A stretch of DNA of 37,204 nucleotides, taken from the IMG/VR virus record IMGVR_UViG_3300024933_000034, positions 1-37,204 of that record. One strand, given 5' to 3'. Below, piece after piece: positions 1-37,204 of this stretch. The translations under genes and the position numbers were made by a program. How positions within the stretch are numbered: position 1 is the stretch's first letter; every line of letters starts with the position of its first letter. The notes under the pieces were generated by a model. That model worked only from the letters and a program-made list of their open reading frames with translations. It had not been told where the DNA came from and made no database searches. The DNA is from a virus.

Positions 1-462
1 GGCCCGGCCCGTTGCCGCCGCGACGATGCCACGCACCGACCCGCCAGCAAAGGGATCAAGCACCAGGTGGCCGGGTGCCGAGAACCAGCGGTAGACCAGC
101 TCGCACAGCACCGGGTCAAACACGCTGGTGCCCTGCTGCTTGATCTTGTCGGGATGGGCCTGGGCGAATTCGGCCCAGGTGGCCTTGCGGCCGAGGATGG
201 CCTCGAAGGCGTTCTTGGCGGCATAGGTAGCGGGCGGCTGTGCGGACGTGGCAAACAGGAGCTGGTCGCAGCGGCCCAGCTCGGACTGGATGCCCGTGGC
301 AAGCCAGGCGGTTTTGCGGTCGCGCCACCAGCCCGTGCGGGCGTCTAGCAGCGAGAACGGCACCGAGAGATAGCGCTCAGCCAGGGAGGGATTGGGCCCG
401 CCGCTGGGGATCGTTTCGGCGCTGGGCGGAGTGAAGGTCGGGAAAGGTTGTCGCGTGGTCAT
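1..462 (-). CDS. DNA methyltransferase, C-terminus cut by window edge
   Basis: This gene reads leftward from an ATG at 462 and stays open for 154 codons to the edge, so the C-terminal part is missing. The last visible residues contain DPFAGGSVRG, a good motif I (AdoMet-binding FxGxG type) of amino-methyltransferases. The catalytic D/N-P-P-Y/W motif and target-recognition region are not visible and should lie beyond the edge. It overlaps the 3' end of com by 86 nt and takes the place of mom, the last late gene of Mu. The likely role is to modify phage DNA against host restriction. Its start codon sits at the foot of a strong hairpin (462-491), so translation is probably controlled. The enzyme class is inferred from one motif and from context. 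Confidence 0.85.
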   Translation of the reverse strand, partial: MTTRQPFPTFTPPSAETIPSGGPNPSLAERYLSVPFSLLDARTGWWRDRKTAWLATGIQSELGRCDQLLFATSAQPPATYAAKNAFEAILGRKATWAEFAQAHPDKIKQQGTSVFDPVLCELVYRWFSAPGHLVLDPFAGGSVRGIVAAATGRA

Positions 463-628
463 TCGAGCGTTTCATAGGTTCGACGCTCGAAGGGCGTTCT
501 TGGGAAGAGGCGCTCGGGGCGCTCTGGAACTGGTTCAACGCCCCGCAGCGGGGGCATTTGATGGACAGGGCGGTGAAGATGCCCTCTCCAAGTTTGCGGC
601 GGCAGGAGCCGCATCTGATTTCATTCAT
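377..628 (-). CDS. com: Com family zinc-finger translational regulator
   Basis: This is an 83-residue protein with two CxxC knuckles, Cys6/Cys9 in IRCGSC and Cys25/Cys28 in IKCPRCG. That matches the Mu Com fold in size, spacing and position near the N-terminus. I chose the ATG at 628 because it gives the typical Com start (MNEIRC); an upstream in-frame ATG near 719 would add 31 residues. In Mu, Com is an RNA-binding protein needed to translate mom. Here its 3' end overlaps the start of a methyltransferase, whose start codon is locked in a hairpin, so Com should be its activator. The basic, Arg-rich tail (residues 50-83) is partly constrained by overlap with the methyltransferase frame. About 160 bp upstream of it holds no convincing gene. 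Confidence 0.85.
   Translation of the reverse strand: MNEIRCGSCRRKLGEGIFTALSIKCPRCGALNQFQSAPSASSQERPSSVEPMKRSNDHATTFPDLHSAQRRNDPQRRAQSLPG
462..491 (-). promoter_or_regulatory. Hairpin closing the methyltransferase start codon (com-mom-like control)
   Basis: The arms 483-491 and 462-470 are perfect 9-bp complements (TTCGAGCGT and ACGCTCGAA in the mRNA) around a 12-nt loop. The A of the methyltransferase ATG is the last base of the 3' arm, so the stem covers the whole ribosome-binding region; no clear Shine-Dalgarno lies outside it. In Mu, Com protein opens a comparable inhibitory stem at the mom start. The same function here is inferred. Confidence 0.7.
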
Positions 629-789
629 TGCAAGCCGGTTTCCATGGGTGAAACATCCGATAGACTCGCGGCACTCTGTACAGGGTGGCGGGCCTCGTCG
701 GGCTTGCAGGCACTTCTGCATTCTCGGGGCCTGGGCAGGTGTTCCCGCACTTGACCAGGTCGCCCGTCTTTTTTGTTCTTTGGGCCTCC

Positions 790-1311
790 TTACATCCAGG
801 CGCCTGCAGCCGCCTCCAGGTTGGCCGGATCAAACCGCCAGGCATCGCCCTCGGGCACGGCCAGCGCTGCGGCGCAGGCTTCGCTGCAGGTCCACCGCCG
901 CGCCTTCTGCGGAATGGCCCAGGACACAAAGCCCAGGATCAACTGCCAGTCGTACAGCTCGCCCTCATGCGCCTTGAACCATTGGGCCGCCTCGCTGGGG
1001 CTACAGGCCACCCGGCGCGTGTCCCAGTGGTCTGGGTTGAGCGCGATGCGCTTGAAGCGCACGCCGCCCGTCTTGCCCGCCCGGCGCGGTGAATGCGCGG
1101 GCAGCGCCTCGGCCGCCACGCTCGATGCGCACCACAGCTCTCCTGCAGGGCCTGGCTCGTAGGAACCATCCGGCATCAGGTGCCCCACGCCGTCCTGGGG
1201 TTCAAACACCACCTCGCAGTGGCTGTAGATGGACCGCAGGCGTAGCCGGATCACCCGGTTGGCGACGCCCTGCAGGCCGGGCCTGGTGGACTTGTAGAAA
1301 GCGAGCAGCAT
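790..1311 (-). CDS. NlpC/P60-like (permuted, YiiX/YaeF type) tail-associated cysteine hydrolase
   Basis: This 173-residue protein has the motif pair expected of circularly permuted NlpC/P60 enzymes: an early histidine in YSHCEVVF (His31) and a late cysteine in WTCSEACAAAL (Cys142). In the canonical order Cys precedes His. Such enzymes cut peptides or lipids, and in phage tails the related NlpC/P60 proteins (lambda gpK) open the cell wall during injection. It lies after the fibre and fibre chaperone genes with a 3-nt gap to the latter, so it belongs to the tail-tip module. There is no signal peptide. The substrate is unknown and the assignment rests on motifs only. Confidence 0.6.
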   Translation of the reverse strand: MLLAFYKSTRPGLQGVANRVIRLRLRSIYSHCEVVFEPQDGVGHLMPDGSYEPGPAGELWCASSVAAEALPAHSPRRAGKTGGVRFKRIALNPDHWDTRRVACSPSEAAQWFKAHEGELYDWQLILGFVSWAIPQKARRWTCSEACAAALAVPEGDAWRFDPANLEAAAGAWM

Positions 1312-1314
1312 GGT

Positions 1315-1866
1315 CTAGACCTCCACGTTCCATCCGATGGCGGCCACCTCGTCGGCGGTGGTGGCAGCAGCCAGCAGCGCTTTGAGTGCCTGCGCGCGGG
1401 CGAAGTTGGCATTGCCCGCCGCGAACATCGAACCGTAGAACGCTTTCCATGCGTCCACGTCGCCGATCACGACATAGGAGTTGTCCACGGCCTTCCAGCC
1501 GCCAGGCCAACCCGCTGGCAGGCTCCCATGCAGGGCGACATAGCCGTTTGTGCCGTCGATATCGGAGCGGCTGAGCTGGTCGCATGCGATGCGCTTGCCT
1601 GCGTGCTCGAAGGTTGAAAAGTTGGCGGCCAGGCGCGCGGCGTTGATCTCTTCGTTCTTGGCCGCCTTGAGCGGCGCCAGGTCCACGGTGGGCAGTTCAT
1701 CGGCCAGTCGCCATGTGCCTGCGGCCCACACGGCGTACTGCCCTTCGGGCACCTCGGGCGGTGCCAGGCGGGTCCAGCCAGGGCGGGTGCCTTCGTAGGC
1801 GTCGATCTCCCGCGTCTCGCCCGTAGCGGCACCGGTCTGCAGGTCGTACTGGTAAATGGTTTGCAT
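1315..1866 (-). CDS. Tail fibre assembly protein (DUF4376-type C-terminus)
   Basis: This 183-residue protein resembles phage tail fibre assembly chaperones. The N-terminus is a short Tyr/Gly/Pro-rich segment with a typical EVPEGQYAVW stretch. The C-terminal half (about residues 75-180) looks like the DUF4376 domain seen in this class. It follows the fibre gene by 10 nt, the normal position for a fibre-specific chaperone such as Mu gpU or lambda Tfa. It should help the beta-propeller fibre to trimerise or attach. A structural role at the fibre tip is an alternative. Confidence 0.75.
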   Translation of the reverse strand: MQTIYQYDLQTGAATGETREIDAYEGTRPGWTRLAPPEVPEGQYAVWAAGTWRLADELPTVDLAPLKAAKNEEINAARLAANFSTFEHAGKRIACDQLSRSDIDGTNGYVALHGSLPAGWPGGWKAVDNSYVVIGDVDAWKAFYGSMFAAGNANFARAQALKALLAAATTADEVAAIGWNVEV

Positions 1867-1876
1867 GGGTCAGCCC

Positions 1877-3445
1877 TCAGGCACGGATGTAGGTCTTGAA
1901 CGGCAACCCCGCTGGAGCCGCGATGGTGGGCACAGGGAACTCGGTGCGCGGGTCGTAGGCGTAGGCGTCGCGGTAGACACGGACGTAGGGCGTTGCAGTC
2001 ACTGCGATGCCCAGTAAGTAGTTCAGTTTGGTGGCGCCCTTGAAGTAGGCCAGGCCTCTGGCAGTGCCAGGGGTCGGAGAAAGGTCCGGGTCCTTCGTGA
2101 ACACATCCGCTGCGCGCTTGTAGATCGTGACAAAAGGCGCCGTGTTGTGCAACACCGCCAGGTAGGTGCCATCGGGGCTGAATGCTGCCCCGTAGGCCTG
2201 GCCTGCAGGAAGCACGGCCGGGTTTGCCAGCTTGGTGAACACATCACCCGCGCGCTTGTAGATCGTGACGAAAGGGGTCGTCACATGCGCCACCGCCAGG
2301 TAGGTACCGTCGGGGCTGAATGAAAGACCTGCGGCCTGGCCGACCGGCAACGTTGACGGGTTGGTGAGCTTGGTGAAGACATCCCCCGCGCGCTTGTAGA
2401 TCGTCACGAAGGGTGTCACATCGTGCGCTACCGCCAGGTAGGTGCCGTCGGCGCTGAATGCTACGCCGTAGGCCTGCCCGGTCGGCAGAACTGACGGGTT
2501 TGCCAGCTTGGTGAACACATCCCCGGCTCGTTTGTAGATCGTCACGAAAGGCGTGGTTCCATGCGCCACCGCCAGGTAGGCGCCATCAGCGCTGAATGCT
2601 ACGTCCAAGGCCGCGCCCGTTGGCAGCGAGGCCGGGTCTGCCAACTTGGTGAACACATCCCCCGCACGCTTGTAGACCGTCACAAATGGCGCCAATGCAT
2701 GTGCCACTGCCAAGTAGGTGCCATCGGCGCTGAAAGCGGCTCCGTAGGCCGCCTCCACAGGCAGTGTGGCTGGGTTTGGCAGCTTGGTGAACACATCGCC
2801 TGAACGCTTGTAGATGGTGACGTAGGGCGCCGTGTTGTGCGTCACCGCCATGTAGGTGCCATCGGGACTGAACGCCACGTCGTAGGCCAAGCCTGCAGGC
2901 GGTTCTGCGGGATCGGGCAGCACATGCGTAGGCGGCTCTGTGACTTCTTGTCCAAAAGACGACATCACTGCTCCCAGCGCCGGGTACACAGCCTTGGAGT
3001 ACACCGCGCCGTCTGCCAGCAGCCATTGCGGCGCGGCCACGGGCCGCGCCGTGGTCAGCACATCGCCTGGACTGAAGTAGCCTTCCGGCGCTACCCAATC
3101 AGCCGTTACGCCAGGGCGGCTCAGCGTCACATCGGCCAGATCATTCAGCAACACCCAGAAGCGGCCCCCGTCAAAAACGCCAGCGCCCTTCAGCAATTCG
3201 CCTGAGAGATCGCTCCACTTGCCCGCAAAGTTGGTCAAGACGGATGCCGCAGTGGCTGCAGTGGAGGCGGCGGCGGCCTCAACCGCGTTTTGATAGGTGG
3301 CTTGCGCAAGCGCGCTTACGCCGGGGGCGAGTTTGTTCTTCTCCCAGGCGTAGAACGCTTCCTGCTGATCGTCAAAGATCGGCTCATCCAGCGCAGATTC
3401 AGGAACTGCTGGGCCGCTTTCAATGGGGGTAATAGGGATTGGCAT
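1877..3445 (-). CDS. Tail fibre with collar-like segment and seven-blade beta-propeller
   Basis: This 522-residue protein is the probable receptor-binding fibre. Residues 1-75 are an Ala-rich, helical tail-attachment region. Residues 125-165 resemble a phage tail-collar segment (WLLADGAVYSKAVYPALGAVM-like pattern). Residues 176-451 are six repeats of exactly 46 residues, each with FSxDGTYLAVAH, PFVTIYKR and GDVFTK. Residues 452-494 form a seventh, divergent copy, followed by a short C-terminal cap. Seven WD-like units predict one closed seven-bladed propeller. The next gene is a fibre chaperone. Propeller loops commonly bind sugars or proteins, so the domain likely recognises the host surface. 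The host receptor cannot be read from sequence. Confidence 0.8.
   Translation of the reverse strand: MPIPITPIESGPAVPESALDEPIFDDQQEAFYAWEKNKLAPGVSALAQATYQNAVEAAAASTAATAASVLTNFAGKWSDLSGELLKGAGVFDGGRFWVLLNDLADVTLSRPGVTADWVAPEGYFSPGDVLTTARPVAAPQWLLADGAVYSKAVYPALGAVMSSFGQEVTEPPTHVLPDPAEPPAGLAYDVAFSPDGTYMAVTHNTAPYVTIYKRSGDVFTKLPNPATLPVEAAYGAAFSADGTYLAVAHALAPFVTVYKRAGDVFTKLADPASLPTGAALDVAFSADGAYLAVAHGTTPFVTIYKRAGDVFTKLANPSVLPTGQAYGVAFSADGTYLAVAHDVTPFVTIYKRAGDVFTKLTNPSTLPVGQAAGLSFSPDGTYLAVAHVTTPFVTIYKRAGDVFTKLANPAVLPAGQAYGAAFSPDGTYLAVLHNTAPFVTIYKRAADVFTKDPDLSPTPGTARGLAYFKGATKLNYLLGIAVTATPYVRVYRDAYAYDPRTEFPVPTIAAPAGLPFKTYIRA
1964..2920 (-). repeat. Tandem 138-bp coding repeats (propeller blades)
   Basis: Six tandem 138-bp units fill 2093-2920 and a diverged seventh covers about 1964-2092. 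Each encodes one propeller blade. Long stretches around the YKRAGDVFTK codons are nearly identical between units, so in-register recombination could add or remove whole blades. Confidence 0.85.
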
Positions 3446-3450
3446 GGTCT

Positions 3451-4434
3451 TCAGGCGTTGATGGTGGCTGTGGGAAGCCCTTCGATGTCGAACCGGAAAG
3501 ACGACCGGCGGGAGTTGTCTCGCGACATGGGGGCCGTTTTGAGGATTCCGAACACCAGGCTTTGCTGGTAGCCCGGCACGAGTGCTGGGGTGAAGGCGAC
3601 ACCCTTGCCGACCAGACGCAGGAGTTGATACAGCGCCGAGTCTTCGTTCTTGCTGCTTAGTGCGACCGTGCCGCTCATGTCGCAGGTGGCGCCATAGATC
3701 AGCACCGAGGTGCTGCCGTTCTCGTCGGCCTTGCGGCTGGTGAGCACCCGGGGGGCCCGAATCAGGCCGAACTCCACGCCGCTCCGTGGCCCGTCCAGGT
3801 CCACGCCCGGGATGTAGCGCAGCTTGCCCACCTCTATCTGTGAGACGGCACGCAGCTGAGCGCCAGAGCCCTCAATCGTGATGTGCACCACTCCTGCGGG
3901 GAACATTGGCAGCCCGTGGACCAATACGCGGTCCGTGGTGGTGCGCTGTCCGAACCGATAGTCCCAAAAGCCTCGCGCGGCCGACTTGATGCGGCCGGTG
4001 TGCTCGACCACCAGGGGGCCGCCATCGAACTGGTAAACACGAACACGCCAGCGCGCGCCCCTGGCGCCAAAGATGGCCACGGCGTTGGCGAACCGCTGGA
4101 GCGTGCGGTAGCTGATGTCCTCCGTGGTGCTTTGAATGGGCTGGTGCTTGTAGAACAGCATGCCGTCAGCCCGTACGTGAGGCCCGAAAGGCCGGTGGCG
4201 CAGCGTGGGGCGCATGTCGGTCCAGCGTGTAGGGTCCTGCTCGGGCACCACGGTCGTTCCTGCAGGAATTGCCGCAGAGCTGCGAAACACGCGGTGGATA
4301 TTGACCCGGGACACCTCTACCCCGGCGCCGTAGGCAGAGCCGCTGACCCAGGCGGGCTCGGCTGGGGCGGGCTCAGGGACCGAGCCTTCCAGGAACATGG
4401 CGTCGGTGATGGGGTTGCGTTCGATGTAGTACAT
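3451..4434 (-). CDS. Distal tail / tail-tip protein (phage BR0599-like context)
   Basis: This is a 327-residue protein. I chose the ATG at 4434, which starts 4 nt after the tape-measure stop; a longer reading would run into the tape measure. It is rich in beta-strand-like segments, has no signal peptide or membrane helix, and lies directly between tape measure and fibre. In long-tailed phages that place is held by distal tail or baseplate hub proteins, so a role linking tube to fibre is likely. I see no decisive motif. The product is a confident gene but the function is inferred from position only. Confidence 0.65.
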   Translation of the reverse strand: MYYIERNPITDAMFLEGSVPEPAPAEPAWVSGSAYGAGVEVSRVNIHRVFRSSAAIPAGTTVVPEQDPTRWTDMRPTLRHRPFGPHVRADGMLFYKHQPIQSTTEDISYRTLQRFANAVAIFGARGARWRVRVYQFDGGPLVVEHTGRIKSAARGFWDYRFGQRTTTDRVLVHGLPMFPAGVVHITIEGSGAQLRAVSQIEVGKLRYIPGVDLDGPRSGVEFGLIRAPRVLTSRKADENGSTSVLIYGATCDMSGTVALSSKNEDSALYQLLRLVGKGVAFTPALVPGYQQSLVFGILKTAPMSRDNSRRSSFRFDIEGLPTATINA

Positions 4435-4438
4435 GAGT

Positions 4439-7400
4439 TCACTCGGGCGCGAGCTGGACGATGAACGCGTTGCCGTTCTTGACGGAGGTGAGCAGATCAG
4501 CAATGAAGCCGCTGCTTGTAGCCATCGTCCAAACGGCGCTCTTGATCTGCGCCAGCTCGGAGAGGAAGCTCTCCTGCAGCGCGATCAGCCGGTCGAGGCC
4601 CGAGCCCTGGAACAGGCCCGGATTGGCGGCGGGGTTGTAGGCCTTGGGAATGATGGCTTCGCCCTCATGGACCAGGGCGACGTGGTCCCGCGTCACATAG
4701 TTGGTGCCGACCGCATAGGCGGGAATGTTGGTGGCGCCGTTGTTCCGCAGGTTCTCCTGTACCTGCGCAAGGCTGATCCCGTAGGCGTTGGCAACGTCCG
4801 TGAGCGATGCACCTGTGGAAACCACAGCGTCCACAAGCTGCTGGGCGGACCAGCCGTCTGCAATGGCTTTGTCCAGGTTGGTCTTGATCGACCCGTAGTA
4901 GTCGGCCTCGGACCCACCGCCGCCCACCTGGGAGTTGTAGAGCGAGGAGCGCCCCGCACTGGCGGTGGGCTTGTAGCCCGCGCCATAGATGGCGTCGAGC
5001 TGGGCCCGGCTGGCGTTCCCGATGTATTTGCCATCCGGCGTGTACATCCGGCCGTCCACGTCAACGATGTTGCCGCTGCTGGTGTCCCAGCGCGCGAGGT
5101 TGTAGTTGCCGTAGCCCATCTGGGCATACGACACGACGTTGTTGTTGGCGACGAGGCCCTCGGGCGTCCACTTTGTGGTCTGCAACCATTCCGTGAACGA
5201 CTGGCGCTTGCCGTCGAGGCCAAACTGCTGCGGGCCAAAGTTGTAGAGCTGGTACGCCAGGACCGGGTCCAACCCAAAGCCCTCCGACGCGAGCAGCTCG
5301 TCGCGGTTGTTCCGGTAGTACTCCGCCACATCCGTGGGCATCTTGGAGAGGTCGCTGCGGACCAGCGTGGAGCCGTCCGTGGCGTAGGAGGAGCGTCCCG
5401 TGCTGTAAATCTGCTCCAGGTCTTTCGCGTATTGAGGGTTGTTTTTAAAGAACAGGTACGACCCGAACTGCTCCTTGTCTGTCCCGTCATCCGCGCCGTT
5501 GTGGACACGCATCCAATCCGGCACCTGGTAGCCCTCGTTCATCAGCACGCGCGGGTCTGCATTGACGCGAATCCCCGCATACCAGGCTTTGAACTTCTCA
5601 AAGGATGTGAGGGCCTCATCAGCTCCATAGCTGGTGCGGGGCACAACACCGCCCCCAGCGGCAGGCGTCGTTCCGCCGCCAACGGTGTTGGCCCCGCCTG
5701 GTTTCGTGGTGCCGGTCTGGACGAGGTCGTTGCGGAGGTTCTCGACGGCAGTCGCCACCGAGGTGATTGCCTGATAAGTGCCCTCGGAAATATCGAGCTG
5801 CTGGCGCCAGTACTCCAGGGTTTGGTCGAGCTGGATGGTTTGCAGCTCTAACTCGCGCACGGTTCTTTGCGCGTCGGTGAGCTGGCGGCCAGCAACCCGC
5901 TCCAGGCCAGCCAGGCGGCCCGCCAGCACGTTGGCTGCGTAGTCGCGCTCGGCGGTATCCCCGCCAAAGTTGCTGATGTCCAGGCCCGCGCGGGCAGCAG
6001 CGATGGCCTCGGCCAATTGATCGGCATCGGGCAGGACGCCCGTTGAGAGGGCCTTCTGTAGCGCGGCGACAATGAAGTCATTGCCCTGGCGGGCCAGCAT
6101 GGCCCGCGTGGCGTCCGCTTCGCCGTAGAGGTCCCTGACGTTCGTGCGCAGCAGGTTGAACACATCTTCCAAGGCGCTGGCGGTATCCCGCGCAGCGTCC
6201 AACCGCGCCTGCAGGACCTTCTTCTCTGCCGCGACCGAGCGTTCCAGGGCGCTGTACGACGCCGCGCGCTGTTTTGAAATGGCCTCGTTGGCATTCGCCA
6301 GGTCGCTGGTGATGCTCGCGAAATCCGCCGTGAGCTTCAACAGCTCGGCGTAGCGCTTGCGGCCTTCCTCGGTGGTGAGGTCCTGGGACTCAATGATGGC
6401 GCGGAGCTGCTCGCGGGTTTCCGGCAGTTTGAGGCCCAATGCCTCGAACGACCGGGTCAGCAGGCGCGTGGTGTTTGCGACGCGCTCTGCCTCCGAGAAA
6501 TAGCCCTCGTAGTACCGGCTCGCCAGCGCTGTAAAGTTCTCCAGCCCGCCCAGCAGGTCCACCAACTGAGAGGCCATGTCAGCGCCCGCCAGGCCGGTCT
6601 GGTAGAGCGTGGTGCCCATGCTCTCGAAAATGCCGTTCACGCCGGTCAGGCTGCTCGCCAGGCGACGCAGGGTGTCGATGGCTTCCTCGCCCTCCTTGGC
6701 GTATTCGCTGGCCGCGTAGGTGCTGTGCGTGATCGTCTCGGTCACGGAGAGGATCACGCCGTCCATCGCGTCCGTCATCCCCGACACCATGGTGCGGGTC
6801 ACTTCCTCGGAGGTGGACGTCCAGGTTCCCAAAACCTGCTGGGCCAGCTCATTGCTGCCCTTGGCGAGAGCTTCCTGGAACGCCTTCTGAATGCCCGCCT
6901 CGTCGAGCCCGTTGGTGCTGAGCTTGAGGGCGGTGGTGAAGGTGGCGATCTTGGCGGTGTCCAGGCCCAGCGCCGTGGCGAATGCGCCCACCTCGGCCTG
7001 GATGGCCTTGAACGAGTTCGACAGCACGCCTGCGGTCGCGGGGTCGAGGTCCGAGTAGGAGGTCTTGTCCGAGCGGAACCAGCCGCCTTTGTAGAACTGG
7101 TACGACTGGCCGGTGAAGCCCTCAGCGCCGCCCAGGGTCCCCTCAATGCCTACGTCCTTGAGCTTGCGGCCGAAGGCACGGTTGATCAGGCCGCCCACCA
7201 CGCCCGCGACCGGGCCCAGGAAGGCGCTGGCGATGCCCGACAACACGTTGACGGTGTTGCCGCCCGTGCTGTAGCCGCCCGAGATCGCAGAGCTGAGGCC
7301 GTACCCGGCAAAGCCCGAGCCCAGCATGCCCAGGCCTGTGCCGATGCTGCTGCCCAGGCTGGTGAGCTGGCCCCCTGCAGGAACGAAAGCCGAAGGGTTG

Positions 7401-10057
7401 TTGCCCACGATGGCGGCGGGGTTGGAGAGGCCCAAGGTCTGCCCTACGGACGATCCTGCGAACTTGCCGAAGGCCGAGGCGATCGAGTTGGAGACGCCAT
7501 TGGTAAGCGCGCTGTAGAGGGCGCTGCCCGAGTTCACCAGCCCCATCAAGCCGCCTGCGCCAGGCGTGCTGCCCGAGGTTCCGGTTGCGGAGGCCAGCAC
7601 CGATGCGGCGGCGCCCATCACCGGCTGAAGCGCAATGCGGAATGCTGTGGTGCGCAGCATGCCCACCACGTATTCCTTGAGGGACTTTCCCCCAGCCATC
7701 GCCGCGTTGGTCAGGCCCTGCTCGTACTGCTCTGTCACGCGCTGCAGCTCGCTGCGCAGCTCGCGCACGTGGTCGATCTCGGCGCGGGCCGTGGCATTGG
7801 CGCGGGCCTGTGCGGCCGTCTCGCGAGCCCGGGCAGACTGCTCATCGCGGTCGGCCTGCGTGTAGCTGGTGTTGGTGCGGATGGCTTCGAGCTGGCGTTC
7901 CAGCTCCAGCTCGATGCGCAAGTACTCCACGGCCAGGCCGCGTTGGGAGGCCGTGCCGGTGACCGTCTGGCGCTCGACTTCCAGCAGCCGCGTGGCTTCG
8001 TTCACTCCTCGGGCGTAGTCTGTGACTGCCTGGCGGCCCGCGTACACAGCCTGGGTGCGTGCGACCTCAGCCTGGGCGATCTCGTCGGCTATTTGCTGCT
8101 GCACGGCGTACTGGGCCTGCATCACCTTGAGGTCAGCCTCGCGGGCGGCCTTGATGCCCGGCTGCTTGGCGAGCAGCTTTTCTTGCTCTTGGGTCAGTTG
8201 CTCGGCGGTGAGCTTGCCGTCCTTGAACTGCTTATTGAGGTCTTCCCAGTCGCGGTAGAACGAGCTGGAGAGGCCCGCCAGCTCGCCCAGCAGGCCGCGC
8301 TGGCGCTCCAGCTCACGGGAGGCAGAGTTGGCCGCGCCCTTGTCGGCGTTCTTGGCCTTGTAGGCCGCGATCTCCTTCTGTATTGCGGCCTCATCCTTGC
8401 CCGCGGCAAGGCCCTTTTGCCGGATGCTATCGATCTCCTTGGCTTCCTTGGCCTGCTTGGACAGGTTGGCCGTGACAATCTTGTCCCATTCGGCCACCGC
8501 TTCCGTCTGCTTGGCCTGGTCTGCAACGGCCGAGGCGTTCGCGTTGTTCATCGCGATCTTGCGCTCAAGGAGCCGTATCTCTTCTTTCAGCCCGGCAGTG
8601 GCCTGGCCGTCTTTTATGCCGAGGCTCGCGTTGCGTTCCTGTTGGCGGGTCAGGTTCTCCCGAAGCTGCGCCAGGTTCTGCTCGTCGGTGGTGGCGCGGC
8701 CGATACCCAAGATGGCATCCCAGCCCTTTTTTGCCACGCCAGTGACGCTGTGCCAGGCGCGCTCGATGGAGCCCAGGTTGGCGACGATCTCGTTCTTTCG
8801 GGCTTCAAAGGCAGCGATGTAGGCGCGCTGCGCAGCGGCCCCCGCTTCTTCCTTCTTGCCCTGCTCGTCCAGGGCCTTGATGTGCGAATAGACCGCCTCG
8901 GTGAGGTAGTGATACTGCTGGTTGAGCTTGATGCTGGCGGCAAGCGGGGCATCGGCGAGCTTCTCCAGGTCGGCCACCACGTTCTTGACCGGAACGCCGA
9001 CATAGCGATCCAGGTCCACCGCCACCGCCGCAAAGTGCTGCAGGTTCTCGGCCGCAATGTCACCACTGCCCGCCATCTGGGCCAGGGCTGTGGCAGCGGC
9101 GCCCTGGGTGCCGGTGACTTGGGCAATGGCGCGGGCCATGTCGGTGAGCTGGCCCACGGTAGTGCCGGCTGCATTGCCCGACATGACGATGGACTCGCGG
9201 TAACCATCGGCTTCGGCGGAGCCTTTGTAGTAGGCCAATGCGGCAACACCCACAGTTCCCGCCAGCAGGCCAAAACCCGCTGCGGCCGGAGTAATTGCTC
9301 CGGTCATGGCGCGCAGCGCATTGCCCGCTCCACCGAAGGAGTCCTTGATCTGCCCGCCCTGCTGGATCGCCACCATCCAGATGGGCATGCCGCTTGCCAT
9401 GCTGGTGACCACATCGGTCATCTGCGCGGGCAGCATGCGCATGGCGGCAGCGTGCTGGGCGGCAGAGATGGCACCCCGGCCGTGGGCCTTGTTGGCCGAT
9501 TCAATGGCCTGGATGTACTGCTCGGCGCCGCCCGACACGCCCATCTGGGCGGCCCGGTACCGCAGGATCTCGGTGTGCGATTTGCCCTGCAGCTCCACCT
9601 CTTCGCGCAGGCCCGCCAGAAATGCGGCTTGCTGGCCTGCGGCCCGTTGCTTGGCGGCTGCGGCCTCGCGCTGTGCGGCTTCCTCGGCGCGGGCGGTTTC
9701 AGCAGCGGCCTGTTGGGCCGCGCGCTGGTTTTGGAGCTGCAGGATCAGCGGAGACGCCTGGGCGGCCACACCGGCCTGGGCGGCCCGGTAGCGCAGCAGC
9801 TCGTCGGTGGACTTGCCAGAAACGGCGATCTGCTCGCGCAGCCCGGCGATGAACTGCTCGCCCGCTGCACTCTTGCTGGCGGCCGCGACTCCATCCAAGG
9901 CCGTAGCGACGGTCTTGACGGCTGTGCTTGCGGTCTGGGAGGTAGAGGCGACCTTGCCGGAAAAGAGCTGGTGCTCCTGTCCAGCGGCCTGCAGCATGGC
10001 GATGTATTGGCCCTGCTCCAGCTGCAAAACTACCTTGACGACCTTGCTGTCAGCCAT
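4439..10057 (-). CDS. Tail tape measure protein
   Basis: At 1872 residues this is by far the longest gene here. It is mostly helical and Ala/Gln/Glu-rich, with long coiled-coil stretches (about 110-200, 470-840, 1300-1490). Hydrophobic Gly/Ala segments lie near 255-285 and 860-1010, as in lambda gpH-type rulers. The protein sets tail length and is ejected with the DNA. An N-terminal duplication is visible: residues 69-95 and 146-172 share FxAGLRE, the GKSxxExLRYRAAQ pattern and spacing. The C-terminal 400 residues are Gly/Tyr/Asn-rich and may act at the tip. It starts 8 nt inside the end of the DUF1799 gene. No sheath gene exists nearby, consistent with a long flexible tail. Confidence 0.92.
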   Translation of the reverse strand: MADSKVVKVVLQLEQGQYIAMLQAAGQEHQLFSGKVASTSQTASTAVKTVATALDGVAAASKSAAGEQFIAGLREQIAVSGKSTDELLRYRAAQAGVAAQASPLILQLQNQRAAQQAAAETARAEEAAQREAAAAKQRAAGQQAAFLAGLREEVELQGKSHTEILRYRAAQMGVSGGAEQYIQAIESANKAHGRGAISAAQHAAAMRMLPAQMTDVVTSMASGMPIWMVAIQQGGQIKDSFGGAGNALRAMTGAITPAAAGFGLLAGTVGVAALAYYKGSAEADGYRESIVMSGNAAGTTVGQLTDMARAIAQVTGTQGAAATALAQMAGSGDIAAENLQHFAAVAVDLDRYVGVPVKNVVADLEKLADAPLAASIKLNQQYHYLTEAVYSHIKALDEQGKKEEAGAAAQRAYIAAFEARKNEIVANLGSIERAWHSVTGVAKKGWDAILGIGRATTDEQNLAQLRENLTRQQERNASLGIKDGQATAGLKEEIRLLERKIAMNNANASAVADQAKQTEAVAEWDKIVTANLSKQAKEAKEIDSIRQKGLAAGKDEAAIQKEIAAYKAKNADKGAANSASRELERQRGLLGELAGLSSSFYRDWEDLNKQFKDGKLTAEQLTQEQEKLLAKQPGIKAAREADLKVMQAQYAVQQQIADEIAQAEVARTQAVYAGRQAVTDYARGVNEATRLLEVERQTVTGTASQRGLAVEYLRIELELERQLEAIRTNTSYTQADRDEQSARARETAAQARANATARAEIDHVRELRSELQRVTEQYEQGLTNAAMAGGKSLKEYVVGMLRTTAFRIALQPVMGAAASVLASATGTSGSTPGAGGLMGLVNSGSALYSALTNGVSNSIASAFGKFAGSSVGQTLGLSNPAAIVGNNPSAFVPAGGQLTSLGSSIGTGLGMLGSGFAGYGLSSAISGGYSTGGNTVNVLSGIASAFLGPVAGVVGGLINRAFGRKLKDVGIEGTLGGAEGFTGQSYQFYKGGWFRSDKTSYSDLDPATAGVLSNSFKAIQAEVGAFATALGLDTAKIATFTTALKLSTNGLDEAGIQKAFQEALAKGSNELAQQVLGTWTSTSEEVTRTMVSGMTDAMDGVILSVTETITHSTYAASEYAKEGEEAIDTLRRLASSLTGVNGIFESMGTTLYQTGLAGADMASQLVDLLGGLENFTALASRYYEGYFSEAERVANTTRLLTRSFEALGLKLPETREQLRAIIESQDLTTEEGRKRYAELLKLTADFASITSDLANANEAISKQRAASYSALERSVAAEKKVLQARLDAARDTASALEDVFNLLRTNVRDLYGEADATRAMLARQGNDFIVAALQKALSTGVLPDADQLAEAIAAARAGLDISNFGGDTAERDYAANVLAGRLAGLERVAGRQLTDAQRTVRELELQTIQLDQTLEYWRQQLDISEGTYQAITSVATAVENLRNDLVQTGTTKPGGANTVGGGTTPAAGGGVVPRTSYGADEALTSFEKFKAWYAGIRVNADPRVLMNEGYQVPDWMRVHNGADDGTDKEQFGSYLFFKNNPQYAKDLEQIYSTGRSSYATDGSTLVRSDLSKMPTDVAEYYRNNRDELLASEGFGLDPVLAYQLYNFGPQQFGLDGKRQSFTEWLQTTKWTPEGLVANNNVVSYAQMGYGNYNLARWDTSSGNIVDVDGRMYTPDGKYIGNASRAQLDAIYGAGYKPTASAGRSSLYNSQVGGGGSEADYYGSIKTNLDKAIADGWSAQQLVDAVVSTGASLTDVANAYGISLAQVQENLRNNGATNIPAYAVGTNYVTRDHVALVHEGEAIIPKAYNPAANPGLFQGSGLDRLIALQESFLSELAQIKSAVWTMATSSGFIADLLTSVKNGNAFIVQLAPE

Positions 10058-10394
10058 TGTTTCCCTTGCTGTTCATGATTTCCGCCGCTTCGTCTTCGAG
10101 CACCCGGACCTGGCTGCGCACCAGGCGCCAACGACGCCGAGGCACGCCCTGAATGCGCAGACTGGACTCGACCGCCGTTACGTCCAGGCCCTGGATGCGC
10201 AGGAAGCCCAGGCCCGCGATCACGCGCCACTGGCGCTCGCAGTCGGTGAACACGTTCCAGGCTTCCTCGTGTTCGGGCCAGAGCTCGAAGTCGCCGTCTT
10301 CGCCGTCCTCTGCGCCCGTTCCCTTGGGGCAGGCATTGGCGGCGCGGTCCGCCCCTTCTGCGTTCACCCCCAGCAGCGCGAAGTCGAGGGCCAT
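10050..10394 (-). CDS. DUF1799 tail assembly protein, probably made as a -1 frameshift extension (T-like)
   Basis: From its ATG at 10394 this reads as 114 residues, with WPEHEEAWNVF and a VESSLRIQGVPRR stretch typical of DUF1799 phage proteins found before tape measures. It corresponds to lambda T. The reading frame stays open upstream through the end of the chaperone gene to a slippery heptamer at 10466-10472. A -1 slip there would give a fused protein of 281 residues (143 from the chaperone plus 138). Its own ATG has only a poorly spaced GAGGA, which favours frameshift expression. The end overlaps the tape-measure start by 8 nt. Confidence 0.8.
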   Translation of the reverse strand: MALDFALLGVNAEGADRAANACPKGTGAEDGEDGDFELWPEHEEAWNVFTDCERQWRVIAGLGFLRIQGLDVTAVESSLRIQGVPRRRWRLVRSQVRVLEDEAAEIMNSKGNNG

Positions 10395-10438
10395 GTCCTC
10401 ACGGCTTGCGGCGCTGGGCGCAGGCGCTGCCCCCCGTG

Positions 10439-10894
10439 TCAGGCGGTGGCGGGCAGCGCCTCGGAGTTTTTTTCCGCTGCGGCCAGGTCCTGGCTGACGT
10501 CGCGGGACTCCAGGTAGGCGCGCACGAAGGCGCCCTCAAGGCCGGGGTTGTCGAACACCACCTGGGCACGCGCTGCGGGGGTGTAGATGGCCACGGAGCC
10601 GTCATCGTTCTTGAACCCATCCCAGTCCACGAGCACCAGGTCTAGCACCTCCTTGTCGGTGATCTGGTCGGTGGGCTGGGGCGGCGCGGGCTGGTTTTCC
10701 AGCAGCGCCCGGCTGAGTGCGCGCACATACTCGCGGCCCGCGTGGATGCGCTGGTCCAGCGCCTTGCGCTCTTCTTCGTTCAGACGCTTGAAGCGCGCCT
10801 TGAACTTGAAGACCAGCGGCTTGTCGGGCTGGTCCGGGACGATGAAGTGGCCGGGCGCCCAGTAGGCGGGGTTCTTGGTGATGACAACTGCCAT
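10439..10894 (-). CDS. Tail assembly chaperone (G-like)
   Basis: This 151-residue, mainly acidic and helical protein sits between major tail protein and tape measure, the standard place of tail assembly chaperones. Residues 20-65 carry a charged region (LNEEERKALDQR). The end of the gene contains a slippery A AAA AAC at codons 141-143, so a minor longer product should be made with the DUF1799 domain. By analogy with lambda gpG/gpGT, the pair would coat the tape measure and recruit major tail subunits. Start ATG at 10894 is preceded by an AAAGGAG ribosome-binding site. Confidence 0.85.
   Translation of the reverse strand: MAVVITKNPAYWAPGHFIVPDQPDKPLVFKFKARFKRLNEEERKALDQRIHAGREYVRALSRALLENQPAPPQPTDQITDKEVLDLVLVDWDGFKNDDGSVAIYTPAARAQVVFDNPGLEGAFVRAYLESRDVSQDLAAAEKNSEALPATA
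10466..10472 (-). other. Programmed -1 frameshift site (A AAA AAC)
   Basis: In the chaperone frame codons 141-143 read GAA AAA AAC, which sets a canonical X XXY YYZ heptamer, A AAA AAC. After a -1 slip the frame continues without stop into the DUF1799 gene. This is the same arrangement as lambda G/GT tail chaperones. The zero frame ends 27 nt further on. Confidence 0.85.
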
Positions 10895-10951
10895 GGCGGA
10901 AAACTCCTTTGCAATGCGTGAAACGGGGGCGATACGTGGCTCGGGCGGCGA

Positions 10952-11890
10952 TCAGACGCGGATGGTCAGCTCGTCGTTGCCTGCTGCCGTGGGGATGAAC
11001 TTCAGCGGCAGCGTGACCATCTGCAGGCCGTCCTGTTCTCCGAAGCTGGGCTTGCCGATCTGCGCCTGGGGCGCGGCCACGGTGAGCGTGTTGGTGGCCC
11101 CCTGTCCGTGCAGCAGCTCGAAAGCCAGCTTGGTGCCGATCAGCGAGTCCCAGTCGTGCGTGGTCGCCAGGGTGTTGCGGATCGTGATGGAGCCGGTGCT
11201 GGCGCGGCCGGTGATCTCGGTGTTGTCCACCTCGGTCAAGTCCTGCTTGGTCACCGTGTTGCCCAGGTCGATGCTGAAGGCATTGCAGGCCCAGTACTTC
11301 GCGCCCAGCTTGACGCGGGTGTTGGCCGCATTGACGCCCAAGGGCAGTTCAAAGACCGGAGCCGTGGCAGGCATGGCGCCCAGCACTTCCACTTCCTTCC
11401 AGGCGCCAGTGAACTCGAAGTTGAACCAGGGCAGCTGCTTGGCGCCGCCTTCGAGCTTCACGTTGCCAGCAGCGCCGGGCATCTTGTAGACATTGCGGCC
11501 GACGACGGCATAGAGCGACAGGCTCTCGAACGCGTCGCCGATGGGGGCGAACAGCGTGTGCGGGTCAGGGTCGGGCGCGGGCGTATTGGTGGCCTGCATG
11601 CCGCAGCCGCGCAGCAGCTTGGTGTAGCCAGGCAGTGCCCCTGCCACGCCCACACCGGCCAGGCCCACGCGGAAAGCCATCTTGCGGTACCGGGTCACCA
11701 GCACGGACTCATTGGCGCCGAAGTGGGGGCGGATGATGTCGTATTCGACCTCTTCGCCCTCGGTGGGCGTAATCGTGACGTTGCCCACTTCCAGGGCGTC
11801 GGCCGCGCCGGGCAGCACAAAGGTGCCCGCCGTGGCTTCTACGGCGGCCATGAGCGCCATCTGGCGCAGGCGAATGATTGGATCGGCCAT
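10952..11890 (-). CDS. Major tail (tube) protein
   Basis: This 312-residue protein has the organisation of siphovirus tube proteins: an N-terminal helix-poor arm (ADPIIRLRQMALMAAVEATAG), then alternating beta segments ending in a strand-rich KFIPTAAGNDELTIRV tail. The N-terminus with EATAGTFVLP is typical of tube proteins of the B3-like group. It is followed by the chaperone pair and tape measure, and no tail sheath gene precedes or follows it. It starts at 11890 behind an AAAGGAGT site. It forms the tail tube through which DNA passes. Confidence 0.8.
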   Translation of the reverse strand: MADPIIRLRQMALMAAVEATAGTFVLPGAADALEVGNVTITPTEGEEVEYDIIRPHFGANESVLVTRYRKMAFRVGLAGVGVAGALPGYTKLLRGCGMQATNTPAPDPDPHTLFAPIGDAFESLSLYAVVGRNVYKMPGAAGNVKLEGGAKQLPWFNFEFTGAWKEVEVLGAMPATAPVFELPLGVNAANTRVKLGAKYWACNAFSIDLGNTVTKQDLTEVDNTEITGRASTGSITIRNTLATTHDWDSLIGTKLAFELLHGQGATNTLTVAAPQAQIGKPSFGEQDGLQMVTLPLKFIPTAAGNDELTIRV

Positions 11891-11896
11891 GGTGCG

Positions 11897-12139
11897 TTAC
11901 TCCTTTGCGGTGGCTTCGGTGGGCTGCTGGGTGCGGTCTACGAGGGTGCGCAGGCCGCCCGAGCGGATGTAGAGGCCGCCTTTGCCGGTGTGCTCGTCCG
12001 GTGCGGGCGGCTTGGGCGCGGCGGGCGCTGGGGTAGGAACCACGGTGGTGGCTCCGTTGTCGGCGGCGGTGTGGGCCGCTGTCGCCGACGTTTCTTGGGC
12101 TTTGGTGCGGGTGCTGGGTTTGGCATCGTCTTTGCTCAC
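11897..12139 (-). CDS. Small Pro/Ala/Thr-rich phage protein
   Basis: This 80-residue product starts at a GTG (12139) that overlaps the stop of the tail terminator gene in a GTGA and has an AGGAG site 5-6 nt upstream. The first 45 residues are low-complexity Ala/Thr/Pro. The end has GGLYIRSGGLRTLVDRTQQP, the conserved-looking part. Genes of this kind are seen next to the tube gene in B3-type phages. No function is known to me; a tail or head-tail joining accessory is possible. Confidence 0.6.
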   Translation of the reverse strand: MSKDDAKPSTRTKAQETSATAAHTAADNGATTVVPTPAPAAPKPPAPDEHTGKGGLYIRSGGLRTLVDRTQQPTEATAKE

Positions 12140-12564
12140 GGAGTGCTCCTGTAGTACGTGGTCAACACAAATTCATCGCTCCACCAGAGCTGGCCGTCGC
12201 CCTGGAACTGGACAAGCTCCCCCCCGGCGAACGTGATGGGCTCACCGGTCTCGTCGTCAGGCACCCAGCCCACCAGCGCCTGGCGCACCTGCAGGCGTGC
12301 GGCCTCCAGCTCGATGAGCACATCGAGGCCCTGGGCGCTGCGGGCCGTCTCCAGCAGGAACAGCACGCCAAAGAGGACCGTGATGTCCTGGTCCAGCGGG
12401 CCGGTGTGGCGCAGCTCGTGGCCCTTCTCGGTGAGGGGGATGAGGTACAGCGAGGGGCCCGCGACGGTGCCGCGCATCGCGGCGTCGAGGCTGCTGGCGC
12501 CGTCGATCTCGCGCATGCCGGAGACCCGGTCCTTGAGGCGCTGGAGCGTGAGGGGTAGCCACAT
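12136..12564 (-). CDS. Tail terminator / gp37-like protein
   Basis: This 142-residue protein lies between the gp36-like head completion gene and the tube gene, where tail terminator or tail completion proteins are encoded. It contains an amphipathic helix-strand pattern (LTLQRLKDRV at the start, then PSLYLIPLTEKG and FGVLFLLETARSAQG), like Mu gp37/DUF1834-type proteins. It ends with the solvent-exposed FVLTTYYRSTP. Its stop overlaps the next gene's GTG start. The role is inferred from family pattern and position. Confidence 0.65.
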   Translation of the reverse strand: MWLPLTLQRLKDRVSGMREIDGASSLDAAMRGTVAGPSLYLIPLTEKGHELRHTGPLDQDITVLFGVLFLLETARSAQGLDVLIELEAARLQVRQALVGWVPDDETGEPITFAGGELVQFQGDGQLWWSDEFVLTTYYRSTP

Positions 12565-12569
12565 GCCGT

Positions 12570-13106
12570 TTACCGAAAGGCACGCAGCTGATTGCGCGAG
12601 AACACCGCAGGCGCGGCATCAAAGCGCACGTCGGTGCTGGTGGTGTTGGCGGGGGCCTCTGGGTCGTTGCCGCCCAAGCTCAATTTGCCCGCTGCCAGGC
12701 GGTCGAGCATCTTCAGCGCGTCGCGGTAGTCGCGGGCCACCGGGTCTTTGGCTTCGTCGGTTACGCGGCGGCCGTTGAGCAGGTAGCGCGCGATGGCCCG
12801 GGTCCAGGCGGTGAGCAGGCTCTTGCCGGTGGACGTGGGCGGCAGGTTCAGGGGCAGCGTGTAGCCCCGCTGCGCCAGGTAGCCGTCGATCACAGCACCG
12901 GCCTCGGCCACAGCGTCTTGCACGCGCTGCAGGGCGGCGTCGGCCGCAGCGAGCTGGGGGGCAGTCCACGCAGAGCGATCGGCGCCGCGCAACGTGGCAT
13001 CCATCAAGGCGAAATCCACCACGGGCGAGGCATCGCTGCTGGCCGCGAGAGCGATCTCGCGGGCACCGGGGCGTTCTGCCAGTTCGGCGGCGGTGATGTA
13101 AGGCAT
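12570..13106 (-). CDS. DUF1320 (Mu gp36-like) head-tail connector protein
   Basis: This 178-residue protein begins MPYITAAELAERPG, close to the start of Mu gp36/DUF1320 proteins. It continues with the diagnostic AVAEAGAVIDGYLAQRGYTLPLNLPP and a helical ARYLLNGRR segment. Such proteins act as head completion or neck connectors. The C-terminal 40 residues are extended and Asn/Pro-rich. It lies after the capsid and gp35-like genes, in the same order as Mu. A 149-bp gap with a strong hairpin (13204-13231) separates it from the gp35-like gene. Confidence 0.8.
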   Translation of the reverse strand: MPYITAAELAERPGAREIALAASSDASPVVDFALMDATLRGADRSAWTAPQLAAADAALQRVQDAVAEAGAVIDGYLAQRGYTLPLNLPPTSTGKSLLTAWTRAIARYLLNGRRVTDEAKDPVARDYRDALKMLDRLAAGKLSLGGNDPEAPANTTSTDVRFDAAPAVFSRNQLRAFR

Positions 13107-13203
13107 GGTGGTTGTGGGAAATCAGATCGCCGGGGCTCAACCAACACCCTTCCCGTTATCCAGCCCCGGCATGAGGTTGGCGGTGGAGTTCTCCCTGGGC
13201 TCC

Positions 13204-13231
13204 CCGCGCGCTGGGAGAACGAAGCGCGCGG
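13204..13231 (-). other. Strong hairpin in the gp35-gp36 gap
   Basis: Perfect 9-bp arms (CCGCGCGCT at 13204-13212 and AGCGCGCGG at 13223-13231) flank a 10-nt loop. No T-run follows on the minus strand, so it is not a standard terminator. It may stabilise the 3' end of the capsid mRNA or lower expression of downstream tail genes. Confidence 0.5.
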
Positions 13232-13255
13232 ATCAAAGCCCTTCGCTTGGGGGTA

Positions 13256-13561
13256 TCAGGTCCCGGTTCCTTCGCCGCTGGCCTGGTCGGCCAGTTCTGC
13301 GACCTGCTCTTCGGGTACTTCCATCAACTGCGCGACCAGCATGGGTTCGCGGTCGATCTGCTCGTACTGCTCGGGGGTCAGTTCGCTCAGCGGCACGACG
13401 GTGGTGCCGTGCCATTCGCGGCCCGCGCGGCGGAAGCCATCGCGCTTGCTGATGACCTGCAGCACCTGGCGCATGCCGGGGGCGGCTGCACTGGGCAAAG
13501 TTGCTTTGGCGGCTTTTGCCGCTGCAGCGGCAGCGGTCTTGTTTCGGGTGGCGGTTGCCAT
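13256..13561 (-). CDS. Mu gp35-like protein
   Basis: This 101-residue protein starts at ATG 13561 behind TTAGGAGC. A basic Ala/Lys-rich N-terminus (residues 1-30) precedes a compact domain with RDGFRRAGREWHG and LSELTPEQYEQIDREP. That second half resembles the HI1506/gp35 class found between major capsid and gp36 in Mu-like prophages. Its function is unknown in Mu as well; it may be structural. The longer in-frame reading to 13846 overlaps the capsid gene in another frame and is not accepted. Confidence 0.7.
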   Translation of the reverse strand: MATATRNKTAAAAAAKAAKATLPSAAAPGMRQVLQVISKRDGFRRAGREWHGTTVVPLSELTPEQYEQIDREPMLVAQLMEVPEEQVAELADQASGEGTGT

Positions 13562-13596
13562 GGGCGTTGCTCCTAAGGGGTTGGGCCAGGGGGCGG

Positions 13597-14490
13597 TCAG
13601 GCGGTGAGCCAGGGGCAGACGACAACCTTGGACAGGTTGCGCATGACGTTGCTGGCGCCGTTGGCGAGGCGCTCGGCCTGCACCACTTCCAGGGCCTGCT
13701 TCTCCAGGGTGGGGGGCACCCACAGCTCGGTGCTGCGGATGACCAACGGCTTGCCGTTGTCGCCCTTGAGGGACTGGTGGTCGGCGCGGGCGTCGGCGTA
13801 GCTGTTCGCGTCCAGCGTCTCTTTGCTGGCGTAGGCGAGCTGCCAAAACCCCAGGCCCACGTTGCCCCGTCCGTCAGCGCCCCAGATGAACTCGTTGCGG
13901 CTGAAGACGTTGTCATCCGTGAGGCTGGTCTTGGCCTGGAAGGCGTAGTCGCGACGCTTCTGGTAGATGATGGGCTTGAGCACCTTGGTGGTGTCCATCA
14001 GGAACCAAGCCGTGCCGCTGCCGCCCTGGAAGTTGCTCACGCTGGCCTGGCTGCCGGGGGCGCCCACCGGATGGTCCGTGTCGAAGAAGTACTGGCCGTC
14101 GTAGCAAGGCGTGGTGAAGGCCGCGTTCAACAGGCTGAAGACCAGCTCGTCGGGGTGCTGGGCAGCGTCCTGGCCGAGCTGCTCGATGACAGGCTTGTAG
14201 ACGCCGTAATGGTCGTCTTCGATCTCGTCGCGACTGACGGTCACCGTGTTCTCGAACGTCTTGTTCTTGATGGCGTAGTCGTGCTGCACCAGGTTCTGGT
14301 ACTGGCGCTCGCCGATCCATTCGCGGAACTTGGTGATCTTGCCCAGCCAGCCGTATTTCTGCTCGCTGGTGGTGCTGGGCACCATGGTTGCGACTTGGCT
14401 CCACATGGGGGCCGCCATGGCGAGGCCGCCCGCGAAGGCGGCGCTGAACGCCTGGTTGAGGATCGCGAGGTTTTGCTGATTGATGATCAT
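13597..14490 (-). CDS. Major capsid protein (Mu gpT-like)
   Basis: This 297-residue protein matches the Mu-like major head subunit throughout. The start MIINQQNLAILNQAFSAAF, the KYGWLGKITKFREWIGER segment, SRDEIEDDHYGVY and the DTDHPVG block are all typical of gpT. It forms the HK97-fold shell. It is preceded by the decoration-like and protease genes, and followed by gp35/gp36-like genes, the same order as in Mu. The start at 14490 is 29 nt after the decoration gene. Confidence 0.92.
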   Translation of the reverse strand: MIINQQNLAILNQAFSAAFAGGLAMAAPMWSQVATMVPSTTSEQKYGWLGKITKFREWIGERQYQNLVQHDYAIKNKTFENTVTVSRDEIEDDHYGVYKPVIEQLGQDAAQHPDELVFSLLNAAFTTPCYDGQYFFDTDHPVGAPGSQASVSNFQGGSGTAWFLMDTTKVLKPIIYQKRRDYAFQAKTSLTDDNVFSRNEFIWGADGRGNVGLGFWQLAYASKETLDANSYADARADHQSLKGDNGKPLVIRSTELWVPPTLEKQALEVVQAERLANGASNVMRNLSKVVVCPWLTA

Positions 14491-14519
14491 GATGGGTTGA
14501 AACTCCGTTGCAGTGGGAA

Positions 14520-14930
14520 TCAGCGGAAATCGACCCAGACGCCATCAGCATCCACGTCGAAAATCTTGCCCGCCACGCTGCGCGTGTTGGAGCCGTTGGT
14601 TTTGGCGACCGTCTGGTCGTCCACGATGAAGCAGTCATTGCCTACGTCAGCCAGCGTGATGGCGTCGGCCGCTGCCGAGTTGGCGAAGCGGTGCGGGCCC
14701 TTGCGGCAGCGAACGCGAATAGCACCGGCCACCCCGCCTGAGTTGTCTGCGCGGTGCTCAGACACGCCCACCGCCTTGAGCGTGGTGGAGGTGGCGCCGG
14801 GCACGGCATAGCCCGCAGCGTTGACGCAGGTGATGGCGCCGCCCCAGATGCGGGTGGAGGCGGCCACGGGTGGCTCGATCTGTTTGCCGTCGCTGCGGCG
14901 GGTGTTGCGGTCTTGAGTGAGTGCAGGCAC
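14520..14930 (-). CDS. Capsid decoration-like (cement) protein
   Basis: I place the start at a GTG (14930) because GGAG lies 6 nt upstream and the next frame-compatible start would cut into the protease gene. The 136-residue product is beta-rich: RIWGGAITCVNAAGYAVPG, a Gly/Ala middle, and FDVDADGVWVDFR at the end. Small proteins with this look between protease/scaffold and major capsid are usually capsid-stabilising decoration proteins (lambda gpD-like place). The family was not confirmed. Confidence 0.7.
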   Translation of the reverse strand: MPALTQDRNTRRSDGKQIEPPVAASTRIWGGAITCVNAAGYAVPGATSTTLKAVGVSEHRADNSGGVAGAIRVRCRKGPHRFANSAAADAITLADVGNDCFIVDDQTVAKTNGSNTRSVAGKIFDVDADGVWVDFR

Positions 14931-14965
14931 TTTGTTCTCCGGTAGTGATGGGGATGGCCGCGCGA

Positions 14966-15574
14966 TCAGGCGGCGGTGGCGGCGCCCGTGGCAACGGCAG
15001 TGCCCGCCTTGCGGTACGCGTCGGGCGCCATGCCCATGGCGCTGCACACGGCCAGCTCTTCGGCGCTGAGCTGCTGGTCGCCGGTGGCCGTGGGCGCCTT
15101 ACCGCCCGTTTGGGTGCCTGCCAGGGCCGCGATGGGCTTGGCGGCGCCCAGGTAGGCCGTCAAGGCGGCCATGTCCTTCTTGCCCAGGTCGCGCGCCCAG
15201 GTCTCCAGCGCGGGCAGCAGGCGGCCATCGGCCAGAGCGGGCTGGATCAGCGCATCGACCTGCCCCGCCTGTTGGGTGGCCGTCAATGCGGCCACCTGCG
15301 TCTGCAGTTGCTGCACGGCTTCGATGGGCACGAACTTGGCCGGGTCCGGCGTGCCAGGCTGGGCTTGCGCCAAGCTGGCGCAGGCAGCAGTGGCTACCTC
15401 TGGGGTGGCGTCGGCTGGGAGCTTCAGCGCAGTGCAGACGGCCGTGGCCACGTTGGCGCGGGCCTGCAGAGGCTGCAGCGGGCCGAGGGCGCTGAGCGCG
15501 GCAATGGCAGCGGGCTCGGTGGTGGTTTCGGGCAGGCCAAGGGCGGCCAGCAAGGCTTTGAGCAAGGGGTTCAC
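14966..15574 (-). CDS. Internal in-frame scaffold protein (Z/Nu3-like)
   Basis: Within the protease gene, a GTG at 15574 (codon 199) is preceded by CAGGAG with 6-nt spacing and is in frame to the shared stop. The 202-residue product would be only the helical Ala/Gln-rich scaffold part, beginning MNPLLKALLAALG. Mu makes its scaffold Z and lambda makes Nu3 the same way. Evidence is start-site and domain boundary only. Confidence 0.55.
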   Translation of the reverse strand: MNPLLKALLAALGLPETTTEPAAIAALSALGPLQPLQARANVATAVCTALKLPADATPEVATAACASLAQAQPGTPDPAKFVPIEAVQQLQTQVAALTATQQAGQVDALIQPALADGRLLPALETWARDLGKKDMAALTAYLGAAKPIAALAGTQTGGKAPTATGDQQLSAEELAVCSAMGMAPDAYRKAGTAVATGAATAA

Positions 15575-16168
15575 GGAGGGCTCCTGTCGTGGAGTGGTGG
15601 AGGGAAGGAAAGCGGCGGTGGCGGCGGCTACCAGGGAGAGCGGCTCCATGCCGCTGATGCCGGGGTCGTTGGTGAGCGCACCCATGTGCACGGCGAGCAC
15701 CGTGCCGGTGATTTCGTCGTACTCGAAGACGGGCGAGAAGTAGAGGTATTCGCCCGCCTTGATGTAGTCACGGGCGCGGGCCGTCAGCTCGGCCACGGCG
15801 TACAGGCCTTGGCCTTCGACCCAGCGCAGATCACGAATCCAGCCCGCTGCGGGAGCTGGCTGGCCGTTCTGTTCTTTCTTGAGGGTCTGGTGCTCGTAGT
15901 CGATGACCGGGGGCTTGCCCCGGGTCTTGAATCGCTCGATGACGTGTTGTGCGCTGGCGGCGTCGATGCGCCAGGCGCCGGGCTTCAGCTCGCGGCCGTC
16001 GTTGGGTTTGAATGTGCCCGCCGGGGTGAGCTGCAGCATGACCGTACCGCCCGTTGTTTGTGCGGTCTTCGCGGGCACGCCGAACGTGCAGGCGGCGATG
16101 GCCAGGGCGGCGGCGCCAGCGCTGCAGACAGCGATGCGGGTGCTACGGGAGGCGGTGCGTTGAGACAT
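14966..16168 (-). CDS. Head maturation protease with fused scaffold (Mu gpI-like)
   Basis: This 400-residue protein corresponds to Mu gpI. Residues 40-175 hold the protease part, with PVIDYEHQTLKKE, AAGWIRDLRW and the KAGEYLYFSPVF segment seen in this family. Residues 200-400 are Ala/Leu/Gln-rich and helical, as expected of a scaffold released by cleavage. An in-frame GTG with its own ribosome site at codon 199 would make the scaffold alone. The ATG follows a GC-only hairpin (16169-16186), and a 25-bp element (16199-16223) lies just upstream, so the gene probably has its own promoter, like PI of Mu. Confidence 0.88.
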   Translation of the reverse strand: MSQRTASRSTRIAVCSAGAAALAIAACTFGVPAKTAQTTGGTVMLQLTPAGTFKPNDGRELKPGAWRIDAASAQHVIERFKTRGKPPVIDYEHQTLKKEQNGQPAPAAGWIRDLRWVEGQGLYAVAELTARARDYIKAGEYLYFSPVFEYDEITGTVLAVHMGALTNDPGISGMEPLSLVAAATAAFLPSTTPRQEPSVNPLLKALLAALGLPETTTEPAAIAALSALGPLQPLQARANVATAVCTALKLPADATPEVATAACASLAQAQPGTPDPAKFVPIEAVQQLQTQVAALTATQQAGQVDALIQPALADGRLLPALETWARDLGKKDMAALTAYLGAAKPIAALAGTQTGGKAPTATGDQQLSAEELAVCSAMGMAPDAYRKAGTAVATGAATAA

Positions 16169-16186
16169 GCCGCCATGGTCGGCGGC
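16169..16186 (-). promoter_or_regulatory. GC hairpin touching the protease start codon
   Basis: Arms GCCGCC (16169-16174) and GGCGGC (16181-16186) pair perfectly across a 6-nt loop and end immediately before the protease ATG at 16168. No clear Shine-Dalgarno is visible, so the hairpin may limit translation or place the ribosome. Confidence 0.45.
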
Positions 16187-16198
16187 AGCGGGTTGGAA

Positions 16199-16223
16199 GT
16201 ATTGGGAACCAGGACCCTATTTG
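16199..16223 (-). promoter_or_regulatory. Copy 1 of a 25-bp repeat: candidate late promoter before gene I
   Basis: On the minus strand it reads CAAATAG, then GGTCCTGGTTCCCAATAC. It equals 24776-24800 at 24 of 25 positions. It lies 31-55 nt upstream of the protease ATG and starts at the stop codon of the G-like gene. CAATAC could serve as a -10 box, with an activator binding the GGTCCTGGTT part. Mu has the late promoter PI in the same place. The function is inferred. Confidence 0.55.
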
Positions 16224-16774
16224 CTGCGCTCTACAACCCAGTTCAGAACAATGTCCCGGACCTCGCTGTCGTCCGCTGTGCTGATGCCCAGGAATGGGCG
16301 TGCCGGGATCTTCACGAAGTGGACCGGAACCGTCACCGTCTTTTCGGTCGCCTTCTTGTGCTTCTTACTGGCGAACAGCGTTCTTCCGGCGACGCTGCGG
16401 TAGCGCACGCTGGCCTGGCGCTCGGGCATGTCGATCTCACCGCCCAGTTGGTGGATGGCCGCGTACTTGGTGTTGCTGCCCACCTCGACCTCTGCATCGC
16501 CCGTCACCTGGTAGTGGATGCCGCTGCGCAGGTAGCCGCGCAGGGTCAGGATTTTGTCCTTGGCGTACTTTTTCCGCCTGGCGTAACGGGATTGCAATGG
16601 TTGCCACGCGGTGCCGTCCGGGGCGGTCTGGGTCTTGAAGCGCTTTTGGGTGCTGGCCTGCAGGTACTCGCCCAGGCGGGGCATGAGGTCCTGGGTGCCG
16701 GGCTCGCCCAGGCGGGCCAGCATGGCACGGGCCTGGGCGTCGCTGACGGTGGATTTGATGCGGATTCCGGCCAT
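16217..16774 (-). CDS. Virion morphogenesis protein (Mu gpG-like)
   Basis: This 185-residue protein belongs to the phage virion morphogenesis family (Mu G, P2 gpS type). The features are PRLGEYLQASTQKRFKTQTAPDG, the WQPLQ...R-K-K-Y region, GYLRSGIHYQ and KYAAIHQLGGEI, plus the late PARPFLGIS. The family is involved in tail completion and head-tail joining. It starts at 16774 behind TAGGAG. The 116-bp space before it contains an 8-bp-stem hairpin (16850-16875). Confidence 0.85.
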   Translation of the reverse strand: MAGIRIKSTVSDAQARAMLARLGEPGTQDLMPRLGEYLQASTQKRFKTQTAPDGTAWQPLQSRYARRKKYAKDKILTLRGYLRSGIHYQVTGDAEVEVGSNTKYAAIHQLGGEIDMPERQASVRYRSVAGRTLFASKKHKKATEKTVTVPVHFVKIPARPFLGISTADDSEVRDIVLNWVVERSK

Positions 16775-16849
16775 GGGGCAAAGCTCCTACAATTGGGCAT
16801 CCATCGGACGGGCAGCGGCTGCCACCGCCTCCAATCCCACGTCCGGGCG

Positions 16850-16875
16850 GGCCAGCGTGTGGCGGTGCGCTGGCC
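16850..16875 (-). other. Hairpin between F-like and G-like genes
   Basis: Perfect 8-bp arms GGCCAGCG (16850-16857) and CGCTGGCC (16868-16875) enclose a 10-nt loop. A short T-tract follows only on the plus strand, where no transcript is expected, so in the late mRNA it is a structure without terminator features. Confidence 0.4.
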
Positions 16876-16890
16876 TTTCTGTTGCCTGCG

Positions 16891-18162
16891 TCATTCCTCG
16901 CGCCGGTACAGGCGCACCCCAATGCGGGCGTGCTCCAGGTAGTCATCGGACGCGGGTGGGAATGCGGTAACCCCGCTCCAGCCGTCTGCACCCAGCTCGA
17001 ACACGGCCAGGCCTGGCGTGTTCCCCTCTTGCCCTTCGATCACATAGCGCGCCACGTAGCGGCGGCGGACCACGGCGCGGCCGAGGGCGTGCATCCATTC
17101 GACGCGCGTCCAGATCTCGTCAGGGTCGGCCAGGGCCTGTGCCAGCAGCGGCAGGTAGCGCTCGCGGTCGCGCTTGAGCACCTTCCAGCCGCCTTTGGCG
17201 TCCTGGAACAGCTCCTTGCCCACCACCAGGCGCTCGCCAATCACATCGCGCACGATGGCGGGCGCCTCCAGCGTGGCGCCGAACTCGGCCAGGAACTGGG
17301 AGACGTAGGACTCTGGCGCCTGGCCGCCGGGCAGGACGACGCTGGCAGGCAAGCTACGGGGCGGCGGCAATGGCTCTGCAGGGCGGCGGTTGGGCAGTCC
17401 GGGCCCGGTGGAGCTGCTGGGCAGGCCGTCCGGCCCGTGCGGCGTCTCGGGCGGGATGGCGCTGCGCAGCCTAGTGGCGCCGGGGGCGTATTCAAAGCCG
17501 GGGTCGATCCCCTCGGGCACCTGCACCTGGCGCGGGCCCAGGGCGCTGCGCTGGCCGATGGTGCGTTCCACCAGGTTGACGGCGGGTGCCTCGTCGGGCC
17601 CGGACTTGCCCAAGCGCTCTAGATCGCGGGGCCAGAGGCCGCGCACCTTGCATTGGCACCCCCAGCCGTTGGGCGGGAAGTGCGTCTGCCAAAACGGGTT
17701 GCCCTGTTCCAGCACCAGGCCATCCCAGCTCACGTGCAGGGGGCGCGGGTTCTCGACCCAATCCTGGTGCTCGTACTGCCAGTACGGCGCGGCCTGCAGT
17801 TGCTGCCAGCGCCCGGCCGCGTAGCTGGTGGCCAGGTTGGTGTCGTAGATGACGCGGCTGCGCCAGTTGCGCCCGCCGTTGTAGTCCCAGCCGTGGCGGG
17901 CGACGATGCTGTCGAAGTCCTTGCGGAAGTCTTCGAGGGTGCTGCCGCCCGCTATGGCCTTCTCCACAGCAGCGCGAAAGTCCGTAACGATGGCGTCGCG
18001 GTTGGCCCCGGCCACCACAAAAGCCCAGTCATGCTCGCGGGTGTAGAGGTCGGTCCAGCCATCGGTGGGGACGTTGAGCTTGCGCCGGAAAAAATCGGCC
18101 TGCTCGGCGAAGGGGAGCGATCCGTAGGCGGCGGTCGGCATGCGATGGGGGCCAGAGGGCAT
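16891..18162 (-). CDS. Mu F-like minor head protein fused to PBECR-type nuclease/toxin domain
   Basis: This 423-residue protein has two parts. Residues 15-230 are a Mu gpF-like minor head domain, including IYDTNLATSYAAGRW, NPFWQTHFPPNGWGCQCKV and LAPRQ-like end. A Pro-rich linker (235-280) leads to residues 285-423, whose IVRDVIGERLVVGKELFQ, KVLKRDRERYLPLLAQAL, DPDEIW and the final LYRREE match the PBECR2 (Barnase-EndoU-colicin-RelE-like) pattern of phage head proteins. Packaged in the head, it could be injected with DNA and act as an RNase effector. No Shine-Dalgarno precedes the ATG, only a TAAACGTTTA palindrome. ATG at codon 8 is an alternative. Confidence 0.82.
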   Translation of the reverse strand: MPSGPHRMPTAAYGSLPFAEQADFFRRKLNVPTDGWTDLYTREHDWAFVVAGANRDAIVTDFRAAVEKAIAGGSTLEDFRKDFDSIVARHGWDYNGGRNWRSRVIYDTNLATSYAAGRWQQLQAAPYWQYEHQDWVENPRPLHVSWDGLVLEQGNPFWQTHFPPNGWGCQCKVRGLWPRDLERLGKSGPDEAPAVNLVERTIGQRSALGPRQVQVPEGIDPGFEYAPGATRLRSAIPPETPHGPDGLPSSSTGPGLPNRRPAEPLPPPRSLPASVVLPGGQAPESYVSQFLAEFGATLEAPAIVRDVIGERLVVGKELFQDAKGGWKVLKRDRERYLPLLAQALADPDEIWTRVEWMHALGRAVVRRRYVARYVIEGQEGNTPGLAVFELGADGWSGVTAFPPASDDYLEHARIGVRLYRREE

Positions 18163-18163
18163 T

Positions 18164-18214
18164 TATAAACGTTTACAGGGCGGGAACGGGGGCGCGGATG
18201 TGCAACGGGGGCGC
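18164..18214 (-). promoter_or_regulatory. Palindrome and direct repeat before the F-like gene
   Basis: A perfect 10-bp palindrome, TAAACGTTTA (18166-18175), ends 3 nt before the F-like ATG. Two copies of AACGGGGGCGC (18185-18195 and 18204-18214, plus strand) lie behind it at 19-bp spacing. The site is AT-rich inside GC-rich surroundings. An operator or odd translation start is possible; nothing proves it. Confidence 0.35.
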
Positions 18215-18233
18215 AAAGGGGCCTGCGCGGCTT

Positions 18234-19856
18234 CTAGGCGCCCCCGCCGCTGGACGCCCCAGAGGCCTCCTGCATGACCTCGTAGCGGCCCGCCATTTCG
18301 GCGGTGCGTAGGGCCACCGCCATGGCGGCGGCGTACTGGTCGAGCGTCATGTCGGGCAGCAGCGCGTCCAGGCCGTCGCGGATCTCGGCCAACGACTGGG
18401 CGCGCATGACCAGCTCGCGCACCTGGTCAAGCCAAGCGCCCACAGCGGGAGCCAGGTTGGCGGCCAGTTGCGGCTGCATCTGCTGGGGAGGCGTGAAGCC
18501 CGGGGCGGCTGTACCGGTAAGCACGGGCGGCGTGGCGGTTGCGGCGGCGGTGCCCGTGGGGGCCGGTGCGGTAGCGCCTGCGGGCATCAGCACCGGTTCG
18601 TTGCCCTGGGCCACGGGGATACCCAGGCGCTCATGCACCCAGGCTACGGGAGGGCGCACGCCCATGTTCACCAGGGGGGGCAGCGCGGTGGAGAAGCTGC
18701 CGAGGTCCTCGCGCTCCTGGGCGTTCAGGCGGAACTGGGGCACGCGACGCAGACCGCCCGGTGCCAGGCCGTTGATTGAGGCCACGGCAAACACCAGATC
18801 GCGCGTGAGGGTGGTGTTGGCCTGGCGTATGTCGCCGTCGCGCAGGTCCTTGCGCACTTCGTTGTGGACATTGCCCAGGGCATTGGTGCTGCTCTTGCCG
18901 TCCGCGCCGCTGGTCAGGGTGCCGCCCAGGATGACTTTGGACTGGTTCTTCTCGCACCAGTCGATCATTGCCATGAAAGCGTCCGGGTCTCCCGTTGCCG
19001 CGTTCTCGAACTCGATCAACATGCCTTCCGGGATGATGCCCGCTGCGTTGTGCCCCACTGCCGCAAGCGCGCGCAGCAGCGTGGCCTTCTCTTTTTCGCT
19101 GGCACTGGCGGGGTATTTGCCGATGCGCACTGGAATGCCGTAGATCTCCAGGAACTCGGCCAGGTCGCCCACGCTGTAGTTCTTGAACAAGTAGGTCCAC
19201 ACAAGCTGGCGGAACAGCGCAGAGCGCTCCAGGTAGCCGCTCTTGGCTTTGTGCACATGCGTGATCCAGCCAAAGGGCGTGAGGGGGTCGCCCTGCACGG
19301 GCCCGGTCTCGGTGGCCGTGACGGTGTTGGTGCGCAGGCGCAGCTCTTGGCGGTAGCCCCGGTTGAGGGTGAACCAGGACTGAGGGCGGTGGGTGATGGT
19401 CTTGGGCACCCACAGGCCCTCCACGCGATGCCATTCCAGCTCCAGGCAGGCGTAGCCCTTGCCGATGGCATCGGTCAGGTCGAACACCATGTCCTCAAAG
19501 TCCGGGATCTCGGTGAGCAGCTCGCCGAGCTGCTCGGCGGCCTTCTTCTCGGCCGCGTCGGCACCCTCGGGCGGCACCACGTTCCAGTCGAGCACGCAGG
19601 CGCGGCGGCGCTTGCCCATCTCAGCGGCAATGTGGCCGTCTTTTTCCTCCATGTCCTCGAACAGCTCGAACTGGGCGACGAGGTCGCCGTTCTCGGCCGC
19701 ATCCAGAATCTTTGCCAGGCGCGAGGGCGTGAGGCCGCGCGTGGGGTGGCTCTGCAGCTCGCGCTGCAGGTGGGCCAGCCTGGCTGTCTGCGGTTCTGCC
19801 AAGTCGGGCATTTTGATGGGCTGGCCGTCCGGGCCGAGGATGAGGGAAGTTGCCAT
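18234..19856 (-). CDS. Portal protein (DUF935, Mu gp29-like)
   Basis: This 540-residue protein matches DUF935 portals of Mu-type phages. Diagnostic regions are EDMEEKDGHIAAEMGKRRRA (about 67-86), ECLELEW-like YACLELEWHRVEG, the WTYLFKNYSVGDLAEFLEIYG block, and the NALGNVHNEVRKD stretch. It forms the dodecameric DNA gate at one capsid vertex. A Pro/Thr/Ala-rich insert at about 425-465 precedes the C-terminal helical domain. Its start at 19856 lies 8 nt after the large terminase stop, the normal terminase-portal-F order. Confidence 0.92.
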   Translation of the reverse strand: MATSLILGPDGQPIKMPDLAEPQTARLAHLQRELQSHPTRGLTPSRLAKILDAAENGDLVAQFELFEDMEEKDGHIAAEMGKRRRACVLDWNVVPPEGADAAEKKAAEQLGELLTEIPDFEDMVFDLTDAIGKGYACLELEWHRVEGLWVPKTITHRPQSWFTLNRGYRQELRLRTNTVTATETGPVQGDPLTPFGWITHVHKAKSGYLERSALFRQLVWTYLFKNYSVGDLAEFLEIYGIPVRIGKYPASASEKEKATLLRALAAVGHNAAGIIPEGMLIEFENAATGDPDAFMAMIDWCEKNQSKVILGGTLTSGADGKSSTNALGNVHNEVRKDLRDGDIRQANTTLTRDLVFAVASINGLAPGGLRRVPQFRLNAQEREDLGSFSTALPPLVNMGVRPPVAWVHERLGIPVAQGNEPVLMPAGATAPAPTGTAAATATPPVLTGTAAPGFTPPQQMQPQLAANLAPAVGAWLDQVRELVMRAQSLAEIRDGLDALLPDMTLDQYAAAMAVALRTAEMAGRYEVMQEASGASSGGGA

Positions 19857-19864
19857 GGGGGTGC

Positions 19865-21535
19865 CTACCAGGTAGCGCGCGGCTCGACCAAGCGGAGGTA
19901 ATCCTCGGCCTCGTCGCTGTTGTCGGCCGCGCCGAGGTTGTCGAAGCCGCGCGGCAGCGCGGGCAATGGAATGAAGTCGATGGCGGCGCTCAGGTTGAGC
20001 GTCGCGAACCAGCCCAGGCAGAGCATCACCGCGCCGTCGCCGTGACGGAACAACTCAGGGTCCTTCACATCGGCGCGGCGAACTTTGCTGACCATGGCGA
20101 TGCCGTCCACCTCTTCAATGGCCCGCAAGTCCTGGGCGAGGCTCGGGTCGGCGGGAATGTCGATCATCCCGTCTGCAAAACCTTGCACCAGCTTGGGCAT
20201 CCAGGTGCCGTACCAGGCTCGGTTGAGCTTGACCTGGTGCACATGGCCATGGCCGAACTTGTCGGCTGTTTCTTCTGCCAGCGCTTCGCCCGAGCCAGTG
20301 GCGTCCATGGCGCCGCCGCAGCGGCGTGGAAGGCGCTCAATGGCGTACCAGGTGATTTGCCGCTGCTGGGCATAGGGCACCTTGTGCATTTCCACCGACA
20401 GTGGAAGGCGCCGCCGCATGCCTGCTGCAAGGGCAATGGCGCCCCAGCTCGAAAAGTCCCGGTGGCGGGCGTAGTCATGAGAAAACACGTGGCGCTCGCC
20501 CTTGTCCAGCAGCGCCAGCTCGGGCGCCAAGTAGCGCTCGATCCAGTCGGATGCCCAGGCGGCGCGGTCCTCTGGGCTCTTGCGCACAAAGTCGTCATCC
20601 AACGCGAGGCGCAGGATTCGCTCCGGCGGCAGCGTCATGGCCTGCTCGATCCAAACACCGGGCAGACAGACGCCGCTGCCGTCGCGCGGGATGGCGTCCA
20701 GCTCTTCGCGCATGGCGGCCTTGCGCACGCCGTAGCCGTTGCGAATCTTGCTGTACCAGGCTTGCTTGCCTTCGAGTGTGGGCGGGGTGCCCTTCATGAA
20801 ACAGACGCGCTCGTACAGGCCGTTGGCTACGGCGTCGTCAAAGGTGACTGTGACCACGCGTGCATCGGCGCCGTAGCGGCCCGCCTCGATGTCGCGGCAG
20901 AACTGGGCGAAGGGGTTGTTCTTGCCGTTGTGCGAGCTGATGACGGTGATCTGGCCGCCCCAGATCAGCAGCGCGGTGGCGGCGTCGAGCACGCCTTGCA
21001 CGTCGGGGTGGAACGCGGCCTCGTCGATGACGACGTGGCCCTGCAGGCCCCGGATGTTGGCGGGGCGGCTGGAGAGCGCGCACACCTGGAAGCCCGAAGC
21101 AAAGCGGATGCGGTAGGCGGTGATGTGGCGGGTCTTACCGTTGTCGTCCTGGTCTTCAAACAGGAACTCCTCGACCCCGGAAATGCCCTGGCCCTGGGCC
21201 TGGGCGATCACGCGGGCGAACTTGGCGCAGTAGCCGATGGCTTCAAGGCCCTTTTCCTTGGTGTCGCCGATGTAGTAGACGTTGTCGCCCCCGGCGCTCT
21301 TGCGGGCGGCGGCCACCAGCGTCTTGTTGAGCATGGTGCCGAAGGTGATGCCGGTGCGGCGGCCTTTGGGCACGGCAATGATGGCCGCCTGGATGGAAGC
21401 CACCTCGCGTTGGTGCTTCATCAGCACCCCCTCGTCCAGGGGGTTAAAGCCCTCCGGAATGGATCGCACGCTGGGCGGGAGATCGTCCCATTCCAGCGTG
21501 CGCAGGGTGGTGGCCAGCGGCTTGATGGCGTTCAT
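19865..21535 (-). CDS. Large terminase subunit (Mu gp28-like)
   Basis: This 556-residue protein is the packaging motor. I chose the ATG at 21535, overlapping the previous stop in ATGA, over a longer reading. It has a P-loop-like VPKGRRTGIT near residues 55-64 and Walker B VVIDEA at 168-173. A coupling SSHNGK segment follows. The C-terminal nuclease half contains the acidic GAMDATGSGEA. Packaging of transposed copies in Mu-type phages is headful and starts near the left end. It is followed by the portal gene. Confidence 0.9.
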   Translation of the reverse strand: MNAIKPLATTLRTLEWDDLPPSVRSIPEGFNPLDEGVLMKHQREVASIQAAIIAVPKGRRTGITFGTMLNKTLVAAARKSAGGDNVYYIGDTKEKGLEAIGYCAKFARVIAQAQGQGISGVEEFLFEDQDDNGKTRHITAYRIRFASGFQVCALSSRPANIRGLQGHVVIDEAAFHPDVQGVLDAATALLIWGGQITVISSHNGKNNPFAQFCRDIEAGRYGADARVVTVTFDDAVANGLYERVCFMKGTPPTLEGKQAWYSKIRNGYGVRKAAMREELDAIPRDGSGVCLPGVWIEQAMTLPPERILRLALDDDFVRKSPEDRAAWASDWIERYLAPELALLDKGERHVFSHDYARHRDFSSWGAIALAAGMRRRLPLSVEMHKVPYAQQRQITWYAIERLPRRCGGAMDATGSGEALAEETADKFGHGHVHQVKLNRAWYGTWMPKLVQGFADGMIDIPADPSLAQDLRAIEEVDGIAMVSKVRRADVKDPELFRHGDGAVMLCLGWFATLNLSAAIDFIPLPALPRGFDNLGAADNSDEAEDYLRLVEPRATW

Positions 21536-21726
21536 TGGAGCGACCTCCACAGGAGCACCAAGCCCAGTACCGGGCCGCTGAAGACACAAGCGACCGCCAG
21601 GGCCAGCCAAAAGGACTGCACCAGCACATTGCGCCACTCTCTACGCCGCCAAGGGCCACGGACATGCCTGCCGCGCTCCAGCAGGATGAACAGCACAGCG
21701 GCCAACACTTGGAAGAAAGCGTTCAT
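21532..21726 (-). CDS. Small two-helix membrane protein between terminase genes
   Basis: This 64-residue protein has two likely membrane segments, about 3-17 (FFQVLAAVLFILL) and 38-60 (FWLALAVACVFSGPVLGLVLLW). An Arg-rich loop lies between them (GRHVRGPWRRREWR). It overlaps the small-terminase stop and the large-terminase start by 4 nt each, so it is translationally coupled and probably real. The role is unknown; it could be a holin-like or exclusion peptide. Confidence 0.6.
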   Translation of the reverse strand: MNAFFQVLAAVLFILLERGRHVRGPWRRREWRNVLVQSFWLALAVACVFSGPVLGLVLLWRSLQ

Positions 21727-22316
21727 GATCCGACGCCCAGGAACTTGCGGCGCCAGAAGTCCACCTGAGCTTCATCCATGCCCTGGGCCTTAGCGACCTC
21801 CTGCAGATTGGCCTCCTGCTCGGCCAGCATCTTCTTGCGGGTGGCTTCCTCGACCTTGGCCTGGAACTCCTTGAGGTTGATGCTGGAGCGGGTGAGCGTG
21901 GCGATGTTCTTGGCAGCCTTGCTGAGCAGTGCCACGCGCTCGCCAGGGTCGGTCTTCTCGCCGTCCTCGCCCACTTCGTCGGCTTCCTGCAGGGCCAGGA
22001 TGGCTTCGAACAGTTCGGTCTGCACCATGGCGGTGAGGGCCTCGCTGCGAGCGTCTTTGTCGTCGCCCGCGTGGGCCTGGATCATCTTTGCGGCTTCGGT
22101 GCTGGCGCGGATGGCTGATAGGCGGCGCTCCAGCTTCTGGCCGTAGCGGCCCACGGCCGAGCGGCTGGGCAAGCTGCCCGCTGTCGCGGCGGCTGGGTAG
22201 CGCGCCTGCAGGTCGGCGATCAGCTCGTCCAGCGTCTGGCTGCCCGAGGCGAGCATGGCCTGGATGTATGCCTTGATCTCCGGGTCGAGCCGGTCGATGC
22301 TGCTTTTGCGACCCAT
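21723..22316 (-). CDS. Small terminase subunit (DUF3486, Mu gp27-like)
   Basis: This 197-residue protein matches DUF3486: MGRKSSIDRLDPEI at the start, then the TLDELIADLQARYP and SRSAVGRYGQKLE helix-turn-helix region. A long Glu/Lys-rich helical half follows (residues 80-180), ending with VDFWRRKFLG. It would recognise phage DNA for packaging and work with the large subunit, two genes downstream. It follows the gp26-like gene with a 3-nt gap. Confidence 0.87.
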   Translation of the reverse strand: MGRKSSIDRLDPEIKAYIQAMLASGSQTLDELIADLQARYPAAATAGSLPSRSAVGRYGQKLERRLSAIRASTEAAKMIQAHAGDDKDARSEALTAMVQTELFEAILALQEADEVGEDGEKTDPGERVALLSKAAKNIATLTRSSINLKEFQAKVEEATRKKMLAEQEANLQEVAKAQGMDEAQVDFWRRKFLGVGS

Positions 22317-22319
22317 GGG

Positions 22320-22634
22320 TTACCAGTACTTCGCGGGCCGGGCAATGCCCGGCTCGCAGGGGATGGTGTATTCGGCCAGGTCCACGCCAATGCGCGTCAG
22401 GTCGGCAAACCAGCGCCCCGTGGGCTGCTTGTCCAGCTTCACCAGCTCGCGGTCGTGGAGGTAGTCCAGCTCGCGGCGCAACTCCAGTGGCGTGGCGTCG
22501 GGGTACTCGGACTGGGCCACGCTGAGGATTGGCCCTTCAAACGCGCCGATGGGGCGGGCGTTGTTGAGCGTGAGGATGATCAGCCAGCGCAGGTTCTCGC
22601 GGCGGATGCGGGCGGTGTCGATGGCGGTGCTCAT
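22320..22634 (-). CDS. Mu gp26-like winged-helix protein
   Basis: This 104-residue protein has a predicted winged-helix arrangement: RWLIILTLNNARPIGAFEG, then EYPDATPLELRRELDYLHDRELVKL, then RWFADLTRIGVDLAEYT. That pattern is found in Mu-like phages between the gp25 and small-terminase genes and is often labelled ArsR-like. Starting at 22634, it overlaps the preceding gene in ATGA. A packaging or regulatory role is possible. Function is not known. Confidence 0.7.
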   Translation of the reverse strand: MSTAIDTARIRRENLRWLIILTLNNARPIGAFEGPILSVAQSEYPDATPLELRRELDYLHDRELVKLDKQPTGRWFADLTRIGVDLAEYTIPCEPGIARPAKYW

Positions 22635-22981
22635 TGGCTCCCTCGGTCTTTCATGGATGCGCGCAATTGCGCGTTGCTGACCATGGCTGCCAGGCCGTCG
22701 AGCTTGGCTTCCACGATGGATTGGCCGCGCACGTAGTCCTCGCGGCGCACGTAGTGCAGCGGCAGATCGGCCTGGAAGCGCAGGAACTCGCGCTCAAGGT
22801 TGCTGATGCCCTGGGCCTCGGCTTCGCGGGCCTTCTGCAGCACGTCGAAGCGTTCGTTGATGCGAGCTTCGAACTGCGCAGCAATGAGCCGACCTGCGCC
22901 AAAGATGATTGCGGCGAAGCCCGACAACAGGGCGCCGCCGAAGCCCACCAGTTGCCAAAAGTCGATCTGCAAAGGGTTCAC
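22631..22981 (-). CDS. Mu gp25-like (DUF2730) membrane protein
   Basis: I start this gene at a GTG (22981), which overlaps the TraR-like stop (GTGA) and follows GAGAGGAAA. The 116-residue product has a membrane helix at about 7-32 (WQLVGFGGALLSGFAAIIFGAG). A coiled-coil then runs through LQKAREAEAQGISNLEREF, with HYVRREDYVRG near 85. DUF2730 proteins lie in the lysis-terminase region of Mu-like phages. Its function is unclear and it might help lysis. Confidence 0.72.
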   Translation of the reverse strand: MNPLQIDFWQLVGFGGALLSGFAAIIFGAGRLIAAQFEARINERFDVLQKAREAEAQGISNLEREFLRFQADLPLHYVRREDYVRGQSIVEAKLDGLAAMVSNAQLRASMKDRGSQ

Positions 22982-23211
22982 CGGTTTCCTCTCTTTTCCC
23001 GGCGCGCCTGGCACGCCACACAAAACTGAACGCCTGGCACCTTCTGGCGCCGGGCGTCGGGGATTTCTTCGCCGCAGCCTCGCGCCTGGCAGAACTCGGC
23101 AGAGTCGGCGGGCGTCTTGCCTGACAGACCTGCGCGGCGTGCTTGGTTGCGCAGGGCATCGCTCAGCATCTCGGCTTCGCGCGCCTGGGCGCGGTCGATG
23201 TCGTCGGTCAA
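22978..23211 (-). CDS. TraR/DksA-type C4 zinc-finger protein
   Basis: I start this at a TTG (23211): GGAGGG lies 6 nt upstream and the codon overlaps the Rz1 stop. The 77-residue protein has an N-terminal helix (DDIDRAQAREAEML) and a four-cysteine finger at Cys41, Cys46, Cys64 and Cys67 (FCQARGCGE ... FCVACQARRE), as in TraR. TraR/DksA proteins bind the RNA polymerase secondary channel and change transcription without DNA contact. A phage copy in the late operon could favour phage promoters. Confidence 0.8.
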   Translation of the reverse strand: MTDDIDRAQAREAEMLSDALRNQARRAGLSGKTPADSAEFCQARGCGEEIPDARRQKVPGVQFCVACQARREKRGNR

Positions 23212-23474
23212 CGCAGGCCCTCCGTGTCGAGCCAGTTCAAAAGGTCTGTCATGCGACCAGCGCACAGGCCGTACAGGTCGTACATGGACTTGAGTTCAAG
23301 GGCGGTCAGGTCCACCTGCGGGCCCCGGGGCGCTGGTGGGGGCGCTGGGCAGCGCACCGCGTATTCCGCTGGCGGCTGCTTCTGCAGCCCGGTCGCGGGC
23401 GCCTTGGAGGCCGCGCACGACGTCAGGAGGGAACACGCAATCAGCGCGCTCAGGAGCAGTGGTGGTGAGCGCAT
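23208..23474 (-). CDS. Rz1: Rz1-like outer-membrane spanin lipoprotein
   Basis: This 88-residue protein has a classic lipoprotein signal: MRSPPLLLSALIACSLLTSC with the lipid-bearing Cys20. A Pro-rich stretch follows (RCPAPPPAPRGP), typical of Rz1. The gene starts inside the Rz-like gene in another frame and runs 88 nt past its end. Rz1 in the outer membrane joins Rz in the inner membrane to fuse the two at lysis. Confidence comes from signal, proline content and nesting. Confidence 0.82.
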   Translation of the reverse strand: MRSPPLLLSALIACSLLTSCAASKAPATGLQKQPPAEYAVRCPAPPPAPRGPQVDLTALELKSMYDLYGLCAGRMTDLLNWLDTEGLR

Positions 23475-23733
23475 CGGCGATCTCCGTGGTGGTTTGGGTG
23501 TTGGCCTTTTCGAGCTGGGCCACGGCAGAGCGCATGCCCTTGCTGGCAGCGCCTGAGCGCTTGACAAGGTCGGCGTGCGCTGCGATCTGGTCGGTGATCG
23601 TTTCGAGGGCTTTGCCGTCCTGGCGGCCCTTTTCCAGGGCCTTGCCCTGGTCGAGGCCGTAGCCATAGCCGCCGATGCCTGCGGCAGCGGCAAGCAGCAG
23701 GCCCCCAACCAATGCGGTGGCGGTGTTACTCAT
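23296..23733 (-). CDS. Rz: Rz-like inner-membrane spanin
   Basis: I chose the ATG at 23733, which overlaps the endolysin stop by 4 nt. The 145-residue product has one N-terminal membrane segment (TALVGGLLLAAAAGIGGY, about 7-24) and a helical Gln/Lys/Glu-rich periplasmic part. The last third is Ala/Pro-rich and overlaps Rz1. This is the usual i-spanin topology. It should form the complex with the nested Rz1 product in the last step of lysis. Confidence 0.8.
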   Translation of the reverse strand: MSNTATALVGGLLLAAAAGIGGYGYGLDQGKALEKGRQDGKALETITDQIAAHADLVKRSGAASKGMRSAVAQLEKANTQTTTEIADALTTTAPERADCVFPPDVVRGLQGARDRAAEAAASGIRGALPSAPTSAPGPAGGPDRP

Positions 23734-24347
23734 AGGCCCGGCCCCCATGACGCGTAGCGCGGCTGGATGACCACCAGGATGCGGTGGGGGTAGCCCAGGT
23801 TTTCAGTGCAATGCACGGCAGCGCGGCGGGCTTTACCGCATGCCGCATCGACCTGGGCGCGTGTCGGCTGCGCGGCCCCGGTAGCCGCCGCCTCTGCTTG
23901 CCAATGGCCGAGCCCGCCGTTGTAGCTGCGCAGCGCCACCCACATGCGCTCACGGGGCGTGTAGCGGGCGGGCGTGCGGTCGTAAAGCCAGCGGTCGTAG
24001 GTGACCAGAGCGCGCAGCGCCCATCCTGGGTTGTAGGGCTGCTGTCCGGCCAGGCCCGGGTCGATGCCGCCGATCCATTTTGCGGTGGCGGGCATGAACT
24101 GGGCCAGGCCCTGGGCGCCGACATGCGAGATGGCATCGGGGCGCCAAGCGCTCTCCTGATGCACCTGGGCGGCAAAGACGGCCACTGGGGCGTCAAGCCC
24201 CCAGGCAGCGTGGGCGGTGCGCACCAGAAGGGCGCGGTGCTGCTGGGCGGCCTGCGGCACCTGGGCGAGGGCCGCGCAGCTCGCCGTGATAGCGACCGCG
24301 ACCAGGGCCAGCCAGGCGGCTGCAGGGATGCGAGAGCGCCAGCGCAT
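23730..24347 (-). CDS. Lytic transglycosylase endolysin with N-terminal export signal
   Basis: This 205-residue protein is a SLT/lysozyme-fold transglycosylase. Catalytic Glu65 lies in HQESAW, followed by the family motif GAQGLAQFMP (77-86) and later SYNGGLGHW. The N-terminus (RSRIPAAAWLALVAVAITASCAALAQ) is a signal or signal-anchor segment, so it can be exported by Sec and act in the periplasm. A SAR-type endolysin is possible. Its ATG overlaps the holin TAA (TAATG), giving tight coupling in the lysis cassette. Confidence 0.88.
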   Translation of the reverse strand: MRWRSRIPAAAWLALVAVAITASCAALAQVPQAAQQHRALLVRTAHAAWGLDAPVAVFAAQVHQESAWRPDAISHVGAQGLAQFMPATAKWIGGIDPGLAGQQPYNPGWALRALVTYDRWLYDRTPARYTPRERMWVALRSYNGGLGHWQAEAAATGAAQPTRAQVDAACGKARRAAVHCTENLGYPHRILVVIQPRYASWGPGL

Positions 24348-24706
24348 TACAGCCCCGCTGCAACGCCCAACACCACGCAGCCGACCACAATGGCGCGGCG
24401 AAGCATGGCGGCGGTAAAGACGCGGATGTAGCCCTGGACGACGGGATAGTCCACATCGCCCTCGGGCTCCTCGGTGCCGAAGCGCCAGTCGCGCACCAGA
24501 TAGCCGTCGGGCCGGGCATAGGGGAACAGAGCGCGGTCGAGCCAGTAGCCCAGCACGGCGGCCAGGGCGACGAGGGAGGCTTTGTAGAGCACCACCGACA
24601 ACTGGGGCGGTGCGACGATGGCGATGGCGACCAGCAGGAGAGCGGCCAGCACAAGCCAGGTGGTGGTGCGCGGCGCGCGCAACCAGGCGGGGATGATGTC
24701 TCGCAT
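24347..24706 (-). CDS. Putative holin
   Basis: This 119-residue protein has three hydrophobic segments: 16-32 (WLVLAALLLVAIAIVA), 37-58 (VLYKASLVALAAVLGYWL) and 104-119 (AIVVGCVVLGVAAGL). The YKASLVALAAVLGYWLDR region is typical of putative phage holins next to transglycosylase endolysins. It is the first gene of the late operon, and a GGAG site lies 10 nt before the ATG. Holins make the inner-membrane lesions that time lysis. Gene order supports the call, but no experiment-based motif exists. Confidence 0.72.
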   Translation of the reverse strand: MRDIIPAWLRAPRTTTWLVLAALLLVAIAIVAPPQLSVVLYKASLVALAAVLGYWLDRALFPYARPDGYLVRDWRFGTEEPEGDVDYPVVQGYIRVFTAAMLRRAIVVGCVVLGVAAGL

Positions 24707-24733
24707 TACACAGCTACTCCAGGTGGGTGAAAC

Positions 24734-24751
24734 GACGGTATGAAAGCCGTC
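24734..24751 (-). promoter_or_regulatory. Dyad in the late-operon leader
   Basis: GACGG (24734-24738) and CCGTC (24747-24751) form a 5-bp dyad with an 8-nt loop. It lies in the leader between the 25-bp element and the holin ATG. The second 25-bp copy is also followed by a leader hairpin, at 16169-16186. Confidence 0.3.
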
Positions 24752-24775
24752 AGTTTTCCCGCCTGTGAGTGCTGT

Positions 24776-24800
24776 GTATTGGGAACCAGGACCTTATTTG
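24776..24800 (-). promoter_or_regulatory. Copy 2 of the 25-bp repeat: candidate late promoter before the lysis cluster
   Basis: On the minus strand it reads CAAATAA, then GGTCCTGGTTCCCAATAC, identical to 16199-16223 except for one base. It lies 70-94 nt upstream of the holin ATG, the first late gene. Mu has the late promoter Plys in this place. The Mor-type protein encoded at 36.8 kb is the natural activator. The exact -10 and binding half-sites are not established. Confidence 0.6.
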
Positions 24801-24869
24801 GCCGCTTTGATCTTTCGCGGCGGGCGCGTGGTCAGCGATTGTTTGCAGTCACCCGCACACGTACTGGGC

Positions 24870-25439
24870 TCACAGATCCCCGGCGCCCTTCTTTGCTTGG
24901 TCCTTTTTGTCGCCTTCTTGGGCCTTTAGCTCAGCTTGAGTTGTTATCACGACGGTCCCCTCCCCGAGCCTCCCGCTGTGCTGGCGAGCGCGAACCACGT
25001 AGGGCCCGCGCTCCCAGGTCAGATCAACGTTGTCAGCGCTCGCGCCGCCTCTGGTCCTGAACGGCTCGGTGGAGACGCGGGTCGGATCGCCAAGTTTCTC
25101 CCGCAGCGCGCCTTGCACATCTGTCGCAGCAAACGAACTCATGATTAAGAGCATGTGTGCGAGCTTTCCATCGCGGAACGTAGACGTCACCAGTTCGACA
25201 CGCGCCCCACCAAAAGAGTTGCGCTTAAGGCAGTCTTCGAAATCAGGCTTGGGAACGCATTCCAGCCTTAGGCTGAAATCGCATCTATCAGGGCGGCAAC
25301 GGTGGTCTGGAAGACCCTGCTTGTATTCCTCCACCGAGGCTCCCAGCGCTACGCCCTTAAACGCGACTGGTGGCTCTTGGGCGCTTGCGCCCGTGAGCAA
25401 TGCGCAAAATGTGAAAGCAAAAACTGCACAGCGCTTCAT
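24870..25439 (-). CDS. Exported protein of unknown function (candidate moron)
   Basis: I start at ATG 25439 after GGGGGAAAA. The 189-residue product has a clear Sec signal (MKRCAVFAFTFCALLTGASA, then cleavage before QEPP). The mature part has paired cysteines (CRPDRC, ECVPKPDFEDC) and a central beta-rich domain, and ends in a Lys/Asp-rich tail. It sits between the lysogeny control genes and the late operon, and its base composition looks less GC-rich than its neighbours, as for morons. It may act in the periplasm of lysogens. I do not recognise the family. Confidence 0.7.
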   Translation of the reverse strand: MKRCAVFAFTFCALLTGASAQEPPVAFKGVALGASVEEYKQGLPDHRCRPDRCDFSLRLECVPKPDFEDCLKRNSFGGARVELVTSTFRDGKLAHMLLIMSSFAATDVQGALREKLGDPTRVSTEPFRTRGGASADNVDLTWERGPYVVRARQHSGRLGEGTVVITTQAELKAQEGDKKDQAKKGAGDL

Positions 25440-25552
25440 TTTTCCCCCTTGAAATTGGTCTAGCAAGAACTGCCACCGTTCGTGGCGGCTTCAATATTTC
25501 ATCACTGATGGCCACGCCAGTGTTCCGGCCGCGCGCAGCGTTCGCACTGTGA

Positions 25553-25867
25553 CTAACTGGACATGACTGTCAGCTGCTTGCCACCCCGGGGACGTTCGTC
25601 GTCCCGGAAATCACCCATGGCGCCGACCGCAAAGGAGGCTGCCGCGATGGCGACAGCCAGCAAGGCCATCAAAACGCGGCGCACACGCCGCAGTTCCCGA
25701 TGAGACGCCAAAACCGGGCAATCGTGGCACCTTGCGGGCAACTGCAACACAGTGATGCTGCCGCTATTGCACCCCACCTGAATACTCCCACCGCCCGTGC
25801 TGTCCATCCACACGACGGGCTCAACGCGGGGCCGCTTCTTCTGCCCCAACTGCAACAGCAATCCCAT
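25553..25867 (-). CDS. Small membrane protein sharing a QVGxNSGxIT motif with the repressor
   Basis: This 104-residue protein has a hydrophilic N-terminal part with Gln30-Thr39 (QVGCNSGSIT), a Cys pair (Cys47, Cys50) and one membrane helix at about 64-82 (VLMALLAVAIAAASFAVGA). The tail is charged. Its ATG at 25867 is preceded by GGGGAGG at short spacing. It lies just downstream of the repressor gene in the same direction, and the QVG motif is 8/10 identical to the repressor C-terminus. A role in lysogeny maintenance or superinfection exclusion is inferred only from position. Confidence 0.6.
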   Translation of the reverse strand: MGLLLQLGQKKRPRVEPVVWMDSTGGGSIQVGCNSGSITVLQLPARCHDCPVLASHRELRRVRRVLMALLAVAIAAASFAVGAMGDFRDDERPRGGKQLTVMSS

Positions 25868-25947
25868 TTGCCTCCCCTCAAGTGAGGCGGCAATTGTGCG
25901 GGGATGACGCCCCGAAATGACGCCGTAATTGGCTGGTTTTCAGCCCC

Positions 25948-26373
25948 TTATTTAGTCGCCTTTCGTGTGCCCGTGATGGTGCCTGAATTCACTCCGACCT
26001 GGACCCCACCGCGCTGCCCTTTGCTGGTGACGTTGACGCTCCCAACAGACGTCCCGGCAAGTTGTGCACCGATGAGGGCGCCCAAAGCGGCACGGCGAAC
26101 ATCTGGCGACGCTTGTCGGAAGTAAGCGACAAGGGTCTCTTCTTCCGCTGACAACGCGTTGGCGGCGGCCTTTCCTGTGAGGATGAAAGCCACGTCAACC
26201 CCGAGCGCCGCCCACGCCGAGAGCACTGCTGCATTGGGGTAGGCGACCCCCTTCTCCCACGCTAGCTGCGAGTTCTTCGACGAATCCCCTATGGCGGCAA
26301 AGGCTGGCTGAGACAAGCCCAGCCGCTCGCGCTCCATGCGAATGCGTTCGCCTATCCCAATTTTCTGTTCCAT
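25948..26373 (-). CDS. XRE-family phage repressor (CI-like)
   Basis: This 141-residue protein has an N-terminal XRE helix-turn-helix, about residues 6-62 (GERIRMERERLGLSQPAFA ... NSQLAWEKG). A short helical linker (75-105) and a C-terminal tail 110-141 with QVGVNSGTIT follow. There is no LexA-type protease domain, so it is not expected to self-cleave. It is transcribed away from the early operon, and the intergenic region holds palindromic operators. It should be the lysogeny repressor. The C-terminal motif may mediate protein contact. Confidence 0.82.
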   Translation of the reverse strand: MEQKIGIGERIRMERERLGLSQPAFAAIGDSSKNSQLAWEKGVAYPNAAVLSAWAALGVDVAFILTGKAAANALSAEEETLVAYFRQASPDVRRAALGALIGAQLAGTSVGSVNVTSKGQRGGVQVGVNSGTITGTRKATK

Positions 26374-26378
26374 ATCTA

Positions 26379-26407
26379 TTGAATGGCACAGATTTCTGTA
26401 CCATAAT
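26379..26407 (+). promoter_or_regulatory. Early promoter with operator in its spacer
   Basis: A -35 TTGAAT (26379-26384), 17-bp spacer and -10 CATAAT (26402-26407) fit a sigma-70 promoter. It would start transcription near 26414, about 60 nt before the first early gene. The 20-bp operator palindrome (26384-26403) fills the spacer, so bound repressor must block polymerase. Confidence 0.75.
26384..26403. promoter_or_regulatory. Repressor operator palindrome
   Basis: Arms TGGCACAGA (26384-26392) and TCTGTACCA (26395-26403) are complementary at 8 of 9 positions around TT. A similar half-site, TTCTGTTCCATA (26362-26373), overlaps the repressor start codon, so binding there may regulate the repressor itself. 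Confidence 0.7.
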
Positions 26408-26429
26408 TCGATTCAACACGTTTCAACAA
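26400..26429 (-). promoter_or_regulatory. Possible repressor promoter
   Basis: On the minus strand TTGTTG (26429-26424), an 18-bp spacer and TATGGT (26405-26400) could drive the repressor, with a leader of about 20 nt. It overlaps the early promoter and operator, which would make the two mutually exclusive. The match to consensus is moderate. Confidence 0.4.
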
Positions 26430-26433
26430 CCAA

Positions 26434-26453
26434 TCACCAGCGCCAACTGGTGA
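26434..26453. promoter_or_regulatory. Second palindrome before the early operon
   Basis: Perfect 7-bp arms TCACCAG (26434-26440) and CTGGTGA (26447-26453) flank CGCCAA. The sequence differs from the repressor operator, so it may bind the gp16-type protein encoded just downstream, as Ner does in Mu. Two TTCAACA copies 10 bp apart lie between the two palindromes (26412, 26422). Confidence 0.5.
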
Positions 26454-26475
26454 CAACAAAACAGGACGCACCACC

Positions 26476-26721
26476 ATGCCCCTAAAAACCCGCAAGCAGG
26501 TCCGCGACGAGTTCGCCAGTCGCGGCTGGTCGTACTCTGACTGGGCCCGCCAGCGCGGCTATTCGGCCGCGCTGGTTTGCATGATCGTCAACGACGACGA
26601 CGGCACGCCGCAGCGCAAGTGCTTGCGCGGCGAGAGCCACAACATTGCAGTAGACCTGGGCCTGAAGGCGGGAGTGATCTCCCGCGGCCCGGCTCCTCGC
26701 ATGCAACTGGCGGCGGCATGA
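26476..26721 (+). CDS. BcepMu gp16-family DNA-binding protein (Ner-like role)
   Basis: This 81-residue protein matches the BcepMu gp16 pattern: KTRKQVRDEFASRGWSYSDWA, then RGYSAALVCMIVND and the closing CLRGESHNIAVDLGLKAG. The fold is a compact helix-turn-helix (about 18-62). As first early gene facing the repressor it holds the place of Mu ner, and a similar role in turning off early or repressor transcription is inferred. An AGGA lies 9 nt before the ATG. Its TGA overlaps the next plus-strand ATG. Confidence 0.85.
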   Translation: MPLKTRKQVRDEFASRGWSYSDWARQRGYSAALVCMIVNDDDGTPQRKCLRGESHNIAVDLGLKAGVISRGPAPRMQLAAA

Positions 26722-27272
26722 GCGGTATGTCCCGCGTGCATCTTAATGGCGCCCGATGCGCGCCCGAGACCCGCCGCGTTGATGCGGCGCTGCGCGTCAT
26801 GTTCTTGGGCTGGCATTGGTCGGTGCAGCAGGTGCCAGGCGTGTGCGTGGGCGACCTGGTCAATTGCGCGCCATCGCAGCAAGGCGACGCTCTGTACGTT
26901 CAAGGCGAGAGTGGATCGCTGCCAGGCATTTGGGCATCACGGCTTGAGCCTGTTCACAGTTGCCTGCATACGTGTCCACCGTTTTGCATTCCAGCGAATT
27001 GGGGCATTGAGACCACATCGAATGCGCAAGTGCATGGATGTTCATTCCCTGATGTCGGTGTTCTTCACACACCTGCAGCGCGATCGGCCACCAATCCTTC
27101 GGAAAGCATGCACAGCCGCACTGAGGGCACAGCATCCTGGGCACCTGCCGCTGATTCCACACCCATTGGTGCGGCGGCAGCACTGGCACCTTGCTTGTTG
27201 CCTCTGAGTTGCAGCTCAGGCACTGATAAACCACTGGGTTCATTGGATATCTCCATCGGGGGTGAGTTGTGA
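26718..27272 (+). CDS. Doubtful plus-strand reading frame overlapping an antisense gene
   Basis: From an ATG at 26718, in ATGA overlap with the gp16-like gene, this frame stays open for 184 codons. The first 50 codons (to about 26860) look coding, with LRVMFLGWHWSVQQVPG and GC-rich third positions. The rest lies opposite a better minus-strand gene (26860-27243) and reads like its shadow. It may be the remaining 5' part of an early gene interrupted by the antisense gene, or simply a chance frame. Confidence 0.3.
   Translation: MSGMSRVHLNGARCAPETRRVDAALRVMFLGWHWSVQQVPGVCVGDLVNCAPSQQGDALYVQGESGSLPGIWASRLEPVHSCLHTCPPFCIPANWGIETTSNAQVHGCSFPDVGVLHTPAARSATNPSESMHSRTEGTASWAPAADSTPIGAAAALAPCLLPLSCSSGTDKPLGSLDISIGGEL
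26860..27243 (-). CDS. Cys-rich zinc-ribbon-like protein, antisense in the early operon
   Basis: This 127-residue protein reads against the early operon from ATG 27243, with GGAG 7 nt upstream. It has CLSC (Cys8/Cys11) and CPQCGCAC (Cys39-Cys46) as a likely zinc ribbon. Further cysteines lie at 59, 80, 86, 96 and 106. Charged helices (HSRLERTERRLAAMARN) end the protein. Codon use is less GC-biased than in neighbours, which suggests later acquisition. Its direction matches the repressor side, so it might be expressed in lysogens. Family and function are unknown to me. Confidence 0.65.
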   Translation of the reverse strand: MNPVVYQCLSCNSEATSKVPVLPPHQWVWNQRQVPRMLCPQCGCACFPKDWWPIALQVCEEHRHQGMNIHALAHSMWSQCPNSLECKTVDTYAGNCEQAQAVMPKCLAAIHSRLERTERRLAAMARN

Positions 27273-27357
27273 TGGCCGCACTGTACGACCCGCAAACCCT
27301 TGGGGCGCCGGGCAATCCGGCTTTTTGTTTGGGCGCCCTGGCAGGGGGGCACATCCA

Positions 27358-27831
27358 ATGACGCGGCGCAATTGGAAGGCCCTGCAGCCCAGCAGCCTGC
27401 GGCACGCTTTTGAGCTGTGCAAGGACCACGCACGTGAACGGCTGAACAAGAGCGTGGAGGGCATTGCCGAGGACATGGGGCTGGCAGACCACTGGGTGCT
27501 CTACAAGTATCTGCAGAAGGGCAGCATGCCTGCCAACCTGATCCGGCCCTATGAACTGGCCTGCGGCATCGACTTTGTGACGCGCTACCTGGCAGCGAGC
27601 AATGGGCGGCTGCTGGTGCAGATTGCCACTGGCCGGAAGCTCGCTCATGCCGACATCGTTGAGCTGCATGAGCACTTTGCCACCGCGCTCAAGTTGCTCA
27701 CCGAGTACTACGCCAAGCCCGGCGACCCATCGGCCGCGCTGGCCGCATTGACCACCCACATGGAGCACGTGGCCTGGCACCGCCAGAACGTGGCCCAGCA
27801 CGTGAACCCCCAACTGGATCTGCAGCCATGA
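27358..27831 (+). CDS. CII-like / phage_CP76-type transcription regulator
   Basis: I chose the ATG at 27358 (GGGGGG site upstream) rather than an upstream GTG. The 157-residue protein has LRHAFELCKDHARERLNKSVEGIAEDMGLADHW-type helices at about 13-45, then KYLQKGSMPANLIRPYELACGIDFVTRYLA. This is the pattern of phage CII/CP76-type regulators. The second half is helical, probably for oligomerisation. It is the first of three early regulatory genes before the transposase. It may balance lysogeny and lytic growth. Confidence 0.75.
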   Translation: MTRRNWKALQPSSLRHAFELCKDHARERLNKSVEGIAEDMGLADHWVLYKYLQKGSMPANLIRPYELACGIDFVTRYLAASNGRLLVQIATGRKLAHADIVELHEHFATALKLLTEYYAKPGDPSAALAALTTHMEHVAWHRQNVAQHVNPQLDLQP

Positions 27832-28136
27832 GCAACCCCCAACACCATCAACCCGCCCGCCGCGCACTGCGCCTGCTGTGGGTACTGCAGGGCCATGCGT
27901 TTGATGGCCTGCGCCTGAAGCAAGCGGCCGAAGCGCTTGGCGTGGCCTCGCCCATGGCCCTGCGCGACCTGGAACTGCTGGCAGACGAAGGGGTTGCAGA
28001 GCGCATCCCGGGCAACGAAGAGTGCTGGCGCCTGACGCCGAAGCTGATCCAGCTTGCCCGCGCACATGACGACGAGCTGCGCCGCGTGCGCCAGCGCGTT
28101 GACGACATCGACCAGCGCTACACGCGCGCCATTTGA
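27828..28136 (+). CDS. Winged-helix DNA-binding protein (IclR/MarR-like N-terminus)
   Basis: This 102-residue protein contains a winged-helix: ALRLLWVLQGHAFDGLRLKQAAEALGVASPMALRDLELLADEGVAERIPG, with the recognition helix about 40-55 and the wing ending in CWRLTP. It starts at ATG 27828, overlapping the previous stop. It ends with a charged coiled segment (DELRRVRQRVDDIDQRY). It probably adjusts early transcription; its target is not visible. Confidence 0.75.
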   Translation: MSNPQHHQPARRALRLLWVLQGHAFDGLRLKQAAEALGVASPMALRDLELLADEGVAERIPGNEECWRLTPKLIQLARAHDDELRRVRQRVDDIDQRYTRAI

Positions 28137-28162
28137 TCAACAACCGAAGGAGGAATCACAAC

Positions 28163-29116
28163 ATGGCAGGACGCAGAACATTGGCCCCGGCAGAGCAGCG
28201 CGGCCCGGATTTTGTAGGCGCCACGCCCGCCGACATGGCGGCGCAGGAGGCTGGTGCGCGCAACGCATTGGCGGTGGTAGAGGCCAACGCTGCGGCCCTT
28301 GCGCAGCAGCTTGGCTATGAGGGAGCCCTGACAGTGGGCACGCTGGAAGATGAAATCCGCTTCTATCAGCGCCGCACCGTTGAGGCCATTCTTGAAACCG
28401 GCAAGCGTCTGCTGCTGCTCAAGGAAATGACACCTCATGGCGAGTTTGCACAGCGCGTCGAGATGCTCGGCTTCGCCAAAACAACGGCCTTCCGTTTCAT
28501 GCAGGCCGCGACAAAGACGGCCAAAAGTTCCAAATTGGAACTTTTGAGCAGCCAAGTGAAGAACGCCAGCGCCTTCCTGGAACTGGTCACCCACGACGAT
28601 GACGTCCTCGAAAACCTCCAGGAGATGGACGACATCGACCGCCTGAGCGCCAGCCAACTGCGCGAGCGGCTGCGCCAGGCTGAGCAGGATGTGAAGTTTG
28701 CGGCCGAGAAGCGGGCCAAAGCCGAAGAGCGCGCCGACAAGGCAGAGAAGAAGTTGGCGGGCAAGCGGCCGGTGGTGGCGCCTCTGGACGAGCGCATCTT
28801 GCCATTCAAAGGCGAGATTGCGGAGCGGCAGGCGCTGATCGAGAACGGCATTGCGGCCCACCATGAGGCCACGATTGCCCTGGAACAGTGGTGGACCGAC
28901 GAGGTGACGCAGGCGCCGGACTATGACCCCGAGGCCCCGGCGCCTCTGCCGCGCAGCGTGGCCCTGGTGGCCTTGCATCTTCAAGACTCCATCAACCGGC
29001 TGGCCGAGTTGGTGGGCGCGGCGCAGCATGCTTTCGCGGAGCGGTTTGGAGACGACCTCGCCGAGGCGCGCCAGTACCTGATGCAGACCCCCGAGGCCGC
29101 AGATGCAGCCGCATGA
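28163..29116 (+). CDS. DUF3102 family early protein
   Basis: I place the start at ATG 28163, where AAGGAGG precedes by 9-10 nt. The 317-residue protein has a Gln/Ala-rich start and then a DUF3102 core (about 60-125: ILETGKRLLLLKEMTPHGEF ... GFAKTTAFRFMQAATK). A long coiled-coil follows (about 160-210, RLRQAEQDVKFAAEKRAKAEE). It lies directly before the transposase, as in BcepMu-like phages. DUF3102 proteins are often next to ParB-like or partition genes; the role here is not established. Confidence 0.75.
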   Translation: MAGRRTLAPAEQRGPDFVGATPADMAAQEAGARNALAVVEANAAALAQQLGYEGALTVGTLEDEIRFYQRRTVEAILETGKRLLLLKEMTPHGEFAQRVEMLGFAKTTAFRFMQAATKTAKSSKLELLSSQVKNASAFLELVTHDDDVLENLQEMDDIDRLSASQLRERLRQAEQDVKFAAEKRAKAEERADKAEKKLAGKRPVVAPLDERILPFKGEIAERQALIENGIAAHHEATIALEQWWTDEVTQAPDYDPEAPAPLPRSVALVALHLQDSINRLAELVGAAQHAFAERFGDDLAEARQYLMQTPEAADAAA

Positions 29117-30920
29117 GGTGAGCGCAGATATGGCCGCACTTTCCCCTGAAGCCTGCGACTATGTGCGCCAGCTTGCCCGGCGCCTGGATGATGCCGGGCA
29201 TGGCTCGGGCACGGCCATGGTGCGGGAGGCGGGCGAGTTCCTGGGGCTGTCGGTGCAAACGGTATACCGGCACCTGAAGGCGGTGGCGGGCTGGTCGTCT
29301 GGCCGCAAGGCGCGCAGCGACAAGGGCAGCACCAGCGTGTCGGCCGAGGCCCTGGTGACCCTGGGCGCGGCACAGCGCGAGGCGATCCGCGCCAATGGCA
29401 AGCAGACGCTTTTCACCACCACGGCGCGGGGCATTCTGGAGCAGAACGGGCACAGCTTTGGCGTGAGCAATGGGCAGCTCAACAAGCTGATGCGTGACCG
29501 CAAGCTTAACGTGGCCGCCCAGCGCGTGGCAGACCCGGTGCAGGCGCTGCGGGCTCCGTACCCGAACCACACGCACCAGATCGACCCATCCCTGTGCCTG
29601 GTTTACTACCTGAAGGGGCGGCAGTACATCATCCGAGACGACGAGTTCTACAAGAACAAGCTGGACCGGCTTGCGCAGGTCAAGTTCAAGGTCTACCGGT
29701 ATGTCTGCTACGACAAGGCGAGCGCCACTGTGATCCCCTGGTACACGGAGGCGGCGGGTGAAGACCAGCACAACCTGTTTCGCTTTCTGATGTTCGCGTG
29801 GGGCTTGCAGGAGGGCCGCCCGTTTCACGGTGTGCCGCGCCATCTGCTGTGGGACAAGGGCAGCGCCAACACATCGTCGGCCGTGCGCTCTCTGCTGGAC
29901 GCCTTGGGCGTCACGCACATCACCCATGAGGCAGGCAACAGCCGTGCCAAGGGTGGCGTGGAAAACGGCAACAACATCGTCGAAACGCAGTTCGAGTCCC
30001 GCCTGCGGTTCCAGCCGGTGGAGGATGTGGACCAGCTCAACGCTGCGGCGTTCGCCTGGGCCAACGCCTACAGCGCCAACCTGATTCCGGGCCAGGATAC
30101 GCGGCTGCGCCGCCCAGGCCTGCAGCAGCCTGTGGCGCGTTATGACCTTTGGCAGCTCATCACTGCCGAGCAATTGCGCGTGCTGCCTCCGGTGGAGGTG
30201 TGCCAGGCGTTCATGCGGTCGAAGGAGGAAGAGCGGCAGGTCAAACCGAACCAGTCGATCACGTTCCGCCATCCGTCAGCGGGGCGCACTCTGACCTATA
30301 GCTTGCGCGGCTTCGATGGAATCAACGTGGGCGACACCGTCAAGGTACGCGGGCTGATCTACGGCGAGTGCGCAGTGCAGGTGCAGGTGGAGCGCTACAA
30401 CGGTGACCCTCTGATTTACCGCTGCGAGCCTGAGGTGAACTTCGACGAGTTCGGACAGCAGGCGGATGCTGCTGAGATTGGGGCCGAGTTCAAGCGCGCA
30501 GCAAAGACTGACGCGGAGCATGCCGCCACGGCGATGGACGAGGCGGCTTACCCTGGCATGACGGCCGACGAAGTGAAGGCTGCGCGTGCCAAGCGCGTGG
30601 CGCCGTTCCACGGCCTTAACGCCCACGCCTACCTGCAGGACGTGCAGTTGCCCGCCTACCTGCCGCGCCAGGGCTCTGCCATCGACACGCCCGCGCACGC
30701 GGCGCCCGCAGGGCCCGAGCTGCTCGACGCCGTGACGGCGATGCTGCGCATCGTCGGCGCCATCGGCCGCAACCTGTCGGCCGAAGAAAACGCCTTCTTC
30801 GTGAAGCGCTACGGCGACGGTGTGCCAGAGGATCAGGTGGCGGCGCTGATAGCGCAGTACCAAGCCCCTGCGGTCGCCGATGAACCTATCCGGGCCGCTG
30901 GTGGCCTGCGCGTTGTGTGA
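29103..30920 (+). CDS. tnpA: DDE transposase (MuA/TnpA-like)
   Basis: This 605-residue protein is a retroviral-integrase-fold transposase. The catalytic triad is visible as Asp161 (HQIDPSL), Asp251 (LLWDKGSAN) and Glu287 (AKGGVENGN). The N-terminal 130 residues hold helix-turn-helix units (LGLSVQTVYRHLKAV) to bind the phage ends. A Mu C-terminal beta-barrel-like region covers about 395-450. The tail (about 540-590) should contact the ATPase partner. An ATG at 29130 with GAGGTGAG is an equally good start (596 residues). It carries out strand transfer in lysogeny and replication. Confidence 0.93.
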   Translation: MQPHEVSADMAALSPEACDYVRQLARRLDDAGHGSGTAMVREAGEFLGLSVQTVYRHLKAVAGWSSGRKARSDKGSTSVSAEALVTLGAAQREAIRANGKQTLFTTTARGILEQNGHSFGVSNGQLNKLMRDRKLNVAAQRVADPVQALRAPYPNHTHQIDPSLCLVYYLKGRQYIIRDDEFYKNKLDRLAQVKFKVYRYVCYDKASATVIPWYTEAAGEDQHNLFRFLMFAWGLQEGRPFHGVPRHLLWDKGSANTSSAVRSLLDALGVTHITHEAGNSRAKGGVENGNNIVETQFESRLRFQPVEDVDQLNAAAFAWANAYSANLIPGQDTRLRRPGLQQPVARYDLWQLITAEQLRVLPPVEVCQAFMRSKEEERQVKPNQSITFRHPSAGRTLTYSLRGFDGINVGDTVKVRGLIYGECAVQVQVERYNGDPLIYRCEPEVNFDEFGQQADAAEIGAEFKRAAKTDAEHAATAMDEAAYPGMTADEVKAARAKRVAPFHGLNAHAYLQDVQLPAYLPRQGSAIDTPAHAAPAGPELLDAVTAMLRIVGAIGRNLSAEENAFFVKRYGDGVPEDQVAALIAQYQAPAVADEPIRAAGGLRVV

Positions 30921-32170
30921 GGGCCCTGATGCTGAATTTGCGCGATGACCTTACCGCCGTGGGTTCTAACCAGTCGCAGCTTGCACGCCACGTAGGCGTG
31001 TCGCCTGCGGCTGTGACCCAAATGATCAAGTACGACCTCTGGCCGACCACGCGCGGCCTGAGCAAGGCACTGCTTAAAGAGCGGATCACCGCTTATCTGA
31101 GTGCGAAGGGCCTGTCAGCCGAGCGGCTGGCACGGACCTTTGACGAAGCACCTGCAGCCCTGCGCGCCAACGCAGAGCTGCAGGCGATGGCGAAAGCCAA
31201 TAACTCCGGCCCCCAACCCGGCTCGACCCAAGGAGAGGACCCTTTCATGCTACTACGACATCACTCGCTGTCATCTGCTGCCCGCCAGCACTTCAAGGTG
31301 CCGCGCGATCCCTTCATCAATGAACTGAACGAAGACGCGGACGTTTTCATCACGGACGACATCCGCTATGTGCGTGCGGCCATGCGCCACACGGCGCGCC
31401 ACGGCGGGATGCTGGCGGTGGTGGCCGAGTCGGGCGGTGGCAAGTCCACCCTGCGCCAGGACATGATCGACTGGATCAACACCACCGGCGAGCGCGTGAC
31501 GGTGATTGAGCCCTATGTGATCGGCATGGAGGACAGCCACCGCAGGGGCAAAGCGCTGATGGCGGCTGACATTACCGGGGCGGTGATTCGTACCGTTGCG
31601 CCCGGCACCTCTTTGCGCATGGCGCTGCAGGACCGTGCAGCGCAGATGCACAACATCCTCAAGGCGAGCGCGCAGGTGGGCCAGCGGCATGTGCTGATCA
31701 TTGAGGAAGCTCACGCCCTGGCCATCCCCACCCTCAAGCACCTGAAGCGGTTTTACGAGCTGCAGGATGGATTCAAGAAGCTGTTGTCCATCATCCTGAT
31801 CGGCCAGACCGAGCTGGAGAAGAAGCTCAGCGAGCACAACCCCGAGGTGCGCGAGGTGGTGCAGCGCTGCGAGCTGGTGAAGCTGCCGCCCCTGGACAAC
31901 CATGTCGAGGGCTACCTGCGCCACAAGTTTGACCGGGCGGGCCTGCAGTTTGACGCCATCTTTGCGCCGGATGCAGTGGACGCCATTCGGGCGACGCTGC
32001 GGCAGGCGGTGTCTGAGACGGTGCGCGGGCAGCGGCAGGCGCGGGAGCAATCGCTGTGCTACCCCTTGGCCATCAACAACCTGGTGACCAGGGCGATGAA
32101 TGAAGCCGTGAAGATCGGCGCGCCCAAGGTGAACTCGGCTCTTATTGCGGCTGCGGTGCGGGGAGACTGA
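30917..32170 (+). CDS. tnpB: Transposition target-capture AAA+ ATPase (MuB/TnpB-like)
   Basis: This 417-residue protein starts at GTG 30917, overlapping the transposase TGA (ATG 30929 is an alternative). Residues 15-65 are a helix-turn-helix (SQLARHVGVSPAAVTQMIKYDLW). The AAA+ module has Walker A AESGGGKS (170-177) and Walker B HVLIIEEAH (258-266), then a QTELEKKL sensor-like region. MuB-type proteins bind DNA, bring target DNA to the transposase and give target immunity. The N-terminal domain matches the MuB layout. Confidence 0.9.
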   Translation: MRALMLNLRDDLTAVGSNQSQLARHVGVSPAAVTQMIKYDLWPTTRGLSKALLKERITAYLSAKGLSAERLARTFDEAPAALRANAELQAMAKANNSGPQPGSTQGEDPFMLLRHHSLSSAARQHFKVPRDPFINELNEDADVFITDDIRYVRAAMRHTARHGGMLAVVAESGGGKSTLRQDMIDWINTTGERVTVIEPYVIGMEDSHRRGKALMAADITGAVIRTVAPGTSLRMALQDRAAQMHNILKASAQVGQRHVLIIEEAHALAIPTLKHLKRFYELQDGFKKLLSIILIGQTELEKKLSEHNPEVREVVQRCELVKLPPLDNHVEGYLRHKFDRAGLQFDAIFAPDAVDAIRATLRQAVSETVRGQRQAREQSLCYPLAINNLVTRAMNEAVKIGAPKVNSALIAAAVRGD

Positions 32171-32172
32171 GC

Positions 32173-32325
32173 ATGCGCCGATACCTTGTTGAAGTCCGTT
32201 TCTCGGACGGAACCGTGCACGAGTTCCACGGCATCTTCCCGTCGGACGGCGCCGCCATTCTGGCGGGGCTGGGCCTGCCAGGTGACCTTCACCGTGCGGT
32301 TGTGCCTCACAGGGAGGCCGCATGA
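32173..32325 (+). CDS. 50-residue early protein
   Basis: This short gene begins at ATG 32173 with GGGGAG 7 nt upstream and stops in ATGA overlap with the next gene. The product has a beta-hairpin-like start (RRYLVEVRFSDGTVHEFHG) followed by a Gly/Ala turn and a basic end. Such tightly packed early genes behind the transposition genes are usually host-takeover or unknown. I do not recognise the family. Confidence 0.6.
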   Translation: MRRYLVEVRFSDGTVHEFHGIFPSDGAAILAGLGLPGDLHRAVVPHREAA

Positions 32326-32567
32326 AGCGCCGCGTTCACCCGATGACCTGGCTGGTGGGCTGGCTCGCTGTTGCCCTTGTGGCAACCCTGTTCACCCTGG
32401 TGTGGGTCGTGTCCAAGCGCGATGTGGCCGAGGTGCAGCTTGATCGCGCGCATCTGGCAGGCATGGAGCTGGGGCAGACGATGTGCCTGGGCTTTCGCTC
32501 GGAAATGGAGCGCGCTGCGCGCCCGGCTACGGCGCCTGCTGCCACCCAGCGCGGGGGGCTTTTGTGA
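32322..32567 (+). CDS. Small membrane protein of the early operon
   Basis: This 81-residue protein has a single strong membrane helix at about 9-30 (WLVGWLAVALVATLFTLVWVV). It follows a Lys/Arg start (MKRRVHP), so the positive-inside rule puts the N-terminus inside. The remaining part is polar, with a Cys. ATGA overlap upstream and TGATG overlap downstream support it as a real coupled gene. It might block superinfection or modify the cell envelope early; that is not shown. Confidence 0.65.
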   Translation: MKRRVHPMTWLVGWLAVALVATLFTLVWVVSKRDVAEVQLDRAHLAGMELGQTMCLGFRSEMERAARPATAPAATQRGGLL

Positions 32568-33208
32568 TGGCGGGCGAGTGGAACAACGTTTGCCCGTCCT
32601 GCGGGGCCGAAGAGAGCCTGGATGCGCTGATCCTGCGCATGATCGACGACGACACGGCGCGCCGCCTGATTCATGACACGCTGAAGCTATCCCTGCCCCT
32701 TGGGGCCCAGTTGATGCGCTACATCCGCCTGCACAAGCCGCCCAAACAGCGGCTGCGCATGTCGCGCCTGCAGGAGCTGCTGACGGAGCTGGTGACCGAT
32801 ATGCAGCGCAGCGTGATCGAGCGCCATGGCCGGGCCTGGGCTGTCTCGATTGACGACTGGCGCGGCGGCTTTGACGCCGTGTTCCAGGCCGTTGAGAAAG
32901 GCACGCTGCAGTTGCCGCTGCAGGGCAATGGCTACCTGTACCAGGTGCTGACGCGCAAGGCCGACCAGGCCGAGAGCGCGCAGGAGTCGCAGCGCGAGCT
33001 GGAGCGTCGGGTAGCCCCGAAGCGCGACACGGTGCAGGTGCGCGGCCAAACGTTCGAGATCGGCACGGCCCTGGAGGTTGCTTTTAGCGGCAAAGACCCG
33101 GCGTTGGCCGAGATCGAAGAGCGCAACCGCAAGGCCAGCCCCATGTCTGCCGAGCAGCGCGCCAAGGTGGCCGAGCTGCTGGGCAAAAAAGGAGGGCCGC
33201 AGCCATGA
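32567..33208 (+). CDS. Early protein with CxxC zinc knuckle (BcepMu early-arm type)
   Basis: I start at ATG 32567, coupled by TGATG to the gene before. The 213-residue protein has a single CPSC knuckle (Cys9/Cys12), then a helical region with IDDDTARRLIHDTL and MRYIRLHKPPKQRLRMSRLQELL. A final charged region follows (MSAEQRAKVAELLGKKGG). This looks like a conserved unknown of BcepMu-type early operons. The helical middle and basic patches suggest nucleic-acid or polymerase binding. No function is known to me. Confidence 0.7.
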   Translation: MAGEWNNVCPSCGAEESLDALILRMIDDDTARRLIHDTLKLSLPLGAQLMRYIRLHKPPKQRLRMSRLQELLTELVTDMQRSVIERHGRAWAVSIDDWRGGFDAVFQAVEKGTLQLPLQGNGYLYQVLTRKADQAESAQESQRELERRVAPKRDTVQVRGQTFEIGTALEVAFSGKDPALAEIEERNRKASPMSAEQRAKVAELLGKKGGPQP

Positions 33209-33390
33209 GCGAGATCCGCCGAGGCCGCCCGCCGGGCCGCAAGCCCATGCCACCCCGGCCCGCCAATGCGGTGCCCTCGGCCCAGTACGACCGCATGCGT
33301 GCGCCGGTCTGGACCGCCAACCCTGCCGCGCCCGCTCGGGCCGGTGCCCTCAACCACACCCGCATCGAGAGCCGTGGCTTTCGGTGCTGA
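33205..33390 (+). CDS. Small basic early protein
   Basis: This 61-residue protein starts at an ATG that overlaps the preceding TGA (ATGA). It is basic and Pro/Arg-rich from the beginning (IRRGRPPGRKPMPPRPAN), like an AT-hook-like tail, and ends in RGFRC. The composition suggests nucleic-acid contact but no fold is evident. Coupling to its neighbour is the main evidence that it is real. Confidence 0.55.
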   Translation: MSEIRRGRPPGRKPMPPRPANAVPSAQYDRMRAPVWTANPAAPARAGALNHTRIESRGFRC

Positions 33391-33403
33391 TAGGAGCTAT
33401 CTC

Positions 33404-33685
33404 ATGCCCAACAAACCAACCGTGCCACAGCCCACCGACGAGCAGCGCGCGGAGTTTCGCCGTCGTTCCACTGAGCTGTCGAAACGCATCGTCGCGTCCA
33501 TCGAGGGGGAGCACCCGCCCTTTGTCGTTTTGGAAGCGCTGTGCTTGGCTCACCGCTACGCCGTTTCTTTGATGGCCCCCCATCTTGTCGGCTATGTCGC
33601 CACGGGAATGGCTGCATATGCGGGCGAGTTGCTCAAAGCCTCCCTCGCCCCCCAACCCGCCCCCCCGGGCACCCCTGTTCATTGA
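33404..33685 (+). CDS. Small helical early protein
   Basis: I start at ATG 33404 with TAGGAG 8 nt upstream. The 93-residue protein is helical, with EQRAEFRRRSTELSKRI and a hydrophobic middle (VVLEALCLAHRYAVSLMAP ... GYVATGMAAYAGELL) that could be a pair of amphipathic or membrane helices. Its end is Pro/Ala-rich. Function is unknown. Confidence 0.6.
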   Translation: MPNKPTVPQPTDEQRAEFRRRSTELSKRIVASIEGEHPPFVVLEALCLAHRYAVSLMAPHLVGYVATGMAAYAGELLKASLAPQPAPPGTPVH

Positions 33686-33698
33686 AAGGAGCATCCCC

Positions 33699-34316
33699 AT
33701 GGATCAATCCCCCGTCCCAGAAGGCTACATGCGCAATGCGCAGGGCCATCTTGTCCCCCTGGAGCTGGTCAAACCGATTGACCAGGAACGCGACCGCCTG
33801 GTGCGCGAGCTGGCGAAAGTCGCAAAGGACCTGAATGCTCGCCTTGTCGCAGGGAAGTCCAAGATGTTTGGTGATGTGGCTGCGTTCGTTGAACTCAGCG
33901 CCGAGCAGTACGGCGTGAAGCGAGGCGGCCTGAAAGGCAATGTAACGCTGTCCACCTACGACGGCGCCTTCAAGCTGCAGATCGCAACGGCTGAAAACGT
34001 CACTTTCGACGAGCGCCTGCAGGCGGCCAAGACTCTGATTGATGAGTGCATCAACGAGTGGGCCAAGGGAAGCCGCCCCGAGATCATGGTGTTGGTGCAG
34101 CAGGCATTCCAGACCGACAAGGAGGGCAATCTCAACGTGGGCCGCATTCTGGGCTTGCGTCGCCTGGAGATCGCCGACCAGCGCTGGCAGGAGGCCATGA
34201 AAGCCATTGGCGAATCGGTGCAGGTGATCGGCACCAAACAGTATGTGCGGCTCTACGAGCGCGTGGGTGGCACGGACCGCTATGCGCCCATCGCCCTGGA
34301 CATGGTGGCGGTATGA
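33699..34316 (+). CDS. DUF3164 family early protein
   Basis: The start ATG at 33699 has AAAGGAG 8 nt upstream. This 205-residue protein fits DUF3164: PEGYMRNAQGHLVPLELV at the start, then DRLVRELAKVAKDLN, and a late LGLRRLEIADQRWQEAMKAIGES followed by GTKQYVRLYERVGG. The family is common behind MuB in Mu-like phages and is at times mislabelled as a transporter. It has no membrane segments here. The function is unknown. Confidence 0.85.
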   Translation: MDQSPVPEGYMRNAQGHLVPLELVKPIDQERDRLVRELAKVAKDLNARLVAGKSKMFGDVAAFVELSAEQYGVKRGGLKGNVTLSTYDGAFKLQIATAENVTFDERLQAAKTLIDECINEWAKGSRPEIMVLVQQAFQTDKEGNLNVGRILGLRRLEIADQRWQEAMKAIGESVQVIGTKQYVRLYERVGGTDRYAPIALDMVAV

Positions 34317-34945
34317 GTGCGACGGCCACGTACACCCCTATCGCGGGATCGGCGCCCTTCAAGGTGATCGAGTTTTTACGCGCCAACACTGGCGCGCAGT
34401 TGGATGCGGATCAGGTGGCGTCAAAGTGCGATTGCGACCGCCGCAGCGTGCATACGCTGATGGCAAAGGCTGTGGCCTCTGGCATGTTGGTGCGCGTTGA
34501 AGACCTGGAAAGCGGCGAGCTGGTGTACCGCTTGGGCAAGGGGCGCCCGGTCGAATCCAAGGCCCCCCTCGCAGGCGGGATTCACGGCTGGTTGGAGCGC
34601 AAGGGCGAGGCCTCGGCCGAGGGGCTTGCATCCCGCCGCACGACTCCCGCCTCTCCAGCGCCAGCTACGGCCGACACATCTTCAGCGAAGAGCACGTCGC
34701 GGTTCTGGATCGACACCAACACTGTCCGCATCGACAAGGGTGTGCCAATTCCTGGACGCGGCGGCTCGCGTGCGATCGACTGGAACTCACTGTTCAGTCG
34801 TATGAATGTGGGGGACTCTTTCTTGTTGCCTGCCGCTGCTCTGTCCGCCGTCAGCACGGCGAGGAAGGCTTTCAAAGACGCAACCAACAAGGTGGTGTCT
34901 GCCCGCAAGGTGGAGGATGGAATTCGCGTATGGAGGGTGAAATGA
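34313..34945 (+). CDS. Early DNA-binding protein with DUF7303-like C-terminus
   Basis: I start at ATG 34313, overlapping the previous TGA. The 210-residue protein has a winged-helix-like start (FKVIEFLRANTGAQLDADQVASKCDCDRRSVHTLMAKAVASG, about 16-58). A low-complexity Ala/Ser/Thr linker (110-130) follows. The C-terminal domain has KGVPIPGRGG, WNSLFSRMNVGDSFLLP and RVWRVK, the pattern of DUF7303 phage proteins. These are widespread in phages and not characterised. A regulator of early genes is a guess. Confidence 0.7.
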   Translation: MSATATYTPIAGSAPFKVIEFLRANTGAQLDADQVASKCDCDRRSVHTLMAKAVASGMLVRVEDLESGELVYRLGKGRPVESKAPLAGGIHGWLERKGEASAEGLASRRTTPASPAPATADTSSAKSTSRFWIDTNTVRIDKGVPIPGRGGSRAIDWNSLFSRMNVGDSFLLPAAALSAVSTARKAFKDATNKVVSARKVEDGIRVWRVK

Positions 34946-35418
34946 CTGCGCCGGAAACCATGGGGCATCTGGGCGAATGCGCGTACACCGCATTTGCCAA
35001 GGAGCTGTACCGTGTCACGGGCATTGAATCCCCAGCATGGAACAAGCTGCGCGGCGAGCAGATGCGCAGCTGGCACCACGCTGCCAACAACGTGGTGGCA
35101 CGGGTGGCCGCGTTTGGCTTTCCCCGCCCGCTGGACGCGCTCGAAGACGCCCGCGAAGCCAAGCGGTGTGCCGAATGGCTGTTGCATGTGGCTGATGGCG
35201 GGGGTGCGGGCAGTGAAATGCAACTGCGTTCCCTGCTGCGCACAGCGGCGGGTCTGCTCACGAACCATGCATCGCGCGCTGATGCCGATGGCGAGGCAGC
35301 CGGTGCCCTGCGCGAGTACCTGAGCGTGCACCCGGTGGGCGGGCTGCTCACTGGCAAGGAAATGGATGCGCTGGCATTGGGGTTAGCCCGTGTGGCGCAG
35401 GCGAAAGGGGACATTTGA
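34942..35418 (+). CDS. Hypothetical early protein
   Basis: I place the start at ATG 34942 in ATGA overlap, with GGAGGG upstream; ATG 34930 in the same frame is possible. The 158-residue protein is helical throughout, with YTAFAKELYRVTG, LRGEQMRSWHHAANNVV and EDAREAKRCAEWLLHVADG. It has no membrane segment or known motif. The gene is coupled to the next by TGATG. I do not recognise the family. Confidence 0.6.
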   Translation: MTAPETMGHLGECAYTAFAKELYRVTGIESPAWNKLRGEQMRSWHHAANNVVARVAAFGFPRPLDALEDAREAKRCAEWLLHVADGGGAGSEMQLRSLLRTAAGLLTNHASRADADGEAAGALREYLSVHPVGGLLTGKEMDALALGLARVAQAKGDI

Positions 35419-35633
35419 TGAATGCCGTCGAGAACTTCGAGAACGCCCTCCTGCGCCTAGTAGAAGAAGACGCACAGACCGCCCTGTGCCTTCTCACCGG
35501 CACGTTTGTGGGCCTGACGTTGGAGCTGATCCGGCGCCAAGGGCACGAGCCCATCGGCGACGTACGCATTGATGGTGGCGAGTGCCGCGACATCACGATC
35601 CACGCCGCCAAGAAAGAAGTTGCACCGGGATAG
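35418..35633 (+). CDS. Small acidic early protein
   Basis: This 71-residue protein starts at ATG 35418, coupled to the gene before. It is helical at the start (AVENFENALLRLVEEDAQTALCLLTGTFVGLTLELIRRQ) and has a beta-like end. Its acidic character is compatible with a small DNA-mimic or inhibitor, but this is only composition. Function is unknown. Confidence 0.6.
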   Translation: MNAVENFENALLRLVEEDAQTALCLLTGTFVGLTLELIRRQGHEPIGDVRIDGGECRDITIHAAKKEVAPG

Positions 35634-35803
35634 CGCAGTGCCACGCGCACCGGCCGCCGTGGGGCGCGTCAGGCCGGTGGGATTTGCGGTGTGTGCCCGA
35701 GCCATCCATCAACTACCGCAGGTCGGGGGCCTTCCTCCAAGCGCTGCCCGACCCGGTTCCCGGTGCCGTCTCACCGGGGTTCCTCAAACCATGAAAGTGA
35801 CCA
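35634..35803 (+). other. Gene-free stretch with hairpin before HU
   Basis: No convincing gene lies in these 170 bp. A hairpin at 35759-35778 has perfect 7-bp arms CCCGGTG and CACCGGG with a 6-nt loop, 25 nt before the HU start. No T-run follows, so it is more likely an mRNA structure than a terminator. A promoter for HU could not be found. Confidence 0.4.
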
Positions 35804-36076
35804 ATGAATAAGTCTGACCTGATCGAACGCATGGCATCCGATGCCGATATTTCCAAGGCAGCTGCCGAGCGCGCGCTGGAGTCCTTCACCACCTCCGTGC
35901 AAAGCGCCCTCAAGAAGGGCGGCACGGTGACCCTGGTGGGCTTCGGTAGCTGGTCGGTGACCAAGCGCGCCGCGCGCACCGGCCGCAACCCCAAGACGGG
36001 CGAGGTCATCAAGATCAAGGCCCGCAAGGCGCCTAAGTTCACGCCCGGCAAGGGCTTCAAGGATGCGCTGAACTGA
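35804..36076 (+). CDS. HU family DNA-binding protein
   Basis: This 90-residue protein is a complete HU: MNKSDLIERMA at the start, helices to about residue 40, VTLVGFGSW, then the DNA-binding arm RTGRNPKTGEVIKIKA, and PKFTPGKGFKDALN at the end. HU bends DNA and, with IHF, helps Mu transpososome assembly. A phage copy in the early arm, near GemA and Mor, would supply it independently of the host. Hairpins flank the gene on both sides. Confidence 0.93.
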   Translation: MNKSDLIERMASDADISKAAAERALESFTTSVQSALKKGGTVTLVGFGSWSVTKRAARTGRNPKTGEVIKIKARKAPKFTPGKGFKDALN

Positions 36077-36093
36077 TCCCAGCCGGTTTTCTG

Positions 36094-36114
36094 CAGCCCC
36101 CGCCCTGGGGGCTG
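36094..36114 (+). terminator. Hairpin after HU
   Basis: Arms CAGCCCCC (36094-36101) and GGGGGCTG (36107-36114) form a perfect 8-bp stem with a 5-nt loop. No T-run follows on the plus strand, so termination is partial at best. It may separate HU from GemA expression. Confidence 0.45.
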
Positions 36115-36140
36115 TGGTGAGCCACCTGGAGCCCCGTTCG

Positions 36141-36803
36141 ATGACCACCGCCAAAGCCCCCGCAAATGCACGCCGTGCCGCACTGATCAAGCTGATCCAT
36201 GTGGCGCGGCGCGAGCTGGGCCAGAAGTCTGGCCTGGACGATCTTGCCTATCGCGACATCCTGCGCATCGTTGGAAAGTCCGAATCGCTGGCGGCGATGA
36301 CCGTTCCAAACATGGAGCTGGTTTTGGCGCACATGAAAAGCAAGGGCTTCAAGGTGCGTCCAAAGGCCGGGGACCGGCCCCAAACGATCAACCCGGACGC
36401 CAGCAAGGTGCGCGCGCTCTGGCTGTTCCTTCACATGCTGGGCGAGGTGCGCGACCCCTCCGAGAAGGCCCTTGCAGCCTACGTCAAGCGGATTGCCAAG
36501 GTGGATGATCTGCGTTGGGCGCAAGGCCGTGTGGTCGATACCCTCATTGAGACGCTCAAGAAATGGGCCATGCGCCGGTTGCCCGCCGCTGTGGCGGCGC
36601 TGCGCGAGGAAGTGATCGCGGCGCACCGTTCGGCGCCCTTGTCGGCGCGGCAGATTGAGCTGGTACAAGAGTCCGATCTGTACCTGAACAGGGGCCAGGG
36701 CTTCGACATGCACTGGTGGGCCTGGGAATGCCTCATGGGCGTGCTGGATCGGCCCATATCGGCCACAGTGGCCGTTTTGAAGCCCCAGGGGGACGCACAG
36801 TGA
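36141..36803 (+). CDS. gemA: GemA-like protein (DUF1018)
   Basis: I start at ATG 36141 (GGAG 9-10 nt upstream). The 220-residue protein matches GemA/DUF1018: RAALIKLIHVARRELG, LDDLAYRDILRIVGKSESLA at about 35-55 and a later KALAAYVKRIAKVDDLRWAQGRVVDTLIETLKKWA. Mu GemA is an early gene that modulates host gene expression. It is directly followed by Mor in GTGA overlap, as gemA-mor in Mu. Confidence 0.87.
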   Translation: MTTAKAPANARRAALIKLIHVARRELGQKSGLDDLAYRDILRIVGKSESLAAMTVPNMELVLAHMKSKGFKVRPKAGDRPQTINPDASKVRALWLFLHMLGEVRDPSEKALAAYVKRIAKVDDLRWAQGRVVDTLIETLKKWAMRRLPAAVAALREEVIAAHRSAPLSARQIELVQESDLYLNRGQGFDMHWWAWECLMGVLDRPISATVAVLKPQGDAQ

Positions 36804-37204
36804 GCGCTGAAGTCACACGCATGGCGCTCAAGCGCCATGAAATGCTGGAAGAGCTGCAGGCTGTGATCGCCCGCCAGTTGGAGGAAATGGGGACGCCCCC
36901 GGATGCCGCCTCGGTCATCGGCTCGTCGGCCGTGGACTACCTGAGTACCTACTGGGCGGGCCAGGTGGTCACATTCCCAAAGGACGCGCAGTACAAGCTG
37001 ACGCTCAAGGAGCTGGAGATTTACGACCAGTTCGACGGCCGCAACAAAGACGACCTGGCGCGCCGCTATGGAATGACGCCGCGCGGGATGGGCAAACTGC
37101 TCAAGCGCATCCGCGAGAAGATCAGGGACCAGAACGCCGAGGCGGATGCAGCGGGCCAACTTGATCTGATCGGGCATCCCGAGCCCGATATGCATGGCAT
37201 CTGA
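36800..37204 (+). CDS. mor: Mor family transcriptional activator
   Basis: This 134-residue protein starts at GTG 36800, overlapping the GemA stop. The dimerisation half has VVTFPKDAQYKLTLKELEIYDQFDGRN (56-82), and the HTH at 83-108 (DDLARRYGMTPRGMGKLLKRIREK) matches Mor/C. In Mu, Mor turns on the middle promoter and C the late ones. Only this one member is visible here, so it could activate the late operon directly, for example at the 25-bp element. The gene ends exactly at the window edge. Confidence 0.9.
   Translation: MSAEVTRMALKRHEMLEELQAVIARQLEEMGTPPDAASVIGSSAVDYLSTYWAGQVVTFPKDAQYKLTLKELEIYDQFDGRNKDDLARRYGMTPRGMGKLLKRIREKIRDQNAEADAAGQLDLIGHPEPDMHGI

Follow-up and report, generated by a model that had tools for sequence, protein, structure and literature searches.

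Tandem Com-box RNA hairpins at the start of a phage DNA methyltransferase gene and their probable role in Com-gated translation

In a computational analysis of a Mu-like transposable phage, two tandem RNA hairpins (Com boxes A and B) were found in the last part of a com gene, just upstream of a stem at the start codon of an overlapping DNA methyltransferase gene. Most of the relatives surveyed appear to carry such a conserved pair of Com sites, no matter which DNA-modifying enzyme is encoded next, and the arrangement is probably best explained as a translational switch through which Com gates the synthesis of the phage methyltransferase. The boxes tie Com to the methyltransferase RNA much better than does the start-codon stem, on which the original prediction was centered. 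The boxes were not named there; the span to which it referred (positions 460 to 628) includes these more conserved elements and omits the end of com (460-377).

The window, i.e. the whole stretch of DNA analyzed, is a 37.2-kb record of the IMG/VR collection (37,204 nucleotides). Its plus strand encodes a transposase (PHROG 310) as well as a transposition protein (PHROG 296); the genes for terminase, portal, minor head and tape-measure proteins are located on the minus strand. The product of the com ORF (628-377) also matches PHROG 6417 ('translational regulator') and shares 41% identity over 29 amino acids with Com of Mu. The overlap of a Com-type zinc protein with a methyltransferase, noted in the original prediction, was confirmed; both ORFs are on the minus strand and share 86 nt, and the tail codons of com hold both Com boxes as well as the start-codon stem (Table 1). 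A Com zinc-ribbon gene lying upstream of its target and overlapping it is the arrangement of a Mu-type com module. Since the target is a PF01555-type methyltransferase and not Mom (PF25680), the locus is not a com-mom operon proper. Motif I (LDPFAGG) of the methyltransferase is found near the break at the window end. Two relatives (L012 and L015; loci are given here by L numbers) are 337 amino acids long, and PF01555 was matched in L012. In full-length relatives the SAM motif I LDPFAGG precedes the catalytic motif IV SCPPY, which is visible in the relatives only because the window end cuts the gene. No match to the window methyltransferase was obtained in 399 genomes of the same order, and no Shine-Dalgarno sequence is evident ahead of its ATG at position 462. 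A single GATC (position 828) is present in the 300 nt upstream of com compared to four in Mu, and a cluster of the Dam/OxyR type is absent. Across the whole window (1-37204) GATC is over-represented (163 versus 110 expected, sd 8.6, a number reached in no shuffle). A tail-collar protein (1877-3445, minus strand) contains several tandem beta-propeller-like repeats (PD40/WD40 matches), and its gene consists of near-repeated DNA with a GATC about every 138 nt.

Table 1. Features of the com-methyltransferase region in the window.
Feature	Position	Strand	Remarks
com	377..628	-	83-aa CxxC...CxxC zinc-ribbon protein; PF10122 Zn_ribbon_Com, E=2.2e-11; left window edge
Com box A hairpin GAGCGCCCCGAGCGCC	509..524	-	GA-GCGC-C-CC-GA-GCGC-C; exact SELEX bipartite motif GAGNNCC-N2-GAGNNCC
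Com box B hairpin GAACGCCCTTCGAGCGTC	482..499	-	GA-ACGC-C-CTTC-GA-GCGT-C; counterpart of GAAUGCCUGCGAGCAUC of Mu
Start-codon stem, 5' arm TTCGAGCGT	483..491	-	resembles a translation-inhibition structure
Start-codon stem, 3' arm ACGCTCGAA	462..470	-	paired up to the A of ATG 462-460
Methyltransferase start codon ATG	460..462	-	in-frame stop TGA at 474-472
DNA methyltransferase, 5' part	1..462	-	154 aa, cut by window end

Both boxes have the form GA-N4-C-N2-4-GA-N4'-C. According to a SELEX study (PMC6483171), RNAs selected in vitro from random RNA and bound by Com of Haemophilus sputorum are hairpins of the type GAGNNCC-N2-3-GAGNNCC, and Com binds a 19-mer of Mu (GAAUGCCUGCGAGCAUCCC). The selected RNAs have the same hairpin geometry as the natural boxes A and B. 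Box A is the sole match to the SELEX motif in the 37 kb of the window, where 0.19 are expected. Box B follows the geometry of the Mu box, its loop being one base longer, and is retained in 8/8 members of the window clade, which comprises the window and seven relatives with the same Com-methyltransferase pair. As in Mu-type modules, the target start is preceded by a Com-box hairpin with a 4-bp stem and the loop C-N-GA.

The generality of the boxes was assessed with Com-type loci gathered in viral and genome collections; of 195 distinct ones, 179 had strong Com scores. The genomes were scanned with a narrower Com alignment, an alignment including Mu being too diverse. At least one perfect box hairpin follows the zinc ribbon in 168 of these 179 loci (94%, compared to 18% of shuffles), and at least two are found in 101 (2% of shuffles). 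For 129 representatives with less than 80% identity, com tails were recoded synonymously with their own codon usage. One or more boxes were observed in 93% of the natural tails and 10% of the recoded ones, two boxes in 50% and 0.5%, and the exact SELEX motif in 46% and 1.7%, respectively. Elsewhere in the same loci, the motif was matched only twice in 513 kb. Given the synonymous recoding and the SELEX-motif counts, the idea that protein-coding constraint produced the boxes was rejected. A codon-phase test was uninformative because the phase of box A is nearly fixed.

Covariation was analyzed in an ungapped alignment of 44 sequences, which were picked by box spacing, flanking GA/GC and loop letters and not by pairing. 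Paired cells amounted to 98.9% (85.2% shuffled), and double changes occurred in seven of the eight box pairs (47 cells versus 6.7). The covariation score of 0.427 (0.153 shuffled) was reached by 0/500 shuffles, and sliding the pairing partners abolished the signal. RNAalifold returned the same two hairpins. A covariance model trained on this alignment detected 84 of the 96 Com loci held out from it (85 matches, the extra one being a weak second match in L214) and gave a single match in the window (482-524, E=2.6e-4). Of 61 control loci, most of them relatives of the methyltransferase that lack Com, the model matched just one, which the box pattern itself had retrieved; two boxes were found in none of 25 Com-less relatives. 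Rfam returned no match for the start region of the window (up to E=1) and, at the gathering threshold, none for Mu or seven other Com loci.

The start codon lies at the foot of a perfect 9-bp stem, exactly as the original prediction described it: the arms 491-483 and 470-462 enclose a 12-nt loop. The window contains 11 perfect 9-bp stems when loops of 3-20 nt are allowed, compared to 2-8 in six Markov-1 random sequences; the record is G+C-rich and such stems are not rare there. The local fold around the stem has a z of -1.64. These counts leave room for a chance origin of the stem, so the case is not rested on it; it is the place and the conservation of the stem, not its mere occurrence, that go beyond chance. 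The stem is predicted to occlude the target start, as in Mu-type modules, and its core is conserved in the clade. The energy needed to open the methyltransferase start exceeds that of upstream shuffles by 2.4 sd in the window and by 1.3-3.0 sd in the six clade relatives listed. Conservation in relatives, which the original prediction had called for, was found in part: a core of 5-7 bp is largely kept, in which the inner GAGC/GCUC pairs remain intact in 8/8, 8/8, 7/8 (plus one G-U) and 7/8 members, whereas the two outer pairs have mostly disappeared. The compensatory changes that it had proposed to look for in related Com-methyltransferase pairs are present in the start stem of L015 and L033 (C-G to U-A). 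The stem is thus real and partly conserved within one clade, but not as a 9-bp unit.

The sequence GAGCGU constitutes both the 3' half of box B and part of the 5' arm of the start-codon stem, and because it is common to both, box B and the stem are mutually exclusive. In the absence of Com, the 3' half of box B would pair next to the AUG, and ribosomes would be excluded from a start with no evident Shine-Dalgarno sequence. Com bound to boxes A and B, as its behavior toward Mu and SELEX RNAs suggests, would hold GAGCGU in box B and free the AUG; the direction of the effect, activation, is that known for Mu. The original prediction had Com melting the stem directly, but Com probably holds box B instead. 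The predicted energies are -12.0 kcal/mol for the stem and -3.2 kcal/mol for box B alone, and as the stem is thermodynamically favored, Com probably acts on fresh RNA or behind ribosomes reading com. On fresh RNA, box B can form before the 3' arm of the stem becomes available, and Com might bind as the boxes emerge behind RNA polymerase or behind the com-reading ribosome. By extension from Mu and the SELEX study, the methyltransferase would be made late and in step with Com, and would mark the phage DNA.

The strand shared by box B and the stem is also present in a sister clade with ParB-methyltransferases (L005, L062, L163 and L325). In L163, a C to U exchange in this strand is matched both in the box (ACGC to ACAC) and in the stem (GACGC to GACAC). 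L124 and L191, the latter a true Mom locus, have the same layout. Among 100 loci, a shared strand of at least 6 bp was counted in 10, while 5.4 are expected from cross-locus pairing, so the layout is not general, and the shared-strand switch was rejected as a general rule. A universal start-codon stem was likewise rejected, start sequestration being clade-specific; over all Com loci it is moderate (mean z 0.81, 28% above 1.5). In a D12 clade of 17 sequences, both boxes lie inside a different, outer stem (CAGCU with AGCUG) that also covers the Shine-Dalgarno region; five pairs of this stem are intact in 17/17 sequences, with double changes in L117 and L109.

In a scan of 92 proteins encoded downstream of Com, with classes that can overlap, 56 were D12 adenine methyltransferases and 30 were N6/N4 methylases, followed by six C5 methylases, three Mom proteins and three ABC-GNAT fusions. 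The boxes are found in Mu-like (Mu, B3) as well as P2-like phages (AP3, Mana), and their position between com and these very different enzymes is fixed. The occurrence of the same boxes ahead of such different classes indicates that the control element either predates the enzyme or moves more readily than it does. It is conceivable, though tentative, that the tandem Com-box RNA is a portable module with which many phages place unrelated DNA-modifying enzymes under one small zinc protein, with each lineage building a different off-state. These would be the start-codon stem in the window clade, the ParB-methyltransferase clade and a Mom, the outer stem over the Shine-Dalgarno sequence in the D12 clade, and a transcription terminator in the Com-like loci L060, L074, L078 and L087.

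Several further loci were observed in the survey. Mom genes behind Com and two boxes are encoded in L191 (2161-2892, PF25680) and L210 (149-877); in L191, where translation starts at TTG, the stem over the start spans about 12 bp, and this locus is a cleaner Mu-like case than Mu. At nine loci (L003:3001-4455, L083, L149, L170, L173, L178, L198, L216 and L218), Com is followed by a small ORF and an ABC-ATPase/GNAT fusion of approximately 375 amino acids, with no methyltransferase. A formyltransferase-like gene (HPSLLPRHRGRD) is present in several of them, and these loci possibly represent an undescribed DNA-modification operon under Com boxes. A Com-like zinc-ribbon gene followed by the same box array was found in L087 (2254-2330), L078 (947-1010), L074 (2899-2980) and L060 (7594-7690; coordinates with the locus read on the box-pattern strand). 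There, a terminator-like hairpin that ends in T-runs takes its 5' arm from the box strand (e.g. AACGCCATGAGCGTC...ATGGCGTTTTT), which suggests termination control in other phages. Box-pattern matches with terminator-like hairpins also occur in L043, L047, L058 and L067, where Com was not detected. In L314 (1629-1660, reverse strand), a hairpin GAGCGCCATGA...TCATGGCGCTTTTT spans the 3' arm of box B and the ATG of the downstream gene, and could be a start-hiding stem and a terminator at once.

Plain translational coupling, in which ribosomes finishing or passing com translate the methyltransferase, the stem is incidental and Com is inactive at the start, would account for the 86-nt overlap without a clear Shine-Dalgarno sequence. 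It would also fit the 11 perfect stems in the window and the loss of the outer pairs of the start stem. Ribosomes translating com traverse the stem, and their passage might by itself unfold it or couple translation, with no need for Com binding. Coupling is opposed, however, by a conserved, covarying Com-box pair that is independent of the protein sequence, by the core stem retained in the clade and by the change on three strands in L163, and it is considered unlikely.

Alternatively, the boxes might let Com control its own message by repression, stability or termination, the methyltransferase following passively. Their location inside com codons and the boxes in terminator-like hairpins behind the Com-like genes of L060, L074, L078 and L087 are in line with this. 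Against it stand the activation by Mu Com of the translation of the downstream gene (PMC6483171), the start-linked stems covarying in two methyltransferase clades and the finding that a methyltransferase or Mom is almost always next after Com, which together make autoregulation distinctly improbable. Very little weight is given to the boxes being conserved DNA or coding features, for instance a recombination site for enzyme swaps or a conserved Com tail, and not an RNA switch. Boxes fixed between com and varied enzymes could aid cassette exchange, but this reading is opposed by the pair-keeping double changes with loop-specific conservation, by the identity with the SELEX motif and by the synonymous recoding null.

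With Com-gated translation as the preferred reading, the com-mom system of Mu, long seen as a curiosity of one phage, is an instance of an RNA logic that now appears widespread and sequence-defined. The element could explain how potentially harmful methyltransferases stay silent in lysogens and are turned on by Com. Two hairpins with the loop C-N2-4-GA predict Com targets from sequence, and the natural boxes supply ligands for the unsolved Com-RNA structure. The proposed fold switch is open to compensatory mutation in dozens of phages.

Methyltransferases of this kind from Mu-like prophages were reportedly tested by Drozdz et al. in 2012, a study cited in PMC5399793. That a methyltransferase can replace Mom behind Com is thus no novelty at the level of annotation and, reportedly, of enzymology; the replacement is annotated in the phage records of B3 and AP3 and, as Com and a methyltransferase in place of Mom, in KS5 (PMC3091744). 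The idea of com-mom logic with a methyltransferase in the place of mom is supported, chiefly by the Com boxes, but the swap itself is not new. In B3, KS5, AP3, Mana and prophages with enzymes of the Hia5/Hin1523 type, Com is followed by an overlapping DNA methyltransferase as in the window; no RNA element or hairpin control was described for these pairs in the literature searched. Judging by its full-length relatives, the window enzyme probably belongs to a different subfamily, with motif I before motif IV (CPPY). The conserved tandem Com-box element is undescribed in the literature searched, which covered little of the 1990s work on Mu Com. This search, thin on older Mu literature, turned up no study in which conserved Com boxes are connected with methyltransferases, and no account of the agreement between boxes and SELEX RNAs or of the strand shared by box and stem. 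Natural tandem boxes and methyltransferases are not mentioned in the accessible part of the SELEX study (PMC6483171).

A single Com box and a start stem are already known for Mu. The com-mom operon of Mu (L020; PMC6483171) has in common with the window a Com zinc-ribbon gene that overlaps its downstream neighbor, a Com-box hairpin with the loop C-N3-GA and a start-hiding stem. The window differs in encoding a methyltransferase instead of Mom and in missing the GATC cluster upstream of com. The single box of Mu lies next to the stem, with about one base in common, whereas two boxes are present in the window and the whole 3' arm of box B is common to the start stem.
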